Source: Acidobacteriota bacterium
GTDB lineage: Bacteria > Acidobacteriota > Terriglobia > Acidiferrales > UBA7541
Direction: 5' to 3'
Assembly (NCBI GenBank): GCA_003225315.1
Contig: QHZD01000053.1
Location: 1-62,333, forward strand
Length of the DNA stretch: 62,333 nt
In this document: piece by piece, positions 1 to 62,333 of the stretch
Layout of the letters: the number at the start of each line of letters is the position of its first letter
Numbering within the stretch: position 1 is the first letter of the stretch
Made by a program: the position numbers and the translations under genes
Notes under the pieces: model-generated
The model's database searches: none
The model's input: the letters and a program-made list of their open reading frames with translations, nothing else
Told to the model about the DNA's origin: nothing

Positions 1-1
1 T

Positions 2-133
2 GGAAAAGACGCTGCGCTTGGGAATCCCGCAAAAGACGCGGGATTCCCACTTTCCCACAGCTCCAACAACAGTCTTCCCTTCTCGATTCAGGGGGAGGAA
101 AAACCAAAGGCAAGCGGACACACCACGTGCTAA
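2..133 (+). pseudogene. Possible C-terminal tail of an IS transposase (cut by window edge)
   Basis: An open frame enters from the window edge and stops at 131-133, giving 43 residues rich in Gly, Ser, Asn and Pro. It lies just inside a probable IS end (112-164), which is where the last codons of a transposase should be. A perfect 11-bp inverted repeat (20-30 with 38-48, 7-nt loop) sits inside it. No catalytic motif is visible in so short a piece. The frame is chosen only by position, and another frame also stays open for much of this stretch. Confidence 0.35.
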
Positions 134-164
134 CAAAAGCGGACATCTCGATTTGCTAACAACA
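112..164 (-). repeat. Terminal repeat of an insertion sequence, left copy
   Basis: On the minus strand the stretch starts TGTTGTTAGCA and holds two copies of the unit TTAGCA...TGTCCGCTT, 26 bp apart. The same arrangement, starting TGTCGTTAGCA with two units 24 bp apart, appears on the plus strand at 62179-62231. The two ends therefore face each other across the window. Tandem units inside the terminal repeats are usual for elements with rve-type transposases. The outer boundary at 164 is inferred from alignment with the right copy. Confidence 0.65.
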
Positions 165-270
165 GGATTACTTTAAGGTGTTTGGATTCTGCCGGATAGC
201 GAAGCGCGTTACAAATTGACACTTGAGACTGCGAAAAGCGCGGGATGGAACCCTCGGCAAAACACGACTT

Positions 271-299
271 TTGCCATTGCCGGGGAAAGGCGATAGTAT
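271..299 (+). promoter_or_regulatory. Candidate promoter of the DUF433 gene, possibly leaderless
   Basis: TTGCCA at 271-276 and TAGTAT at 294-299 are separated by 17 bp. A start point about 7 nt downstream would fall on or beside the ATG at 306. No Shine-Dalgarno motif is visible before that ATG, which fits a leaderless transcript. The call rests on two hexamers only. Confidence 0.35.
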
Positions 300-305
300 C
301 GGCGC

Positions 306-530
306 ATGCCCGTTCCATGGAAACAGCACATCGTGAGCGACCCGGAAATCCTCCGGGGAAAGCCGCGCATCAAGGGAACCCGCATTCCCGTGGGACTAGT
401 GTTGGGTTATCTGGCTGCGGGAAAGAGCTCCCCGGACATCTTGGCGGAGTTTCCCGATCTCACAGGCGAGCAGATTGCCGCGTGCCTGGACTATGCGCGT
501 GAACTGGCTGAATTCGAGGCCGTCATCTGA
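306..530 (+). CDS. DUF433 family antitoxin-like protein
   Basis: This 74-aa protein matches the DUF433 family, small winged-helix-like proteins that usually act as the antitoxin partner of a DUF5615 PIN-like toxin. The family core is visible as HIVSDPEILRGKPRIKGTRIPV near residues 8-29, followed by the helical part ending in the Asp-Tyr-Ala segment near residues 61-64. The length is normal for the family. The stop codon overlaps the ATG of the next gene by one base (TGATG), the usual operon layout. The next gene has lost its centre, so this may now be an orphan antitoxin. No ribosome-binding site is seen. Confidence 0.8.
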   Translation: MPVPWKQHIVSDPEILRGKPRIKGTRIPVGLVLGYLAAGKSSPDILAEFPDLTGEQIAACLDYARELAEFEAVI

Positions 531-691
531 TGGCCTTGCGGTTCCTGGCCGACCACTGTATTTCGAACACCATTGTTCAGACGATTCGAGACGCGGCCCA
601 TGACGTTGTGCGTCTGACCCAGCCTGCAATGGCGCACTACCGGGGGAAGTTGCTGGTGGTCGAAGTGAGCCGTATTCGCATTCGCGAGTAG
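530..691 (+). pseudogene. Internally deleted DUF5615 PIN-like toxin
   Basis: The frame encodes 53 residues. The first about 30 (MALRFLADHCISNTIVQTIR and on to the His-Asp-Val-Val) resemble the start of DUF5615 proteins, which begin with an acidic RFLxDE-like strand. The last about 13 residues (LLVVEVSRIRIRE) resemble the end of the same family. Family members are about 110-120 aa, so some 60 residues in the middle are missing, in frame, including the region carrying the TRDKDF-like acidic motif. The expected acidic pair in the first strand also reads DH. The product is probably inactive as a nuclease. Identification is from motif memory, not from a search. Confidence 0.6.
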
Positions 692-1152
692 GGGCGGAGT
701 GATGGCGGATAATCCGGGAAAAAAGAGGGAAGAGTCAAAATCCCCACACGCAAAACCAGCGTATCGGGCACCCGGGCGAGCATGTCTTTGCCGAAAGGGG
801 AAGAAGCAGGACTGAAATGAGATTCTAGCCAACCGAATGCTGGAGAAAGCCACGGAACTAGTGAGAACTTTGTAGCGCGAGATTGCTCTTCCGAGCCTGG
901 TCATGACCAACAAAGGACAATTGGGGTGTATTCATGCTTCCCTGATGCTCTGAAATCTAGTTTCTGAGGTGGCCTCTCGTATTGTCACATGGGATCTTAA
1001 AGGAAAAAATCCGTGGCAATCGTATTGCTCGCTGTTTTCGTATTCGCCGCGTCGCGACGGGCGGACAGTAGCGCTCAGACGCAGCACTTTAGGACCGAAA
1101 AGAAGCAAGAGTAAAGAATAGGCATTGACCGCCGGAGTTGGGGGATGCAAAA
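692..1152. other. Intergenic stretch with no recognised gene
   Basis: These 461 bases separate the toxin remnant from the methyltransferase. Open frames on both strands are short and lack ribosome-binding sites or family motifs. No hairpin repeat, tRNA or known riboswitch was recognised. It may be debris from the event that truncated the toxin gene. Confidence 0.5.
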
Positions 1153-2103
1153 ATGATGTTCGATTTGAAAGTACGAGCATCGCCTACGAAATTGATGACC
1201 GACAGTGTCGTCAATGTGGCTGCTGTTCCACACAGGAGTCCTTTCCGTTATCCAGGTGGCAAGACTTGGCTAGTGCCGCACGTCCGCCGGTGGCTAAGGG
1301 GCCTGCCGATCAGGCAACTCGAATTTGCAGAACCCTTCGCTGGGGGAGCTATAGTTGGCCTATCAATTCTTTTCGAGGGTCTCTCTGACAAGCTAGAGCT
1401 AGTCGAATTAGATGAAGATGTCGCCTGCGTTTGGAAGGTAATTCTAAACGGTGGGGCCAAAAAGCTTGCCGAAAAGATTACCACCTTTGACATAACCCTT
1501 AGGTCTGTCAGGTCTGTTTTAGCGGCGGAGCCAAGCGGACTCCTAGACCGGGCTTTCGCGACCATAGTCCGAAACCGCGTACAGCGTGGTGGGATTATGG
1601 CTCCGGGTGCGAGCCTAATGAAGCGCGGTGAGAATGGGAGGGGCGTGAAGTCGCGCTGGTACGCGCAGACCCTTCGAAGGCGCATAGAGGCTATCTCGCT
1701 GATGAGAGATCGTATCAGCTTTGTTTGCGGGGATGGTATTGAGTTCATTCGAAATAATGCTCATCGTCCCCGGGCAGTTTTCTTCATTGATCCACCATAT
1801 ACTGTTGCTGGGCGCCGACTCTATAAACACGCTCAAATTGACCATGCGGAGTTGTTCCGCGTGGCGGACACAATCAAGGGCGATTTCCTTATGAGCTACG
1901 ATAACGCTCCTGATGTGAGAGACCTCGCACAAAGTTTTGGTTTCGATACACAAGAAGTGGCAATGAAGAACACTCATCACGAGGTTATGCGTGAGTTGCT
2001 AATCGGACGATGCCTGGACTGGTCTAGGTCTTTGAGAGCGCCTGGAGTCGCGTGCGAATCTTCTCCTCAAATTTCGCTTGCGCTGGCGGCCGGCCAGCAA
2101 TGA
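1153..2103 (+). CDS. D12-class N6-adenine DNA methyltransferase
   Basis: This protein of about 316 aa transfers a methyl group from SAM to adenine N6. Visible motifs in Dam/D12 order are the SAM-binding start RSPFRYPGGK (about residues 28-37), the EPFAGGA loop, an acidic LVELDED strand, and the catalytic DPPY (about residue 213) inside FFIDPPYTVAGRRLY. The segment RNRVQRGGI fits the Dam-like target-recognition region. I chose the ATG at 1153 because GGGGG lies 8-12 nt upstream; the frame opens at a TTG at 1138. The 3' end overlaps the converging restriction-enzyme gene by 80 bp, so the two are read as a restriction-modification pair. Base composition is lower in GC than most of the window, suggesting transfer. 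The recognition site cannot be read from the sequence. Confidence 0.88.
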   Translation: MMFDLKVRASPTKLMTDSVVNVAAVPHRSPFRYPGGKTWLVPHVRRWLRGLPIRQLEFAEPFAGGAIVGLSILFEGLSDKLELVELDEDVACVWKVILNGGAKKLAEKITTFDITLRSVRSVLAAEPSGLLDRAFATIVRNRVQRGGIMAPGASLMKRGENGRGVKSRWYAQTLRRRIEAISLMRDRISFVCGDGIEFIRNNAHRPRAVFFIDPPYTVAGRRLYKHAQIDHAELFRVADTIKGDFLMSYDNAPDVRDLAQSFGFDTQEVAMKNTHHEVMRELLIGRCLDWSRSLRAPGVACESSPQISLALAAGQQ

Positions 2104-3118
2104 GGCCATCAACGGAGTTCTCTAACGTGGTAAATGCGACTTTCCGGCGCTGCAAGTGAATGGTGTCGTTCTCGTCGTTGTAACCGACCACAAACCAGGC
2201 CACGTCGCAGTTGGACAAGTCGCTCTCTGCCTCCATTCGCCCCATTGCACTAAAAAAGTCCTCGTCAATCAGTACAGCCATTTTCTTGCCCCACCGGCTC
2301 AACGTGGGAACCTTAATCTGGAGCTGTGGCATGAGCCTTTTGGGGGCACTACTTCGATAATCTGGACGCCTAGTTCCTTTCGGAAAAGGCAGGCTGGGAC
2401 CGTTATGAGTCCTGATTTCCTCAAAATGCGAATGCATGTTCGGGCCAGAAAAATAGACTGCTTGGATTTCTACAGCGCACCACTGCAGAGGTTTCGTATC
2501 AGGGACGACCAGAATATTGTCAATGCGGCCGACTTCCCTTAGTGTGCGGGATCCGCCCGCGATGGGGTCGCCTATGAGTGGGACTCTCTCTAGGAAATTG
2601 ACCTGGCCGAGGGCGACCGCAGATGGATCGTCGAGAATTACCTCTCCTATCCAACGGTATATCTCATTGGCTTCCTCAAATCGTATTGGGCAAACGGTTC
2701 GAATGGTGCTTCCCCTGCGATCAGGCGCAACTTCCTGGTCGCTTCCAGATCGTTCGTAGCTCCGGAGTGAACAAACACCACCCTTTTTCGAACACTGCAC
2801 GGGGTTCTCTTGGCTCGATAAGAAGGGGCATAGGGGGATCGATTGTTGGCCTCCCGCGAACTGGAGTTCGGCATATCGCTTGCGCTCCTCCGGCGACAAG
2901 TGCACGAAGGACTTGCCGTACCATTCCCCAATTCCAAAACGGTACTGCGTCTGCTGATTCCTTGGGTCACGTTTGACCATTGTGGTCGGAAGTCTATCAG
3001 AGAAGTTATATGTGATGCTGTTCGAGTGCGTCGACGTCGTGGTCCACGGTGCGCGGCTCACGCTGGATGCGGTGGCAAGAATAGCGGTCGAAAGCAATTC
3101 CTCAGCTGCTAAAGCCAT
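2024..3118 (-). CDS. NotI-fold restriction endonuclease with Cys4 iron site
   Basis: This 364-aa protein resembles NotI restriction endonuclease. Four cysteines in the NotI pattern (C97 in CPF, C109, C116 in GVC, C143 in CP) would bind iron. D200 (GRID) with E217 and Q219 (VEIQ) matches the PD-ExQ active site of NotI, which uses D160, E182 and Q184. The C-terminal half repeats NotI-like strands such as WFVVGYN. It converges with the adenine methyltransferase and overlaps its last 80 bp. The start is uncertain: residues 1-46 are low-complexity, and an ATG at 2980 (MVKRDPRNQQ) could be the true start. Neither has a clear ribosome-binding site. NotI's own methylase modifies cytosine, so pairing with an adenine methylase is unusual. 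Activity is inferred. Confidence 0.72.
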   Translation of the reverse strand: MALAAEELLSTAILATASSVSRAPWTTTSTHSNSITYNFSDRLPTTMVKRDPRNQQTQYRFGIGEWYGKSFVHLSPEERKRYAELQFAGGQQSIPLCPFLSSQENPVQCSKKGGVCSLRSYERSGSDQEVAPDRRGSTIRTVCPIRFEEANEIYRWIGEVILDDPSAVALGQVNFLERVPLIGDPIAGGSRTLREVGRIDNILVVPDTKPLQWCAVEIQAVYFSGPNMHSHFEEIRTHNGPSLPFPKGTRRPDYRSSAPKRLMPQLQIKVPTLSRWGKKMAVLIDEDFFSAMGRMEAESDLSNCDVAWFVVGYNDENDTIHLQRRKVAFTTLENSVDGLIAGRPPAQAKFEEKIRTRLQALSKT

Positions 3119-3218
3119 GAGGAAAGGGCACGAGTTATTTCCGACCTAAAGGTCCGACCCACAATTACGATAACTGGATGGCAGGGAGAAGGACGGACGC
3201 AAAGGAGAAAGAGGGCGG

Positions 3219-3520
3219 GGCGAGCCTCGCCACTACAAGATCAGGAGATCCGAGCAGGGAATACGCACAGCCAAGAGTGGCTGTGCCACCACGAGAGCAA
3301 AGATCCGAGGGGCGAAACAGGAAAAGAAATGGCGCCCTGAAGGGCGCCGCTACGATACGAAGGACGGAGGGCACGATATTCCGGCTGTTGCCCGGAATCT
3401 CCGATATCGTGCCCCTACAAAGCGAGAAGATGGCAAGGTAAAATCGTCGCTACAAAATCGAAGATCCGAGGGGCAAAATATGCATAGGAAAAGACACGGC
3501 GATGTGAAGTCGCCGCTACA
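3219..3520. repeat. Cluster of five CTACA-tailed hairpin repeats
   Basis: Five inverted repeats follow one another: 3219-3224/3226-3231, 3265-3273/3278-3286, 3331-3338/3341-3348, 3369-3379/3404-3414 (with an inner stem 3378-3384/3392-3398), and 3497-3502/3510-3515. Their arm sequences differ completely, yet each pairs with itself, and the right arm is followed by ACTACA, CACCAC, GCTAC, CCTACA or CTACA. The word AGATCCGAG also recurs at 3246, 3302 and 3462. Related copies occur at 26093, 27434, 27492, 30094 and 30134. The stretch fills the gap between the endonuclease and the Fic gene. Confidence 0.75.
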
Positions 3521-3553
3521 GATGCACGCCGCCTGGATCGGGGCCTCTCTGCC

Positions 3554-5377
3554 TCATCTTTTTCCTGCCTCCGATATTCCCTCAGGCAGATCGTCCGCGC
3601 GAATGAGAACAGACCCATCCACTTCGGTGTCGCCAGCAATGTATTTCCGGCGCACCTCCTGCTCGATGACTTCGCGGTTCGCTCGGAACACTTCGAGTTT
3701 ATCCATACCGCCTCCATGGAAGTGGTCGTCCAGGGCTTCCCTGCTGATGGCGCAGCGCACCCACGCTTCGCCGTCGTGGCCGTAGAAAAAGACAATGTCG
3801 CGCTCGGGAACAAAAGCCTCTTGGGGCGCGAGAAATGTCAGGTCGTGCTGCTCAAGGCGCCATTGCACGCGGCGGGCGATGAAGGCTGCGAACGGATGGA
3901 TGTCCATCTCGATGCTGGCGCGGTCCATGGCGCTCAGATAAGACTTGCGATCCCGGATGCGAATCACCGTCCAAGGATAGCCGCCCGAAGCCAGCATAAC
4001 GTTCATCAGAAAGCGCGCCATGCGGCCGTTCCCATCCGGGTACGGGTGAATGTAGCCGAAAAGCCAGTGTCCCAACACCGCGCGCACCGAAGGCTCGGGT
4101 TCTTTTTCCAGAAGGTCGAAGAACGCCGGCATGGCGTCGCGCACCGCCTCCCACCTCGGCGGAATGTAGCGCGACCCGCGCAGATACACGGGTATGTTCC
4201 TGTATCCGGCCAATACCCCCGCTTCCATCAGGCCGGCAGTGACACAGGGCTGGAACAATTCGCGATACCAGTCGTTGTGCACGGTGCGCGCCAGCGCGGG
4301 GGCGTTCTCACCCGCGATCACTTTCTCCACTCCTTTTTTCACCAACTGGAACGCTTGCCAGTATCCGCGTGCCGCGAGGGCGTCGCGATTTCTGCGATCG
4401 CCGGCGTCATGCTCGGGGTCCCAGCCGCCCTGCCGCACTCTCTCAACCAGGGCAGGCGTGACGGTGTAGCCTTCAATGGACAACGAGTGGTAAGCATCGG
4501 TCCGATAGATTTCGCCGACGTAGCGAAGATACGCTTCATTGTCTGCCGGAAGTCCCGGCGGTTTGGGGAACGTCGCGAGGACTGGGCCACGCATCGATTC
4601 CCAGAGCATCTCAACGCGGGCCACGATCGGGGCGGTCGGACGGGGCGGCCTCTTGAATATGTGTCCGGCTTCAAATGGGCTGCTCTCTCGTACATCGTAT
4701 CCGGCGCCCTTCATGGCACGGAGAATCTCGTCCGCGTGGTCGGCACGCCCGGTTTGGCGGAAGGCTTTGGCAAGATAACCGGCTTTCGCGGAATGCCCGC
4801 CGTTCAGGAGCAGCCGAAGCACGTCCGAGACGTCACCAAGGCTGGCCATCACCACTTGCGACTCGATGGGATACAACTGAAAGAAGGATTCCGGCACGCG
4901 TACCAACGCCGCCGCCGGCGTAAACAGACGCAATCCGTCCTTCACCAGGAGAGCCGTTGTCGCGGGCATCTCCGCAACCTTCAGATCGTAAAGCGTTGTG
5001 CCGAACAGAAGCTGAATGTCGTTGTTCGTCGCTTTCGGACTGTGTACAACCAGCTGATCCGGGATCACCGTTCTCTCGCCGTGCAAGAAAAGGGACTGCT
5101 CCGGCGACAGGTGCCATTGTTCGCCAAAGCGCTCGTCGCAGTAGCGTGCGCAGAATTCCCAGAACGATGCATGCCACGGGGTGCTCTCGCCGACCTGAGA
5201 GTCGGGGCTGGAAGAGATCAACCAGCCCTTCATGACTTCTTGCAGGAAACCGTTCTCCACCAGGCGTTCGCGGTGAACCCGGCTCAGGTCGTCGGAACGG
5301 AACACACGCCGGTTGGCTTGCTGGAGCGCCTTGAGCTCGTCGAGGGATTCAGCCAGCTTTTCGTTTGGCGAGGGCAT
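3554..5377 (-). CDS. Fic/Fido domain AMP-transferase with AbiEi-like N-terminus
   Basis: This 607-aa protein carries the Fic motif HPYPDGNGR (about residue 444), which binds a nucleotide and transfers AMP or a similar group to a target protein. Upstream, SLSIEG (about residues 296-301) fits the inhibitory S/T-xxx-E-G/N motif of self-inhibited class II Fic proteins. Residues 1-270 contain a winged-helix-like start and a region resembling AbiEi antitoxins, suggesting a DNA-binding, autoregulatory part. I chose the ATG at 5377 because GGGAGG lies just upstream; the frame is open from 5395. Five 24-bp iterons lie directly upstream (5402-5521) and are the obvious operator. It may be a self-contained toxin-antitoxin-like module; the target is unknown. 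Confidence 0.85.
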   Translation of the reverse strand: MPSPNEKLAESLDELKALQQANRRVFRSDDLSRVHRERLVENGFLQEVMKGWLISSSPDSQVGESTPWHASFWEFCARYCDERFGEQWHLSPEQSLFLHGERTVIPDQLVVHSPKATNNDIQLLFGTTLYDLKVAEMPATTALLVKDGLRLFTPAAALVRVPESFFQLYPIESQVVMASLGDVSDVLRLLLNGGHSAKAGYLAKAFRQTGRADHADEILRAMKGAGYDVRESSPFEAGHIFKRPPRPTAPIVARVEMLWESMRGPVLATFPKPPGLPADNEAYLRYVGEIYRTDAYHSLSIEGYTVTPALVERVRQGGWDPEHDAGDRRNRDALAARGYWQAFQLVKKGVEKVIAGENAPALARTVHNDWYRELFQPCVTAGLMEAGVLAGYRNIPVYLRGSRYIPPRWEAVRDAMPAFFDLLEKEPEPSVRAVLGHWLFGYIHPYPDGNGRMARFLMNVMLASGGYPWTVIRIRDRKSYLSAMDRASIEMDIHPFAAFIARRVQWRLEQHDLTFLAPQEAFVPERDIVFFYGHDGEAWVRCAISREALDDHFHGGGMDKLEVFRANREVIEQEVRRKYIAGDTEVDGSVLIRADDLPEGISEAGKR

Positions 5378-5401
5378 GGAACCTCCCATCTTCATGGGGG
5401 C

Positions 5402-5521
5402 ATTACAAGTCTATTGTGGTGCGTGAATACAAGTATATAGCGCCGAGGGATTACAAGTCAATTGCGCCGTATAAATACAAGTTAATTGCGTTGTGTAAAT
5501 GCAAGTATATACTGCTTGTTG
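5402..5521. promoter_or_regulatory. Five tandem 24-bp iterons upstream of the Fic gene
   Basis: The word A(A/T)T(A/G)CAAGT starts at 5402, 5426, 5450, 5474 and 5498, so the period is exactly 24 bp over five copies. Each is followed by an AT-rich half such as CTATT, ATATA, CAATT, TAATT or ATATA. The remaining 10 bp of each unit vary. Conserved words on a fixed period are typical of a protein-binding array. The array ends 25 bp from the Fic start codon and should overlap its promoter, so autorepression by the Fic N-terminal domain is the simplest reading. No replication gene is nearby, which argues against an origin. Confidence 0.8.
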
Positions 5522-5619
5522 TGTAGCTAAGCTACGTATATTCAATTAGTTGCATGTAGTAGAACTATGTGGGAACGTCCCCCTTGCGCTCAGAAAAAGG
5601 CGGCCATCCGGCGTGCAAA

Positions 5620-6480
5620 TCAGGAGCGCAATTCGCCACTGTGTCCACCCTTCAGCTTCCCGCGCAGCAGATCCTCGAGGTCGCCCATTTGGTCGCCCAG
5701 CAGGTTTAACTTCCTCGCCAGGCCTTGAATTTCGGACTCGGCGCGGCGATTGACGGCGTAATCCAGTTCGCTGCGCACGCGGTCTTTCCGGTCCTGCCGG
5801 TTCTGGCTCATCATGATCACCGGCGCCTGAATCGCCGCCAGCAACGACAGAATCAGATTCAGCAAGATAAACGGATACGGATCCCAAGCCGCCCTGCGCA
5901 TGCCAACATTGATAGCCGTGTAGATGCTGCTGATCACCATAAAACCAATAATAAATTTCCACGATCCGCCGAACTGCACCATGGAGTCCGCGATGCGCTC
6001 CGCCAGCGTGGATTTCTCTTCGATCACGTCGTTCGCGTTGCGCATGGCGCGAACGCGCACCAGTTGCTGCGAGGAGTGAAACTGCTTTCCCAGCACGGTC
6101 AGCATGTCCATCCCCGCATGCGGCTTGCGTTGCAGCAGCGTCGCAATGTCGCCGCGGCTGACTTCCAGGCATTGGGTATTTTCCATGGCCGTGGCGTTGG
6201 TTTGATGAGGCGTCTGCTCCAGCATCGAGGCGAAGCCGAAAAATTCGCCGTGCGCCGGCTCGTCCACCACCACTTCCTGCTGGTCTTCGTCCACCGTAGT
6301 CACGCGCACCTTTCCCGAGACCATCACGTAGGCTTGCCCGCCTGGATCGCCCATTTTGTAAATGCGCTGCCGCGGAGCGAAATTCTTCAGCTCCACTTGC
6401 GCCGCCAGCACGGCGGTTTCGTCGGCGTCCAGCAGAGCAAACAGCGGAACGTGTTTCAACACTTCAGGATTGCAGGCCAT
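5620..6480 (-). CDS. Cyclic nucleotide-binding domain plus DUF1003 membrane protein
   Basis: This protein has about 286 aa. Residues 12-130 form a cyclic nucleotide-binding (CAP-like) domain, with the turn GDPGGQAYVMVSGKVRV and the phosphate-binding GEFFGFASMLEQTP. A DUF1003 part follows, with two membrane segments (about residues 160-180 and 188-212) and a charged coiled-coil tail (NRQDRKDRVRSELDYAVNRR). The layout suggests a membrane protein gated or regulated by a nucleotide. The ATG at 6480 is preceded by GAAGAGGTGG and was preferred over the longer frame. It stands alone between the Fic gene and the B3/4 gene. Function beyond the domains is not known. Confidence 0.85.
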   Translation of the reverse strand: MACNPEVLKHVPLFALLDADETAVLAAQVELKNFAPRQRIYKMGDPGGQAYVMVSGKVRVTTVDEDQQEVVVDEPAHGEFFGFASMLEQTPHQTNATAMENTQCLEVSRGDIATLLQRKPHAGMDMLTVLGKQFHSSQQLVRVRAMRNANDVIEEKSTLAERIADSMVQFGGSWKFIIGFMVISSIYTAINVGMRRAAWDPYPFILLNLILSLLAAIQAPVIMMSQNRQDRKDRVRSELDYAVNRRAESEIQGLARKLNLLGDQMGDLEDLLRGKLKGGHSGELRS

Positions 6481-6673
6481 CGGCCACCTCTTCCACGGAA
6501 TGGGATCGATTCTCAGTCTTGCAAGCGATTGATTCGACCGCAACAGCGACAGCTTCGCTCCTAGTAAACCCGATGATTGACGCGGCTTCAAGAAGCATTC
6601 GGCGAGGGTGGGTAAGGCCGGAAAGGCGGGAAAGGCGCTGCCGACCAAAACGCAGCGGGCTGGAACTCTTGCG

Positions 6674-7333
6674 TTATTCGACTACTCGGATGGTTACGTC
6701 TTGCGCGGCGGCATGCTGCTTCAGCAGGTCGGACATTCTTTGCGCCCAGCGCCCGAGTCCTTCCGGGCCTGCAAACGAAATGATGACCGCCAGCACCTGC
6801 TTCGTCGCCGCCGTGACCATGGTTCGCTCGGAATCGCTCGTCGCGCTGCCGTGCGGGCCGACGGTATCGGCGAACAATGGCAATCCTTCCAGATTCAAAT
6901 CGTATTTGCCGATGCCTTTGTACGTTTCGCCTTCGCGACCCGCGCGAAAAACGATGTCGCCCACGACGCGCCCCAGGTCATACAGTCCCACCGGCAGGCG
7001 GCTTTCCACGGACACCAGATTGATCACGTCCACCACGGCATTGATTTCCGGCAAGCCTTTTCCAGCCACCACGCGCCGCAACAGCGCTTCCGCCGAATTT
7101 CGGTACCGCGCCGGATCTTTTCCCAAAGCTTTGTACGCCTTGCGCGTCGTTTCCACTTGCGCCGATTCCAGCACGCCGCGCGGAAAAGGCAATTTCTGGA
7201 TTTCGTTTTCCCGTGTCTTCATTTCCTGGAGTAGCGCGGCGGGCGACGCTCCCGCTTGCACGCGAGCGGTCACGCATCCGAGCGCGGTCCGCGGACATTT
7301 CGCCTTCAGTTTTGCATCAATCGTTACATTCAT
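6674..7333 (-). CDS. B3/4 domain protein (PheRS beta-like tRNA-binding fold)
   Basis: This 219-aa protein resembles stand-alone B3/4 domains, the editing and binding module otherwise found in the phenylalanyl-tRNA synthetase beta subunit. Typical segments are ARYRNSAEALLRRV, LPEINAVVDVINLVSVESRL, and GDIVFRAGREGETYKGIG. Such proteins may hydrolyse mischarged amino acids or bind amino-acid ligands; this is not shown here. It starts 6 nt after the tryptophanase stop codon on the same strand, so the two are almost certainly one transcript. The context hints at handling of aromatic amino acids. Confidence 0.8.
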   Translation of the reverse strand: MNVTIDAKLKAKCPRTALGCVTARVQAGASPAALLQEMKTRENEIQKLPFPRGVLESAQVETTRKAYKALGKDPARYRNSAEALLRRVVAGKGLPEINAVVDVINLVSVESRLPVGLYDLGRVVGDIVFRAGREGETYKGIGKYDLNLEGLPLFADTVGPHGSATSDSERTMVTAATKQVLAVIISFAGPEGLGRWAQRMSDLLKQHAAAQDVTIRVVE

Positions 7334-7339
7334 CGCGCC

Positions 7340-8698
7340 TCAGTTCGCAACCGGCTTCAGTTTCGCGGAAAAGTGCCGCAGAAATTTTGCTTGCTCGATT
7401 ATTTCATATCCGCGGATTTGTTCGCGCTTGCGCCAAACATCCAGAATCACTTCCACGACGTACTCGATGTGGCTCTGCGTGTACGCGCGCCGCGGAATCG
7501 CCAGCCGCACGAGGTCCATCGTGGCGTGCTCGCCGAACATCAGCGTCCCAATTTCCACCGAGCGAATTCCGCCTTCCAGATACAGTTCGTTCGCCAGCGC
7601 CACGCCGGGAAATTGCGCCGCCGGAACGTGCGGCAGAAATGCCCGCGCATCGATATAGATGGCATGCCCGCCCGGCGGCTGCACGATGGGCACGCCTTCA
7701 GTGGCGATGTGGTTGCCGAGAAATGCCGTGGAGGCGATCCGGTATTTCAAATATTCCTCTTCGAGCGCTTCGTTCAGTCCGACGGCAATTGCTTCCAGGT
7801 CGCGTCCGGCCAGCCCGCCGTACGTGGGAAAACCTTCGGTCAAAATGAGCAGGTCTTTTTCCTGTTGCGCCAGCCGGTCGTCGTTGGTGCAGAGGAATCC
7901 GCCAATGTTTGCCATGCCGTCTTTTTTCGCGGACATGGTGCAGCCGTCGGCGTGCGAAAACATTTCGCGCGCAATTTCCCGCGGAGTTTTATTCGCGTAG
8001 CCCGGCTCGCGTAATTTGATGAAGTACGCATTTTCCGCGAACCGGCACGCATCGATGTACAACGGAATCCCGTGCTTCTTGCAGATTTCTTTTACCGCGC
8101 AAATATTTTCCATCGAGACCGGCTGGCCGCCCCCGGAATTATTCGTCACCGTGAGCATCACCAGCGGAATTTTTTTCGCGCCTTCACGTTCGATGGTTTC
8201 CGCGAGCCGCGCCGCGTCCATATTTCCTTTGAAAGGATGCACGTAAGCGGGCTCCTTCGCTTCCGCGATGGGAAGATCCAGCGCCTGCGAGCCGACAAAC
8301 TCGCAGTTCGAGCGCGTGGTGTCAAAATGCGTGTTGTTCGGAACGATGTCGCCCTTTTTGCACATCACATTGAACAAGATGCGTTCGGCAGCGCGGCCCT
8401 GATGCGTGGGAATCACATGCCGGAAACCGAAAATGTTTTGCACCGAGTCGCGAAACCGTGCGAAGCTTGGCGACCCCGCGTAGGATTCGTCACCACGCAT
8501 CATCGCCGCCCACTGTTCCGTAGACATCGCGGCCGTTCCGGAATCGGTGAGCAGATCAATCAGAATTGCATCGGAAGGAACGAGGAAAAGATTGTAGCCG
8601 GCGGCCTCCATAAGTTTCCGGCGTTCTTCGCGTGTGGTGCGGCGGATGGCCTCGATGCTCTTGATGCGAAACGGTTCAATGATCGTCTTGATCGGCAT
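7340..8698 (-). CDS. tnaA: Tryptophanase (beta-eliminating lyase, PLP)
   Basis: This 452-aa PLP enzyme of the tryptophanase/tyrosine phenol-lyase family cleaves an aromatic amino acid to indole (or phenol), pyruvate and ammonia. The start LIDLLTDSGTAAMSTEQW, the PLP-lysine segment MSAKKDG, NIGGFLCTNDD, TYGGLAGRD and the C-terminal KFLRHFSAKL are all visible. Overall wording is closer to tyrosine phenol-lyase, for example ADGCTMS and VPIVQPPGGHA. Two specificity positions instead match tryptophanase: Asp in HFDTT where phenol-lyase has Thr124, and Ile in RSVEIG where phenol-lyase has Arg381. I therefore call it tryptophanase. No TnaC-like leader was found upstream. A B3/4 gene follows 6 nt downstream. 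Confidence 0.82.
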   Translation of the reverse strand: MPIKTIIEPFRIKSIEAIRRTTREERRKLMEAAGYNLFLVPSDAILIDLLTDSGTAAMSTEQWAAMMRGDESYAGSPSFARFRDSVQNIFGFRHVIPTHQGRAAERILFNVMCKKGDIVPNNTHFDTTRSNCEFVGSQALDLPIAEAKEPAYVHPFKGNMDAARLAETIEREGAKKIPLVMLTVTNNSGGGQPVSMENICAVKEICKKHGIPLYIDACRFAENAYFIKLREPGYANKTPREIAREMFSHADGCTMSAKKDGMANIGGFLCTNDDRLAQQEKDLLILTEGFPTYGGLAGRDLEAIAVGLNEALEEEYLKYRIASTAFLGNHIATEGVPIVQPPGGHAIYIDARAFLPHVPAAQFPGVALANELYLEGGIRSVEIGTLMFGEHATMDLVRLAIPRRAYTQSHIEYVVEVILDVWRKREQIRGYEIIEQAKFLRHFSAKLKPVAN

Positions 8699-8846
8699 TT
8701 TCCCCGGGATTCTTCCCCGGACACACTACCACACCAACTGATTCGACGGCGGGGACATCCTCGCTGGAAGAGAAGATGAACAGAAACAAATTACGAGCCC
8801 CAGCGCTGCGCTCGATCCGCCAGCCGTGCTAAACTTTATGGATTCT

Positions 8847-8923
8847 AGGCCCGTAGCTCAGTTGGTTAGAGCGCTACCTTGACACGGTAGAGGTCTGGGG
8901 TTCGAGTCCCCACGGGCCTACCA
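8847..8923 (+). tRNA. tRNA-Val(GAC)
   Basis: The 77-nt sequence folds as a standard tRNA: acceptor AGGCCCG with CGGGCCT, D arm GCTC...GAGC, anticodon stem CTACC/GGTAG around the loop TTGACAC, variable AGGTC, and T arm TGGGG-TTCGAGT-CCCCA. The anticodon GAC reads GUC and GUU valine codons. CCA is encoded at 8921-8923. Confidence 0.97.
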
Positions 8924-9063
8924 TTCGCTGCTGCAATCCGCCCTGCCGGTAAGCTCAGACTCGCGCGCCAAACCTCAGTCGTAAAATTGCTCTGCGCTTT
9001 ACGTTTTCTCCAGCAGTGTAGTAGCCTGCGCTCGGAAACTTCACGTCCGTAACGGAGATGAAC

Positions 9064-10086
9064 ATGAAACGGTTGCTTTGTTTATTCAGCTTGTTGCTCC
9101 TCCCGGCCACTTGCCTTGCTGCCGACGATCTCTTCGACATCAAGCCCGTCGCGGATGGCGTATACGCCGCTATCGCGAAGCCTGCGTATAAGGTCAACTG
9201 CAACGCTGCCATCATTTTGTTCGATGATGCCGTGCTCGTCGTCGACACACACTCCAAGCCTTCCGCCGCCCGCGCTTTGATCGAGCAGATCAAGAAGCTC
9301 ACGGACAAACCCGTTCGATATGTCGTGAACACACATTTTCACTGGGATCATTATCAAGGCAATCAGGCGTATCCCAGTTCGTGGCCTGCCGGCGTGGAAA
9401 TTATTTCCTCGGAGGCAACACGCGCGAACATTGAGCAGCGAGGCATACCGCGGGTGAAGCACGAAATCGTCACCATGCCCCGGGAAATCGAAAACTTGAA
9501 AAGTGACTTGGACAAGGCATCGGACCTTGGGCAAAAAGAACAACTTCGCGCCAACCTGCTCCAAGCAGAAGCGTACCTTGCTGAACTCAAGAGCGTGCAT
9601 GTGACGCTTCCTAGTGTGACCTTCGATCACTCGCTGATCCTCCACCGCCCCTCAAAAACCGTCGAAATTCTCTGGCTTGGGAACGCACACACCAATGGCG
9701 ACGTCTTCGTTTATCTTCCTCGAGAGAAAGTTCTCGTCACGGGTGACGCCCTGCACGGATGGACTCCTTACATGGGCGATAGTTATCCTTTTGACTGGAT
9801 TCAAACTCTCGATGCCGCGGAGAAACTTGACTTCGACCAGGTCATCGGCGGACATGGCGACGTTATGCGCGGCAAGGAAAGATTCGAACTATGGAAGCAT
9901 TACTTCCGCGACCTGATGGACGAGGCCGCAGAGGCTTACGCTCGCGGGGCATCGCTGGAAGATGCCGAGAAAGGAGTCAGCAAAACCCTGATAGCGAAAT
10001 ACTCGGGCAAATTTGACCCTGGTTTCCCCAAGAGTGTGATTGGTAACATCGCCAAGGCTTATCAGGTGATTGCCTTCATGCCCTAG
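9064..10086 (+). CDS. Secreted metallo-beta-lactamase fold hydrolase
   Basis: This 340-aa protein begins with a signal peptide (KRLLCLFSLLLLPATCLA). It carries the metal site HFHWDH near residue 93, a later His in the LGNAHTNGD segment, and an Asp in VTGDALHG, so two zinc ions are likely bound. The central helical insert and long C-terminal helix are seen in secreted MBL proteins of Acidobacteriota; the substrate cannot be told. GGAG ends just before 9058, which makes the ATG at 9064 (spacing 6) the better start than the ATG at 9058. The gene stands alone downstream of the valine tRNA. Confidence 0.85.
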   Translation: MKRLLCLFSLLLLPATCLAADDLFDIKPVADGVYAAIAKPAYKVNCNAAIILFDDAVLVVDTHSKPSAARALIEQIKKLTDKPVRYVVNTHFHWDHYQGNQAYPSSWPAGVEIISSEATRANIEQRGIPRVKHEIVTMPREIENLKSDLDKASDLGQKEQLRANLLQAEAYLAELKSVHVTLPSVTFDHSLILHRPSKTVEILWLGNAHTNGDVFVYLPREKVLVTGDALHGWTPYMGDSYPFDWIQTLDAAEKLDFDQVIGGHGDVMRGKERFELWKHYFRDLMDEAAEAYARGASLEDAEKGVSKTLIAKYSGKFDPGFPKSVIGNIAKAYQVIAFMP

Positions 10087-10349
10087 CCCGTCAGTTAGCC
10101 AAACTTCCCAAGTTGATGAAAGGGAGATTCTCTAACCTCAAATTCAGCCTGGCCTACCATCGTTTCCAATCACTTAGACGGAAGCCGCAGAAAACTTCGG
10201 CTGTATCTTGGTCGGTCTGTGCGGTTATTTGTGATCGCGAGGTCTTCATCGGTCGGCCCGTTGTTTAAACCGTTGTAATAAAGCACCCCTGAGTCCTACA
10301 ATGCCTCCACCAAGCAGGCCCTAATCCGCTTCTCAATTCAGGAGGGAAT

Positions 10350-10814
10350 ATGAAAGCAAGAGCGACCGTATTGACTCTGGCATTGTGTATTGCAGGCGCA
10401 GCCGTGTGCTTCGCCGCCGACGCATTTATGGGCACATGGAAGTTGAACGAGGCCAAGTCCAAGATCGGTGCGGGGTCACCAAAGAACACCACTGTTGTCT
10501 ACGAGGTTGCTGGAGACAGTGTGAAAGTAACGACGGATGGCACCGACGGCGACGGTAAACCATCGCATGGCGTGTGGACCGGCAAGTTCGACGGCAAGGA
10601 CTATCCGGTCACAGGAGATCCGAGCACGGATACCCGGTCCTACAAGAAAGTCGACGATCATACACTGACGTTCATCAACAAGAAGGGTGACAAAGTTACG
10701 ATTAGCGGTCGTGGCGTCGTTTCGGCCGACGGGAAGACCCGCACGGTCACCATCACCGGAACCGATTCGAAGGGCGCGAAGTTCACCACTACTGCGGTGT
10801 ACGACAAGCAGTAG
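10350..10814 (+). CDS. Small secreted protein of unknown function
   Basis: The 154-aa product has a clear signal peptide (residues 1-22, ending CFAADAF). A mature beta-rich domain begins GTWKLNEAKSK, a phrase common at the start of lipocalin-like or extracellular proteins of Acidobacteriota. Strands such as VTISGRGVVSADGKTRTVTI suggest a barrel. A strong ribosome-binding site (AGGAGGGA) lies just before the ATG. It is monocistronic, with a hairpin at 10845-10874 after it. No catalytic motif is apparent. Confidence 0.75.
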   Translation: MKARATVLTLALCIAGAAVCFAADAFMGTWKLNEAKSKIGAGSPKNTTVVYEVAGDSVKVTTDGTDGDGKPSHGVWTGKFDGKDYPVTGDPSTDTRSYKKVDDHTLTFINKKGDKVTISGRGVVSADGKTRTVTITGTDSKGAKFTTTAVYDKQ

Positions 10815-10844
10815 AGACAACTACCCGATAGCGCCCACAGCTAT

Positions 10845-10893
10845 GCCCTTCCGCTCACCTCTGGGCGGAAGGGCGGGAATTCAGTTCTATTTT
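10845..10893 (+). terminator. Probable terminator after the 154-aa secreted protein
   Basis: A perfect 10-bp stem pairs 10845-10854 with 10865-10874 around a 10-nt loop, followed after about 14 nt by TATTTTT. The gap between stem and T-run is long, so termination may be weak. Confidence 0.5.
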
Positions 10894-10955
10894 TCACATC
10901 TACTGCGACGGTACCTGAGGACGCAAATTGTGTTGACGATGCTTGCCCCGATCCC

Positions 10956-12377
10956 TCACGTTGGCGATGCGGCCAGGGCGAATTCGCGGTGGGTGGTGTT
11001 GAGAGCGGTTTTGACGGCTTTGACGTCGATCACGAACGAGATGTTGGATTCCGAGGAGCCTTGGGCGATGGCGATTACGTTCACGTTGTCGCGTCCCAGC
11101 GCGTTGAAAGTTCGGCCGGCGATTCCGGGTGTGCCGCGCATGTTCTCTCCGACGACGGCTACGATGGCGATATTCGAATCCACGGTGATGTGCTCCACCT
11201 TGTGGTGCGCGAGGTCGTGCGCAAACTCTTTGCGCAGGGCTTCCACGGTTCGCTGAGCATCCACAGTGGAAACGATGAAGCAGATATCGTTCTGCGAGGA
11301 CGACTGCGAGATCAGCAGGACGTTGGCGCGCACTTCGGCGGTAGTGGAAAATGTGCGTCCCACGACGTCAGGCAAGCCGACGATTCCCGGTCCGCCCACG
11401 CTGATCAATGTTACATCGCGGATCGCCGTCAGCGCCTTTACGCCCCCGCCGATGCTGCGGCCTTCGGGCGTGATTTTTGTGCCGGGCTTTTCGGGTGCAA
11501 AGCTGTTGCGAATCCACACGGGAATCGCGGCTTGCACGACCGGATTCAGCGTTTTTGGATGCAGCACTTTCGCGCCGAAGTAAGCTAGCTCTGCAGCCTC
11601 GCGGTACGAAATCACCGGAATCGTGCGCGCCTCCGCCACCAGTCGCGGGTCGGCTGTGAGCACACCGTCGACGTCGGTCCAGATGATGACTTCGTCCGCG
11701 TCCATTGCGGCGCCCAGGATCGTCGCGGAGTAATCGGAGCCTCCGCGCCCCAGCGTGGTCAATTGGCCTTCCGTGGTGGCCCCGATGAAGCCAGTCACGA
11801 CCGGCGCAATTCCTTTTTCCAACAGCGGCCGCAAGCGCGTTTGCGATTTCGCGCGCGTCAATTCCATCCGTGGTTCCGCGCCGCCGTGGAACGCGTCGGT
11901 CACGATCAATTCGGTCGCTTCGATCGCTTCGCTTTGCAGTCCGAGTTCGCTGACGGCTGCGGCCACCAGCGGCGCGGAGAGCCGTTCTCCCAGGCTCGAG
12001 ATTGCGTCCAGGGCGCGCGGCGTAAGTTCGCGCAGAAGTGCCGTTCCTTCGCAAAGCCGCCGCCCCTCGGCGAATACCTCTTCCATCCGTTGCCGGATGC
12101 GCGCTCGTTCGTCTTCTTGCTGGACCAGGCTTGTCAGAGCGGTTTCGTGTTGTTGACGTAGCGTATCGAGAATGGCCGCAGCTTCACGCGCGTCTCCTGC
12201 CTCCGCTTTCTTTGCCGCCTCGATCAACCGGTTGGTTACGCCGCTCATCGCGGAGACTACCGCGACACAGCCGCCCTCCTTCGCTGCTTTCGCGATAATC
12301 TGGGCCGTCCTGGCGATGCACGATGCGTCGCCGACGGACGTGCCCCCGAATTTCATTACCTGTAAGCGCGCTTTCAT
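10956..12377 (-). CDS. lysC: Aspartate kinase with two ACT domains
   Basis: This 473-aa enzyme phosphorylates aspartate, the first step toward lysine, threonine, methionine and isoleucine. The N-terminal kinase shows KFGGTSVG (residues 9-16), VVSAMSGVTNRL, TTLGRGGSDYSATILG and IWTDVDGVLTADPR. The C-terminal about 150 residues form two ACT domains, starting near ISVGGPGIVGLPDV and VVGENMRGTPGIAGRT, so end-product feedback is expected. It lies 11 nt downstream of the TMEM175-like gene on the same strand. A second, ACT-less kinase is encoded at 31310-32377, so the two probably differ in regulation. Confidence 0.92.
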   Translation of the reverse strand: MKARLQVMKFGGTSVGDASCIARTAQIIAKAAKEGGCVAVVSAMSGVTNRLIEAAKKAEAGDAREAAAILDTLRQQHETALTSLVQQEDERARIRQRMEEVFAEGRRLCEGTALLRELTPRALDAISSLGERLSAPLVAAAVSELGLQSEAIEATELIVTDAFHGGAEPRMELTRAKSQTRLRPLLEKGIAPVVTGFIGATTEGQLTTLGRGGSDYSATILGAAMDADEVIIWTDVDGVLTADPRLVAEARTIPVISYREAAELAYFGAKVLHPKTLNPVVQAAIPVWIRNSFAPEKPGTKITPEGRSIGGGVKALTAIRDVTLISVGGPGIVGLPDVVGRTFSTTAEVRANVLLISQSSSQNDICFIVSTVDAQRTVEALRKEFAHDLAHHKVEHITVDSNIAIVAVVGENMRGTPGIAGRTFNALGRDNVNVIAIAQGSSESNISFVIDVKAVKTALNTTHREFALAASPT

Positions 12378-12388
12378 TTCCGTTCCAG

Positions 12389-12958
12389 CTACACTGTGGA
12401 TTCGATTCGCCGGTCAGGTATAAACCACATCACGGCAACTACAACATAGAGCAAGAGGGCGATCCATGGGCGCGCGTACGCCAGCAGAATCGCCAGTGCG
12501 TAGACCGATAGAGACACCTTACTTTTTAGATCGTTGCCGACCGCGCGAGCTAGTTTTGAGTCGGGACCGTTGCACGCGATGATGGATCGTTCCAATAAAA
12601 TGTAGGCAATCGCGGCCATTGCCAAAACCAAGCCGTAAGCCGCAGTGGGCGCGGCTGCGAAATGAGTTTCATCCATCCAACGAATGACGAACGGAACTAG
12701 CGATAGCCAGAACAGCAGGAACAGGTTGGCCCATAGTACAGCGCCATTAATTCGTTCCGTAACATGGAGCATATGGTGATGGTTATTCCAAAAGATGCCG
12801 ACGTTGCCAAAGCTAAGTGCGTAGGCCAGAAATACCGGGAGACCGGACGCCAGCGAGAGAAAATCGGAGCCGGCGGGCACCTTCAGCTCCAACACCATGA
12901 TAGTAATGATGATGGCGATCACTCCATCTGTGAAAGCTTCCAGGCGTTGCTTATCCAT
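12389..12958 (-). CDS. TMEM175-family (DUF1211) membrane protein, putative K+ channel
   Basis: This 189-aa, strongly hydrophobic protein starts with RLEAFTDGVIAI, the RxxxFxDG signature of bacterial TMEM175 (DUF1211). These proteins form potassium-selective channels with six membrane helices. Helices can be seen at about residues 8-25, 37-57, 75-95, 105-125 and 150-180. The gene precedes aspartate kinase by 11 nt and may be cotranscribed with it, with no clear functional link. Channel activity is from family knowledge only. Confidence 0.82.
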   Translation of the reverse strand: MDKQRLEAFTDGVIAIIITIMVLELKVPAGSDFLSLASGLPVFLAYALSFGNVGIFWNNHHHMLHVTERINGAVLWANLFLLFWLSLVPFVIRWMDETHFAAAPTAAYGLVLAMAAIAYILLERSIIACNGPDSKLARAVGNDLKSKVSLSVYALAILLAYARPWIALLLYVVVAVMWFIPDRRIESTV

Positions 12959-13242
12959 CGGCGAACCTAGTTGGGAGTAATGACTAGCGACCCGGTGCTG
13001 CAGCCTTGCTGATTCTGTTCTCAGACCTCGAAGGAGTGTATCTCACGACCGTAGGACATTCACAAGCCCCGATGATCCCGCTAATCATAAACCGACCCAT
13101 TACCGTAACGACGCCCGCGTTGACTTTCTTTCCGCGGCGCTTCTAACATGGCAAGTGGAAACTCCACGCCAATCAGATTGGAGCAACCGATCTCGCATCG
13201 GCGCGGCGGATTTTCGGCGACTCATTCGAAAGGCGGCTTGGC

Positions 13243-15339
13243 ATGAACCCACGGCGCATTCTCGGTCTGACACTTGTCATTGCGGCGACCGCAGTTGGCA
13301 TTGCGCTTCGTTCTTCGGCGGACAACAAAGCGAAGCCCGGCGACGTGAACGAAGCGCGTGTTATGTCCGATGCCGCCACAGGGAACAACTGGCTCCTCAA
13401 CGGCCGTACTTTTGACGCCGGCCATTTCAGCCCGTTGCAGCAAATCACTGACAAGAATATCGCCGGGCTTGGTCTGGCCTGGTCTCTTGATATTGACAGC
13501 GCCATGGGCATCGTATCGGAGCCGATCGTCGTGGATGGAGTGATTTACGTCAGCGCGCCGCTTTCGAAAGTCTATGCGGTGGAGGCTGCCACGGAAAAAC
13601 TGCTGTGGAAATTCGATCCTCAAGTTCGCTTGGACCAAGCCATCAACGGTTCTTATTCCGCGCGTGTCAATGGCGGCGTGGCTGTTTGGAACGGCAAAGT
13701 GTATGTCGGCACCGGCGACTGCCGCCTGGTGGCCATCGATGCTGCAAGCGCGAAAAAAGTGTGGGAGGCCACAGTCTGCGAGCCAACGCAAACCGGCATC
13801 ACCGGCGCGCCGCATGTGGCCAAGGGGAAAATTCTGATGGGCTTCAACGGCTCGGACGACGGCGTGCGAGGCGCACTGATTGCTTATGACGCGGAAACCG
13901 GCAAGGAAGCGTGGCGCTTCTGGACGGTTCCGGACGATCCCTCGAAGGCATTCGAAACGAAGGCGCTCGAAATGGCCGCGAAGACCTGGTCCGGCGACGG
14001 ATGGTGGAGGGTTGGCGGCGGCGACGTCTGGAACGCTATCACCTATGACGACGCGACAAACCAGGTCATCTTCGGAACGGCTGGCGTGGGAGTGGACTAT
14101 GGTGAGTTCCGCCTCATCAAAGCAACCGGCGACCGGCTGTTTGGCGAGTGCATCATCGCGGTGAACGCAGACACTGGAGAATACGCCTGGCATTACCAGA
14201 CCGGCACTGAAGGCGTCCATTCCGAAAACAATCATATTGTTATGGCGGATCTGGTGATCGACGGCGAGAAACGCCACGTGGTTATGACCGTGCCGAAAAA
14301 CGGCTTCTTTTTTGTGCTCGATGCCAAGACCGGGAAACTTCTTTCCGCGAAGCCTCTCGTCAAAACGGTTTGGGCGTCCTCGATTGACTTGACGACCGGG
14401 CGCGCGGTGCGGATTTCCGCATCGCAAGGCGGCGGTAGGCAGTGGACGGTTCACAACTGGTGGCCGATGAGCTACAACGCGCGGACCGGCTTGGTGTATA
14501 TCCCCACAACCGATCGTCGTGCCGATGTGAAGGCCGCGTCCGAAGCAGGAGAAGGCGGCGAAGGATTGTTTGGCCGGCTTATCGCGTGGGATCCGATCGC
14601 GCAATCGGCGCGCTGGTCCGTCGAAGAAGAAATCGCCACCAATGGCGGAGTTCTCTCCACGGCTGGAAACCTAGTTTTTCAGGGCCAAGGCACGGGCGAA
14701 TTTGCGGCTTATACCGCGGATACCGGGAAAAAAATCTGGTCGATCAAAACCGGCTCGGCCATCGAGTCGATTCCCGTTACGTTCTCCGTGAAAGGCGAGC
14801 AATACGTCATCACACCTGTGGGATGGGGTTCAGGCTCACGCTTGTTCGCGCCAGCCCGCACGATGGCCACGCCCGAATCAAAACGCGGCCCGGCGCGGCT
14901 GTATGCGTTCAAGCTTGGCGCAACGACGCCTTTCCCGTATCCGAAAATTGTGATTCCGCCTGTGCCGAAGCCTCCCGAGCAAAACGTGAGCGAGGAAATC
15001 ATCCGCAAGGGCGAAAAGCTTTACGGAACATTTGTCTGCGACGGTTGTCACTCGCCCGGACTTGACGGAAGCGGCGCCTGGGTTCTTGATGGCGCGATTC
15101 CCGATCTTCGCTACATGCCCCCCGATGTTCACAAAGATTGGTATCAAATTGTCTTAGGCGGCAGCCACTGGAGTAAAGGCATGCCCGGGTTCGCCGATCC
15201 TCCGAAGTTTGCATTCCCGCATGACAAGATGACCGTGCAGGATGCGGACGCAATTCACGCTTACGTCATCGATGGAGCCTGGAAAGCGTATAAGAGCGAG
15301 CAAGCGGCGGTGCAATCTCAATCCAAGGAAAATCACTAG
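13243..15339 (+). CDS. PQQ-dependent alcohol dehydrogenase with C-terminal cytochrome c
   Basis: This 698-aa periplasmic quinoprotein oxidises alcohols and passes electrons to a haem. After a signal-anchor (residues 1-25), the eight-bladed propeller starts at GNNWLLNGRTFDAGHFSPLQ. Repeated blade signatures such as YAVEAATEKLLWKFD, YDAETGKEAWRF and NADTGEYAWHYQ follow. A cytochrome c domain begins near residue 585 with one CxxCH (CDGCH, about residue 600) and a later Met ligand candidate. The length and order match type II quinohaemoproteins. Its stop codon shares CTAG with the stop of the converging DUF4383 gene. PQQ synthesis genes are not in the window. Confidence 0.9.
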   Translation: MNPRRILGLTLVIAATAVGIALRSSADNKAKPGDVNEARVMSDAATGNNWLLNGRTFDAGHFSPLQQITDKNIAGLGLAWSLDIDSAMGIVSEPIVVDGVIYVSAPLSKVYAVEAATEKLLWKFDPQVRLDQAINGSYSARVNGGVAVWNGKVYVGTGDCRLVAIDAASAKKVWEATVCEPTQTGITGAPHVAKGKILMGFNGSDDGVRGALIAYDAETGKEAWRFWTVPDDPSKAFETKALEMAAKTWSGDGWWRVGGGDVWNAITYDDATNQVIFGTAGVGVDYGEFRLIKATGDRLFGECIIAVNADTGEYAWHYQTGTEGVHSENNHIVMADLVIDGEKRHVVMTVPKNGFFFVLDAKTGKLLSAKPLVKTVWASSIDLTTGRAVRISASQGGGRQWTVHNWWPMSYNARTGLVYIPTTDRRADVKAASEAGEGGEGLFGRLIAWDPIAQSARWSVEEEIATNGGVLSTAGNLVFQGQGTGEFAAYTADTGKKIWSIKTGSAIESIPVTFSVKGEQYVITPVGWGSGSRLFAPARTMATPESKRGPARLYAFKLGATTPFPYPKIVIPPVPKPPEQNVSEEIIRKGEKLYGTFVCDGCHSPGLDGSGAWVLDGAIPDLRYMPPDVHKDWYQIVLGGSHWSKGMPGFADPPKFAFPHDKMTVQDADAIHAYVIDGAWKAYKSEQAAVQSQSKENH

Positions 15340-15698
15340 CTCGGCTTTGCGCTGGCAAAACCGGCCGCCAGGCTGAGCAGGCCGACACCCAGGTGGATGA
15401 AATTGAAATGCGTGTTCAAGTCCAGTTGGATGGGGTCGAGATCGCGCAGACCGCGGAAGCCTGCAATGGCCACCAGCGTATAGATCGTCCCAAAAATCAG
15501 ACCAAAACGCCGCGGACCGTCCGCGTTCTTTCCAAGGCCAGCCCACAAGGCGACAAGGCCGCTGGCGAGGTGAAAAATGTTATGGGCGGGAGGAAACATG
15601 AGATGGAACATTTCATGTCGAAAGAATCCCACCACACCGACAGCGACCAGGATCGCGCCGCTCAGCACGACATAGATTTTTGCCAGCGCGCTCGCCAT
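15336..15698 (-). CDS. DUF4383-like membrane protein
   Basis: The product of about 120 aa has four hydrophobic segments. It repeats the DUF4383 pattern of His-containing helices: HNIFHLASGLVALWAG and HFNFIHLGVGLLSLAAG. I use the ATG at 15698, preceded by GAAGAA; the frame opens at 15734. It converges on the PQQ dehydrogenase, and the two stop codons overlap within CTAG. The function is unknown. Confidence 0.65.
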   Translation of the reverse strand: MASALAKIYVVLSGAILVAVGVVGFFRHEMFHLMFPPAHNIFHLASGLVALWAGLGKNADGPRRFGLIFGTIYTLVAIAGFRGLRDLDPIQLDLNTHFNFIHLGVGLLSLAAGFASAKPS

Positions 15699-15863
15699 CG
15701 GTTCTTCGCAGCCGTTTGTTCGCTCCAGATGCAATCGCGAAATGTCGTGGAGCTTACGGCTCGCATGGATGTGCCGTCAAGCCCATAGAGACTAGCCTGC
15801 TCGGAAAACGCCAAGCTTTAAGGCTATAATCTGCGCCGATCGCAGAATTAGAAATGGTGAAAT

Positions 15864-15989
15864 ATGAACGCGACTGAACCGAACACGAACGCGCGCGGCC
15901 GGTTGGCAAGTATTCTCAGCGACATCCATTTTTGGGTACCCGTCGCCGTTCTGATGGGTGGATTGCTGCTTCTGCGATTTATTCGCTGA
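15864..15989 (+). CDS. 41-aa single-pass membrane protein
   Basis: A 126-bp frame encodes a polar N-terminus (MNATEPNTNARGRLASILSD) and one membrane helix (FWVPVAVLMGGLLLLRFI) ending in Arg. It ends 18 nt before the sugar transporter start on the same strand. The composition, with charged residues on one side and a clean helix, is what a real small membrane protein looks like. The ribosome-binding site is weak. It could be a transporter accessory subunit or an unrelated small protein. Confidence 0.5.
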   Translation: MNATEPNTNARGRLASILSDIHFWVPVAVLMGGLLLLRFIR

Positions 15990-16007
15990 TTTTTGGATCG
16001 GAGCAAA

Positions 16008-17309
16008 ATGCCGCCTGTTGCTTATACCCAGATCGGCTACACGACCGAATCGCGTGCGAAAAAACTTCAACTCCTCGGCATTCTTTCCGGCTTCGCGGCG
16101 GGAGCCTGGCTCGGCGCCGCCGAAGCTCCAACGAAACTTGTGTCCATTGGCATTTCGCCGATGGTCATTTCGCTCATTATGGTCATCGGCGTTTTCCTCG
16201 CGCGCTGGAGCCTGCCCGCGCTGATTCTTGGCACGTCGTCCGTACGCGCCGATGTTCGCCGCGCGCCTCACCTGGTTATTTGGGCGCTGCTTGCCGGATG
16301 CCTTTGGGCCGTGGCCAACACGCTCACAATTTTCGCCATCCGTGATATCGGATTGAGCATCGCCTTTCCCTTGTGGAATTCGAACAGCCTCCTCGGCATT
16401 CTTTGGGGTTTTCTTTTTTTCAACGAACTCCGCCAGGCCGGTTGGAGCCGTCTCGCTGGCGTTCTGGGTGGCGCGCTGGTGATGTGCGCCGGTGCCACGC
16501 TCCTGGCAATCGCGTCTTCCTCAGGACACGGCCCCGTCGCACATTCGCTGAACGGAGTTTGGGCCGCGCTCGGCGCGGGAATTCTTTGGGGGACGATGTA
16601 CATTCCTTATCGCAAAGCCTACCTCACCGGCATGAATCCCCTTTCGTTTGTGACCTTCTTTTCCTTCGGCGAACTCGGCATGATGACGCTCCTCTCCGTC
16701 AGTTCCCTGGGACTGGCTCCCTTGTGGCAGGAATTGCTCGGCGCGCGGAGCATTATTTTCTGGCTGATACTCGGCGGCTTCGTCTGGGTGATTGGTGACA
16801 TCTTCCAGCAATTTGCCGCAAAGTACGTGGGCATCAGCCGCGGCATCCCGCTGTCCAATTCGAATCAGCTCTGGGGGCTGTTGTGGGGGATTTTCGTCTT
16901 CGGCGAATTGCACGGCCGCAGTTCTTCCGTCTACTTCGAAGTCATCGGCGGCTCGCTCCTGATGATGCTGGGCGTCGGCGCGATCGCGTTTTCTTCCGCC
17001 ACCGGCCAGGAGCAGACGCGATGGAAAGAAGCCGCCATTCGCGAGAGTGACCGCTACGGTGTCGCGGCGGACTTCGTCGAAGCCCGCATGGACGGCCGCC
17101 AGCTTGTCACCGAAGCCAAACCTTCCCGCGGCGCGCTGGACTGGCTGCTGGTCGTCTTCGCCACCAGCGTGTTCGTGATTTTTGCGGCAATGGCTCGCGT
17201 CCCGCAACTGTCCTTGCACTGGGGACCGGCCGCGCTTTTGACCGTGGCCCTGTTCCTGCTCCTGATTATTTGCGGCCTCGCCCTCTGGCGCACCACGCGC
17301 TTCCATTGA
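16008..17309 (+). CDS. GRP-family (RhaT/EamA-like) sugar transporter
   Basis: This protein of about 433 aa has ten predicted membrane helices arranged as a tandem repeat, as in the glucose/ribose porter family. The repeated phrase SIAFPLWNSNSLLGILWGFLF in the first half has a partner in the second (ISRGIPLSNSNQLWGLLWG). The ATG at 16008 has GGAG 5 nt upstream and was preferred to a TTG at 15993. A PfkB-type kinase starts 57 nt after its stop, so uptake and phosphorylation of a sugar or nucleoside are likely linked. A 41-aa membrane protein lies directly upstream. A longer-than-usual loop of about 50 residues sits before the final two helices. Confidence 0.82.
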   Translation: MPPVAYTQIGYTTESRAKKLQLLGILSGFAAGAWLGAAEAPTKLVSIGISPMVISLIMVIGVFLARWSLPALILGTSSVRADVRRAPHLVIWALLAGCLWAVANTLTIFAIRDIGLSIAFPLWNSNSLLGILWGFLFFNELRQAGWSRLAGVLGGALVMCAGATLLAIASSSGHGPVAHSLNGVWAALGAGILWGTMYIPYRKAYLTGMNPLSFVTFFSFGELGMMTLLSVSSLGLAPLWQELLGARSIIFWLILGGFVWVIGDIFQQFAAKYVGISRGIPLSNSNQLWGLLWGIFVFGELHGRSSSVYFEVIGGSLLMMLGVGAIAFSSATGQEQTRWKEAAIRESDRYGVAADFVEARMDGRQLVTEAKPSRGALDWLLVVFATSVFVIFAAMARVPQLSLHWGPAALLTVALFLLLIICGLALWRTTRFH

Positions 17310-17365
17310 GGCCTTCGCTCGCCTTTGAAAACGTCCACGCATCCGGTAAAGTTGCCGGGTTGCTC

Positions 17366-18301
17366 ATGGCGAATCCGTCCAAAGTGGATGTAGTCGGCGT
17401 CGGGCTCAACGCCACGGACACGCTGATTCCCGTCGCGCACTATCCTGCGCGCGGCTCCAAAGTCGAATTCCGTTCCGCGAAGGTGCTGCCCGGCGGCCAG
17501 GTGGCCACGGCCGTGATTGCCTGCGGGCAGTGGGGCTTGCGCACGCGTTACGTTGGCAAGATTGGGGACGACAGCGCCGCCGCGCTTCATCGCGCGGAAT
17601 TCGCGCGCCTTGGCGTCGAAGCGCATCTTTTCTCGGCGCCTGGCTGTCCCAGCCAGCAGGCTTTTATCCTTGTCGATGACGCCGGCGAGCGCACCGTTCT
17701 TTGGAAACGCGACGACCGCTTGATCCTCCGCCCCGAAGAGCTCGACCACGAATGGATCGTCAGCTCCCGCGCTCTTCACGTTGATGGCCACGATACGGCT
17801 GCGGCGGCCGCCGCTGCGGAATGGGCGCGGGCCGCGGGTATTCCCGTCATCGCCGATTTGGACGAGCTTTATCCCGGCGTCGAGGAACTCTTGAAGAGCG
17901 TCGACTACCTCATCACCAGCAGGGACATTCCGGGGCGAATAACGGAAGAACCGGATTTAGGGAAGTCCCTGCCTGCGCTCCGCGAACGATTTGCGTGCCG
18001 CCTTACCGCGGCGACATTGGGCGAAGACGGCGTATTAGCTTGGGACGGGACGCGCTTTCACTACGCGGCTGCGTTCCGCGTGGAGACGCTTGACACCACC
18101 GGCGCCGGAGACATTTTTCATGCCGGATTCATTTACGGGCTCTTGCAAGGCTGGCCTTTGCAGCGCCAGCTCGATTTCGGCTGCGCTGCCGCCGCCCTCA
18201 ACTGCACCGCCATCGGCGCCCGCGGCGGCATCCAGCCCGTCGATTCCATCGAGCGCCTCATCGCCACCGGCGTTCGCCATGCCCCTGCTCACGACGTGTG
18301 A
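17366..18301 (+). CDS. PfkB-family carbohydrate kinase
   Basis: This 311-aa ribokinase-type enzyme phosphorylates a sugar or nucleoside with ATP. The N-terminal substrate lid starts VDVVGVGLNATDT and the GGQVATA glycine motif follows. The C-terminal PfkB signature DTTGAGDIFHAGFIYGL carries the catalytic Asp. I chose the ATG at 17366, where the family sequence begins; an earlier ATG at 17270 would overlap the transporter. It follows the GRP transporter closely on the same strand. The substrate cannot be assigned. Confidence 0.85.
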   Translation: MANPSKVDVVGVGLNATDTLIPVAHYPARGSKVEFRSAKVLPGGQVATAVIACGQWGLRTRYVGKIGDDSAAALHRAEFARLGVEAHLFSAPGCPSQQAFILVDDAGERTVLWKRDDRLILRPEELDHEWIVSSRALHVDGHDTAAAAAAAEWARAAGIPVIADLDELYPGVEELLKSVDYLITSRDIPGRITEEPDLGKSLPALRERFACRLTAATLGEDGVLAWDGTRFHYAAAFRVETLDTTGAGDIFHAGFIYGLLQGWPLQRQLDFGCAAAALNCTAIGARGGIQPVDSIERLIATGVRHAPAHDV

Positions 18302-18416
18302 GTTTTGACTCGAACGATTTTCTTCGAAGCCTGAATTCAACAACTAATCACAGCTAGACAAAAGGAGATTTCCTAACAAACTTTGTATAATCGATTTTGG
18401 TACTGCGAGGGAAGTC

Positions 18417-18989
18417 GTGATAGGGCGTGCCCTGCTGGCTGCCATAATTTTGATCCAACTTCCTTGGCCGATAAGAGCTCAAGCCAAGGCAGTCCGCTCG
18501 CCAGTGATTAGCCTTCCTAACGGAGCAATAAGCCGAATTCCCTCACCTGATGAAAAGTGGATTTTGGTTTTCGAATGCCCTAACAATTGCAGCGAACGAA
18601 AACTGTGGGTTGAACAGAGGGGTATGCCTGGACGAAGGCTCGTAAGCGAGTATGAACGAAGCCTAGCCATTTCTTGGGCACCAAACGGTTCCCTCTTCTT
18701 CGTCAACGATGCATATGCCAGTAACGAGGCTCGTTGCTATGTAGTTGATCCAATCACACTGAAAACCACTGATTTGGCAAAGGTCATCGAGACTGAAGAT
18801 GCTGGAATGAGAAGGTTCTTGAATGCAGGGCACTCGTACCTAAGAGTAAAACGCTGGATCAATTCGCACGAGCTACTTGTTGTTTTGTACGGACACTTCG
18901 ATGACCCGCCTCCGCGCGGTTTCACCCTGCAGTATCGGATCGACGTAAATGGCGGTGTTCGCAGAGTCTCAAGCGCCTCCGGCGGTTGA
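18417..18989 (+). CDS. Secreted protein of unknown function (WD40/PD40-like)
   Basis: This 190-aa product starts at GTG with GAGGG upstream. It has a signal peptide ending near RAQAKA. The mature part contains ISRIPSPDEKWILVFECP, LAISWAPNGSLFFVND and CYVVDPITLKTTDL, which look like two or three beta-propeller strands of the PD40 type; a whole propeller would need more. Four Cys may form disulfides. Nothing nearby explains its job. Confidence 0.6.
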   Translation: MIGRALLAAIILIQLPWPIRAQAKAVRSPVISLPNGAISRIPSPDEKWILVFECPNNCSERKLWVEQRGMPGRRLVSEYERSLAISWAPNGSLFFVNDAYASNEARCYVVDPITLKTTDLAKVIETEDAGMRRFLNAGHSYLRVKRWINSHELLVVLYGHFDDPPPRGFTLQYRIDVNGGVRRVSSASGG

Positions 18990-19022
18990 GCCTTCGCCAA
19001 CGCGGGTGCTATCCTGCCTTCT

Positions 19023-21179
19023 ATGGCGGATCCCGTCATTTCACCGCCCGAAGTCGCCTTCGCCTCGCCCCTCGAGCATTCCCGGCGTCAGCTCGAAGCC
19101 TTGCTCGAAGTCAGCGAAGCCATCGCCCAGCAGCGCGATCTCCCCGCGCTTTTCCACGACCTCGCCGGTCGCCTGCATTCCGTCATCGAATTCGACTTCC
19201 TCACTCTCGTTCTCCACGATCCCGTCCGCAACGTGATGCGCCTTCACATTCTCGAAAGTCGCGTCCCCACGGAAAAAGTCACCGGCATGGAATCGCCCAT
19301 CGAAGGCCATCCGTCGGGCTGGGTCTGGCAAACGCAGCAGCCTCTGGTCATCGCCGATGTCGACGAAGAAACGCGTTTCCCCGACTTCATAACGAGGATT
19401 CGCGAACACGGCGTCCGTTCCATGGCGATTTTTCCGCTCACCACGGCGCAGCGCCGCATCGGCTCGATGGGTTTCGGCCGCATGGCTCCGCAGGGCGTGA
19501 CGGACACGGAGCTGCAATTCATGCAGCGCGTCGCCAGTCAGGTTGCCGTGGCCGTCGATAACGCGCTCAATTTCGAGAATTCTCAAGCCTACCAAACGCA
19601 GCTCGCCCGCGAGCGCGACCGCCTGCGCGTTCTCCTGGAGATCAACAACGTTCTGGTGGTCAGCCGCGAGGTCACAGAAGTTTTTCGAGGTATCGTTTCC
19701 ACACTCGAGCGCGTCATTCATCACGATTACACCAGCCTGGCGCTTCTCGATCCCGACACCGGCTTGCTGAAAATTCATGCACTCGATTTCCCCGGCCGGC
19801 CCGGAATGATCAAGCGGGAAATCACCGTGCCGCGCGACACATCTCCCGCGGGCCACGCCATCTCCACCGGTCTGCCTCTCCTCGCGCGCGGTGCAGAACT
19901 CGAACGCTACCCGAGCGAAATCATCGCCACGCTGCGAAGCGACGGCATCCAAACGATCTGCTGCGTTCCTCTCATCACCCACGGCCGCACGTTCGGCTCG
20001 CTCAATCTGGCCAGCCGCCGCAACGATGCGTTCACTCCCGAAGACGTCGAGCTGCTGCGCCAGGTCAGCGCGCAAATCGCCATCGCCGTTGAAAACGCTC
20101 TAGCCTTCAAGGAAATCGACGCTCTGAAAAACAAGCTTGCCGAGGAAAAGCTCTATCTTGAGGAAGAAATTCGCACCGAAATCAATTTCGAGGAGATCAT
20201 CGGCGATAGCACGGCGCTGAAACGCGCCCTCGCCCAGGTGGAGCTTGCCGCTCCCGCGGCCACTTCGGTCCTCCTGCTGGGAGAAACCGGAACCGGCAAG
20301 GAAGTGTTTGCCCGGGCCATCCACAGTCTCAGCCCGCGCCGAGAACGCACGTTCGTCAAGGTTAATTGCGCCGCTATTCCCAGCGGACTTCTTGAATCCG
20401 AGTTATTCGGCCATGAAAAGGGCGCGTTCACCGGGGCCATCAATCAAAAAATCGGCCGATTTGAACTGGCCGACCGCGGCACGCTCTTTCTTGATGAAGT
20501 CGGCGACCTTCCGCTCGACCTTCAGCCCAAGTTGCTACGCGTTTTGCAAGAGCAGGAATTCGAGCGCCTCGGCAGCAACCGCACGCAGCGCGTGGATGTC
20601 CGCGTCGTCGCCGCCACCCATCAGGACCTCGCGAAACTCGTCGGCGAGCGTGCCTTCCGCAGCGACCTTTATTACCGTCTCAACGTTTTCCCCATCCAAA
20701 TCCCCGCGCTCCGCGAACGCCCCGAAGATGTTCCTCTTCTGGTGCGTTACTTCGTCCAGATCTTCAGCCGCCGCCTCAATAAAGATGTCCAGTACATTCC
20801 GGCTGACGTCATGGAGGCCCTATCGCACTATTCCTGGCCTGGCAACGTCCGCGAACTGGAAAACCTTATCGAGCGCGCCGTTCTGCTGTCCCCTGGCCAA
20901 GAGCTTCGTGTTCCGCTCGCGGAACTGAAATCCACGGCTGTCTCCGGCGCAGCCTCAGGCGCCGAATCCTTTTCCTCCTTTACTTCGTTTCCTACGTTGA
21001 CCTCCCCTGCCTCCTCGATCTCCACGCTCGAAGAAGCGGAACGCCAGCACATCCTCCGCGCCTTGAAGCAGACGCAATGGCGCATCGCCGGACCCAAAGG
21101 CGCCGCCGTCGTCCTGGGCATGAAGCGCACCACGCTCCAGGCTCGCATGCGCAAGCTGGGTATCCGCCGCCCGGTTTGA
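19023..21179 (+). CDS. Sigma54-dependent activator with two GAF domains
   Basis: This 718-aa regulator resembles FhlA/NorR. Two GAF sensor domains (about residues 25-180 and 200-355) precede an AAA+ domain with Walker A GETGTGKE (about residue 420), the sigma54-contacting GAFTGA loop (about residue 466), the Walker B FLDEVGDLP, and an arginine-finger region. A Fis-type helix-turn-helix ends the protein (about residues 675-715). It should activate RpoN-dependent promoters in response to a ligand or redox signal sensed by the GAF domains. No obvious -24/-12 promoter was found next to it. No clear ribosome-binding site precedes the ATG. Confidence 0.92.
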   Translation: MADPVISPPEVAFASPLEHSRRQLEALLEVSEAIAQQRDLPALFHDLAGRLHSVIEFDFLTLVLHDPVRNVMRLHILESRVPTEKVTGMESPIEGHPSGWVWQTQQPLVIADVDEETRFPDFITRIREHGVRSMAIFPLTTAQRRIGSMGFGRMAPQGVTDTELQFMQRVASQVAVAVDNALNFENSQAYQTQLARERDRLRVLLEINNVLVVSREVTEVFRGIVSTLERVIHHDYTSLALLDPDTGLLKIHALDFPGRPGMIKREITVPRDTSPAGHAISTGLPLLARGAELERYPSEIIATLRSDGIQTICCVPLITHGRTFGSLNLASRRNDAFTPEDVELLRQVSAQIAIAVENALAFKEIDALKNKLAEEKLYLEEEIRTEINFEEIIGDSTALKRALAQVELAAPAATSVLLLGETGTGKEVFARAIHSLSPRRERTFVKVNCAAIPSGLLESELFGHEKGAFTGAINQKIGRFELADRGTLFLDEVGDLPLDLQPKLLRVLQEQEFERLGSNRTQRVDVRVVAATHQDLAKLVGERAFRSDLYYRLNVFPIQIPALRERPEDVPLLVRYFVQIFSRRLNKDVQYIPADVMEALSHYSWPGNVRELENLIERAVLLSPGQELRVPLAELKSTAVSGAASGAESFSSFTSFPTLTSPASSISTLEEAERQHILRALKQTQWRIAGPKGAAVVLGMKRTTLQARMRKLGIRRPV

Positions 21180-21271
21180 TCGCTTTGAAAGGAAGGGTGT
21201 CGTGTCTCCAGAGCCGCCCGGCGTTCTGGATTTTATTTCACTACCGGTGCCCGGCAATCCTCATTGGGCTG

Positions 21272-22477
21272 TTACTCGCCGGGGCATCCCGTTTTGTCAA
21301 GTTCCTGCAATCTCTTGATGGCTCCGGCGTTTCGCTTCTCGGACGCCACCATCAACAGCACGCGCGCCTGTGTGCAGTTCTGGGGCACGCCATTTCCTTG
21401 GATGTAGAGTTCGGCGAGCTCCAACGCCGCCTTGCTGTTGCCAGCTTGCACGGAAGCCCACAGTTGCTCGGGGGTCCTCGCGGGTTGGCTCTTGCTCGCA
21501 ATTTCGCTCGAATGTACTTGAGCGGCGGATGGCGTGGATGCAGCGACGGGCTTGGCCGACTCCGTCGTGTGCGAACGAGCCAGCAAGGTGGCTGTTTCCA
21601 ACTGAGGATTCAGCACGTGCCCCGAAGACGACGCCTTCTTCGGATTGCTGCCTGAAAAAATATCCGCGGAACTTGCATTGGTTGCAGCCGGAGCTGCCGG
21701 TGGAGTCACAGCGGAGGGTCCTGCCGTCGGCTGCTTGATTTCAGGTTCCGTTCTCGCGGCGCGCGATTCTTCGGACACTTTCTCTGGGCCACGGCTTTGG
21801 CGCAGGTAATTCGAAAACTTCAGCGCAGCCATAGCGAACATCGAAGAGATGCAAATACCAAGAATTAAGCCGAAAATCAGTTGTCTTCTCTTCGCGGCAA
21901 CGTACTTCTGCACGGGCACCAACACTGACGGTTGCGCCTGTACCGCCGGTTCTTCAAAAATCGATGCGGGCATGTCGGCGCTGGCAGAACCCTCAACAGC
22001 GCTGAAAAGCGTGGAGTGCCGCGGCCGGGCCTTTGAAACGAATGCCGCAACCGCGTCTAATTTCCCTTTTCCGAACCTGTCAGGCCTGCTCTCGGGGCCG
22101 GGTCTGCGTGCGGACTCTTCATCAACAGCTTGCCGCCGGGAGAACTCCGTCATCCATCGGCGAATCTGTGCGCGGGCTTCCTCGGAAAGGCGCAGGAACC
22201 TCAGGCCGCCGCATTTTTTTGTCGCATTGGTCCAGACCACTTCTCCCCACGCCTCGATCCGGTCCCGCAGGTTGAGCGAAAACCAAAAATGGACCGGTCC
22301 ATTCGGGTTCACCGGGGCGAAAGTCTCAAAGCCCAGGCCCCCTTCGGACACATCCAGCACGGTTCCGCCGTCATCCCGCTCCAATTGAAGGAAGACAAAC
22401 TCGTTCGGCACGATTCTAAGCTTTTGCCGACGATGCAGGTTCATGTTCTGCAGATTCAGGTTCCTTAGAAGACTCAT
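21272..22477 (-). CDS. PilZ domain membrane protein with C-terminal Sel1-like repeats
   Basis: This 401-aa protein has an N-terminal PilZ domain (about residues 14-110) with RRQKLR and VLDVSEGGLGFET, matching the RxxxR and D/NxSxxG motifs that bind cyclic di-GMP. A single membrane helix follows (LIFGLILGICISSMFAMAAL, about residues 198-218). A low-complexity linker then leads to Sel1/TPR-like helices near the C-terminus (AALELAELYIQGNGVPQNC). The layout suggests a cyclic di-GMP signal on the inner side linked to a scaffold across the membrane. An alternative ATG lies 33 bp downstream (22444). It is one of two PilZ genes within 6 kb. Confidence 0.8.
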   Translation of the reverse strand: MSLLRNLNLQNMNLHRRQKLRIVPNEFVFLQLERDDGGTVLDVSEGGLGFETFAPVNPNGPVHFWFSLNLRDRIEAWGEVVWTNATKKCGGLRFLRLSEEARAQIRRWMTEFSRRQAVDEESARRPGPESRPDRFGKGKLDAVAAFVSKARPRHSTLFSAVEGSASADMPASIFEEPAVQAQPSVLVPVQKYVAAKRRQLIFGLILGICISSMFAMAALKFSNYLRQSRGPEKVSEESRAARTEPEIKQPTAGPSAVTPPAAPAATNASSADIFSGSNPKKASSSGHVLNPQLETATLLARSHTTESAKPVAASTPSAAQVHSSEIASKSQPARTPEQLWASVQAGNSKAALELAELYIQGNGVPQNCTQARVLLMVASEKRNAGAIKRLQELDKTGCPGE

Positions 22478-22869
22478 GGTTTTTGAGAGGCGTTTTCGAT
22501 TTTCGGAGCAACCTTCAACGATGGGAGTTGAAGGGATGCCGAATCAGTGGGCCCAGGGTGGGTGTGGGGCCGGGCCTCCGGGCCTCACAGGGTATCATTA
22601 TACTCCTGCCTGGTGGGATTAGAAAACATTCGGACGGGAAATGGATGTCCGGGGGTTACCGCCACGCCTTAGGCCAACAGCTCGCTGGTGACTTGCGGCT
22701 GGTTGGCTGGTTGCTCACCCTGGTTTCTGCTCCCACTAATGATTGCTTTGGCTTGCGATTCTTCTTGATCTTGATATTGACGAACTTCCCGGTTCCGACT
22801 CACATTTTTACAATTTTTCTACGCCGCTTTTGCTAAGATTGGGCGTCCACCGGCCCTCACGAGGTGACG
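22478..22869. other. Intergenic region between divergent PilZ and cytochrome genes
   Basis: This gap holds the upstream regions of two divergent genes. A GC-rich inverted repeat (GGCCGGGCCTCCGGGCC type) lies near 22569-22590, and AT-rich sequence that could hold a promoter lies near 22777-22835. I looked for a cyclic di-GMP riboswitch because of the PilZ neighbour and did not recognise one. Frames here are short and unconvincing. Confidence 0.4.
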
Positions 22870-24171
22870 ATGAAGCTCCTCATGAGTCTGTCCCTGCTGA
22901 TGCTCTCTATCTTTTTGTTTGCTTCGCCTCTTCCAGAGGCCCCCTCCGGTTTTGCCAATAAAACCAACGGAATGACCGACGACGCCACGCACGCCGCCGA
23001 TCAAGCCAAGTTTGAGGAAACCGAAGCCATCTCCGACGGCCTCGGCCCGCTCTACAACGCGCAATCCTGCCGCGAGTGCCATCAGAATCCCGTTTCCGGC
23101 GGCTCCAGCCAGATCTCCGAATTGCGCGTCGGCCACCGTGGACCGGACGGCAAGTTCGTCAATCCGGACATACCCATTGCTCGCGGAACGGAAATCATCA
23201 AGGGCCGCACCCTCGTGAACGACCGCGCCATTTGCCCGAACAACGCGTTCCCCGCTTCGGAAATTCAGGAACGCGTGCCGGACTCGGAGAAAATTCGCAC
23301 CTTTCGGGTTTCTTTAAATTTGCTCGGCGATGGCTTTGTGGAAGCCGTCCCGGATCAAACTTTCGTGGACCTCGCCAGGGAACAATGTCAGAAAAACCAC
23401 AAAGAGATTTGCGGTCAGGTCCTCTACGTTCCCGTTCTCGAGGCCCCCGGCCAGACCGCCGTTGGCCGCTTCGGCTGGAAAGACCAGCACGCCAGCCTTT
23501 TGTCTTTCTCTGCTGACGCCTATCTCAACGAAATGGGCATCACTAGCCGCCTCCAGCCCGACGAAGTCACCAACCTGTGCAACACCGTAAGCGAGCCTAA
23601 TGACAAGCCCGGCCCGGATGGCCTCTCCGACATCGATCATTTTGCGCGCTTCATTCGCGCCACCGAAGCTCCCGCCCGTGACGCCCAATTGGCGCAGACC
23701 ACCAATGCGCGCCACGGTGCGGAATTATTTGACAAGGTTGGTTGCGATATTTGTCACGTCCAGACGTTCACGACTGCTCCTGCCGGAACAAGAGTCAACG
23801 GCGGCGCTTACACCCTCGCTCCGGCGCTGGGGGGAAAGCAGTTTCATCCCTATGGCGACTTCCTCCTCCACAACGTTGGCACCGGCGACGGCATCGTCGT
23901 GGCCATGCTGGAGCACTATGGCAAGCGAATGTACCAGACCACCTGGAAAAACTTCTCTATCTCCGAATTCAACAGCACCGGCAATAAAGTCCGTACGCCC
24001 CCTCTCTGGGGTGTCCGTCTGCACTCGCACCTCATGCACGATGGTGCTTCGGTCACTCTTCTGGACGCCATCCTCCGCCACCACGGCGAAGCCGAACATG
24101 TCACCAAGAAGTTTGAAAGGCTCAAACCTAGTGAAAAGGACGCTCTTCTGGAGTTCCTTCGCTCCCTGTAG
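22870..24171 (+). CDS. Di-haem c-type oxidoreductase (PF06537-like)
   Basis: This protein of about 433 aa has a signal peptide (MKLLMSLSLLMLSIFLFASP) and two CxxCH haem sites: CRECH (about residue 66) and CDICH (about residue 292). Between them are long segments typical of the di-haem oxidoreductase family, for example HRGPDGKFVNPDIPIARGTE and APALGGKQFHPYGDFLLHNVG. It is probably periplasmic and involved in electron transfer or peroxide chemistry; no substrate can be given. The ATG at 22870 follows GAGGTG; the frame also opens at a GTG at 22864. Two hairpins at 24204-24262 may end its transcript. Confidence 0.85.
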   Translation: MKLLMSLSLLMLSIFLFASPLPEAPSGFANKTNGMTDDATHAADQAKFEETEAISDGLGPLYNAQSCRECHQNPVSGGSSQISELRVGHRGPDGKFVNPDIPIARGTEIIKGRTLVNDRAICPNNAFPASEIQERVPDSEKIRTFRVSLNLLGDGFVEAVPDQTFVDLAREQCQKNHKEICGQVLYVPVLEAPGQTAVGRFGWKDQHASLLSFSADAYLNEMGITSRLQPDEVTNLCNTVSEPNDKPGPDGLSDIDHFARFIRATEAPARDAQLAQTTNARHGAELFDKVGCDICHVQTFTTAPAGTRVNGGAYTLAPALGGKQFHPYGDFLLHNVGTGDGIVVAMLEHYGKRMYQTTWKNFSISEFNSTGNKVRTPPLWGVRLHSHLMHDGASVTLLDAILRHHGEAEHVTKKFERLKPSEKDALLEFLRSL

Positions 24172-24203
24172 ACGGCCCGCTCTCGCATCCTCATCGCCCA
24201 GTC

Positions 24204-24262
24204 ACCCTGTCCTGCCAGGCAGGGTAATTGTTTACACAAGGCTCCCTTCCGAAGGGCTTTTC
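24204..24262 (+). terminator. Two small hairpins after the di-haem oxidoreductase
   Basis: ACCCTG at 24204-24209 pairs with CAGGGT at 24220-24225, and CCCTT at 24244-24248 pairs with AAGGG at 24252-24256. The second is followed by CTTTTCT. Both stems are short; together they are a plausible terminator. Confidence 0.45.
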
Positions 24263-24422
24263 TGCGCCTATTTCTTTGCTAGCCTATAGATAAGAAACGA
24301 CATCCCCGGATCACCGTCCCTTTGAGACGCTGTCATCCGGGCGGGCCACTTATCCCATAGGTATGGCCGCTCAGCGGCCTGTGGAAATCTCATCGCCCAG
24401 CCAGGCGATCAAGGGGTGTGAA

Positions 24423-26063
24423 GTGAAAATCGCATCGCTCTATCTCGCGCTAACCGGGACGCTCGCTATCGCGGCTGCTCCCGCGCTTGGACAGACGCCG
24501 TCCGTCGGCGCCACCAAAAACGTCTCGCGCACCACCAAAGCGGTCAACTACCGCCGCGCCGGTGCCGCCAAGATCGACTTTCAAGGCACCGAATTGATGC
24601 AACAGGCCAACGGCGAAGCCCGAGTCCAGAACAAGGGCAGCCGCACGGAAATCGACGCAAAATTCCTCGGCCTCGACGAAGCCACTAAGTTCGGCCTCGA
24701 ATATCTCACTTACGTTCTCTGGGCCGTTTCTCCGGGAGGCCGCGCCGTCAATCTGGGCGAAGTCGTCCTCAAGAACGGCGCGGGCGAAGTCAAAGCCATC
24801 TCCGACATGCAGACCTTTGGCATGATCGTCACCGCCGAGCCGTATTTCGCCGTCACGCAGCCAGGCAACACCGTCGTTCTCGAAAACGTCTTCGGCCCCG
24901 CCACGCTCGGCAAAGTCGAAAACATCGACGCCAGCTATGAACTCATCGGCCGCGGCAGCTACTCCTCCTCAAACACCAAAATCGAAAACGCCATCTTCGG
25001 CATCGACCGCAAGACGCCGCTCGAACTTTTTGAAGCGCGCAACTCCGTGCGAATCGCGCACATCGCGCTTGCCGACAGATACGCCGCTTCCACGCTCGCC
25101 AAAGCCGAGCAGCAACTCCGTAACGCCGAAGAAATCTACGGCCGCAAGAGCGACAAGAAATCCGTGATCGCGGCCGCGCGCGAAGTCGTGCAAACTTCCG
25201 AAGAAGCCCGCGTCATGGCCGTAAAACAAAAAGCCGAGGAAGACGCGCAGGCCAGAATCGCCGCCGAAAAGAGAGCCGCGGAAGACCGCGAAGCCAAGGC
25301 CCGTGCCGATGCCATCGCTGAAATGCAGCGCCGCAAGGACGCCGAACTAGCTCGCCAGCAAGCCGAAGCCGCCAAGGCGGACGCTCTGCGCATGCAGCAG
25401 GAAGCCCAGCAAGCCGCTGCCGCAGCCGCGCGCCAGCAAGCCGAAGCTGAAAAGGCCAGCGCCGCCGCTTTAGCGCAGCAGCAAGCCGCGCAAGCTGCCG
25501 CAGACCAGGCCGCCAGGGATCGCTCCGCCGCGCAAGCGCAACAGCGCGCCGCCGAAGCTGAAACTGAGAAGGCGCGCCAGGCCGCCGCGCAAGCCGAAGC
25601 CGAAAAAGCTCAGCTTCGCGCCCAACTCCTCAATCAGCTCAATTCCATCTTGCAGACGCGCGACTCCGCTCGCGGCCTCATCGTCAACATGTCGGACGTG
25701 CTCTTTGACACCGGCAGCTACACGCTCAAGCCCGGCGCGCGCGAAAAACTTGCCAAAATTTCCGGCATCGTTCTCGCGCATCCCGGCCTCTCGCTCCAGA
25801 TCGAAGGCCACACGGATAGCGTCGGCGGCGATGAATTCAATCAGCAGCTCTCGGAACGCCGCGCCGATTCCGTGCGCGACTTCCTCGCGGAACAGGGCGT
25901 AGCTCCGTCAACCATCACCGCCCATGGCTTTGGCAAAACGCAGCCTGTCGCTTCCAACGAAACCGCCGAAGGCCGCCAGCGCAACCGCCGTGTCGAGCTC
26001 GTCGTCAACGGCGACGCCATCGGCAACGCCACAGCTTCCGCCGGGCCCGTCGCCCAGCGCTAA
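24423..26063 (+). CDS. OmpA-family outer membrane protein with Ala-rich coiled coil
   Basis: This protein of about 546 aa starts at GTG with AAGGGG upstream and has a signal peptide ending PALGQ. Residues about 20-220 form a beta-rich domain of unknown family. About 240-400 is a long Ala/Gln/Glu/Lys coiled coil with repeated RQQAEAxKAxA units. The C-terminal about 110 residues are an OmpA-like peptidoglycan-binding domain with LQIEGHTDSVGGDEFNQQLS and the end RRVELVVNG. It should tie the outer envelope to peptidoglycan across a long rod. An upstream leader (24300-24422) can fold into GC-rich stems but matches no riboswitch I know. Confidence 0.87.
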   Translation: MKIASLYLALTGTLAIAAAPALGQTPSVGATKNVSRTTKAVNYRRAGAAKIDFQGTELMQQANGEARVQNKGSRTEIDAKFLGLDEATKFGLEYLTYVLWAVSPGGRAVNLGEVVLKNGAGEVKAISDMQTFGMIVTAEPYFAVTQPGNTVVLENVFGPATLGKVENIDASYELIGRGSYSSSNTKIENAIFGIDRKTPLELFEARNSVRIAHIALADRYAASTLAKAEQQLRNAEEIYGRKSDKKSVIAAAREVVQTSEEARVMAVKQKAEEDAQARIAAEKRAAEDREAKARADAIAEMQRRKDAELARQQAEAAKADALRMQQEAQQAAAAAARQQAEAEKASAAALAQQQAAQAAADQAARDRSAAQAQQRAAEAETEKARQAAAQAEAEKAQLRAQLLNQLNSILQTRDSARGLIVNMSDVLFDTGSYTLKPGAREKLAKISGIVLAHPGLSLQIEGHTDSVGGDEFNQQLSERRADSVRDFLAEQGVAPSTITAHGFGKTQPVASNETAEGRQRNRRVELVVNGDAIGNATASAGPVAQR

Positions 26064-26092
26064 CAACAATCGCCGCACCTCAGTTTCCTTGT

Positions 26093-26114
26093 AGGGGCAC
26101 GATATCGTGCCCCT
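26093..26114. repeat. 22-bp perfect palindrome of the hairpin repeat family
   Basis: The 22 bases AGGGGCACGAT plus its exact complement form a palindrome with no loop. The right arm ATCGTGCCCCT is the same as the right arms of the copies at 3404-3416 and 27529-27541. It lies between the OmpA and PilZ genes. Confidence 0.75.
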
Positions 26115-26238
26115 CTTTCCTTTTGCTTCGTTAGGGCGTCCCGCCCCGGTCGGAACTCTCAACCTCTTCTTCTCCTCCTTGGTACTAAATTGTCCCTCCT
26201 CTCCCCTCTCTCTGGCCTCCCGCTTGCCACTACAGGTT

Positions 26239-27369
26239 GTGCGCAGCAGCGGACGCATTCCTAAGGAAATTCCCATCCTCCTCATCGGGAGCGACCTCGG
26301 CGGCAAAGTCTTTTCCGAGCACACCTCTACTATCCTCCTCAGCCTTCATGGCGCTGGCGTCCTCTCCCGCCACAAGCTCTCTCCCGAACAGGAGCTCGTC
26401 CTTCGCTGGCCGGAGCGCAACAAGGAAACCGAAATTCGTGTCGTCGGCCAGGTCGGTTCCCAAAACGGGCACCACACCTACGGCGTCGCCTTCTTCGACC
26501 AAGATCTCAATTTCTGGGAAATTGACTTTCCGCCGGTCAGCGCCATCGAAAGGGAGCTGGGCCTTCTCTCGCTCATCTGCAGCCATTGCAAAACTCTTGA
26601 AAAGGTGGACGACTCCGGCCCCGAAGCCGACGTCTGCGCCACCAACGAAGGCGTCCTCCGTTTCTGCAAACGCTGCGGCTCCGCCACCCTCTGGAAGCCC
26701 GCCGCCGCAATTACACCCACCACTGCTGCCGCAACGCAGCAACCCACCGCCCCTTCCGAAGCGCAGTTACCGCTCTTCTCCGCGCCCGCAGCTCCGCCTC
26801 CTGCGCCAACCCCGCTGCCTCCTTCCAGTTGCGATCCCGCCCCGCCTTCCCCCATCGCTCCGCCCGCCCCGCGCGCTCCCGAGCCTTCCTTCTACACCCA
26901 ATCGCGCGGCATCTCGCCGGAACCTTGTTCTGCTTCATCCAACTTTCTCGCCGCGCGCCCCAACCTTTCCGGGGATGCGCCAGTGCAGCCTCGCGGTGAT
27001 CCCCAAAGCGAACCGCAAGCTGCTGCCTTCACAGCGCCTTCTCTCGCCGGCGAAAAACCCGCCGCGCCGGGCGCCAATCGCCGCAAGCATCCTCGCGTCA
27101 AAGTTGACTACTCCGCCTGCGTGCGTGTTCCCGGGCGCGCGGATGACGTCGTCCAGTGCGAGGACATGTCCAAGGGCGGCCTGCGTTTCAAGAGCCGCCA
27201 GCGGTATTTCGCCCAATCCCTCATCGAAGTCGCCGTGCCCTTCCAGCCTGGCCAGCCCGCCATCTTCGTGCCCGCGCAAATCGTCTTCGCTGAAGAACTC
27301 CCCGAGCAGCGCCTCTTCCGCTGCGGCGTCCAATACTTCAAAGCCACCAAGCCCCGCGACTATTTCTAG
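26239..27369 (+). CDS. Protein with two PilZ-like domains and a CxxC pair
   Basis: This protein of about 377 aa starts with a PilZ-like barrel (about residues 1-98, with RSSGRIPKEIPILLIGSD). A small Cys segment follows (CSHC and CKRC, a likely zinc ribbon), then a Pro-rich linker of about 110 residues. A C-terminal PilZ domain ends the protein, with NRRKHPRVKVDY and CEDMSKGGLRF, which fit the RxxxR and D/NxSxxG binding motifs. Only the C-terminal domain keeps the cyclic di-GMP motifs. The frame extends upstream to 26107, but those 44 residues overlap the hairpin-repeat area and look non-coding, so I use the GTG at 26239; this start is uncertain. Function is probably regulatory. Confidence 0.72.
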   Translation: MRSSGRIPKEIPILLIGSDLGGKVFSEHTSTILLSLHGAGVLSRHKLSPEQELVLRWPERNKETEIRVVGQVGSQNGHHTYGVAFFDQDLNFWEIDFPPVSAIERELGLLSLICSHCKTLEKVDDSGPEADVCATNEGVLRFCKRCGSATLWKPAAAITPTTAAATQQPTAPSEAQLPLFSAPAAPPPAPTPLPPSSCDPAPPSPIAPPAPRAPEPSFYTQSRGISPEPCSASSNFLAARPNLSGDAPVQPRGDPQSEPQAAAFTAPSLAGEKPAAPGANRRKHPRVKVDYSACVRVPGRADDVVQCEDMSKGGLRFKSRQRYFAQSLIEVAVPFQPGQPAIFVPAQIVFAEELPEQRLFRCGVQYFKATKPRDYF

Positions 27370-27433
27370 CGGTTCTCCCCCCGGGAACGCCGGTTTCCAA
27401 CCGGCTCCGTTTCTTCCCTTCTCTTGCCTTTGA

Positions 27434-27543
27434 TTTGTAGTGGCGGGTCTAAGACCCGCCACTACAAATGCAGGATGGCGAGATACACGGAGGACACGAT
27501 CTTCCGGCAGTCTGCCCGGAATCTCCGATATCGTGCCCCTACA
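27434..27543. repeat. Two hairpin repeats after the second PilZ gene
   Basis: The first is a near-perfect palindrome: 27434-27450 pairs with 27452-27468 over 17 bp around a single A. It may also terminate the PilZ transcript. The second (27492-27543) repeats the compound hairpin seen at 3369-3419. The last 29 bases of both, ending CTACA (27515-27543 and 3391-3419), are identical, although the left arms differ. Confidence 0.75.
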
Positions 27544-27567
27544 GCGGAGAAAGGAGACAAACGCAAA

Positions 27568-28434
27568 TCAGACCTGGAGGGAGCGAAGATAGGGGACGCT
27601 GGCTTTCATCAGGTCCAAGTTCATTTCGACGAAGTAATTTTTTACGCCGGCGGTTTTCGCGGCGGTGAAGATTTTCTTCCAATCGAGAGTGTCCTGCCCC
27701 ACGGGCATGATTTTTTTGGTTTGCGCGGACCAGCCCTGGACGTGCATGGAAAAGAAGCGGCCGGGATACTTCGTGAAATATTCGGCGGCGTCATAGCCCT
27801 GGCTGATGGTGGAAACCTGAAACTGGAACTTGACGAGCTTGGGATCGAGAAGTTCGAGCAGAACGTCGTAGGTGCGCTTGCCGTTTACGGTCGAAAGCTC
27901 GAACTCTTCGTTATGAAGGCCCTGCTGGAGGCCGGCCTTGGCGGAGAGTTCGCCCATTTTGTTGTATTCGTCGGCGGCGCGCTTGACGTCGTCCAGAGTC
28001 GGCTTCTTGGGGCCTTCGAGGCTGGGCACGATCATTTGCGTGAGGCCGACATCTTTTGCCCAGGCAATGCGGGCTTCCTGATTGTCGCGAAGCTCCTTGA
28101 TGCCGAAGTGCGAACTGATGCAGCTGACGCCGGCATCGCCGAGAATTTTGCGGAGCTCGGCGCCTGAATATTTGGCGAGGCCGCCGAAGCCATGCTCGGC
28201 GTAACCTACCGGCGAGCATAGCTCAATGGCTTGAAATCCGGCTGCGGCAAGCTGCTTGATCGTGCCGGGAAAATCCTTGGCGATCATCTCGCGGACAGGC
28301 CAGGTCTGGCAGCCGATGGGCAACCCCAGCGGATTTGCGCGAAGCTCCAGCGCACCCGCGGAAAGAAATCCGGCAGCGGCGGCGGTGGTCGTCGCGGCGC
28401 TCTTGAGAAACTCTCTTCTCGACAATTCGGGCAT
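27568..28434 (-). CDS. Tat-secreted sugar phosphate isomerase/epimerase (TIM barrel)
   Basis: This 288-aa protein has a twin-arginine signal SRREFLKSAATTTAAAAG, so it is exported folded. The mature part is an AP-endonuclease-2-type TIM barrel with GCQTWPVREM, GFQAIELCSPVGY, CISSHFG, QGLHNEEFEL and YFVEMNLD, which supply the usual metal-binding Glu, His and Asp positions. Such proteins isomerise or epimerise sugars or act on inositol-like substrates outside the cytoplasm. AGGAG precedes the ATG. It lies 34 nt downstream of the broken Gfo/Idh gene and likely shares its transcript. Confidence 0.85.
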   Translation of the reverse strand: MPELSRREFLKSAATTTAAAAGFLSAGALELRANPLGLPIGCQTWPVREMIAKDFPGTIKQLAAAGFQAIELCSPVGYAEHGFGGLAKYSGAELRKILGDAGVSCISSHFGIKELRDNQEARIAWAKDVGLTQMIVPSLEGPKKPTLDDVKRAADEYNKMGELSAKAGLQQGLHNEEFELSTVNGKRTYDVLLELLDPKLVKFQFQVSTISQGYDAAEYFTKYPGRFFSMHVQGWSAQTKKIMPVGQDTLDWKKIFTAAKTAGVKNYFVEMNLDLMKASVPYLRSLQV

Positions 28435-28468
28435 GGAGGTCTCCTATTAATTCATGACAAGGGATTCG

Positions 28469-29982
28469 CTAAAGTTCCCAATGAGTTCGGCGTTCCGGGC
28501 GGACTAACTTTTGCGCCGCATCGGAATTGACGACCTTCAAGTTGGCGCGATCCCAAGAGAGCTTTTGCGGCAAGCGAGTGGCGACGTTTCCGAGCAGCAA
28601 CGTCTCCGTGACAAGGCTGGAGAATTCGAAATTTCCGCCGGGCTTGACTTTGCCGCCCTTGCAGGCATCGAGCCATTCGCGCTCGTTGCCGGGCGAGCGC
28701 GGCAGAGTTTTTGGAGGCTGCTTGTAGGCGTTCATTTTCGATTCGGGGATGAGCCGGGGATTGGCGCCATTGAATGCGCAGAGAATCTTGCCGCGATCTC
28801 CGACGAAAAGGAGACCTTCGCCTTCTTCATCGCCGACTCCCATCAAGGGACGGCCTTCTTCCAATTCTTCGGGGCGCGGCGGCTTGAGGCCACCGTCGTA
28901 CCAAGTGAATTTCACGGGAGGCATGTCGCCGCGAGCCGGGAAGTTATAGTGGATGACGGAGGCCAGCGGAAACGTTTCTTCGTAGCGTTCAGTGGAACTG
29001 GCTTCGACGCTGATGGGCGCCTCCAGCTTCAAGACGCGGAAAATTGTGTCGTAACTGTAGCACCCCATGTCGCCGAGAGCGCCGCAACCGAAGTCGCTCC
29101 ACCCGCGCCAGACAAAAGGCAAATAGGCGTGGTTGAAAGGACGCTCTAGAGAAGGACCGAGCCAAAGATCCCAATCCAAACCATCGGGCACGGCTTCGGT
29201 TTCCTTGGGGCGTTCTACACCGGCCCGATGGCACCGTCCCAAATCCATTCGCAGAGCAAGCGAGTGGCTTCGGAGGCCTGGTTGCCGACGGCAATCTGCG
29301 TGGCTACGCCCGTTTCGCGAGCGATTTCGGCGATGCGGCGCGCTTCGTAGATGGAGTGCGTCAGGGGCTTCTGGCAAAAGACATGTTTGCGCTTCTTCAT
29401 CGCGGCAGCGGATACGGCGGCGTGAAGATGGTCGGCGGTGCAGACAACAACGGCGTCGACGTCCTTCTGCTTCTCGAGAAGCTCGCGGAAATCAGTGTAG
29501 GCGGAGCAGCCGTGATACTGGCCGGAGCGCTGCTGGGCGGCGTAATAAGCGTCCACGATTTTCTGGCACGGTTCGCGGCCGGCGACGCCGCCGGTGACGC
29601 GGAGAGAATGAGTCAACTGAATGGGCTGGTCGGGGCTGAGCCAGTCCCAGCCGGTGTCGACGCCGAGCAATTTGCGGACGGAATTGCAGAATTCATGAGT
29701 GTCCCATTGCGGGTAATCCGCGCCGGATTTATTGGGATCGCAGACGGCGACGCCTTGAACGTCGGGTTCGCGCAAAAAATGAAGCATGACGCGCAAGCCT
29801 TGAGCGCCAACGCCGATGAAAGCGATGTTGACTTTGTCGCTGGGCGGAACATATCCGGCGCCGCCCAGCACGCGTCGCGGAACGATAGCAAGACCAACAG
29901 CCGCCACGGCGGTTTGCGCCAGGAACTTGCGCCGCGAAGACAAGCGGCGTGAAAAGGTGCCCGACCGAGTCCGATTCTTCAC
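28469..29982 (-). pseudogene. Tat-secreted Gfo/Idh/MocA oxidoreductase, broken by an out-of-frame deletion
   Basis: The first part (29982 down to 29215) has a twin-arginine signal (SSRRKFLAQTAVAA), the Rossmann start VNIAFIGVGAQG and the EKP-like motif VFCQKPLTHS, and stops in frame right after AIGPV. The second part continues in another frame with ERPKETEAVPDGLDWDLWLG and the C-terminal substrate domain. In intact relatives about 15 residues lie between these points (a tryptophan-rich HxWTNRPxWPQG stretch). They are missing here, so an out-of-frame deletion near 29206-29217 broke the gene. GGGGAGG precedes the GTG at 29982. A sequencing or assembly error cannot be excluded. Confidence 0.8.
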
Positions 29983-30093
29983 AGTTCCTCCCCGATTGCA
30001 ACTCGCGAACAATGGTTCGCTTAGCTGCCATTCGCGTTAAGCGATGATTTACCACAGTGTTGAGCGGCGTGACTACTCCAAAACTGAAACCCA

Positions 30094-30156
30094 GGGCGAA
30101 TTGAAGTTCGCCCGTACACCAGGAAGGAAAACTGCCGGCAAGATGCCGGTGCTACA
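30094..30156. repeat. Two hairpin repeats between Gfo/Idh and asd genes
   Basis: GGGCGAA (30094-30100) pairs with TTCGCCC (30107-30113), followed by GTACA. CCGGCA (30135-30140) pairs with TGCCGG (30144-30149), followed within a base by GCTACA. Arm sequences differ from the other copies while the tail is kept. Confidence 0.65.
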
Positions 30157-30158
30157 AG

Positions 30159-31313
30159 TCAGCGGGAGACGGGTTCGGCGACGCTTTGATCCTGCACGGC
30201 AGCGCGGCGATTGAGGAAGCCGCGGGCGGCGAGGAGTTCGGCGTTAAGCAAGGCGGCGCCAGCAGCGCCGCGAACCAAATTGTGCGAGAGCAGCGTGAGC
30301 TTTACGTCGAGCAAGGGGCATTCGCGAACGCGGCCGACGACGGCGGCCATGCCGTTGCCGGCGTTGACGTCGCGACGCGGCTGAGGGCGGCTTTCGTCGT
30401 CGAGGACGACGACGGGATTGCGCAGGGCGGTAGGCAGCGAAGCGAGCTCGGCGTCGACTTCAAAATTGCGCAGCGCTTCGCGAACTTCTTCGAGCGAGGC
30501 GATTTTTTTCAGGCCGACGGAGACGCATTCGAGATGGCCGTCAACGACTGGAACGCGATTGCAATGAGCGCTCAGGCCCAGGCCGGCGTCAACAAATCGC
30601 GTGCCATCCCATTTGCCGAGCAGCTTCTGAGGCTCAAGTTCCATTTTTTCTTCTTCGCCGCTGATGAAGGGAACGACGTTGCCCTGAATATCCATCGCCG
30701 GGACGCCGGGATAACCGGCGCCGGAGATAGCTTGCAGAGTTACGACGAAAATTTTTTCGAGGCCAAAAGCATCGGCGAGAGGCTTTAAGACAAGGACGAG
30801 ACCGGCGGTGGAACAATTGGGATTGGTGACGATAAAACCCCTGTCGTAGCCGCGATTCTTCTGCTGCACGGGAATGGCGTCGAGATGAGCGGCGTTAACT
30901 TCGGGAATGAGCAGCGGAACATCGGGATCCATGCGGTGATTGCGTGAATTGCTGACGACGGGATAGCCGGCGCGGGCGAAATCTTCTTCGGCGGGGCCAG
31001 CGACGGAAGAATCGAGAGCGGAGAGCACGAAGTCGCAGTCGAGGGAAGGATCGAGACCTTTGACGACGAGGCCACGGGCGGACTCTGGAACCGGCGACTC
31101 GAGATGCCAGCGAACGGCTTCGGCGTAAGTTTTGCCGGAGGAACGCTCGGAGGCGGCGACTTCAGTCAGTTCAAACCAGGGATGATCGCCAAGCATTTGA
31201 ACGAGGCGCTGGCCGACGACACCGGTAGCGCCGAGGACTCCTGCTTTCCACTTTTTCTCCGGTCGTTTCGACTGCATGTTTTGGTCTCCGTTGTTTTGAG
31301 CTGGGGAATTCAT
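30159..31313 (-). CDS. asd: Aspartate-semialdehyde dehydrogenase
   Basis: This 384-aa enzyme reduces aspartyl phosphate to aspartate semialdehyde with NADPH, the step after aspartate kinase. It has the nucleotide-binding start GVLGATGVVGQRLVQML, the catalytic cysteine in TNPNCSTAGLVL, and the later GHLECVSVGL segment with the active-site His-bearing HCNRVPVVDGH. The shape is of the archaeal/fungal-type ASADH. Its ATG overlaps the stop of the ACT-less kinase (31310-31313), so translation is coupled. Both genes lie behind the attenuator at 32430-32605. Confidence 0.92.
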   Translation of the reverse strand: MNSPAQNNGDQNMQSKRPEKKWKAGVLGATGVVGQRLVQMLGDHPWFELTEVAASERSSGKTYAEAVRWHLESPVPESARGLVVKGLDPSLDCDFVLSALDSSVAGPAEEDFARAGYPVVSNSRNHRMDPDVPLLIPEVNAAHLDAIPVQQKNRGYDRGFIVTNPNCSTAGLVLVLKPLADAFGLEKIFVVTLQAISGAGYPGVPAMDIQGNVVPFISGEEEKMELEPQKLLGKWDGTRFVDAGLGLSAHCNRVPVVDGHLECVSVGLKKIASLEEVREALRNFEVDAELASLPTALRNPVVVLDDESRPQPRRDVNAGNGMAAVVGRVRECPLLDVKLTLLSHNLVRGAAGAALLNAELLAARGFLNRRAAVQDQSVAEPVSR

Positions 31314-32377
31314 GCCGCACCGCCGTGTGGAGATGTCTCTGGAACACGAGGCGAGCCAATGCGGGTGCCGCGAGCCTGCGGATTGAAGGTATTGCGAACC
31401 CAGACGACCATTTCGGTTTCGGCGGCGAGAGGCAGAACTTTGGCATGAAGGACTTTGGCGCCGCTGGCGGCGAGGGCACGGGCTTCGTCGTAGCTTAGCT
31501 CATGCAAAAGGCGCGCTTCAGCGGATTCGCTGGGATTGGCGGTGAAGATGCCGTCGACGTCGGTCCAAATGACGAGCTCATCGGCGTTCACAACGTGAGC
31601 GACGATAGCGCCGGAAAAATCGGAGCTGTTGCGGCCGAGCGTGGTGATGCGGCCGTCGGGAGTTGCGCCGATAAAGCCGGTGACGACGGGAACAATGCCG
31701 GCTTCGAGGAGCGGGAGAAGAACGTCGCGGCCACGCTGCCTGGTTTGCTCAAGATGGGGCTCGGCATCGCGGAACGTGTCGCAAGTCAGAACGAATTCCG
31801 AAGAAGTGACGGGAACGGCGGGGACGCCCGATTTTTCGAGAGCAGCTGCGAAAAGCCTGACGCTGAAACGTTCGCCAAAAGAGGCGAGGCGATCGAAAAG
31901 CTCGGCGCCGGCGGCGACGCGGCCGTGAACGGGAACTTCGTGGAGAAGATCCCGCCCCAAAAGTTGCAACTCGTGGCGCACGCGAAGGCTATCGTGTTCA
32001 GCGAGCTGCAAATCGTGAAGTACATCGAGGTGAAGATCTAGGACGAGCTCGGCTTCATGGCGGGCGTGGGCAAGTTTGCCGCCGGCGAGCGCTCGTGCAA
32101 TGGAAAGGAGATGGTCGGTGACACCCTTCATGGCGGAGACAACCACGGCGACATTGGACGATCGCGCGGCGGCTTGAACAAGGCCCGCAGCATGGAGCAT
32201 GCGGTCCGCGCCGAGAAGCGAACTGCCGCCGAACTTGAAAGCGACGATATTCGGGAGTTGGCTGGCTACCCCGCCGGCGTAGTGAATGACTTCGTCATAA
32301 GCGGCCTTGGAACGGCCGGCTCGCGCGGCGGGGCTGCGTTCGCCTGAAACATCTTCCTGGACATTTTCGAGATTCAT
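31310..32377 (-). CDS. ACT-less aspartate kinase coupled to asd
   Basis: This 355-aa kinase phosphorylates aspartate. It has KFGGSSLLG (about residue 48), VVVSAMKGVTDHLL, TSSEFVLTCD, TGFIGATPDGRITTLGRNSSDFSGA and IWTDVDGIFTANP, all typical of the catalytic core. It ends soon after the core, at SPRVPETSPHGGAA, with no ACT domains, so direct feedback inhibition is not expected. An N-terminal extension of about 40 residues precedes the core. AGGAG lies 8 nt upstream of the ATG. The stop overlaps the asd start. A transcription attenuator in the leader probably replaces allosteric control. The window's other kinase (10956-12377) keeps its ACT domains. Confidence 0.88.
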   Translation of the reverse strand: MNLENVQEDVSGERSPAARAGRSKAAYDEVIHYAGGVASQLPNIVAFKFGGSSLLGADRMLHAAGLVQAAARSSNVAVVVSAMKGVTDHLLSIARALAGGKLAHARHEAELVLDLHLDVLHDLQLAEHDSLRVRHELQLLGRDLLHEVPVHGRVAAGAELFDRLASFGERFSVRLFAAALEKSGVPAVPVTSSEFVLTCDTFRDAEPHLEQTRQRGRDVLLPLLEAGIVPVVTGFIGATPDGRITTLGRNSSDFSGAIVAHVVNADELVIWTDVDGIFTANPSESAEARLLHELSYDEARALAASGAKVLHAKVLPLAAETEMVVWVRNTFNPQARGTRIGSPRVPETSPHGGAA

Positions 32378-32429
32378 GGCCTGTGCTCCTGGTTTGTTTC
32401 CGGTACCGCTGGAGCGTCTCTGGAGGGGG

Positions 32430-32474
32430 CTTAAAAGAAGAAACCCACCGCCAGGTCGCTTCCGGCGGTGGGTT
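32430..32474 (-). terminator. Intrinsic terminator of the aspartate-operon attenuator
   Basis: Read on the minus strand, a perfect 11-bp stem (32464-32474 with 32442-32452, 11-nt loop) is followed by TCTTCTTTT. The 5' part of the structure is shared with a competing antiterminator stem. It ends 53 nt before the kinase start codon. Confidence 0.88.
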
Positions 32475-32522
32475 GGAAACTTTCTCTAGCTTTGCTAGGT
32501 GTTTCTCCACGCGCCGGAAGCG
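32457..32522 (-). promoter_or_regulatory. Antiterminator pairing of the attenuator
   Basis: CGCCGGAAGCG at 32512-32522 is the exact complement of CGCTTCCGGCG at 32457-32467, giving a perfect 11-bp stem. The second half covers four bases of the terminator stem (32464-32467) and most of its loop, so the two structures exclude each other. The first half lies in codons 27-31 of the leader peptide, just after its Thr-Lys-Thr-Ile run, where a stalled ribosome would leave it free. A small CTAGC-AAA-GCTAG hairpin (32486-32498) includes the leader stop codon. Confidence 0.8.
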
Positions 32523-32602
32523 GAAATAGTCTTCTTAGTCGTAGTCGAAATAATCGACATGGACGACTTGGACGTAATTCGCTTGGCGGTGGGAGTCATC
32601 AT
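32495..32602 (-). CDS. 35-aa leader peptide rich in Thr, Ser, Ile and Lys
   Basis: The frame starts ATGATG and ends with TAG. The 35 residues include eight Thr, seven Ser, four Ile and four Lys, with the run STTTKKTIS at positions 19-27. Thr, Ile, Lys and Met are all end products of the aspartate pathway. The design is like the E. coli thrL leader, although no sequence homology is claimed. No Shine-Dalgarno motif precedes it. The candidate promoter places the start point about 3 nt upstream, so translation may be leaderless. It is followed by an antiterminator/terminator pair and then by the kinase and asd genes. Confidence 0.75.
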   Translation of the reverse strand: MMTPTAKRITSKSSMSIISTTTKKTISASGAWRNT

Positions 32603-32611
32603 TACAGGAAA

Positions 32612-32640
32612 AGCATAGCACGGGCACACATGGAAGTGAA
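32612..32640 (-). promoter_or_regulatory. Candidate promoter of the aspartate kinase-asd operon
   Basis: On the minus strand TTCACT (32640-32635) and TATGCT (32617-32612) are 17 bp apart. The expected start point is near 32605, three bases before the leader ATG. Confidence 0.6.
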
Positions 32641-32873
32641 GGAAAAGTTTGAAAAAGAGCGGCGAAAATTGATCGGGTGATCCACCTGGCCCCTCTACAG
32701 GTTTTTACTTAGTCCGGCGGGACAGTTTTGCGGGAGAAACACCTGTTCCGCGGAAAGAATGCGTCGGCGGAGGCTTCCGGGTAGTGTGGAGATTAGTTCC
32801 GAGCTTGTCCCAAGCATGGCAAATCCAAGGCGTTCAAGAAATTACGGAACGCCAATTCAAGAGGAACGTGGCG

Positions 32874-33203
32874 ATGAGAAACGAGCATAAGAGAAGAATC
32901 CTGGGCGGTGCGTTGCTGGCGATGACGCTGGGCCTGGGCGCAGCGAATTTGCAGGCGCAGGAAGGCCGCAAGGCGCTGTCCAATCCTGCTCCGACATACC
33001 CCGAGGTCGCCAAGAGGCTGCGGCTGACCGGCGTGGTAAAGGTGCAAGTGGTGATCGGCGCGGACGGACGAATCAAGGAGAAGAATGTCATCGGCGGACA
33101 CCCGATCCTGGTGAGCGCGGTGGAAGACACCCTGAAGAATTGGAAATACGCGCCAGCCAGCGGAGAAACCACAACGCAGCTGGAGTTTAATTTCCGTCCA
33201 TAG
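32874..33203 (+). CDS. TonB C-terminal domain protein, secreted
   Basis: The 109-aa product has a signal peptide (RILGGALLAMTLGLGAANLQAQ) and one TonB-like C-terminal domain: PAPTYPEVAKRLRLTGVVKV, VVIGADGRIKEKNVIGGHP and LKNWKYAPA, the classic TonB_C order. It lacks the usual Pro-rich spacer, so it is a small periplasmic TonB-domain protein rather than a full TonB. GAGG lies 8 nt before the ATG at 32874; a longer frame from a GTG at 32784 was rejected. A strong terminator follows (33244-33285). Confidence 0.82.
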   Translation: MRNEHKRRILGGALLAMTLGLGAANLQAQEGRKALSNPAPTYPEVAKRLRLTGVVKVQVVIGADGRIKEKNVIGGHPILVSAVEDTLKNWKYAPASGETTTQLEFNFRP

Positions 33204-33243
33204 TCGTCGTTGGGAAAGAAGTTGTTGGGAGCAAGTCGTGTAG

Positions 33244-33285
33244 AAGCGGCCATGTGGAACGATTCCACGTGGCCGCTTTCTTTTG
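33244..33285 (+). terminator. Intrinsic terminator of the TonB-domain gene
   Basis: A 16-bp stem with one G-T pair (33244-33259 with 33263-33278) closes a 3-nt loop and is followed by TCTTTT. It lies between converging genes and may serve both. Confidence 0.85.
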
Positions 33286-33286
33286 C

Positions 33287-33889
33287 TCAGAGAACCTTGG
33301 CAAGCTCCTGCAAAACTCCGTCACCATATTCCGGGTCCTTGATAGAGAACTCGCCCTTCCCCAATACAGGATTGAGGTTAAGAAAAACCTCGGATGAGCC
33401 ATCTCCCAAGAATAATTTTGTCGTTGTCCAATTACCCGGCGGCTTGACGGCAAATCCCCCATTGGGAGAGTGACTGACGTGTTCGCCGAGAATGACGGCG
33501 CTAAACGGCAGTTCGGTGACGCGGATGGCGTTCGATGGAATGGTTTTCGCCTCAAGCGTCTTCTGCAAAGCGGTGAGGAAACCAGCGGCATCGGAATTCG
33601 GTACGGCGATGAATTTGCCTTTTGTGAAGGCGACGGGAATCTTGCCGGACGGGCGAGCCATGGTCAATTCAATATCGAAGCGGGCGACCTTGCCACCTGC
33701 AACGTAAGCGGCCTGATAGCGTTTCACGGTTTCGGACGAAGCTCCATCGGCGGGACGAAGACTGAACATCAGCCAGCCGTCACCGACGGCGGCGACCTGC
33801 GGTTCTGCAATGGGTTGCGCTTCCTCTTTCTGGCAACCGGCGGACAGAGCAATCGCCAAAAGCGCGATCATGACCAAGCGGATCTTCAT
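33287..33889 (-). CDS. Lipoprotein of unknown function
   Basis: This 200-aa protein has a lipobox LSAGC at residues 16-20, so the mature protein should be lipid-anchored. The body has strands and segments such as GDGWLMFSLRPADGA and GKIPVAFTKGKFIAVPNSDAAGF but no motif I recognise. It lies 10 nt upstream of nothing on its strand and converges with the TonB-domain gene. It follows the DDAH gene on the same strand by 10 nt and may be cotranscribed with it. Confidence 0.7.
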   Translation of the reverse strand: MKIRLVMIALLAIALSAGCQKEEAQPIAEPQVAAVGDGWLMFSLRPADGASSETVKRYQAAYVAGGKVARFDIELTMARPSGKIPVAFTKGKFIAVPNSDAAGFLTALQKTLEAKTIPSNAIRVTELPFSAVILGEHVSHSPNGGFAVKPPGNWTTTKLFLGDGSSEVFLNLNPVLGKGEFSIKDPEYGDGVLQELAKVL

Positions 33890-33899
33890 TCCGATGGCC

Positions 33900-34712
33900 T
33901 CACCGGCTGTCTGAGTTTCTCGTTTCGAACAGGAGACTAGAGCAGGTTAGGCCGGATTCGGCTTTCTGGAGTTCGGAGATATCGAGCGGCGTAACGTGAA
34001 AGCCAAGAGCCTCGATGCGTGCGCGTGTGCGAGTGAACGAAGCCGGGAAAATAACGGTGCTGGCGAGGGCCAGGGCATTGGCAGCATGCGGCTCTTCCGG
34101 ATCCACGTCGATCCATTCGAACCCTGTAAACGGTCCCGTGTCGAACCAGGCACGATTGGCGAGCAGGAAAGCAAAAGTGGCTCGCGAACCCGACGCCTGC
34201 TTCCTGCCAATGTAAGTAACCGCCGATTTCAGATGCAGGCAGCCAGTGACGGGGACGGCGATGACTTCATAGTTGTGCGGCGCAAGAATGGCGGCAAGCT
34301 GGCGGACGCCTTCGGCGTTGCTGCGCTGGGTGAGACCGACAAAGAGCCTTCGGCCGATGCGAAGGACATCGCCGCCTTCGAGCGTTCCTGGAAGAGAAAC
34401 GTATTCGAGCTTTCGAAACTTGGCGAGAGCGTGAGCGAGCAATTGAGCTTCGCCACGGCGAGTCTCCGTTCCGAGCGGCAGGATCACCGCCAATTCATCG
34501 AGCACGATGGCAGGATCTTCAACAAACATGGAGTCGGGAAGAGCGGGCTCGGCGGGAAGCGAAATAACGCGGGCGCCCAGTTTACCGAGCAGCTTCTCGT
34601 AAGCGTGGTGCTGTTCCTCGGCTACGGCTAGATCGATGGGCTTGCGGTCAATGAAAGAAAGTTCGCAATGGACGATGGCTGGGCTGACGGCGCGCGTTAT
34701 GGCGGTGAGCAT
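33900..34712 (-). CDS. Dimethylarginine dimethylaminohydrolase (DDAH)-like amidinohydrolase
   Basis: This 270-aa enzyme of the amidinotransferase fold hydrolyses dimethylarginine or a related guanidino compound to citrulline and an amine. Visible motifs are the Asp-containing DSMFVEDPAIV, GTLEGGDVLRIG, the His in CLHLKSAVT, and the catalytic cysteine near the end in GLTCSSLLF. Length and order match DDAH. The lipoprotein gene follows 10 nt downstream. A dedicated role is not evident, since no arginine-pathway neighbour is present. Confidence 0.85.
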   Translation of the reverse strand: MLTAITRAVSPAIVHCELSFIDRKPIDLAVAEEQHHAYEKLLGKLGARVISLPAEPALPDSMFVEDPAIVLDELAVILPLGTETRRGEAQLLAHALAKFRKLEYVSLPGTLEGGDVLRIGRRLFVGLTQRSNAEGVRQLAAILAPHNYEVIAVPVTGCLHLKSAVTYIGRKQASGSRATFAFLLANRAWFDTGPFTGFEWIDVDPEEPHAANALALASTVIFPASFTRTRARIEALGFHVTPLDISELQKAESGLTCSSLLFETRNSDSR

Positions 34713-34802
34713 GGCAGGGAGAGGAGTTTACACGAGATACTGTTGAGACGCCGCGCCGGAGTGTATAGACTCGGCAGCGAAATGGAGGGAGGAGCGACTG
34801 AA

Positions 34803-36293
34803 ATGGCGATTGGCCGGAGGATTGGCGCAGGATTTCTGGCGAGCGTGTTTGTTTTCAGCGGCGCGGTTGCGGCGGCTGGGAATACGACCGACGAGAAGAA
34901 GGCAGTGGCGGTCGATGAAATCTTCGTGGACCTGACGAAACCAGGTTCGCCGGGATGCGCGCTGGGCGTCTATCGCGAAGGCGAGATGATCTATGCCAAA
35001 GGATATGGGCTTGCGAACGTGGAACAAAGCGTGCCGATAACGCCGCAGAGCGTGTTCGACATCGGCTCGACATCCAAACAGTTTACGGCGGCGAGCATTC
35101 TGCTCCTGGAAAAGCAGGGCAAACTTTCCGTCAACGACGAAGTCCGGAAATACATTCCGGAACTTCCGGACTACGGACAAAAACTGACGATCCTTCATCT
35201 GTTGAATCATACGAGCGGGCTGCGCGATTACCTTACGCTGATGGACCTGGCGGGAATCAACACGGACGGCGTAACGACGGATGAAGACGCGCTGCAGATA
35301 ATTTCCCGCCAGAAGGCTCTCAATTTTGAGCCGGGGAGCGATTGGCTTTACAGCAACACGGGATTTTTTCTGCTGTCGGTGATCGTGAAGCGCGTGAGCG
35401 GAAAGACGCTGCGGGAATTTGCGGCGGAGAACATTTTCACGCCACTCGAGATGACCCATACGCAGTTTCGCGACGACCACACGTCGCTGATCGCGGACCG
35501 GGCGCTGGCCTACGACGCAAAGGAAAATAGCGTAGGTTTTCGCATGAACGTCTCGTACTTCGAGCAAACCGGGGATGGCGCGGTTCATACGTCCGTAGAG
35601 GATTTGCTGAAGTGGGATGAAAATTTCTACAGCGGACAGATCGGGGGGAAGGATTTCCTAGCGGAGATCCAGGAACAGGGCAAATTGAACAACGGAAAGG
35701 TGCTGGATTACGCGAAGGGATTGTTTATCCAGGACTACCGCGGACTGCATACCGTGAGCCACGGCGGGTCCTGGGGCGGATACCGCGCGGAGTTGCTGCG
35801 CTTTCCAGAGCAGCACTTTTCGGTGGCGTGCTTGTGCAATCTGGGAAGCGCGAGGCCCTCGAACCGCGCACACCGGGTCGCGGACGTGTATCTGGCCGGC
35901 CTAATGAAGCCGAAAGAAGCAAGTAAGGAAACGCCGGAAAAGCGCGACAAGGAACAGAAGGCGGTTTCGCTGTCGCCGGAACAGATTAAGAATTACCAAG
36001 GCGATTATTGGAGCGACGAATTGGGTGTCGCGTACCGGCTCGGAATTGTGGATGGCAAGCTGAAGGTGGTCGCACTGCTGGACGCAGCGGGCTCCGCGCA
36101 CACCGGCAATCTTCCCCCGATTACGGTGGATGCGACGGCCACCGATAAATTTGAAATGAATGAACCACGAATCACGATTCAGTTCGAAAGGGACCAACAG
36201 CAAGGCGTGAAAGGTTTCACGCTGGATGCGGGCCGGACGCGCGGTATGATTTTTACGCGGAGAAACGGCGCGGGAAAGCAGGAGGCAAGATGA
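34803..36293 (+). CDS. Secreted serine hydrolase of the class C beta-lactamase family
   Basis: This protein of about 496 aa has a signal peptide. Its beta-lactamase-like core carries the serine motif STSK in FDIGSTSKQFTAASIL, the YxN motif in YSNTGFF, and HGGSWGGYRAELL near the end of the core, where the KTG-like triad would be. A lipocalin-like C-terminal domain of about 120 residues follows. Such enzymes are mostly esterases or D-aminopeptidases, not beta-lactamases. The ATG at 34803 follows GGAGG; an upstream frame start at 34668 was rejected. Its stop overlaps the start of the next gene (ATGA), implying translational coupling. Confidence 0.83.
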   Translation: MAIGRRIGAGFLASVFVFSGAVAAAGNTTDEKKAVAVDEIFVDLTKPGSPGCALGVYREGEMIYAKGYGLANVEQSVPITPQSVFDIGSTSKQFTAASILLLEKQGKLSVNDEVRKYIPELPDYGQKLTILHLLNHTSGLRDYLTLMDLAGINTDGVTTDEDALQIISRQKALNFEPGSDWLYSNTGFFLLSVIVKRVSGKTLREFAAENIFTPLEMTHTQFRDDHTSLIADRALAYDAKENSVGFRMNVSYFEQTGDGAVHTSVEDLLKWDENFYSGQIGGKDFLAEIQEQGKLNNGKVLDYAKGLFIQDYRGLHTVSHGGSWGGYRAELLRFPEQHFSVACLCNLGSARPSNRAHRVADVYLAGLMKPKEASKETPEKRDKEQKAVSLSPEQIKNYQGDYWSDELGVAYRLGIVDGKLKVVALLDAAGSAHTGNLPPITVDATATDKFEMNEPRITIQFERDQQQGVKGFTLDAGRTRGMIFTRRNGAGKQEAR

Positions 36294-37798
36294 GCGCGGA
36301 TTCGACGAGGCGGGCGGCAGCGGTTCTGCTGGTGATCCTGGGCGGAGCCGCGCTGTGGTGGGCGGGGAGCGCAGCGCAGGCTTCGGCGTCTGCGAATGAC
36401 GCGGTGGTGGTCACGATTGCGGCGGCGCGGGAACATGCAGCGGCAAGCGATCCACGACTGAAATCCGCATCGCGGTTCGAACAAGGCGGCTGGATCTACG
36501 TTCATCTCGAGGGCGATCCAGGCACGGTTGGTTATCAGCACGGGTACCTGCTGGCGCCGGAAATTGAAGACGGGTTCGCGGCCGTAAGCGCGGGAATGAT
36601 GCATTCCACCGAACGCGACTGGGAATTCTTCAGGAAAGCCGCGCGCGAAATGCTGTGGCCGAAGATCGATGCGGAATATCAGCAGGAGCTGCAGGGGATC
36701 GTCGAGGGACTGCGAGCCCGCACCGGTTCGAAGCTGGATGTCGATGACATCGTGGCGTTCAACGCATTCGAGGAACTGCCGGATTATTACGTTCCGTGGC
36801 TGAACAAGCGACAAAAAGTGGCCAATGCGCCGAATCTGAAGAGCCCTGGGAACTGCAGCGCTTTCGTGGCTACGGGAAGCTGGACGAAAGACGGGCAAAT
36901 CGTGATGGCGCATAACAACTGGACGAGTTACCGAAACGGCGAACGCTGGCGGATCGTGTTCGACATCGCGCCAAAGAATGGCTACCGAATCCTGATGGAT
37001 GGTTTTCCGGGAGTGATTGCAAGCGACGACGATTTCGGGATCAACAGCGACGGGCTGATGGTGACGGAAACGACGATCACACAGTTTGAAGGCTGGGACC
37101 CGAACGGCAAGGCGGAATTTGTCCGAGCACGGAAGGCGCTGCAATATGCGGGCTCGATAGACGAATACGCAAAAATCATACTGGATGGAAACAATGGGGG
37201 CTACGCCAACGACTGGCTGCTGGGCGACCGAAAGACCGGCGAAATTGCGCAGCTTGAACTGGGATTAAAGGCGCACAAATTGTGGAGGACAAAGGATGGC
37301 GTGCTGGCGGGATCCAACTGGGCGCGCGACCCGAAAGTGCTCAAGGAAGATACGCCGGAATTTGATCCTAATAATAAGGAAAGTTCGCCCAACGCGCGGC
37401 GGGCGCGGTGGGAGGAATTGCTTAAGGAAAACAAAGGAAAGATCGACGTGGCGCTTGCAGAAAAAATGCTGGGCGACCATGAAGACACGGCCCAGAAAAA
37501 GGAAGAGCCGAACGAGCGGACGCTGTGCGGGCATGTGGATGGATCGCCGCGCGGCGTGAAAGAGTGGGAATGGCAATCGTACTATCCCGGCGGAGCGGTG
37601 CAAGGAAAGGCAACGGATGCAAGAATGGCGAAAGAAATGCGGTTCGTGGCTCGCATGGGACATCCTTGCGGCGGAGATTTCCTGGCCAAGCCGTTCCTCG
37701 CGGCGCATCCGGAGTTTGCCTGGGAAGAGCCGTATTTGCGGGACATGAAGGCGGGCCCGTGGACGGAGTTCCGGTCAGGCCAAACCTCAAAAGAGTAA
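36290..37798 (+). CDS. NTN hydrolase of the C45/phospholipase B-like type
   Basis: This 502-aa exported protein has a signal-anchor (AAAVLLVILGGAALWWAGS) followed by GDPGTVGYQHGYLLAPEI. The predicted autoprocessing site is GNCSAF (about residue 187), where the Cys would become the N-terminal nucleophile. The next segments (GQIVMAHNNWTSY, DGFPGVIASDDDFGINSDGL) are usual in acyl-CoA:isopenicillin acyltransferase-like and PLB-like hydrolases. It should cleave an amide or ester bond. It is translationally coupled to the serine hydrolase upstream. Confidence 0.78.
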   Translation: MSADSTRRAAAVLLVILGGAALWWAGSAAQASASANDAVVVTIAAAREHAAASDPRLKSASRFEQGGWIYVHLEGDPGTVGYQHGYLLAPEIEDGFAAVSAGMMHSTERDWEFFRKAAREMLWPKIDAEYQQELQGIVEGLRARTGSKLDVDDIVAFNAFEELPDYYVPWLNKRQKVANAPNLKSPGNCSAFVATGSWTKDGQIVMAHNNWTSYRNGERWRIVFDIAPKNGYRILMDGFPGVIASDDDFGINSDGLMVTETTITQFEGWDPNGKAEFVRARKALQYAGSIDEYAKIILDGNNGGYANDWLLGDRKTGEIAQLELGLKAHKLWRTKDGVLAGSNWARDPKVLKEDTPEFDPNNKESSPNARRARWEELLKENKGKIDVALAEKMLGDHEDTAQKKEEPNERTLCGHVDGSPRGVKEWEWQSYYPGGAVQGKATDARMAKEMRFVARMGHPCGGDFLAKPFLAAHPEFAWEEPYLRDMKAGPWTEFRSGQTSKE

Positions 37799-37807
37799 TA
37801 CGAGGAT

Positions 37808-38452
37808 TTAGAAGAATGTGGTCGCTGAGGGGTTAGAGAAAATCATTGTCAAGGCACGAGGGACCGTCGGCGCTGCGTGAGAAATCCAGAGCCGAGTGAT
37901 TCCGGCCCCCAAGACCATTCCGACAAGAATCAAACCGATCACGCCGAGCACAATCCAAACATCCGATTTTGTAAATGTGAAGACGCCCGAGTTCCGGGAA
38001 GTTTCGGCGGCGGAATCAGCGGAGTGGCCGTTCGGCGCGAAGTGAGCATGCGGGGCCTTGTCGGAAACCTCCGGCTGCACCAGGAGGCAGTAGCCCTTCC
38101 GCGGGATGGTCTCGATGTAGAGCGGCTTGTCGGAAGAATCGCCCAGCGCCTGGCGGAGCTTGTTGACGGTGGTATTGACGTTGGCGTCGTAGTTGACGTG
38201 AGTATCGGCAGGCCACAGCCGCATGCGGAGCTCTTCGCGGGTGACAACTTCGCCGGGCTTCTCGAGGAGTGTAAGCAGAATCTGATAAACTTTGCCCTGA
38301 AGCTTTAGCCGGGACCCATCCCGCGACACTTCCTGCCGCTGCTGGTCAATCCGAAAGGGTCCAAAACTTACATAGCGGCCCGATGACAAAAGCGTCCGTT
38401 CTGAGACAGTCGCCTCATCCGGATCCCGCATGGAGATCACTTCCGTTGACAT
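37808..38452 (-). CDS. CadC-like membrane transcriptional regulator
   Basis: The 214-aa protein carries an OmpR/CadC-type winged helix (about residues 26-125) with FGPFRIDQQRQEV, LTLLEKPGEVVTREELRMRLWP and the recognition helix VNTTVNKLRQALGDSSDKP. A single membrane helix follows (WIVLGVIGLILVGMVLGAGI, about residues 165-185) with only a short tail outside. The long sensory domain of CadC is missing. It lies alone and converges with the NTN hydrolase gene. Confidence 0.85.
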   Translation of the reverse strand: MSTEVISMRDPDEATVSERTLLSSGRYVSFGPFRIDQQRQEVSRDGSRLKLQGKVYQILLTLLEKPGEVVTREELRMRLWPADTHVNYDANVNTTVNKLRQALGDSSDKPLYIETIPRKGYCLLVQPEVSDKAPHAHFAPNGHSADSAAETSRNSGVFTFTKSDVWIVLGVIGLILVGMVLGAGITRLWISHAAPTVPRALTMIFSNPSATTFF

Positions 38453-38828
38453 AGACGCCCACCCTTATGGTGTATAGACGTAAAATCCGTCAGAGTGTTT
38501 TCTAGGGTTACGAAGAAATTCATAAATGGGTTCCATCAAATCATTTGGCTGCATTAAGCAGGCGCAGGGAGACGCGGGAAAAATCTAAGAATCGGGATGT
38601 TACAAGTGAAAATCACCAGAATTTAGATGTACGTTATATGAATTATTGTAGTGTGGCTGCTCACGCGAGTGCCCATTTGTGGCAGTATCCCGCTCAGACG
38701 CCTCTCAGTTGTGCAGTTTGATGGTCCTATTTAAGCTATCGTAGCCCGCCCCTCAGGTTTCCCGTTTCCCAGGAGCGTCTCCCATTCAAGTATAGTCATC
38801 AAGTTCTTCGAGCAAAGCGGAGACGGAA
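38453..38828. other. AT-rich intergenic region
   Basis: These 376 bases separate the divergent CadC-like and HEAT-repeat genes and must hold both promoters. The part near 38620-38655 is notably AT-rich (TTATATGAATTATTG). No gene, repeat or RNA was recognised. Confidence 0.45.
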
Positions 38829-39724
38829 ATGAAGAGCAAACAATCCTGGATGGGTCGCCAGTCGAAACGTGTCCTAACAGGAATCATGAGCTTAGCAGCC
38901 ATAGTCGGCACTACTGCTTTGGCGCAGGCTCCCGCTCCTGAGCCAGCGACGACGGCAGCAAAAGAGCAGGCGGGCAATACCGCGTTGCCGAGTTCGCAGG
39001 CTACTGCTGAGAAAGCTTGGGCAATATTGCGGGAAGGACTGAAGAACGAGAACGCGGAAAAACGGCCGAAAGCTGTGAGAGCTCTGGGCCTCTTAACTGG
39101 GAACGTGGAGGCAGAAAAAGCCGCTGTGAGCGCGCTTCAGGATAAAAAAACGAACGTGCGAGTGGCAGCGGCCGCGGCGCTGGGATCCATGCAGGCGCAA
39201 CAGGACTCCGAGCCGGCGGTGATCCTCGCGGCGGCGAATTCGCTGCTATTGCTCCACGATGACGTGGGTTATGACATTTACTACGACGTGTTGACTGGAG
39301 AAAGGCGCGCCAGCAAGGGACTGATCAAAGAACAGCTCAGCACATTCAAAGACAAAAAGAAACTGGCGGAACTGGGATTCGAGCAAGGCATTGGGTTTAT
39401 CCCGTTTGCAGGAATGGGGTACGAGGCGTTCAAAACGGTGAGGAAGGACGATTCTTCACCGGTACGGGCGGCGGCGGCAAAACAACTGGCCCGCGATCCA
39501 AACCCAGGAACCGGGAAAGCGCTGGTAGAAACAACCACGGACAAGAACTGGTCGGTGCGAGCGGCTGCGCTGGAGGCTATCTCGCAGCGGGGAAGCTGGT
39601 TTCCGCGATTGCGACGGCTTTGGATGATGCGAAAGACGAAGTGCGCTTCGCGGCGGCCGCGTGTGTCGCGCATTTAAGCGAAATACGCGCAGAGAAAACT
39701 CCAGCGGAGCCTGCGAAGCCATAG
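38829..39724 (+). pseudogene. Secreted HEAT-repeat protein with a frameshift near its end
   Basis: The frame has a signal peptide (ending ALAQAPAPEP) and several HEAT-like repeats: KRPKAVRALGLLTGN, TNVRVAAAAALGSM, SPVRAAAAKQLARD and WSVRAAALEAISQRG. After Arg-Gly the frame turns into low-quality basic sequence and stops at 39677. Shifting by one base at the GGGG run (39589-39592) restores KLVSAIATALDDAKDEVR and AAAACVAHLSEIRAEK, a proper last HEAT repeat, to a stop at 39722-39724. A lost G is the simplest explanation. It may be a real mutation or a sequencing error. Confidence 0.75.
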
Positions 39725-39786
39725 TGGGATCGCTGATGGTGCCGCGAAAATTCTTCTTGACACTATGGCGTGTGACGCTATAGCGT

Positions 39787-40188
39787 ATGACGACTGAATG
39801 CTTTGCCACGGAGAAACCTTTGCGTGCTGTCCAAGGCAACGCTGAATCTTTCGGGCCACTAACACCTGCCATGTTCCACGTGCTGCTGGCGCTTGCCGGG
39901 GACGATCTCCACGGCTATGCCATTCTGAAAGAAGTGGAGCTGCGCACTGGCGGCAAGGTGCGCCTGAGCACGGGGACTTTGTATGGAATTATCAAGCGCT
40001 TGCTGAGCGATGGCCTGATTGTGGAGCTGCGTTCGCGGCCTGCGGAATCGAATGACGACGAAAGGCGGCGTTATTACCGATTGACGCCGCAGGGGCGGCA
40101 TGTGGCAACCGCCGAAGCGGAGAGGATGGATGAAATTCTGTCCATCGCGCGGTCAAGAAATTTGTTGAAGAAAACTCGGACGGCATAG
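39787..40188 (+). CDS. PadR-family transcriptional regulator
   Basis: The 133-aa protein has the PadR winged helix: PLTPAMFHVLLALAGDDLHGYAILKEV, STGTLYGIIKRLLSDGLI and RRRYYRLTPQGR, followed by a short helical tail. It lies 85 nt upstream of the ADOP permease on the same strand. In Acidobacteriota PadR genes very commonly precede these permeases, so it probably controls that gene. The inducer is unknown. Confidence 0.9.
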   Translation: MTTECFATEKPLRAVQGNAESFGPLTPAMFHVLLALAGDDLHGYAILKEVELRTGGKVRLSTGTLYGIIKRLLSDGLIVELRSRPAESNDDERRRYYRLTPQGRHVATAEAERMDEILSIARSRNLLKKTRTA

Positions 40189-40273
40189 AGAAATCTCCGG
40201 CGGCAGACGAGCATATTCAGAAACAGCGAGTGGTCCGAAGAGCGGTGCTGTGGTGGCGCCGCGGGAGGACACT

Positions 40274-42907
40274 ATGGTAGCGGCTGATTCCAGAGCGACA
40301 CGAGTTTATCGCGCACTTCTTCGGCTTCTTCCCTTCGATTTTCGGAGCGACTTCGGCCCCGAAATGGAAATTGTTTTCCAGGAACAACACAAAGAAGCAG
40401 GGCGTCGCAACGGGACGAGGGGTGTTCTGCGGCTATGGTGGGAAACGGTTGTGGAAATTTTCCGGACGGCGCCGGCGGAGCACCTGGCGATGTTCCGCCA
40501 GGATGCGGGATTTGCGCTGAGAATGATGCGCAAGAGCCCAGGGTTCACGATCGCGGCAATTCTGACGCTGGGCCTGGGAATCGGCGCGAATTCGGCGATT
40601 TTCAGCGTGGTGAATGCCGTACTGCTGAGGCCGCTGCCGTATGAACATGGCGAGCGCCTAGTGGTCTTGCGGCAACGCCTGGGAATGATGGACCAACGCT
40701 TTTCTGCCGCAGACACAAACGATTACCGCGGGCAAACCCGCTCGCTCGACGGCTTGGTCGAATACCACAACATGAATTTCATCTTGCTGGGCCGCAGCGA
40801 GCCGCAGCGCGTGGAAACGGGAGTGGTTTCTTGGAATTACTTCGATGTTTTTGGAGTCAAGCCGCTTTTTGGGCGCACTTTCCGCCCGGAAGATGAGCAG
40901 CCCGGGGCGCCTGCCGTGCTGATGCTCAGCAACGAATATTGGATCAAGAGTTTCGGCGGCGACCCGACAGTCGTGAACAAGACGTTCTCGATGAACGACA
41001 GGGTTCACACGGTAATCGGTGTGCTGCCGCCGGTACCACAATACCCGGACGAAAATGACGTGTACATGCCAACGACCGCGTGCCCTTTCCGGTCGCGTCC
41101 TTCGACTGTCGCAAACCGTCAGGCGCGCATGGTGCAGGTTTTTGGGCGGATGAAGACAGGCATGAGCGTGAGCCAGGCGCAGGCGGATTTGAGCGGGGTT
41201 GCAGCTAATCTGCAGAGGGCCTACCCGAAAGACTACCCTGAGGGAAACGACTATTCGGTGAAGCCATCATTACTTGAGGAAGAGCTGACGCAAAATGCGC
41301 GACCCACGATGTTGGTGCTATTGGCGGCAGCAGGATTCGTGCTACTGATCGCGTGCGCGAACGTCGCGAACCTGAATCTCTCGCGGATGGTGCGGCGGGA
41401 GCGAGAACTGGCGGTGCGTGCGGCCCTGGGTGCGGGACGTGTGCGCATGTTCCGGCAACTTCTGACGGAGAGTTTCTTGCTCGCGGTCTTCGGCGGGGGC
41501 CTGGGCCTGCTCTTTTCCTGGGGGGCGCTGAGCTTGCTGATAGGTTTTGCGGCGCGATTCACCCCGCGGGCGCGCGAGATTCAGATGGACGGCTGGGTGT
41601 TGGGCTTTACTTTCCTGGTGGCGGTGCTGACGAGTTTGCTTTCCGGCACCGTACCAGCTCTGGCGCCGCGGGAGACTGTCGTCGGGGCGCTCAAGGAAGG
41701 CGGCGCGCAGTCTACCATCGGGCGCGGGAGGCACAGGATGAGGAGTTTGCTCATTGTGGCGCAAGTCGGCGTTTCCTTTCTGCTGCTGATTGGCGCGGGA
41801 CTGATGTTGCGTAGCTTCATGAAACTGCAGCATGTGGACCCCGGGTTCCAGCCGGAAAACGTGTTGACGATGGACATTGCACTGGACTTTGTCAAATACA
41901 ACACTGACGACAAACAGCGGGCCTTTTTTGAAACCTTGCTGGAGAAGGTTCAGACGCAAAGCGGAGTTAAATCGGCCGCCGCTTCGATGATGATTCCCTT
42001 TACCTCGGGCATGACCATGACCAGCGATTTTCAGATCGAGGGGCAAGCACCCGCGCCGGGCGAGGCGCTGCCGAAAGCCGATTTCAGGATTGTGAGCCCG
42101 TCTTATTTCGAAGCGCTGCACATTCCTATTCTCACCGGGCGCGGATTCGTGCAAACCGACCGGCCGGGCAATCCCGTGGTGGCGATTGTGAATCGAAGTG
42201 CCGCAAAACATCTCTGGGGAGAGCATGATCCGGTCGGAACACGGTTCTCCGGCGACGAAGGGAAAACCTGGACCCAGATTGTTGGGGTGGTCGGCGACAT
42301 TAAACAGTACGGACTCGACAAAGACGTCGCAGATGAAATTTATGTACCGATGGCACAGTTCCCCATGATGCAGGCCAGCCTGGTGATTAAGACGACAGTG
42401 GAGCCGATGAGCATCGCGCGGGGTGTTATCGAGTTGCTGCACGCCGTCGACCCGAATCAACCGGCCGCGCGAGTGCAGTCGCTCGAACAAGTACGCGCGG
42501 AATCCGTGGCCGCGCCGCGGCTGACAACGAACTTGCTGGGGTTGTTCGCTTTGCTGGCACTGGCGATTGCAGCCACGGGCATTGGCGGGGTGATGGCGCT
42601 GGCGGTCGGCCAGCGCCGGCATGAGATTGGAGTACGCATGGCCATCGGCGCGCGCCCGGGAGAAATCCTGCGAATGATTCTGAGGCAAGGCATGGTTCTC
42701 GCGCTGGTTGGCGTAGCGCTGGGCTTATTCGGCGCACTCTGGCTGACGCGCCTCTTGCAGCAACTGCTCTTTGAAGTGACTCCGACGGATCCACTGACGT
42801 ATCTAGGAGTTGCGGTAGTGCTCGGGTTGGCGGCGTTGGTGGCCTGCTACGTTCCGGCGCACCGCGCGTCGCGCGTGGACCCCATTATCGCCCTGCGCAT
42901 TGAATAA
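40274..42907 (+). CDS. ADOP-type MacB-like ABC permease
   Basis: This protein of about 877 aa matches the acidobacterial duplicated orphan permease layout. A cytosolic N-terminal part (RVYRALLRLLPFDFRSDFG) leads to two MacB/FtsX halves, each with a periplasmic domain and membrane helices. FTIAAILTLGLGIGANSAIFSVVNAVLLRPLP marks the first (about residues 90-122), and GVMALAVGQRRHEIGVRMAIGA the end of the second. There is no ATPase gene nearby, as usual for these orphans. GGGAGG precedes the ATG at 40274; a GTG at 40250 is less likely. Substrate unknown; export of a peptide or lipoprotein is possible. Confidence 0.9.
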   Translation: MVAADSRATRVYRALLRLLPFDFRSDFGPEMEIVFQEQHKEAGRRNGTRGVLRLWWETVVEIFRTAPAEHLAMFRQDAGFALRMMRKSPGFTIAAILTLGLGIGANSAIFSVVNAVLLRPLPYEHGERLVVLRQRLGMMDQRFSAADTNDYRGQTRSLDGLVEYHNMNFILLGRSEPQRVETGVVSWNYFDVFGVKPLFGRTFRPEDEQPGAPAVLMLSNEYWIKSFGGDPTVVNKTFSMNDRVHTVIGVLPPVPQYPDENDVYMPTTACPFRSRPSTVANRQARMVQVFGRMKTGMSVSQAQADLSGVAANLQRAYPKDYPEGNDYSVKPSLLEEELTQNARPTMLVLLAAAGFVLLIACANVANLNLSRMVRRERELAVRAALGAGRVRMFRQLLTESFLLAVFGGGLGLLFSWGALSLLIGFAARFTPRAREIQMDGWVLGFTFLVAVLTSLLSGTVPALAPRETVVGALKEGGAQSTIGRGRHRMRSLLIVAQVGVSFLLLIGAGLMLRSFMKLQHVDPGFQPENVLTMDIALDFVKYNTDDKQRAFFETLLEKVQTQSGVKSAAASMMIPFTSGMTMTSDFQIEGQAPAPGEALPKADFRIVSPSYFEALHIPILTGRGFVQTDRPGNPVVAIVNRSAAKHLWGEHDPVGTRFSGDEGKTWTQIVGVVGDIKQYGLDKDVADEIYVPMAQFPMMQASLVIKTTVEPMSIARGVIELLHAVDPNQPAARVQSLEQVRAESVAAPRLTTNLLGLFALLALAIAATGIGGVMALAVGQRRHEIGVRMAIGARPGEILRMILRQGMVLALVGVALGLFGALWLTRLLQQLLFEVTPTDPLTYLGVAVVLGLAALVACYVPAHRASRVDPIIALRIE

Positions 42908-43135
42908 GATCGGGGAAACAGCATCTTGAAGCCGGTCGTGGGTGTCCAATGAGGATGCCAGCCAAGGATTCCCGCAGACTTGTTCCCCAATCGCCTTCGC
43001 GGCCTCGACCCAGGCTTGACGCTCTGCGGGACTTAAATGCGTAAACTCTGGCGCCTTGTTGACACCGGAACCGCGCTCTTCAAGAACCCGCCAGTAATGC
43101 ACAAACGCCAGTTCCCCGAGCCAGTCGTCTAGCAT
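42803..43135 (-). CDS. Hypothetical protein, uncertain
   Basis: A 110-residue frame is convincing in its first about 77 residues (WLGELAFVHYWRVLEERGSG and LSPAERQAWVEAAKAI look like real helices). Its end overlaps the 3' end of the ADOP gene by 105 bp, where the residues become Arg-rich shadow sequence. No ribosome-binding site is clear. It could be a small gene with a decayed end, or non-coding. Confidence 0.35.
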   Translation of the reverse strand: MLDDWLGELAFVHYWRVLEERGSGVNKAPEFTHLSPAERQAWVEAAKAIGEQVCGNPWLASSLDTHDRLQDAVSPILFNAQGDNGVHARRAVRRNVAGHQRRQPEHYRNS

Positions 43136-43326
43136 GAGCGAATACTTCTATATTCCCACTTCGGGAACAATCAGGTAAACACTTGAACGCGGCTAGGGGT
43201 GAACTCCCGATGTTCAAGGCTTCTTCCGGCTCTCATAGCCCTCCGCGTGGAATAGAGGGCAAGCAAATACTAACCGCGTGAGTCTTTCCACTTCCCTTCC
43301 TGTAAACTACTATCGGTGGTGGTTGT

Positions 43327-43554
43327 GTGAAGAAGATTGCTATCCAAGGTCTCGCGGTGCTCTCATCACTGTGCTTGGCCGCGATCGCTGAACAGTGCTT
43401 CGAGCGGCTATGGGTTGTCACAATGCCCTCGGGCAATCGAGAGATTTACCATGGATCGGTATCCATTATTTCCTCAATTCTGCTTTTCGGCGCCGTGGCA
43501 GTAGTCATTTACAAGGTAACGATACGAGCTTTCAAGCGAATTGCACCACGGTAA
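43327..43554 (+). CDS. Small membrane protein, hypothetical
   Basis: This 75-aa frame starts at GTG and has two hydrophobic helices (GLAVLSSLCLAAIAEQCF and SIISSILLFGAVAVVIYKV) with a basic C-terminus. The ribosome-binding site is weak (GGTGGTGG). It sits alone in a gene-poor stretch and no family is recognised. Confidence 0.5.
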   Translation: MKKIAIQGLAVLSSLCLAAIAEQCFERLWVVTMPSGNREIYHGSVSIISSILLFGAVAVVIYKVTIRAFKRIAPR

Positions 43555-43648
43555 GAGGTAACCAACCCTCCGCCCAATAATCCTGATGCTGGTCCTGAGG
43601 TAGTACATCTGGTAAACTGTAAGTTGCTGGGCCGCACCTAGGGATGTG

Positions 43649-43718
43649 TGACCGCCGGGCGGTCAACCTACATAAAAGGGACATTCATCAAGGCTGCTGG
43701 TTGTTTCGGCAGCTATTT
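43649..43718 (+). promoter_or_regulatory. Leader hairpins upstream of typA
   Basis: TGACCGCC (43649-43656) pairs with GGCGGTCA (43658-43665) across one base. GCTGC (43693-43697) pairs with GCAGC (43709-43713), followed by TATTTTT. The second resembles a weak terminator inside the leader, so attenuation or a cold-regulated leader is possible. Evidence is structural only. Confidence 0.35.
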
Positions 43719-43767
43719 TTGTCTTTAGAAGGGATTTGGCCGCGAACGGCCATGACAAGCAGGAATT

Positions 43768-45600
43768 ATGAGTGAAAAGATTCGCAACATCGCCATCATC
43801 GCGCACGTGGACCACGGCAAGACCACGCTGGTGGACGCCATGCTCAAGCAGAGCGGGATTTTTCGCGCGAATGAAGCTGTCGTCGAGCGCGTGATGGATT
43901 CCAACGATCTGGAACGCGAGCGCGGCATCACTATTCTGGCGAAAAACACCGCGCTTTTTTTTCACGACACGAAGATCAATATCGTGGACACGCCCGGGCA
44001 CAGCGATTTTGGCGGCGAAGTGGAGCGCGCACTGCGCATGGTGGACGGCGTCGTGGTTCTGGTCGACGCGAGCGAAGGGCCGCTGCCGCAGACGCGCTAT
44101 GTTTTGCAGAAAGCGCTGGCAGCCAAGCTGCCTCCGGTAATCGTGCTGAACAAGATCGACCGCGCCGATGCCCGCGCCAAGGAAGTGCTCGACGAAATCT
44201 ACGATCTCTTCATCGATCTCGACGCCACGGAGGACCAGCTCGATTTTCCGGTCATTTATACAAACGCTCGCGACGGGGTGGCGCACCGGACGCCGGGCGA
44301 CGGCTCAAAGGATTTGCTGCCGCTTTTCGAGGCCATCGTAAAGCACATTCCGGCTCCTCCGGGCGAGCCCGATGGTGTTTTGCAAATCCAGGTGATGAAC
44401 CTGGATTACAGCGAGTTTTTGGGACGCATCGCGATCGGGCGGGTATTCAACGGTACGCTGAAGCGTGGCGCGGAGGTAGGCATCAGCAAGCTGGACGGCA
44501 AGCTGACACCGACGCGAATCACCAAGCTGTATACCTTCCGTGGCCTGGAACGGGATGAAGCGCAAGCCGTTCCCGCGGGCGACCTGGTGGCGATTGCGGG
44601 CGTTGAGGGCATCAACATCGGAGAAAGCATCACGGATCTGGCGAACCCCATGCCGCTGGAGCCGCTGCTGATCGACGAGCCCACGCTGGCGATGATTTTT
44701 ACCGTGAACAGCGGTCCGCTTTCCGGCAAAGAAGGAACTTTTCTGACTTCGCGCGACCTGCGCGACCGTCTGCAAAAGGAACTTTTGACGAACGTGTCCA
44801 TCCGCGTGGAGGACACGGACACGCCAGAGTCGTTTCGCGTGCTGGGGCGCGGGGAATTGCAACTGGCGATTTTGATCGAGACGATGCGGCGCGAAGGCTT
44901 TGAATTGATGGTGGGCAAACCCGAAATCGTAACGCGTACGGAGAACGGCAAGAAACTCGAGCCGCTGGAGCGGCTGGTGATTGACGTGCCCGAGAATTTC
45001 ATCGGCATTATCATGGAAACCATCGGCAGCCGGCGCGGCGAAATGATCAAGATGAGCAATCATGGCTCAGGCCGCGTGCGCATGGACTTCAAAATCCCTT
45101 CGCGGGGATTGATTGGGCTGCGCAGCCAGTTGCTTACGGATACGCGCGGCACGGCGCTGATTCATTCGATTTTCGAAGGCTGGATGGAATACGGCGGAGA
45201 GATGGCGTTGCGACCAACGGGCGCGCTGGTTGCGGACCGTGGCGGGCCGTCCACTGCGTTTGCGCTGTGGAACATCCAGGAGCGCGGCGAACTGTTCATC
45301 GGGCCGGCCATCGAGGTGTACGAAGGCATGATCGTGGGCGAAAATTCGCGCGAGCAGGACATGGACGTCAACGTTACGAAAGAAAAGAAGCAGACCAACA
45401 TGCGTTCGTCCAGCGCCGACGAAGCGATTCGCCTGATTCCGCACCGCGAACTGAGTCTCGAGCAAGCGATCGAATTCATTGCCGATGACGAGTTCGTGGA
45501 GATTACGCCGAAGTCGATCCGGCTACGCAAGAAAGTTCTGCAAGCCAACAAACGCCCTCGCCGCTGGCAGGAAATTCGCGCCAGCCAAGAGGTCCGATAA
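43768..45600 (+). CDS. typA: Translational GTPase TypA/BipA
   Basis: This 610-aa ribosome-binding GTPase has G1 [11 protein letters not shown] (about residue 12), the switch [31 protein letters not shown], and the EF-G-like domains III and V. The TypA-specific C-terminal domain has [20 protein letters not shown] and [13 protein letters not shown]. It helps ribosome assembly and growth under stress. AGGA precedes the ATG. A leader with two hairpins lies upstream. Confidence 0.95.
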
Positions 45601-45617
45601 AATCGTCGTTTGAGCAC

Positions 45618-46049
45618 ATGAAGCTGCAAAACTTCGATGTTTCCGGCTCAATCGAACTCTCGTCGGGAGATTTGCGTTGGGATCTTCACAACTTCGCTGA
45701 ATTCGACGGACTGGAATTGCTTCCGGGTGAGGACGCTGTTGTTATGCGATGGAGCGTCCCTTCCAAACCTAATCCTTGGGGCTGCCGTGAAAACGAATTC
45801 AAAGGCATGAAGCTGGTCTTTACGGACATCTTATTCCTGCATATTGGCCCACGCGATAACGAAATGCCAATGACCGAAGACGGTTGTGTTGCCAGGATTT
45901 TAAAAGTTGATCCAAACATCAAAGGCGATGAACCATATATGCGCGAAATCTTGCATCTAGACGATTCTTTTCGCCTGGTATTTCAATTCCAAAGTGGTCG
46001 CATAATTGAAATCGAATCCATGACCGCAGAGCTGGTTCCTATAACATAG
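45618..46049 (+). CDS. Hypothetical protein
   Basis: This 143-aa protein starts 18 nt after typA. It has strands such as LQNFDVSGSIELSSGDLRWDL and HLDDSFRLVFQFQSGRIIEIES and no signal peptide. Base composition is lower in GC than typA. No family is recognised and no ribosome-binding site is obvious. It may be cotranscribed with typA. Confidence 0.6.
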   Translation: MKLQNFDVSGSIELSSGDLRWDLHNFAEFDGLELLPGEDAVVMRWSVPSKPNPWGCRENEFKGMKLVFTDILFLHIGPRDNEMPMTEDGCVARILKVDPNIKGDEPYMREILHLDDSFRLVFQFQSGRIIEIESMTAELVPIT

Positions 46050-46124
46050 GCCGCGTTGGACCTCAGATCCCCGCCTTTATGCAAGAAGTCTCGCGTACCA
46101 GAAGCCAAGAGCTGACCGCAAGCA

Positions 46125-47213
46125 TCATTTCCCGTCCAGCAATTCCGCCAGGTACTGCTTCCACAAGACCGCCTTTGTATGCGTGCCGTGGCCACGCGTT
46201 TCATCGCTGATGGGAATCAAGACGAAGCGCGCGTTTTTGACTCTTTTGATTTCTGTTGCCGCCATGACCAGCTCGGGCGGATTGATGAAATCGTCCGCGG
46301 AATTGATGTACATGACCGGCGCGGTGATTTTCTCGAGGTTCGGCGAGGGATCGTAATTGCGCGAGGCGTTTACCGCATACAAAAGATCGTTGGCATCGAG
46401 CCCGGTCATGCGCGTCTTGAAGTAGTCGTCCAGATATTTGTCGGCGGCATCCCGCGTGGGCAAAGTCTTCTGCATGTAGAGCGGTGCGCTGCCGGCAATG
46501 AGCAACAAGTCGAGCGCGGTGCGCAGTGCTTGCTGTGGCTGCGCGGAGTACTCTCCGCCTTTCCATTCCGGATCGTTGCGAATGGCGTCCATCACCATCT
46601 TGCGCCACACGCGGTTGCGTCCCGCGATCTGTACGGGCTGGCAAGCCAGCGGCATCAGTGCATCCATGAAATCGGGATAGGTTTCTCCCCACACAAAGGA
46701 ATGCATACAGCCCATGGAAGTGCCCAGGATGAGGTGCAAGTGATTGACGCCGAGGCCTGCGCTAAGGAGCTGGTGGTGCGCGGCGACCATGTCGTCATAG
46801 TCGTATTGCGGGAAGTGAGCGTGCAGCTCGTCGCTGGGCTTCGACGATTTCCCATGGCCGATGCCGTCCGGAAGAATGATGAAGTATCGCGCGGCGTCCA
46901 GGAGCTGGCCCGGCCCAAATAATTCGCCAGCAAAAATGGGGGTGAGAAATTGGTGGCCGGTGCCGCCGGTGCCGTGAAGAATCAGAACGGCGTTCGTGAC
47001 GCGGTCCTGAGCGTCGCGCGCGGGCTTGCCCAGCGTCGTGTAGTGCAAGCGCAATTCCGGCAGCGTTTCGCCCGAATGGAACTTGAAATTCTTGACGGTG
47101 AAATCGCCCTCGGTTGTGGCAGGCCACGAAGCTGTCTGGCCCTGTGTCGGCAGGCTCAACAAAAGAGGGACCGCCGCTGCCAACACAAATAAACGCGATA
47201 CAGTTCTCCGCAT
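46125..47213 (-). CDS. Secreted alpha/beta hydrolase (homoserine acetyltransferase-like fold)
   Basis: This protein of about 362 aa has a signal peptide (RRTVSRLFVLAAAVPLLLSLP). The alpha/beta-hydrolase core has the oxyanion-type VLILHGTGGTG, the nucleophile serine in GTSMGCMHSFVWG, Asp in INSADDFINPPE and His in GHGTHTKAVLW. The fold is near MetX, but the signal peptide and the GTSMGCMHS nucleophile differ from cytosolic homoserine acetyltransferases, so a secreted esterase or amidase is more likely. GAGGTG precedes the ATG at 47213. Confidence 0.8.
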   Translation of the reverse strand: MRRTVSRLFVLAAAVPLLLSLPTQGQTASWPATTEGDFTVKNFKFHSGETLPELRLHYTTLGKPARDAQDRVTNAVLILHGTGGTGHQFLTPIFAGELFGPGQLLDAARYFIILPDGIGHGKSSKPSDELHAHFPQYDYDDMVAAHHQLLSAGLGVNHLHLILGTSMGCMHSFVWGETYPDFMDALMPLACQPVQIAGRNRVWRKMVMDAIRNDPEWKGGEYSAQPQQALRTALDLLLIAGSAPLYMQKTLPTRDAADKYLDDYFKTRMTGLDANDLLYAVNASRNYDPSPNLEKITAPVMYINSADDFINPPELVMAATEIKRVKNARFVLIPISDETRGHGTHTKAVLWKQYLAELLDGK

Positions 47214-47559
47214 GAAGCACCTCGCCAAGCCAAGAATCTATCACGCTCAGACAACATTTCTTGCGCCTCAGACGCCACCGGAATAAATTCCATGGCGCGC
47301 AAGTCTTTCTCTATGGAGCCGTGGCCGGAAACAACGGATATGCAGGCGCGACCGGGTGCGAAGCGCTCAGCGACTTCGCGCAGGTTTCCGATCACGGCTC
47401 TCTATTGCCTCACCAAAAACCCGTCTCAAAGTAGTTCGCTCCTGGCCACGATTTGATGTAGAGTCAGTGGCTCGAACACAGCCCGCTCTGAAAACGCTGC
47501 ACCCAAAAGGCTTACTCGCCTTGGGACTGCCAGCGTAAACTTTGTGCCCAAGGAGACTG
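47214..47559. other. Intergenic region with one doubtful frame
   Basis: A 79-residue frame on the minus strand (47395 down to 47156) has a protein-like start (LREVAERFAPGRACISVVSG) but runs into the hydrolase gene and has no ribosome-binding site, so it is not called. The rest should hold the promoter for the polyketide synthase gene. Confidence 0.4.
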
Positions 47560-48654
47560 ATGGAATCCGCGAGCAATCGACCTGCAGAAACGGCCGCATC
47601 CTCGTTTCCCACCATCGCCGCGACAGCTACCGCTCTGCCGCCCTACACCATCACCCGCGAGGACGTAAAGGTTTACATGGGGCGGGTGTTTGACATCCCC
47701 GAGCGCCGGCTCGAAGCGATGATGAGCATCGTCGACAATGCTCAGGTGCACAAGCGGCACGCCATTTTCCCGCTCGACTACACTATCGAGCCGCGCCCAC
47801 TCTCGCAAACCAACAACGAATACATCGAGCACGCGGTGAAGCTCGGCCGGGAAGCGGCGGAAAAATGCCTGGAGCGCGCGGGCTTGAAGCCAGATGAAAT
47901 CGACATGATTATCACGGTGTCCTGCACGGGCTTCATGATTCCGTCGCTGGACGCTCACCTGATCAATCTGATGGGCTTCCGCTCGAACGTGCGCCGCATG
48001 CCATTCACGGAACTCGGTTGCGCCGCGGGCGCTATGGCCCTGGGCCGGGCGGCCGATTTCTTGAAGGCTGAGCCCGGCGGAAACGTCCTGATTATCGCCG
48101 TCGAGCTGCCTTCCCTCACTTTTCAGCGCAAGGACATTTCGCAAGCCAACCTGATTTCTTCGATTCTCTTTGGTGACGGCGCGGCAGCCGTGGTGGTCAG
48201 CGGGAAAAAGATGCAGGGACCGAAGATTCTCGAAACAGAAACTTACACGTTTCCCGATTCGCTGGGAGCGATGGGCTTTGATTTGCGCGATTCCGGATTC
48301 CACATCCTGCTGGCAAAAGATGTTCCGGAAATGATCGGCGGAAAAATCAGCGGGCTGGTGCAGGGCTTCCTCGATCGCAACGGACGGAAGCGGGAAGAGA
48401 TCAAAGGGTGGATCCTGCATCCCGGCGGAGCGCGGCTGCTCGGAAACATCGAGACGGAGCTCGGTTTGTGCAAGTGCGATACGCAGCCCTCGTGGGACAT
48501 TCTGGGAAATGTTGGAAATCTTTCCAGCGCGACGATTCTTTTCATCCTGCAGGAATGGTTGGAAAAAAGACCGCTCAACGCCGGTGAGTATGCGGTGGCG
48601 GCGGCGTTTGGCCCGGGCTTCAGCGCGGAATTTTTGCTACTGCAATGGACCTGA
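47560..48654 (+). CDS. Type III polyketide synthase
   Basis: This protein of about 364 aa has the thiolase-fold active site of chalcone synthase relatives: Cys in ELGCAAGAMALG (about residue 150), His in WILHPGGARL and Asn in GNVGNLSSATI. VSCTGFMIPSLD is also typical. It should condense acyl-CoA starters with malonyl units into a pyrone, resorcinol or similar aromatic lipid. AAGGAG precedes the ATG at 47560. It overlaps the ICMT-like methyltransferase gene by 10 bp, a partnership known from alkylresorcinol clusters. Confidence 0.92.
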   Translation: MESASNRPAETAASSFPTIAATATALPPYTITREDVKVYMGRVFDIPERRLEAMMSIVDNAQVHKRHAIFPLDYTIEPRPLSQTNNEYIEHAVKLGREAAEKCLERAGLKPDEIDMIITVSCTGFMIPSLDAHLINLMGFRSNVRRMPFTELGCAAGAMALGRAADFLKAEPGGNVLIIAVELPSLTFQRKDISQANLISSILFGDGAAAVVVSGKKMQGPKILETETYTFPDSLGAMGFDLRDSGFHILLAKDVPEMIGGKISGLVQGFLDRNGRKREEIKGWILHPGGARLLGNIETELGLCKCDTQPSWDILGNVGNLSSATILFILQEWLEKRPLNAGEYAVAAAFGPGFSAEFLLLQWT

Positions 48655-49217
48655 GCGTCATTGTTTTTCTCGGTTTGCTTTTCGCCGTAGCGTTACTACG
48701 TCTGGTCGAGTTGCGTATCTCCAAGCGGCATCAGAAGGGAATGGCAGCTCGCGGCGCGGCGAAAATTGATGAGCCGAGATTCCGCTGGATGGTGCTGCTG
48801 CACACCGCGGTTCTGCTTGGCGCAGCGCTAGAAGTCGTTCTTCTGCGGCGTCCCTTTATTCCGTGGCTGGCTGCGCCGATGTTTGCCGTTTTTTTGGCGG
48901 CCAACGCCGTGCGTTGGTGGGTAATACGCTCGCTGGGGGAACACTGGAACGTTCAGGTCATGGATTCCACGCGCCTCGGCGTGGTGACCTCTGGACCATT
49001 TCGCTACGTCCGGCATCCCAATTATGCTGCGGTTTTTGCGGAAATGCTTGCGCTTCCGCTGATTCACATGGCGTGGATCACCGCGACCGTTGGAGCTGTG
49101 GCGCATGCCGGAATACTGGCGCAACGCCTCTCGACCGAAGAGCGCGTGCTCTTTGCCAATCCTGACTATCGCGCGGCGATGAACGGCAAACCGCGCTTCT
49201 TGCCTGGCCTTTTCTGA
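48645..49217 (+). CDS. Isoprenylcysteine-carboxyl-methyltransferase-like membrane protein
   Basis: This 190-aa membrane protein has four or five helices and the ICMT motif GPFRYVRHPNY (about residue 118), followed by SxEERVL...FxxPDYRAAMNGKPRFLPGLF. Relatives beside type III polyketide synthases methylate the hydroxyl of alkylresorcinol or pyrone products. The 10-bp overlap with the synthase gene indicates joint translation. The product of this pair is probably a methylated phenolic lipid, by analogy. Confidence 0.85.
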   Translation: MDLSVIVFLGLLFAVALLRLVELRISKRHQKGMAARGAAKIDEPRFRWMVLLHTAVLLGAALEVVLLRRPFIPWLAAPMFAVFLAANAVRWWVIRSLGEHWNVQVMDSTRLGVVTSGPFRYVRHPNYAAVFAEMLALPLIHMAWITATVGAVAHAGILAQRLSTEERVLFANPDYRAAMNGKPRFLPGLF

Positions 49218-49229
49218 AGAGAAGGATAA

Positions 49230-50153
49230 ATGCGTTGGCGAAGCCATAGCGTGGTGGCCCTGCTGCTCTTCTCGCCGGCCGTCTGCAACGCTCGGGCGAA
49301 TGCCGATGCCGCCAGTCCAGCGTTCAGCAACGTGCCGGAACTCGTTTCCGGATTTCAGTCCTTGTATCTTCAAAATTTCACCGAAGCTCGCGAAAAATTC
49401 TCCAAATGGGAAACGGAGCATCCGGACGAGCCATTTGGCGAAGTTGCTGTTGCGGCCAGCTACCTCTTCGAGGAGTTCTATCGGCAGAATGTTCTCTCTA
49501 GCGATTTCTTCTTGAACGAAAAAAGATTCCTGCATGGCATTGAAGGCAAGCCCGACCCCGAGCGCATGAAGAGCTTTCAGGAGGCCATCCTGCTAGCTCG
49601 AAGACTTGCCCGCCAGCGCCTGGAGAAAAACGAACACGACCCCGAAGGCTTATTCGCCATGGCCTTATCGGCCGGGATGGAATCGGACGCCGATATGATT
49701 CTCAAGAAAGAGCACATCGAAGCCTTGAAGCGCCTCAAGGAAGCCAACGAGCATGCCAAACAGCTGCTGGCCGAGCAGCCCGATGCGAATGACGCCTATG
49801 TCGCGCTGGGGGCAGCCAACTACATTATCGGAAGCCTCTCCGGCGGCACGCGCTTCATCCTGCGGTTCGGGAGAATTCACGGTGATAAGAAACTCGGCAT
49901 GGAGCAGCTTGGAAAGACTATTGAGAACGGAAGGTACTTGAAGCCGTTTGCAAAAATCCTGCTGGCGCTGGCCGCTCGCCGGCAAAAGCAAAATGATTTG
50001 GCGCAGAAACTCTTGCGCGAATTGAGCGAGGAATTTCCGGAGAGCCCGCTCTACGCTGCCGAGTACGCCAAGGCGATGGGCTGGCCCATTCCCGCGCAGA
50101 TGCATCCCGGAGGCTTTTCGTGTGGCCTCAGTCGCTGCCCTTTTCCCGAATAA
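49230..50153 (+). CDS. Secreted TPR-like protein
   Basis: This 307-aa protein has a signal peptide (VVALLLFSPAVCNARA) and helical hairpins such as LVSGFQSLYLQNFTEAREKFSKW and AKQLLAEQPDANDAYVALGAANYIIGS. These fit tetratricopeptide-like repeats. A Cys pair near the C-terminus (FSCGLSRC) may bind metal or form a disulfide. It starts 13 nt after the methyltransferase and probably shares its operon. A link to lipid export or assembly is speculative. Confidence 0.7.
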   Translation: MRWRSHSVVALLLFSPAVCNARANADAASPAFSNVPELVSGFQSLYLQNFTEAREKFSKWETEHPDEPFGEVAVAASYLFEEFYRQNVLSSDFFLNEKRFLHGIEGKPDPERMKSFQEAILLARRLARQRLEKNEHDPEGLFAMALSAGMESDADMILKKEHIEALKRLKEANEHAKQLLAEQPDANDAYVALGAANYIIGSLSGGTRFILRFGRIHGDKKLGMEQLGKTIENGRYLKPFAKILLALAARRQKQNDLAQKLLRELSEEFPESPLYAAEYAKAMGWPIPAQMHPGGFSCGLSRCPFPE

Positions 50154-50237
50154 ATCATCCGCATTCCCGCGAATAGAATAGAATCGCGCTCGCGTGGTCC
50201 TTGCGCGGTCGATCGATCCTACTCAAGGTGGTGACAA

Positions 50238-51092
50238 GTGTTTCAGAAGGACTTATTGAAAGGCCGCGCTGTGTTTCTTACCGGCGGCGGGACCGGGCTC
50301 GGCAAGTCGATGGCGTTGCGGTTTGCGGAGTTGGGCGCGCGCATCTTTCTCGTTGGCCGGCGGGAAGATCCGCTGCGAGAGACGTGCGAAGAGATCCACA
50401 GAACAGGCGGTTCAGCCGCGTACACGACTTGCGACGTGCGCGACTATGGGGCCGTCGAAGCCGCAGCGGCGAAGGCTGAGGAACAGTTCGGCGAAATCGA
50501 CACGCTGATCAACAACGCGGCCGGAAATTTCATGGCGCGCACGGAAAAACTGACCCCCAACGGTTTCAACGCCGTCGTCGGCATCGTCCTGAATGGCTCC
50601 TTTCACTGCACGCAGGCATTTGGCAAGCGTTGGATTTCTCGGAAACTCGGCGGCAACGTGCTGAATATCGTGACGACCTACGCGGCCGCCAACTGTGGTT
50701 CAGGATTCGTTGTGCCTTCAGCTTGTGCCAAAGCTGGCGTTTTGGCGATGACTACTTCGCTGGCCGTGGAATGGGCGAAGTATCACATCCGGCTGAACGC
50801 CATCGCACCGGGGCCGTTTCCGACGGAGGGCGCATGGTCGCGTCTGATGCCTTCAAAACAATTTGAAGACCACGCCAAAGACAAGCATCCCATGAAGCGC
50901 TTTGGGAAGCACGAGGAGCTGGCTAACCTCGCGGCCTTTCTCATCAGCGACATGGCGGAGTACATCAATGGCGAGTGCGTGGTGATTGACGGCGCGCAAT
51001 GGTTGCGTGGCGCAGGCGAGTTCAACGATCTGCTGCTCTTGCCCGAAGCTGCCTGGGAACAAATGGAAGCCGCACGCGCGAAAAAAGAATGA
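50238..51092 (+). CDS. 2,4-dienoyl-CoA reductase-like SDR oxidoreductase
   Basis: This 284-aa short-chain dehydrogenase starts at GTG with AAGGTGG upstream. The cofactor motif TGGGTGLG (residues 15-22) and NNAAGNF are present. The active site reads TTYAAANCGSGFVVPSACAKAG, which lines up with human DECR1, where Tyr199 precedes the GSGFVVPSASAKAG segment. The downstream APGPFPTEGAWSRL also fits DECR-type enzymes. It should reduce dienoyl-CoA with NADPH during breakdown of unsaturated fatty acids. It follows the polyketide and TPR genes and might modify acyl starters; that link is speculative. Confidence 0.8.
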   Translation: MFQKDLLKGRAVFLTGGGTGLGKSMALRFAELGARIFLVGRREDPLRETCEEIHRTGGSAAYTTCDVRDYGAVEAAAAKAEEQFGEIDTLINNAAGNFMARTEKLTPNGFNAVVGIVLNGSFHCTQAFGKRWISRKLGGNVLNIVTTYAAANCGSGFVVPSACAKAGVLAMTTSLAVEWAKYHIRLNAIAPGPFPTEGAWSRLMPSKQFEDHAKDKHPMKRFGKHEELANLAAFLISDMAEYINGECVVIDGAQWLRGAGEFNDLLLLPEAAWEQMEAARAKKE

Positions 51093-51096
51093 ATAG

Positions 51097-52491
51097 CTAC
51101 TGAGACAGCGCCCGCTTTCGAAGTTCAACACGCAGTCTAATCTCTCCAATGGATTGCCCATTCGATTCGGCATGAACGCTGATTTCCTGCGGCTCCGGCT
51201 TCTTCGTTTCGGTTTCCGCAACTGCGGGCAACAGGATTTCGATTCTTGTGGCCGCGGGTTGTTTCGCCGCCACGGTGAATTTTCCCGTGCCGGCCTGGAC
51301 CACCCACCCCGCCGGCAGCGAGGCCGCCAGCGAGATTTCCTGCGTCTTTCCCGTTCGGTTTCGCACACACAAAGAAATCACCAGCGTGGTGTGTCCTTGC
51401 AGCGCAATCTCCGGCGGCTCGGGATGCGGAAGATTCATCAGCCCATGGGCGCGCCGGAACTCGGCGTAGAAACTGTACGGGCCGCCGAGCTCCACCAATA
51501 ATTCCGGCCGCGCGGGCTCAGCAGAAACTTCTGGCCGGGCGAAGGGAATCGCACCCGGCGTGACGCCCTCAAAAATATCGCCAGTCACACTGCCACCAAC
51601 CAATGATTTACCGAGCACGAAATGCAGTGCTTCCGTCCAGAAGCTATCTGAGGTGGCCATCTTTTCGATTTGCGTTTCGTCCATTTGCGCCACCTTGTCG
51701 AGAAAAGACTTCGCCTGCGTTTGGTGGGCGCGAAACGAGTCGAGCGCCATTCGCCAATACGGCTGCTTGCCCGATTTGGAAATCTCCTTCACCGAATACT
51801 CCGGGCCTTTCCCGCGAAAAATATCTTCGCGGTCCGCATCCGGAAAGTAATAGATCTTTTTTGGCTGCCACGGCCGAAGGTTCTCAAGAAATGGTTCAAG
51901 ACGTTTGGACGGCCCGGCAATCTGCTCCGGGAAAGCGGTTGCATCGCCGGCAAGATCGAACGCTTCGGTGGCCAGCACGCCGGAAGCCTGATGGTCGCCG
52001 TGATCCTCGCCGATAAAGGTTCCCGGGAGAAACGTGAGAATTACTTCGGGCCGCGTGAGCCTCACGAGCCTCACCAATTGTTCCAGCGACTCGCCGTGGT
52101 CCCAGTTCGCCAGTGACAGCAAGACATTTTGCGATGCCGTATCTTTTCCACCGAGAAACCAGACATTTGTTATTCCGAGGGTTGCCAGGGCGTTGCGCGC
52201 CTCAATCTCTCGAATCGCGCCGAGCGCGGCGGCCTGCTCCCCTCCGGCCTCATTCGCGCCGCTGCTCCCGCGCGTTCCGAAAACGACGGCAATGCGCTTG
52301 TGCTCGTCGAGCGCCCGCGCCAGATACGGAGTCGCCGCGCCTTCATCATCCGGATGCGCCACGACCAGCAGGAGATCCACTTTGTAGCGCTCGTCGGCCG
52401 ACGGGAGTGCCTGCGGTCCCTGCGCCGCGCTGGAAAGTGCGAACGAAAGAAGCGCGAATCCCAAAATCAATGTCTTACTCGATTTTTTCAT
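51097..52491 (-). CDS. Secreted LmbE/PIG-L family deacetylase
   Basis: This 464-aa protein has a signal peptide (ending ALSSAAQG). A PIG-L domain follows with the zinc motif VVAHPDDEGAATP (about residue 45) and later Asp and His in EDHGDHQASG. A C-terminal about 150-residue beta-sandwich (LPAGWVVQAGTGKFTVA) resembles NEW3/NPCBM-type bacterial add-ons. It should remove N-acetyl groups from a sugar or glycoconjugate outside the cytoplasm. Its 3' end lies 4 nt from the converging reductase gene. Confidence 0.87.
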   Translation of the reverse strand: MKKSSKTLILGFALLSFALSSAAQGPQALPSADERYKVDLLLVVAHPDDEGAATPYLARALDEHKRIAVVFGTRGSSGANEAGGEQAAALGAIREIEARNALATLGITNVWFLGGKDTASQNVLLSLANWDHGESLEQLVRLVRLTRPEVILTFLPGTFIGEDHGDHQASGVLATEAFDLAGDATAFPEQIAGPSKRLEPFLENLRPWQPKKIYYFPDADREDIFRGKGPEYSVKEISKSGKQPYWRMALDSFRAHQTQAKSFLDKVAQMDETQIEKMATSDSFWTEALHFVLGKSLVGGSVTGDIFEGVTPGAIPFARPEVSAEPARPELLVELGGPYSFYAEFRRAHGLMNLPHPEPPEIALQGHTTLVISLCVRNRTGKTQEISLAASLPAGWVVQAGTGKFTVAAKQPAATRIEILLPAVAETETKKPEPQEISVHAESNGQSIGEIRLRVELRKRALSQ

Positions 52492-52609
52492 CCCGCTGTC
52501 CCCTGAACATTCCCCGAAAATGTAGAAATAGAAGAGTCTACCTTGTCACATACAACGGTCAAAACGCTCACTTTCACGCCGCTACCAAAAACCGATTGCT
52601 TTGCCAAAA

Positions 52610-52901
52610 TTCGATTTCCGAGCGCACCGCGCGCCTCTCTGTCCCCTATGAAGGCCGTCCTAACGACTACGGCATTCTCGTGATGACCGAGGAGGAGTTG
52701 TACACGCACGGCCTCAAAGCGCATCTCGCCGGATGGCAGATCGGCACGCACGCCAACGGCGACGTTGGCATTGACACAACTCTTCGCGTTTACGAGCGCC
52801 TGCAGCGCGAAAACCCGCGCCGCGATCCGCGCTTCCACCTCGAACACTGCACGGTCGTGAATGACGGCTTGATCGCGCGAGCGAGCCAAGAGCCGGAGTA
52901 A
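52610..52901 (+). pseudogene. Remnant of a YtcJ-like amidohydrolase
   Basis: About 95 residues match the C-terminal third of YtcJ/AepA-type amidohydrolases: SISERTARLSVPYEGRPNDYG, LKAHLAGWQIGTHANGDVGID and DPRFHLEHCTVVNDGLI, including the metal-binding His pairs. There is no N-terminal half, no metal HxH motif and no start or ribosome-binding site. The frame stops soon after GLIARASQEPE. It is a leftover of a deleted gene between the deacetylase and the VOC gene. Confidence 0.75.
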
Positions 52902-52926
52902 ATGGCGCAGGAGTCGAGACGAGGGC

Positions 52927-53658
52927 TTATGTGCTGAGCTTGACGTCGCCCTTTGGTCCGCTGATGAGGGCGTGAAGGCGGGCTTTGTCGCTGCGCTGAA
53001 CGGGAAGATCGAGACCGATACGTTTGAGGGTCGAAGAGAGTTCCTCGGGATCGGCGCTCAGGATTTCAAAATAATCCAGCTCGCAACGCGCGGGAGCGTC
53101 TTTGGAAGGGTGGACCGAATCGGCGCTCCATTCGATGAAGAAGGGGAGGAGGCCGCCACGGTCGTCGGCGAGATTGATGGTTTTCCAGTTGAGGACGTGG
53201 CCATCGGGACGTTTTCGGGAGCCGTCGTCCGGGCCGGTGAAAGCGATTTTGTTTTCGCTGAGTTGCTTTGCGACGGCGGCGATGTCCGGAGGATGGACGG
53301 CCCAGCCGATGAGGCGCGGGTCGGTCATTTGGCGGATTTGTGGGAAGTGGACGATCTTTTGCTGCGCAGGATCGGGAGCGATGATTTCCAGATAGCGGCG
53401 TTCGCCGAGCGAGAGGAGCGCGTTGCGCGTGCCGCGGCCGGGATGGACTCCGCCGATGGCGGGGCGGACGCCAGTGGCTTCTTCGACGGCTTCGATGCCG
53501 CGATCAAGATCGTTGCAGCCGAGAATAATGTGATCGAGCAAAGCGGGCACGTCATCGTCGGCCGTGTCATCGGCGTTCTCGGCCAAAGCCAGCGACGGAA
53601 CGGCTAGTGCGCCGCCGGTTAGCGCAAGAAAGTTTCGGCGAGAAAAAATTGGTGACAT
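52927..53658 (-). CDS. Exported VOC (glyoxalase-like) protein
   Basis: This 243-aa protein has a twin-arginine-like signal (SRRNFLALTGGALAVPSLA). A glyoxalase-like fold of the PF13468 type follows: LLDHIILGCNDLDRGIEAVEEATGVRP, GGVHPGRGTRNALLSLGERRYLEIIAPD and GGLLPFFIEW. His and Glu from these segments probably bind a metal. The exported location is common for this family in Acidobacteriota. The substrate is unknown. Confidence 0.82.
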   Translation of the reverse strand: MSPIFSRRNFLALTGGALAVPSLALAENADDTADDDVPALLDHIILGCNDLDRGIEAVEEATGVRPAIGGVHPGRGTRNALLSLGERRYLEIIAPDPAQQKIVHFPQIRQMTDPRLIGWAVHPPDIAAVAKQLSENKIAFTGPDDGSRKRPDGHVLNWKTINLADDRGGLLPFFIEWSADSVHPSKDAPARCELDYFEILSADPEELSSTLKRIGLDLPVQRSDKARLHALISGPKGDVKLST

Positions 53659-53692
53659 TCACATTCTCCAATAAAGCGTGGGCGATTCCCGG

Positions 53693-54346
53693 CTAGAGCG
53701 AAATTTCCGATGTGCGCTGGCCGCGCTTGCTCAAATAATGATGCCAAAAGAGTCGAGCGGCTACCGCCCGCCAGGGACGCCATGGCGCGGACATTTTTTC
53801 CAGGCGTTCGGGCGAAGGACGCCGGCGAAGGCGTTTTACTTCCTGAACGGCCGTGGCCAACGCCAGATCGCCGGTCGGCCAGATGTCCGGGCGGCGAAGC
53901 GCGCTCAATAGATAGATGTCGGCGGTCCATTTTCCGATGCCTTTGAAGGCTACAAGCATTTTGCGGGCAGCATCGTCGTGAAGATCGTGGAGATAGCGAA
54001 GGTCGAAGTGACGGCGGGAGAGCGATTCGGCGAGGAGGCGCGTGTACAGAGTTTTCTGGCGGCTGAAGCCGATGCGCAGCAGCTCGGCGTCGGTGAGGCT
54101 CAGGAAACGAGCTGGAGTGAGCGGGCGGACGGCGGCTTTCAGGCGGTCGAACGCCGCTTTCGCGGAGGCGAGAGAGACTTGCTGCTCGAGAATGATGTAG
54201 ACGAGAGTCGGAAACCCCGGCTCGCGAACCCAGAGCGGGGGCGGGCCGTAGGTGTCAATTACGCGGACGAAATCTGGATCTCGCTTAGCCAAGCGCCGTA
54301 CATGCGACGCGAATGACCGTTCATCAAGAAGAGGATGCGGAGTCAC
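53693..54346 (-). CDS. AlkA-like DNA-3-methyladenine glycosylase
   Basis: This 217-aa protein is an HhH-GPD base-excision enzyme. It has ILEQQVSLASAKAAFDRLK, the helix-hairpin-helix FKGIGKWTADIYLLSALRR (about residue 136), and the catalytic Asp in WPTGDLAL. It should remove alkylated bases such as 3-methyladenine from DNA. It lacks the N-terminal regulatory domain of AlkA. It sits alone beside the VOC gene. Confidence 0.87.
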   Translation of the reverse strand: MTPHPLLDERSFASHVRRLAKRDPDFVRVIDTYGPPPLWVREPGFPTLVYIILEQQVSLASAKAAFDRLKAAVRPLTPARFLSLTDAELLRIGFSRQKTLYTRLLAESLSRRHFDLRYLHDLHDDAARKMLVAFKGIGKWTADIYLLSALRRPDIWPTGDLALATAVQEVKRLRRRPSPERLEKMSAPWRPWRAVAARLFWHHYLSKRGQRTSEISL

Positions 54347-54410
54347 TTTTTTGTGTCTGAAGGTTTCACTTGGCAGGGATCGGGGTCATTCGGGCCACAT
54401 CGGATGTCGA

Positions 54411-54626
54411 TCATAACTTCGGAGAAGTACCAATCACCGTCACGAAATAGCGCATACATTGAGGAATGGTGATGCTCAATTCGTTGAAGACGTGACGCGT
54501 CTCTTTAGGTATAGGTTCGAAGAGTGCTTCGCCATTAGGAAGAGTGACCTCTTGAGCCGACCCCTGCGCTAAAGCCGTGAAGAGAACCACGGCCACCATG
54601 AGCCGGACTGTCCAAACGGCCGACAT
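54411..54626 (-). CDS. Small secreted protein, hypothetical
   Basis: This 71-aa product has a signal peptide (VRLMVAVVLFTALAQGSAQ) and a short mature part (ETRHVFNELSITIPQC). It begins just after thrS on the same strand. The ATG at 54626 was preferred to a TTG overlapping the thrS stop. No ribosome-binding site is strong. No family is recognised. Confidence 0.45.
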   Translation of the reverse strand: MSAVWTVRLMVAVVLFTALAQGSAQEVTLPNGEALFEPIPKETRHVFNELSITIPQCMRYFVTVIGTSPKL

Positions 54627-54634
54627 AAGTAGTC

Positions 54635-56614
54635 TCAAGATGTCGCGCGGGAATCGACTTCGCGCTGGAGCGCCTCGACGAGTTCTGCGAGAGGCTTGGG
54701 GCCGAGGTCGCCTTTGCTGCGGTGGCGGACGGAGACAGTGCCGGCTTCGGCTTCCTTGGGGCCGACGACCAGCATGTAGGGAATTTTCTGGAGCTGCGCG
54801 TCGCGGATTTTTGCCGGCAGCTTTTCGTTGCGGTCGTCGAGGTGCACGCGAAGATTATGGCGCTTCAGAGTTTCGGTAACGTGCTTGGCGTAATCGGCTA
54901 CTTTTTCGCTGACCGGGCAAACTTCCACCTGCACGGGCGCAAGCCAGAGCGGAAAGGCGCCGGCGTAATGCTCGATCAAGATGCCGAAGAAACGCTCGAC
55001 GGAGCCGAGCAGCGCGCGATGAACCATAAGAGGCTGATGCTTCGAGCCGTCTTCGCCGACATATTGCAAACCGAAGCGCGCGGGTAAATTGAAGTCAAAC
55101 TGCACAGTGGTGAGCTGCCAGGAACGGCCGATGGCGTCAATGAGCTTGACGTCGATTTTCGGGCCGTAGAAGGCGGCTTCGCCTTCCATCTTCTTATACG
55201 GGATGTTCATGCGCTGCATGGTGTCGGCGAGCGCGGCGGTGGCGCGATGCCAGTCTTCGGGCTTGCCGGCGTAATTCTCCGGATGCGCGGGATCCCAATC
55301 GGAGAGCTCAACTTCAAATTTGTCGAAGCCGAAATTTTTCATCACGGCAAAAGCGAAGTCGACGCAAGCCTCGACTTCGGATTCGATTTGCGAGGGCATG
55401 CAGAAAATGTGCGCGTCGTCCTGGGTGAAGCCGCGCACGCGGAGCAAGCCGTGAAGCACGCCGCTGCGTTCGTAGCGATAGACAGTACCAAGCTCAGCGA
55501 GGCGGACGGGAAGATCGCGGTAGCTGCGGAGCTTTGATTTGTAAATCAAGATGTGGCCGGGGCAATTCATGGGCTTGAGCTGGTAGTCGGCCTTTTCGAC
55601 TTCGACGGCGCCGAACATATTGTCCCGGTAAAAGTTGGTATGGCCGCTGGTTTTCCAGAGGTCCAGACGCATGATGTGCGGCGTGTAAACAAGGTCGTAG
55701 CCGCGCTTGAGCAACTCTTCGCGCAGCCAGTCTTCGACAATCTTCCGAATCAAGCCGCCCTTGGGATGCCAGAAAATCAGGCCGGGGCCGGCCTCTTCCT
55801 GAATACTGAACAGGTCGAGCTCGACGCCGAGCTTGCGATGATCGCGGCGCTTGGCTTCCTCGATGCGGTGCAGATGCTCGTCCAGCTCTTTTTGCGTGAA
55901 GAAAGCGACCGCGTAAATGCGCTGAAGCTGCGGATTGCCTTCCTGGCCCTTCCAGTAGGCGCCGGCGACGTTCATCAATTTGAACGCCTGGATGCGTTTG
56001 GTGGAAGGAATGTGTGGGCCGCGGCAGAAGTCGATGAATTTTCCCGTGGTGTAGAAGGAGACCATCGGTTCGGTGGCTTTTTCTTCCACCAATTCGCACT
56101 TGAAAATCTGGTTGTTCTTTTTGTAGAGATCGAGCGCTTCGGGCTTGGGAATGAGCTTGCGCTCGTTCGGCAGGTCCTGGGCCGCAAGCTCGTGCATCTT
56201 TTTCTCAATTTTGGCGAGGTCTTCCGTCGTGAACGGTTCCTCGCGCAGGAATTCGTAGAAAAAGCCGGTGTCAATCGGCGGGCCGATGCCTAGCTTCACG
56301 TTAGGATACAACTCCATTACTGCCGCCGCGAGCAGATGCGCGGCAGAATGGCGAAAAACAAAGAGCGAGTCGGGATCTTTCTCGGTGAGAATCTGCAGCT
56401 TAACGTCACGGTCAAGCGGCCGGCGCAAGTCGACTAACTCGCCCTCGCCGTTTTTTTCCGGTGCCTCCCTCCCGGACGCTGGCGCGGCCACGCGCGCTAC
56501 AAGGGCTGCATCGGCGAGTCGCGGAGATATGCTTCGCGCGACGTCCGCAGGTGTCGTGCCTTTGGGCACGTCTTTGACGCTGCCATCCGGAAGTGTGATG
56601 TGAATCTGCTCCAT
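54635..56614 (-). CDS. thrS: Threonyl-tRNA synthetase
   Basis: This protein of about 659 aa attaches threonine to tRNA-Thr. The order is standard: TGS domain (ITLPDGSVKDVPKGTT), editing domain with HSAAHLLAAAV and its zinc ligands, class II core with motif 2 (GTVYRYERSGVLHGLLRVRGF), zinc Cys in KPMNCPGHILIYK, motif 3 near the end of the core (GSVERFFGILIEH), and the anticodon-binding domain. AGGTGAG precedes the ATG at 56614; a GTG at 56626 is the alternative. I looked for a T-box leader upstream and found none. Confidence 0.95.
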   Translation of the reverse strand: MEQIHITLPDGSVKDVPKGTTPADVARSISPRLADAALVARVAAPASGREAPEKNGEGELVDLRRPLDRDVKLQILTEKDPDSLFVFRHSAAHLLAAAVMELYPNVKLGIGPPIDTGFFYEFLREEPFTTEDLAKIEKKMHELAAQDLPNERKLIPKPEALDLYKKNNQIFKCELVEEKATEPMVSFYTTGKFIDFCRGPHIPSTKRIQAFKLMNVAGAYWKGQEGNPQLQRIYAVAFFTQKELDEHLHRIEEAKRRDHRKLGVELDLFSIQEEAGPGLIFWHPKGGLIRKIVEDWLREELLKRGYDLVYTPHIMRLDLWKTSGHTNFYRDNMFGAVEVEKADYQLKPMNCPGHILIYKSKLRSYRDLPVRLAELGTVYRYERSGVLHGLLRVRGFTQDDAHIFCMPSQIESEVEACVDFAFAVMKNFGFDKFEVELSDWDPAHPENYAGKPEDWHRATAALADTMQRMNIPYKKMEGEAAFYGPKIDVKLIDAIGRSWQLTTVQFDFNLPARFGLQYVGEDGSKHQPLMVHRALLGSVERFFGILIEHYAGAFPLWLAPVQVEVCPVSEKVADYAKHVTETLKRHNLRVHLDDRNEKLPAKIRDAQLQKIPYMLVVGPKEAEAGTVSVRHRSKGDLGPKPLAELVEALQREVDSRATS

Positions 56615-56752
56615 GCGCGTGCTCACCTGACCAGAGAAACAACAAGCTTATCGGCGGCTTCCCGCTGGGTCAAGGCGATGTGGACGGTTTCTCGCTTGCC
56701 GGCATCCTGTTGGGAGCCGGGGACGTGTTAGGATGGCCCGCTGACCGCAACA

Positions 56753-58849
56753 ATGATTGGACAAACGCTGGATCACTACCGAATCACCGCGCAGCTTGGC
56801 GAAGGCGGCATGGGTGTGGTTTATCGCGCGCGGGATGAGGTGCTGAACCGCGACGTGGCGCTGAAGCTGCTGGCCCAAGGGACGATCGACAAGGTCGGCA
56901 GCGGCCATTTGCTCCGCGAAGCGCAGACGGCCTCGTCGCTGAGCCATCCAAATATTTGCACCATTCACCAGGTGGGACAGACCGGCGATGACTTCTACGT
57001 GGTGATGGAACTGATTGAGGGGCGGGCGTTCAGCGACTTGCTCACCGCGACGGGCCTCTCGATGGAAACGGTAACGCGCTACGGCGCGCAAATCGCGGAC
57101 GCGCTGGCGCACGCGCATGACCGCGGAATCGTGCACCGCGACCTGAAGGGCTCCAACGTGATGGTAACCGGCGACGGGCGCGTGAAGGTGCTGGATTTCG
57201 GGCTGGCCACCCGCATGGAGCGCGAGGAAATCAGCGAGCTCACACTCTCCTACGACACGCTGGAAAGCAAGCTGGTGGGAACGCTGCCGTACATGTCCCC
57301 GGAAGTTTTGCGCGGGCACAAGGCGGATCACCTGAGCGATATATGGGCGCTTGGCGTGCTGCTCTATGAAGCGGCCGGGGGAAGGCTGCCGTTTCGCGGG
57401 AAAACGGGCTTCGAGGTGACTTCGGCGATCCTGCGCGAGCCGCCTCCGCCCCTGCCGCCGTCCGTTCCACACGGGCTGGCCTCGGTCACCCAGCGCTGCT
57501 TGATGAAGGAGCCGGCGGAGCGTTACCAGCGGGCCAGCGAAGTGCGCGCGGCTCTGGACGCGCTACAAGGCGCCGTGATGCAGAGCCGGCATCCCTCGGA
57601 AGAAACGCGAGGTCCGCGGACGCTGGTACTCCGCGGGATGGAACACCTCAAGGTGAAAAACGGGGACGTGCTTCTCCTGATCGGTACGAACAAAGGAGCT
57701 TTTTTGCTGCGGTCGTCGCGGGACCGCGCGCGGTGGGATGTCGCAGGACCGTATTTTCACGGCCAGGGCGTGTACGCGATGGGATACGACGGCCGGAACG
57801 GGCGGCACCGCCTGTGGGTTTCGACGAACAGCTTGATGTGGGGAACGTTCTTGCGGTCGAGCGATGACTTCGGGAGAATCTGGACCAATCCGTTGGAAGC
57901 GAGCATCCGGTTTCCCGTCGAATCCGGAGCGGCGCTGAAAAATATTTGGCAATTGTGCCTGGGCCGCGCGGATGAACCCGACACGCTTTATTGCGGCGTG
58001 GAGCCGGCGGCGCTCTTCGAGTCGCGGGATGCAGGCGAGTCTTGGTCGCTGGTTCGCGCGCTGTACGATCATCCACACCGGCCGCGCTGGATGCCGAGCA
58101 ACGGCGGGCTGTTTCTGCACACCATCGTGCCCGATCCGGAAAATAAAGCGCGGATGTATGTAGGAGTGTCCGCAGGCGGAGTCTACCGTACCGAAGACGG
58201 CGGGAACACCTGGCAGGCGCGGAACAGTGGAATTCGCGTGGTGTTCATGCCGGAGAAGTATCCGGAATTCGGGCAATGCGTGCATAAAATCGTGCTGCAC
58301 GAATCGCGCCCGGAGCGATTGTTCCTGCAAAACCACTGGGGGCTGTATCGTTCGGACAACCGGGGCGATTCGTGGCAGGACATCGCGCGCGGGGTGCCTT
58401 CGGACTTCGGTTTCGCAATGCTGATGCATCCGCACGACAAGGACTGCGTGTACATCGTGCCGGTGGAATCGGACGAGTTTCGCTGCACGCCGGAAGGGCG
58501 CTTGCGTGTTTACCGCACGCGAAATGCCGGTGGCTCTTGGGAGTCTTTGGAACGCGGGTTGCCGCAGCATGGGGCGTACGAAACCGTTTTGCGGGATGCC
58601 TTCGCGACGGATTCACTGGACCCGGTGGGGCTTTATTTCGGGACGCGGAGCGGAAGGCTGTACGCCTCGAAAGACGAAGGGAAAAGCTGGAAGAAAATCC
58701 TGGAAGGGCTGCCGCAGATCGTGTGCGTCAAAGCCGCCGTAATCCAAATGGATGGTGTGCCCGAGGCCAGGCCGCGCCCGAAGGAGAAACCCGCGGCAAA
58801 GCGGAAAACTGCGCGCACGAAAAGCGTCAGGCGCGGGAACAGGCGGTGA
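56753..58849 (+). CDS. Ser/Thr kinase fused to a BNR beta-propeller
   Basis: This 698-aa protein has an N-terminal Hanks kinase (about residues 8-275): the glycine loop GEGGMGVVYRARD, the lysine in VALKLL, HRDLKGSN, DFGLA and the activation segment to YMSPEVL. It should be active. After a short linker with no membrane helix, a propeller starts near residue 300. Six Asp-box repeats are visible (SSDDFGRIW, SRDAGESW, TEDGGNTW, SDNRGDSW, TRNAGGSW, SKDEGKSW), as in sialidase/BNR proteins. The end is basic (KRKTARTKSVRRGNRR). Its stop overlaps the next gene's ATG (TGATG). Cytosolic location is inferred from the lack of a signal. Confidence 0.88.
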   Translation: MIGQTLDHYRITAQLGEGGMGVVYRARDEVLNRDVALKLLAQGTIDKVGSGHLLREAQTASSLSHPNICTIHQVGQTGDDFYVVMELIEGRAFSDLLTATGLSMETVTRYGAQIADALAHAHDRGIVHRDLKGSNVMVTGDGRVKVLDFGLATRMEREEISELTLSYDTLESKLVGTLPYMSPEVLRGHKADHLSDIWALGVLLYEAAGGRLPFRGKTGFEVTSAILREPPPPLPPSVPHGLASVTQRCLMKEPAERYQRASEVRAALDALQGAVMQSRHPSEETRGPRTLVLRGMEHLKVKNGDVLLLIGTNKGAFLLRSSRDRARWDVAGPYFHGQGVYAMGYDGRNGRHRLWVSTNSLMWGTFLRSSDDFGRIWTNPLEASIRFPVESGAALKNIWQLCLGRADEPDTLYCGVEPAALFESRDAGESWSLVRALYDHPHRPRWMPSNGGLFLHTIVPDPENKARMYVGVSAGGVYRTEDGGNTWQARNSGIRVVFMPEKYPEFGQCVHKIVLHESRPERLFLQNHWGLYRSDNRGDSWQDIARGVPSDFGFAMLMHPHDKDCVYIVPVESDEFRCTPEGRLRVYRTRNAGGSWESLERGLPQHGAYETVLRDAFATDSLDPVGLYFGTRSGRLYASKDEGKSWKKILEGLPQIVCVKAAVIQMDGVPEARPRPKEKPAAKRKTARTKSVRRGNRR

Positions 58850-59148
58850 TGCAGGTCGTATTCAACATTCCCGGACCGCTGCGCGAGTTCACAGAGAACC
58901 GCAGCAGCGTGCCGGTTGAAGTGAAGGAAGGCGCGGAGTTGCGCGCGGCTTTGCAGGCGCTGTTCGCGGCACACCCGGGACTCCGTGACCGGGTCCTGAC
59001 CGAATCCGGCGAAACGCGACGGCACGTGAATATTTTTGTGGCCAACGAAGACATTCGCTACACCGGCGGACTCGCGATGCCAATTCGGGACGGCGTGGAA
59101 ATTTCGATTGTGCCAGCGATCAGCGGCGGCATTCCGCAGTGTCATTAA
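58849..59148 (+). CDS. MoaD/ThiS-like ubiquitin-fold protein with a tail after Gly-Gly
   Basis: This 99-aa protein has a MoaD/ThiS fold: VVFNIPGPLREFTENRSSVPV, the helix LRAALQALFAAHPGLRDRVL, VNIFVANEDIRYTGGLAMP and DGVEISIVPAISGG. In sulfur carriers the Gly-Gly is the C-terminus, but here PQCH follows an Ile after it. A peptidase might remove the tail, or the protein may not be a sulfur carrier. Its ATG overlaps the kinase-propeller stop, so both are made together. No ThiF-like enzyme or JAB peptidase is encoded in the window. Confidence 0.8.
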   Translation: MQVVFNIPGPLREFTENRSSVPVEVKEGAELRAALQALFAAHPGLRDRVLTESGETRRHVNIFVANEDIRYTGGLAMPIRDGVEISIVPAISGGIPQCH

Positions 59149-59185
59149 GCAACGGTTCTGACTGGTAGCTGGGCGAACCAGTTTT

Positions 59186-59485
59186 TCAGATACCTTGCGC
59201 GAGAACCACTTCCTGCCTGCGAGCGGCTCGACGGGCATTCTTCTTTCGATCGACTGCACGGCTCGAGGGTCCGGCCGGAATGGAGTTGCTTGCGATCTGT
59301 ACTTTCGCGGACTTCTTTGGCAGCGGCTTCTGCACCGGGTAAGCGTCTTCAACGCCCGTCTGGGTGAAATGCGCCGGGCTCACTTCCTGCGCCTTGCAGG
59401 ACGGCGTCCAGCTTACCAGCAACGTCGCAACCCCGATGGTCCCGAGCCACAGTGTCTTGGGTAATAAAAGTTTGAAGTGATTCAT
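59186..59485 (-). CDS. Small secreted protein, hypothetical
   Basis: This 99-aa product has a signal peptide (TLWLGTIGVATLLVSWTPSCKA) and a basic C-terminal half (VDRKKNARRAARRQEVVLA). AAAGGTGA precedes the ATG. No family is recognised. A lipobox is possible around the Cys at residue 30 but not convincing. Confidence 0.55.
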   Translation of the reverse strand: MNHFKLLLPKTLWLGTIGVATLLVSWTPSCKAQEVSPAHFTQTGVEDAYPVQKPLPKKSAKVQIASNSIPAGPSSRAVDRKKNARRAARRQEVVLAQGI

Positions 59486-59725
59486 TGCCGTTCACCTTTC
59501 CTTTTGTTGATTCCGCGCGGCTTGACGCCGGTTGCCAACTCCGCTCATCCGGCGTCGAATGCGGGTTCACAGTGGGGGATTTTTCGCACACTTCGCTTTT
59601 TCTGCCAATGCACTGCGTCTGGAAAACGAATGAACAAAAGGTGAACGGCTAGCTCCTACATTCCGTGGGAGATCTCGTGGGCTCTTGTACCCGGGTAAGA
59701 CGCGCGGTACTGCACATCTCCCGCT

Positions 59726-61480
59726 TCAGTTTGCGGGAACATGCCGTACCGGCGCGGCCTGCGATCCAGGTCCGGGTTCAGGTACAGGCTTGGGCATCTC
59801 CTCAGGCTTGAACCGCGGCACCATCTGGTCGGCCATCGCCAGCGAGTACACGGCCGAGGCGATTTCCACGGCTCCTTCTCTCACGTCCTCTTCATAAATC
59901 CGCTCATAGGTGTCCAGATTCGTATGATGCGTAAACGAACCATAATCAAACGCATCCTGCGCCAACCCAATTCCCGGCAATCCGGCGTTGTTAAAAGAAG
60001 TGCTGTCCGTGCCTCCGGTCCTCCGGCTGTCGCTCGCCGCGGCTCCCATGAATCCCCAATCGGCAAACGGCATCATGGCCTCGCGAACCATGTCCGCTGC
60101 CGGCGCTGGCCCAAATATGCTTGCGCCTCGCGGCTTCCCGGTGCCGGAATCGATGTTGAAATACGCATCCAGTTTCGCGTACTCCGGCTTCGGGTTTTCA
60201 AAACCGCCAAAATGCTGCTGCACGTACGCCAGCGAGCCGAGCAATCCCTGTTCTTCGCCGCTCCACAGCGCAATGCGAATCGTCCGCCGCGGTTTCACGT
60301 GCAGCGCAGACAAAATCCGCACCGCTTCCAGCATCATCGAGGAGCCGATGCCGTTGTCGGTAGCTCCCGTCGCGTCATGCCAGGAGTCGTAATGGCCTCC
60401 GAGCATGACGATTTCGTCTTTCTTGTCGGTGCCGGGAATTTCTCCAATCGCGTTGTAAGCGGTCGTCCCCTCGGGGTATTCCTTGTTCTGAATATTGAGG
60501 CGCAGCGTCACGGGCGTCCCATCACCAAGAAAACGCGAGATTCGCCCATAGTCTTCATTGCGCATCACTAGCGTGGGCACAGCGCGCGTCCAGTCGTACG
60601 TGCCGTTTTGCTGCGCGATGATGACGCCGTGCGGCCGCCCCGCATCATTGATCCGCGCGAGCGCGCCATTGTCCACAAGGAACTGGTCCACTTGCCGCGA
60701 AACTTCCCCGCGCGTCAACTGGCTTTCCGGCAGCTTTGGCTGCTCGGGAAAGCGGAACGGGCGCGGGTTCTTGGCATCGAATCGCGACTTCCATTCGTCC
60801 TCGGAACGCCGCATCGGCGCCGGGTTCATATCCTCGGCCACGTCCACGTGCTTTCCCACGAACACGATCGCGCCGCGAACTTTGTCCTTCACTGAATTCA
60901 AATACGCATCCAGCTCTGCCTGCGTTGGCTGCTTCGGCTCCTCCGGCTTCGCTTTTGCGGGCATCGGCGGCGCCGCCCATTTCGGCTCCGGTGGCGCCGG
61001 CGCGCTTCCAAAGAAGTTAAATCCACCGCCTGTTGGCGGCGCCAACCCCGGCGGGTCCAGCATCACCACATGTGCTGTCACGACTCCCTTGGTACTCGGC
61101 GTCCACGCCAGCGGCTTGACCATCAGTTGCCCGTGGAACGGTGCAACGGCTTCCGCCAATAGCTCCATGTTTTCCCAACCGGGCACCGGCGTGGCGGCGC
61201 TTGGAGGCTGGAACGTCCACGGCTCCAGGTGCGCGTTCGTCAATCCCCACGATGTCATCGTCTTGACGGCCCAGTCGTCTGCCGCCTTCAAGTTCGGCGT
61301 GCCTGTCACGCGCGGGCCGTATACATCCGCGACCTCGTGGATGATCCACATGATCTTGGAATTGTTTGTTTCTTCCGCGCGGATTTGCGCATACATCTCC
61401 GAGACTCCCGGAGCCTGCGCGGGCAGCGGCATCGCTGCCAGCAGTAAGAAGCACGGCACGCATCCACACAGTTTCGCCAC
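59726..61480 (-). CDS. Secreted M28-family peptidase
   Basis: This protein of about 584 aa starts at GTG with GGGAGG upstream and has a signal peptide (CFLLLAAMPLPAQA). The C-terminal catalytic domain shows the five zinc ligands of M28 in order: His in GGHYDSWHD, Asp in GATDNG, Glu-Glu in WSGEEQGLLGS, Asp in FNIDSGTG and His in FTHHTNLDT. A protease-associated-like insert of about 150 residues lies before it. It should be a periplasmic or outer-membrane aminopeptidase or carboxypeptidase. Confidence 0.9.
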   Translation of the reverse strand: MAKLCGCVPCFLLLAAMPLPAQAPGVSEMYAQIRAEETNNSKIMWIIHEVADVYGPRVTGTPNLKAADDWAVKTMTSWGLTNAHLEPWTFQPPSAATPVPGWENMELLAEAVAPFHGQLMVKPLAWTPSTKGVVTAHVVMLDPPGLAPPTGGGFNFFGSAPAPPEPKWAAPPMPAKAKPEEPKQPTQAELDAYLNSVKDKVRGAIVFVGKHVDVAEDMNPAPMRRSEDEWKSRFDAKNPRPFRFPEQPKLPESQLTRGEVSRQVDQFLVDNGALARINDAGRPHGVIIAQQNGTYDWTRAVPTLVMRNEDYGRISRFLGDGTPVTLRLNIQNKEYPEGTTAYNAIGEIPGTDKKDEIVMLGGHYDSWHDATGATDNGIGSSMMLEAVRILSALHVKPRRTIRIALWSGEEQGLLGSLAYVQQHFGGFENPKPEYAKLDAYFNIDSGTGKPRGASIFGPAPAADMVREAMMPFADWGFMGAAASDSRRTGGTDSTSFNNAGLPGIGLAQDAFDYGSFTHHTNLDTYERIYEEDVREGAVEIASAVYSLAMADQMVPRFKPEEMPKPVPEPGPGSQAAPVRHVPAN

Positions 61481-61613
61481 AGTACCTCCCAGGATTCTTC
61501 GGAAGTTTTGGCCGGTATCGCCCAGCCGCACGTCAATATACGCCCCGCCGCACTCCGAGGCAACGCGGCCACGGCAACCTAACTAGATGTTCAGAAGCGC
61601 TCGATTCAAACGA

Positions 61614-61653
61614 AAGCGCCCGGCTCTTGCGAACCGGGCGCTTCTCCGTTTTT
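61614..61653. terminator. Intrinsic terminator hairpin (bidirectional)
   Basis: A perfect 10-bp stem (61614-61623 with 61634-61643) closes a 10-nt loop. It is followed on the plus strand by CTCCGTTTTTC and on the minus strand by TCGTTTG. It lies 37 nt after the Spy-like stop and probably ends that transcript. Confidence 0.75.
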
Positions 61654-61680
61654 CGCTAGTTGACCTGCGGTTTTCTTACA

Positions 61681-62076
61681 TCACGGATGCGACGGTGATT
61701 TTGCCCTCGCAGCTTCCATCTTGGTCTTCAACTCGGTCTGTTGATCGGGCGTCAGAACTTCGTTCAGCTTGGCCATTATGCTGGTGTGGAGCTCCTTCAT
61801 CTTCGCTTTTTTCTGTTCTTCGCTGAGCGAAGCATCACTGGACACCGCCTGCTTCTTCGTCTTTGCGTCCGCAAAGATATCCTTCACCTTTGCCTTCTGG
61901 TCGTCGGTGAGATTCAAGCTTTCCACCGCGGCTTGTAGTCCGCCGTGCATTCCCATTTCCTTACCGCCGGCCTGGGGTGCGGTTGCGGCTTGTGAATTCG
62001 TCGGAGCCAAGATTACGGCCAGCGCCGCGACCAGGCACAACGACACCAATCCTCCCAACAGTCTTTTGATTTTCAT
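61681..62076 (-). CDS. Spy/CpxP-like periplasmic protein
   Basis: This 131-aa protein has a signal peptide (LLGGLVSLCLVAALAVILAP). A helical body follows with two LTxxQ motifs (LNLTDDQKAKVKDIFADAK and LTPDQQTELKTKM), the mark of Spy/CpxP stress chaperones and metal-sensing relatives. GAGGAG precedes the ATG. A terminator follows at 61614-61653. The link to envelope stress is family knowledge. Confidence 0.85.
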   Translation of the reverse strand: MKIKRLLGGLVSLCLVAALAVILAPTNSQAATAPQAGGKEMGMHGGLQAAVESLNLTDDQKAKVKDIFADAKTKKQAVSSDASLSEEQKKAKMKELHTSIMAKLNEVLTPDQQTELKTKMEAARAKSPSHP

Positions 62077-62178
62077 TTGCGGATCTCCTCAGTTTGAATT
62101 CTGGGCTGAGTTGCGGGCAGGGAAACACTACACTCCTACCATATTAATTTGACCTCGGCGACAAGAAAATACTACGAC

Positions 62179-62231
62179 TGTCGTTAGCACATGATATGTC
62201 CGCTTGATTAGCATGTGAAATGTCCGCTTTT
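62179..62231 (+). repeat. Terminal repeat of an insertion sequence, right copy
   Basis: The stretch starts TGTCGTTAGCA and has two units TTAGCA...TGTCCGCTT 24 bp apart, matching the left end at 112-164 read in the other direction. It is followed by a transposase start, so this is the 5' end of an IS running out of the window. Confidence 0.7.
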
Positions 62232-62295
62232 GAGAGGCGGCTGGGTGTAGACCGCATTCCGGGAGGTTGCCGGGATGGTTTACACCAGGGTCGCC

Positions 62296-62333
62296 ATGGA
62301 GCGGGCGATGAAAGTACAGGAAGTGATTTTGCG
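62296..62333 (+). CDS. Start of an rve-type IS transposase (cut by window edge)
   Basis: Thirteen residues, MERAMKVQEVILR, precede the window edge. They resemble the beginning of transposases that continue with a helix-turn-helix and an rve catalytic domain. The ATG is flanked by a 9-bp inverted repeat (62245-62253 with 62277-62285, one mismatch) that could mask the initiation region. The family (ISNCY/IS481-like or IS21-like) cannot be settled from so few residues. Confidence 0.65.
   Translation, partial: MERAMKVQEVIL

Follow-up and report, generated by a model that had tools for sequence, protein, structure and literature searches.

The window, the whole 62,333-nucleotide stretch of Acidobacteriota DNA analysed here, contains a Fic gene preceded by five 24-bp direct repeats, and this array is very probably the operator of the gene, with the Fic protein binding at about one molecule per unit, covering an internal promoter and repressing its own synthesis. 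The computed evidence consists of the array, its conservation upstream of homologues, promoter-like hexamers in one clade of relatives (the CTTG clade), an AbiEi-like fold of the modelled N-terminus, and covariation between protein residues and array bases. From these features, which support the idea of autoregulation, we infer direct binding, its stoichiometry, the half-site contacted by each part of the protein, and repression.

The repeat array and the Fic protein

The array occupies positions 5399–5518 and is read on the minus strand, with units (gene-proximal first) at 5399–5422, 5423–5446, 5447–5470, 5471–5494 and 5495–5518. It was delimited by its exact period and its recurrence upstream of homologues, and ends about 20 nt upstream of the Fic start codon. 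Each unit comprises an ACARCA-like half (positions 1–6), an A/T tract (positions 9–12) and the word ACTTG (positions 13–17). A search of the whole window for A(A/T)T(A/G)CAAGT returned plus-strand matches only at 5402, 5426, 5450, 5474 and 5498, and one minus-strand match near 21679, confirming the five words at exact 24-bp steps upstream of a Fic gene that had been described in the original prediction. Counted from 5397, 65 of 96 positions match at a lag of 24, and the array is the most periodic stretch of the window for periods of 10–60; the runner-up, the best stretch other than the array's own 48-bp harmonic, scores 51. The top lag scores in Markov controls were 49 (30 copies of the window) and 48 (2000 copies of the local sequence), so the array exceeds chance. 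TRF covers only 5452–5506 of the array, because its units have diverged.

A repeat search found no inverted pair inside the array at its seed length, and the repeats are direct. Searching the organism's own genome (57 contigs) for the pair of words with at most two mismatches gave just four overlapping pairs, all within the array, and no second copy. At the end of the window (62184–62229) there is a two-copy repeat that also has a 24-bp period, with the unit TTAGCACATGAAATGTCCGCTTGA, unlike the operator unit. Bound proteins had been expected to lie on nearly one face of the helix, which is rejected by arithmetic: at 10.5 bp per turn, 24 bp corresponds to 2.29 turns, a rotation of about 103 degrees per unit, so bound neighbours would spiral round the DNA.

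The Fic gene lies at 3557–5377 on the minus strand, as do all protein features below, and encodes 607 residues from the ATG at 5377 (stop codon, 3554–3556). The open reading frame list gives an alternative start at 5395, for 613 residues; ATG 5377 is most likely the start codon, judging from the GGGAGG just 5' of it (5387–5382) and the alignment of relatives from the same Met. The protein begins with a predicted winged helix-turn-helix (residues 1–61; 5195–5377), with a strongly conserved helix at 33–41 and a wing turn at 50–51, followed by an AbiEi-like second domain with a nucleotidyltransferase-like fold in the structure model (residues 62–236; 4670–5194). Within the latter, a β-hairpin (residues 108–122; 5012–5056) carries the putative specificity residues Thr117-Asn118-Asn119, assigned from covariation and the model. 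Pfam gave no match in the first 240 residues and no AbiEi family anywhere in the protein, even at E values as high as 1. The AlphaFold model of residues 1–236 has a pLDDT of 93.5, and its closest structural counterparts are the antitoxin Rv2827c (Z 10.4, 216 residues aligned, rmsd 4.7) and AbiEi of S. agalactiae (Z 8.9, 177 residues, rmsd 5.2), followed by matches with Z of 7.7 or lower. The predicted fold bears out the AbiEi-like N-terminus proposed earlier, and in the model the likeness spans both the winged helix and the second domain.

Class II Fic proteins are defined by an inhibitory motif of the form (S/T)xxxE(G/N). The window protein carries SLSIEG (SxxxEG; residues 298–303; 4469–4486), N-terminal to the Fic core, with S298, E302 and G303 invariant in a 14-row alignment. 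The active-site motif HPYPDGNGRMAR (residues 444–455; 4013–4048; PF02661, E 4.3e-13) conforms to HxFx(D/E)GNGRxxR with Tyr replacing Phe, and its key residues are invariant in the same 14 rows. The protein is a predicted AMPylase with intact Fic and inhibitory motifs; the class II layout is also given in the accessible text of PMC12249575. The PADLOC SoFic profile matches residues 296–515 (E 8.6e-22) over profile positions 56–265 of 361 only. At the C-terminus is a DUF1488 fusion (3605–3835; PF07369, E 3.1e-11). Among the best 80 of 517 relatives, the three closest (L027–L029) match the window protein as far as residues 597–599, and the remaining ones end earlier. Adjoining the Fic gene downstream is a gene for a NotI-like endonuclease (2024–3118, minus strand; PF12183, E 9.6e-58), convergent and overlapping with a D12-class adenine methyltransferase gene (1138–2103, plus strand); the two (1138–3118) are a possible restriction-modification pair.

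Conservation and anatomy of the array

Homologues were found in 21 of the 396 genomes of the phylum, the organism's own counted, and the contig scan used the best 80 of 517 relatives. Record titles among the matches listed include Acidobacteria, alpha-, beta- and gammaproteobacteria (some by genus), Desulfobacteraceae, Bacteroidota, Vampirovibrio/Obscuribacterales, a Spirochaetia bin, Myxococcales, Acidimicrobiaceae and Chlorobiota, which we take to amount to at least nine phyla. Analysis of the 200 nt upstream of 99 loci gave a best period of 24 in 73, 48 in 23, 47 in two and 46 in one, while control stretches inside the Fic genes gave scattered best periods; from this survey onward, partial or split genes (L024–L026) were left out of all counts. 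The earlier loci, together with 12 plasmid relatives and minus two duplicates (L032, L057), made up 109 distinct upstreams. Periodicity was significant in 100 of these (0.01, dinucleotide shuffles), at 24 or 48 in 96 and at 23, 46 or 47 in four, and in 6 of 108 downstream controls, none of them at 23, 24, 46, 47 or 48. The nine non-significant upstreams were L017, L021, L022, L029, L055, L077, L082, L084 and L124, among which L077, the Spirochaetia locus, has period 24 with p 0.015, above the 0.01 limit, and L124 is a divergent copy with two weak units on plasmid p5482 of Bacteroides thetaiotaomicron VPI-5482. A further 47 upstreams yielded 37 significant cases, with periods of 24 (28), 48 (4), 23 (3), 46 (1) and 32 (1), so that 36 fall at 23, 24, 46 or 48. 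The check proposed with the original prediction, a search for the array upstream of homologous genes, comes out in its favour: this Fic family conserves the array.

The most distant relatives (27–37% identity over the module) tend to 23 bp (L128–L130, L159, L160, L167), yet L140, with 37% identity, has a 24-bp period. A divergent subfamily from Bacteroidota genomes, Deefgea and Vibrio (L159–L164, L167, L129, L130) shows the same tendency to 23-bp spacing and has a different hairpin loop, for example TVITTEGG; the 24-bp model finds no units in this subfamily (L129, L130, L159–L167). At L029 the array is down to a single unit, and farther upstream (L029:3750–4000) another repeat, GATGCCGATCA-like by eye and with steps of about 23 bp, looks like the end of a mobile element. 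Gene copies broken by stop codons are present in two genomes (L025/L026 and L180/L181), one of which (G1172) also has an intact copy, L171.

A motif model built from the 99 loci revealed ACARCA at positions 1–6 (C5, 94%), A9 (91%), C14 (86%) and T15 (83%), with the word at positions 13–17. In a fit that allowed spacings of 23–25, with a penalty on 23 and 25, 282 of 286 spacings were 24, and 76 of the 99 loci have four or five units. The half-site scores 3.0 bits before the first word (75 arrays) and −2.6 bits after the last (61 arrays), values to which selection by motif fitting may have contributed. Arrays start with the ACARCA half and finish with the word, which makes the natural unit a half-site followed by a word, in one orientation. 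The word varies by lineage at constant spacing: ACTTG and GCTTG occur in one protein clade, and CCTAA, GCTAA, GCGAA, ACTAA, GATAA and others elsewhere.

A likely promoter lies inside the array at 5432–5461 on the minus strand, with a −35 hexamer TTGACT (5461–5456), an 18-bp spacer and a −10 hexamer TATACT (5437–5432); transcription would be expected to start near 5425. The hexamers match the consensus at 10 of 12 letters and fill positions 10–15 of units −3 (−35) and −2 (−10); this is the sole promoter-like site found in 5300–5620, and with shuffles averaging 0.5 it is, taken alone, no better than chance. Among CTTG-clade loci with at least three units, positions 10–15 match TTGACA at five or more of six letters in unit −3 in 19 of 30 loci, and TATAAT to the same degree in unit −2 in 14 of 30, with both hexamers in 13. 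Controls shifted by one unit gave TTGACA-like matches in 0/30 and 0/28 (0/58) and TATAAT-like matches in 1/30 and 0/28 (1/58). As the hexamers stand at equal positions in successive units, one repeat period spans the step from −35 to −10 across a spacer of 18 bp. Unit-specific deviations in the CTAA clade are weaker (T1, G3, A4 and T24 of unit −3), and a promoter is at best weakly visible there and is not claimed.

Covariation between the hairpin and the array word

In an open scan that paired 232 residues with the 24 positions of the unit, residue 119 with position 13 ranked first (z 9.7) and residue 117 with position 13 second (z 8.1). The corresponding rule is that Asn119 goes with A at unit position 13, His119 or Arg117 with G, and Lys119 together with Gly117 or Asp117 with C; in the window protein, Asn119 pairs with A. 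The discovery set comprised 94 loci, 11 of them without a call, and the rule was correct in 80 of 83 calls, the failures being L061 and L081 (G where C was predicted) and L037, which has a mixed array. In a held-out set of 59 loci, 31 were scored (three or more units and a good score; units were located without use of position 13), and all 20 calls were correct (A 12, G 5, C 3); these do not amount to 20 independent tests, as L183–L185 are closely related and L172 and L179 share a genome. Eight held-out loci below these limits (fewer than three units or a low score) gave seven agreements and one disagreement (L129, with no 24-bp array found). Dropped from the test were L145 (upstream too short) and the duplicates L143, L155 and L161; partial hits (L168, L169, L181) and loci already among the discovery genes (L107–L121, L135–L139) stood outside it. 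The upstream DNA of L122–L133 had been viewed before the test, but was not used in making the rule.

Over 132 loci, A accompanies Asn119 in 44 of the 45 cases that lack Arg117, G accompanies Arg117 in all 26 and His119 in all 8, and C accompanies the combination of Gly117 and Lys119 in 20 of 22. Amino acids have known base preferences, Asn for A, Arg or His for G, and Lys for C as G on the opposite strand. The covariation follows these preferences.

On a module tree built without the loop, base 13 has undergone at least 32 changes. Traits simulated with about 22 and about 35 changes reached maxima of 107 and 88 of 114, against 110 observed (0 of 1000 runs in each case); the 110 of 114 refers to a slightly widened rule devised after the held-out test. 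The first two rates lie on either side of the tree's own number of changes; a simulated rate much slower than the data allow (about 12 changes) matched 110 in 9 of 1000 runs, and an independent-pairs sign test on well-supported branches gave four or five pairs, none contrary, which is too few to decide. The tree set comprised loci with at least three units (held-out score above 12), minus L076, L101, L029 and L023.

Word distances, corrected for whole-protein distance, are tracked best by residues 101–128. Given the rest of the protein, the partial correlation reached 0.25 in the Fic domain, 0.21 in the second AbiEi-like domain and 0.09 in the winged helix, so that across the whole set correlation at the level of domains does not point to the AbiEi-like module. 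Within the CTAA clade, the hairpin window 106–120 has a partial r of 0.63, the second domain 0.25 and the Fic domain 0.06. In the CTTG clade, 187–201 scores highest among the 15-residue windows (0.50), and the best single column is 119, with 0.94 for position 13. These analyses used loci with at least three units, minus L076, L101, L029, L023, L084, L106, L063 and L096. The recognition helix was dropped as the specificity reader, given its little variation and the small partial r of the winged helix as a whole (0.09 overall, near zero or negative within clades). The original proposal, that the Fic protein with its AbiEi-like N-terminus may bind its own array, is modified: the base at position 13, where the word begins, follows residues 117 and 119 of a hairpin in the module's second half and not the recognition helix.

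Further couplings were seen between wing-turn residue 50 and position 8 (Arg with T in 7 of 9) and between Gly118 and G15 (8 of 8), both of which may be lineage effects; high-scoring pairs such as 197 × 24 and 25 × 16 look like clade effects. No clean single-residue code emerged for positions 14–17.

Proposed mechanism, alternatives and known systems

In the proposed mechanism, the array would be read by the Fic protein itself, a predicted self-inhibited AMPylase of class II with an AbiEi-like module fused to it, with about one molecule per 24-bp unit and all molecules oriented alike. The conserved winged helix would read the constant ACARCA half, toward the distal half of the unit, while the hairpin loop of the second domain (117–119) would sit over the variable word and read it. 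Near-absolute spacing suggests that bound neighbours touch. With the promoter inside the array, filled sites would block transcription, so that occupation of the four or five sites would limit Fic synthesis; repression is proposed because the array overlaps the promoter-like hexamers. The gene would thus form a one-gene module under autorepression, its word and loop evolving together, and class II autoinhibition would hold the enzyme quiet pending some signal. The suggestion that the Fic protein may bind its own array is backed by the covariation between protein residues and array bases.

The predicted N-terminus shares the two-domain fold of AbiEi (S. agalactiae) and Rv2827c (M. tuberculosis), which the accessible text of PMC3985639 and PMC7319586 describes as monomers that autoregulate their own operons through 23-bp sites, with the second domain of AbiEi required for autoregulation and its charged residues for DNA binding. 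Their operators are described there as inverted repeats (two, or two pairs), unlike the four or five head-to-tail 24-bp repeats of the Fic genes, and base-specific residues in a second-domain hairpin were not found in those portions of either paper. The AbiEi type IV system has a separate AbiEii nucleotidyltransferase toxin gene, whereas here the module is fused to Fic, and no neighbour family recurs in more than 4 of 78 loci. The window protein accordingly has the winged helix and nucleotidyltransferase-like domain of AbiEi in the model, and lacks the separate toxin and inverted-repeat operator. Among 30 AbiEi_4 loci without Fic (where the first Met in the longest open frame covering the match served as a guess at the start codon), none had a significant 23- or 24-bp tandem period, and two were significantly periodic, at 37 and 41 bp. 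Similarity of the AbiE operator to the array unit was weak, lay in another register and was equalled by 18 and 11 of 500 shuffles, and was not counted as evidence.

CccR of Yersinia pseudotuberculosis, also a Fic protein, represses its own promoter, to which it binds as a dimer with a C-terminal HTH on two inverted 10-bp boxes 26 bp apart, according to the accessible text of PMC9755527; the window protein differs in its N-terminal DNA-binding fold and direct repeats, and is not of the CccR type. SoFic-type anti-phage Fic proteins have the class II core in common, and neither an AbiEi-like module nor an operator array was found for them in the accessible text of PMC12249575. Nor was a tandem array found for AbiEi, Rv2827c, CccR or CbFic2 in the accessible portions of PMC3985639, PMC7319586, PMC9755527 and PMC10628234. 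A literature search by title and opening of the abstract, with a scope that takes in few subscription papers, returned no report of tandem operator arrays of Fic genes. AbiEi autoregulation and a Fic autorepressor were already known; what appears new here is an AbiEi-like module fused to Fic, with a proposed direct-repeat operator and a readable code.

Alternatively, Fic may bind the array mainly to assemble on DNA and so switch AMPylation, with autorepression secondary. CbFic2 of Coxiella burnetii, also a class II Fic protein with a DNA-binding domain, is stimulated and dimerised by DNA according to the accessible text of PMC10628234, and differs in that its HTH is C-terminal and that it was tried with random DNA sequences, with no operator found described there; FICD is switched by its oligomeric state (accessible text of PMC6826200), and exact spacing despite great divergence suggests contacts between neighbours. 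The promoter-like hexamers within CTTG-clade arrays nevertheless fit plain repression, and we consider assembly as the main role unlikely.

It is very unlikely that an unlinked regulator, such as a host factor or phage protein, reads the array and the Fic gene is merely its target. Many regulators use tandem sites, and Fic binding is here deduced from computed features; but in held-out loci the array base can be told from residues of the Fic protein, the fit exceeds that of traits simulated on the tree at matched rates, and the array accompanies the same gene in many lineages and on plasmids, without a recurrent neighbour.

Iterons, too, typically come as four or five direct repeats of about 20 bp close to a gene, so the array could be read as the plasmid relic of a replication or partition system. 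Relatives of the Fic gene do occur on plasmids, and one of 23 plasmid stretches (L186) has a repA partition gene nearby. Against this origin, which is extremely unlikely, stand the promoter hexamers inside the array, the covariation with the Fic protein, and the neighbourhood: no Rep gene recurs, and among the matches listed no neighbour family (ORFs of at least 90 aa within 2.5 kb) is found in more than 4 of 78 contig loci, for which reason a partner gene for Fic was also dropped. On four Agrobacterium/Rhizobium plasmids (L123, L125, L126, L127), the Fic gene directly follows traH, with traM nearby in three; these loci have TTAGTG-type arrays and the loop residues Asn117 and Gln119. Chance, or functionless mutational tandem duplication, which can create direct repeats, is refuted by conservation at many unrelated loci (100 of 109 upstreams significant), and the units of a single locus have diverged widely with no loss of their spacing or key bases.

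An autorepressing Fic protein bound to its own operator array thus remains the preferred reading, and turns a repeat spotted by eye into a testable operator system that offers a control route for a widespread Fic class. It also suggests base reading by AbiEi-like second domains, which may inform work on AbiE antitoxins, and raises the question of DNA gating of an AMPylase. A tentative extension, which we hold to be unlikely, is a self-written recognition code in which two or three hairpin residues set the word, array and loop change in step and paralogues in one cell stay insulated, and in which the array may template a head-to-tail Fic filament that keeps the AMPylase in one set state, off or primed; if so, promoter DNA would be the antitoxin of a one-gene toxin-antitoxin system. 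The family supplies natural pairs of protein and operator in which the choice of one base seems to depend on one loop, and these would be useful for protein-DNA specificity work and orthogonal repressors. In a Mesorhizobium genome (G398), three copies have three words: L041 has ACTTG with Asn119, L134 has CCTAA with Gly117 and Lys119, and L140 has CATTG with Gly117 and Glu119, which, from the sequences, looks like insulation. The two copies in genome G1158 (L172, L179) have one common word.
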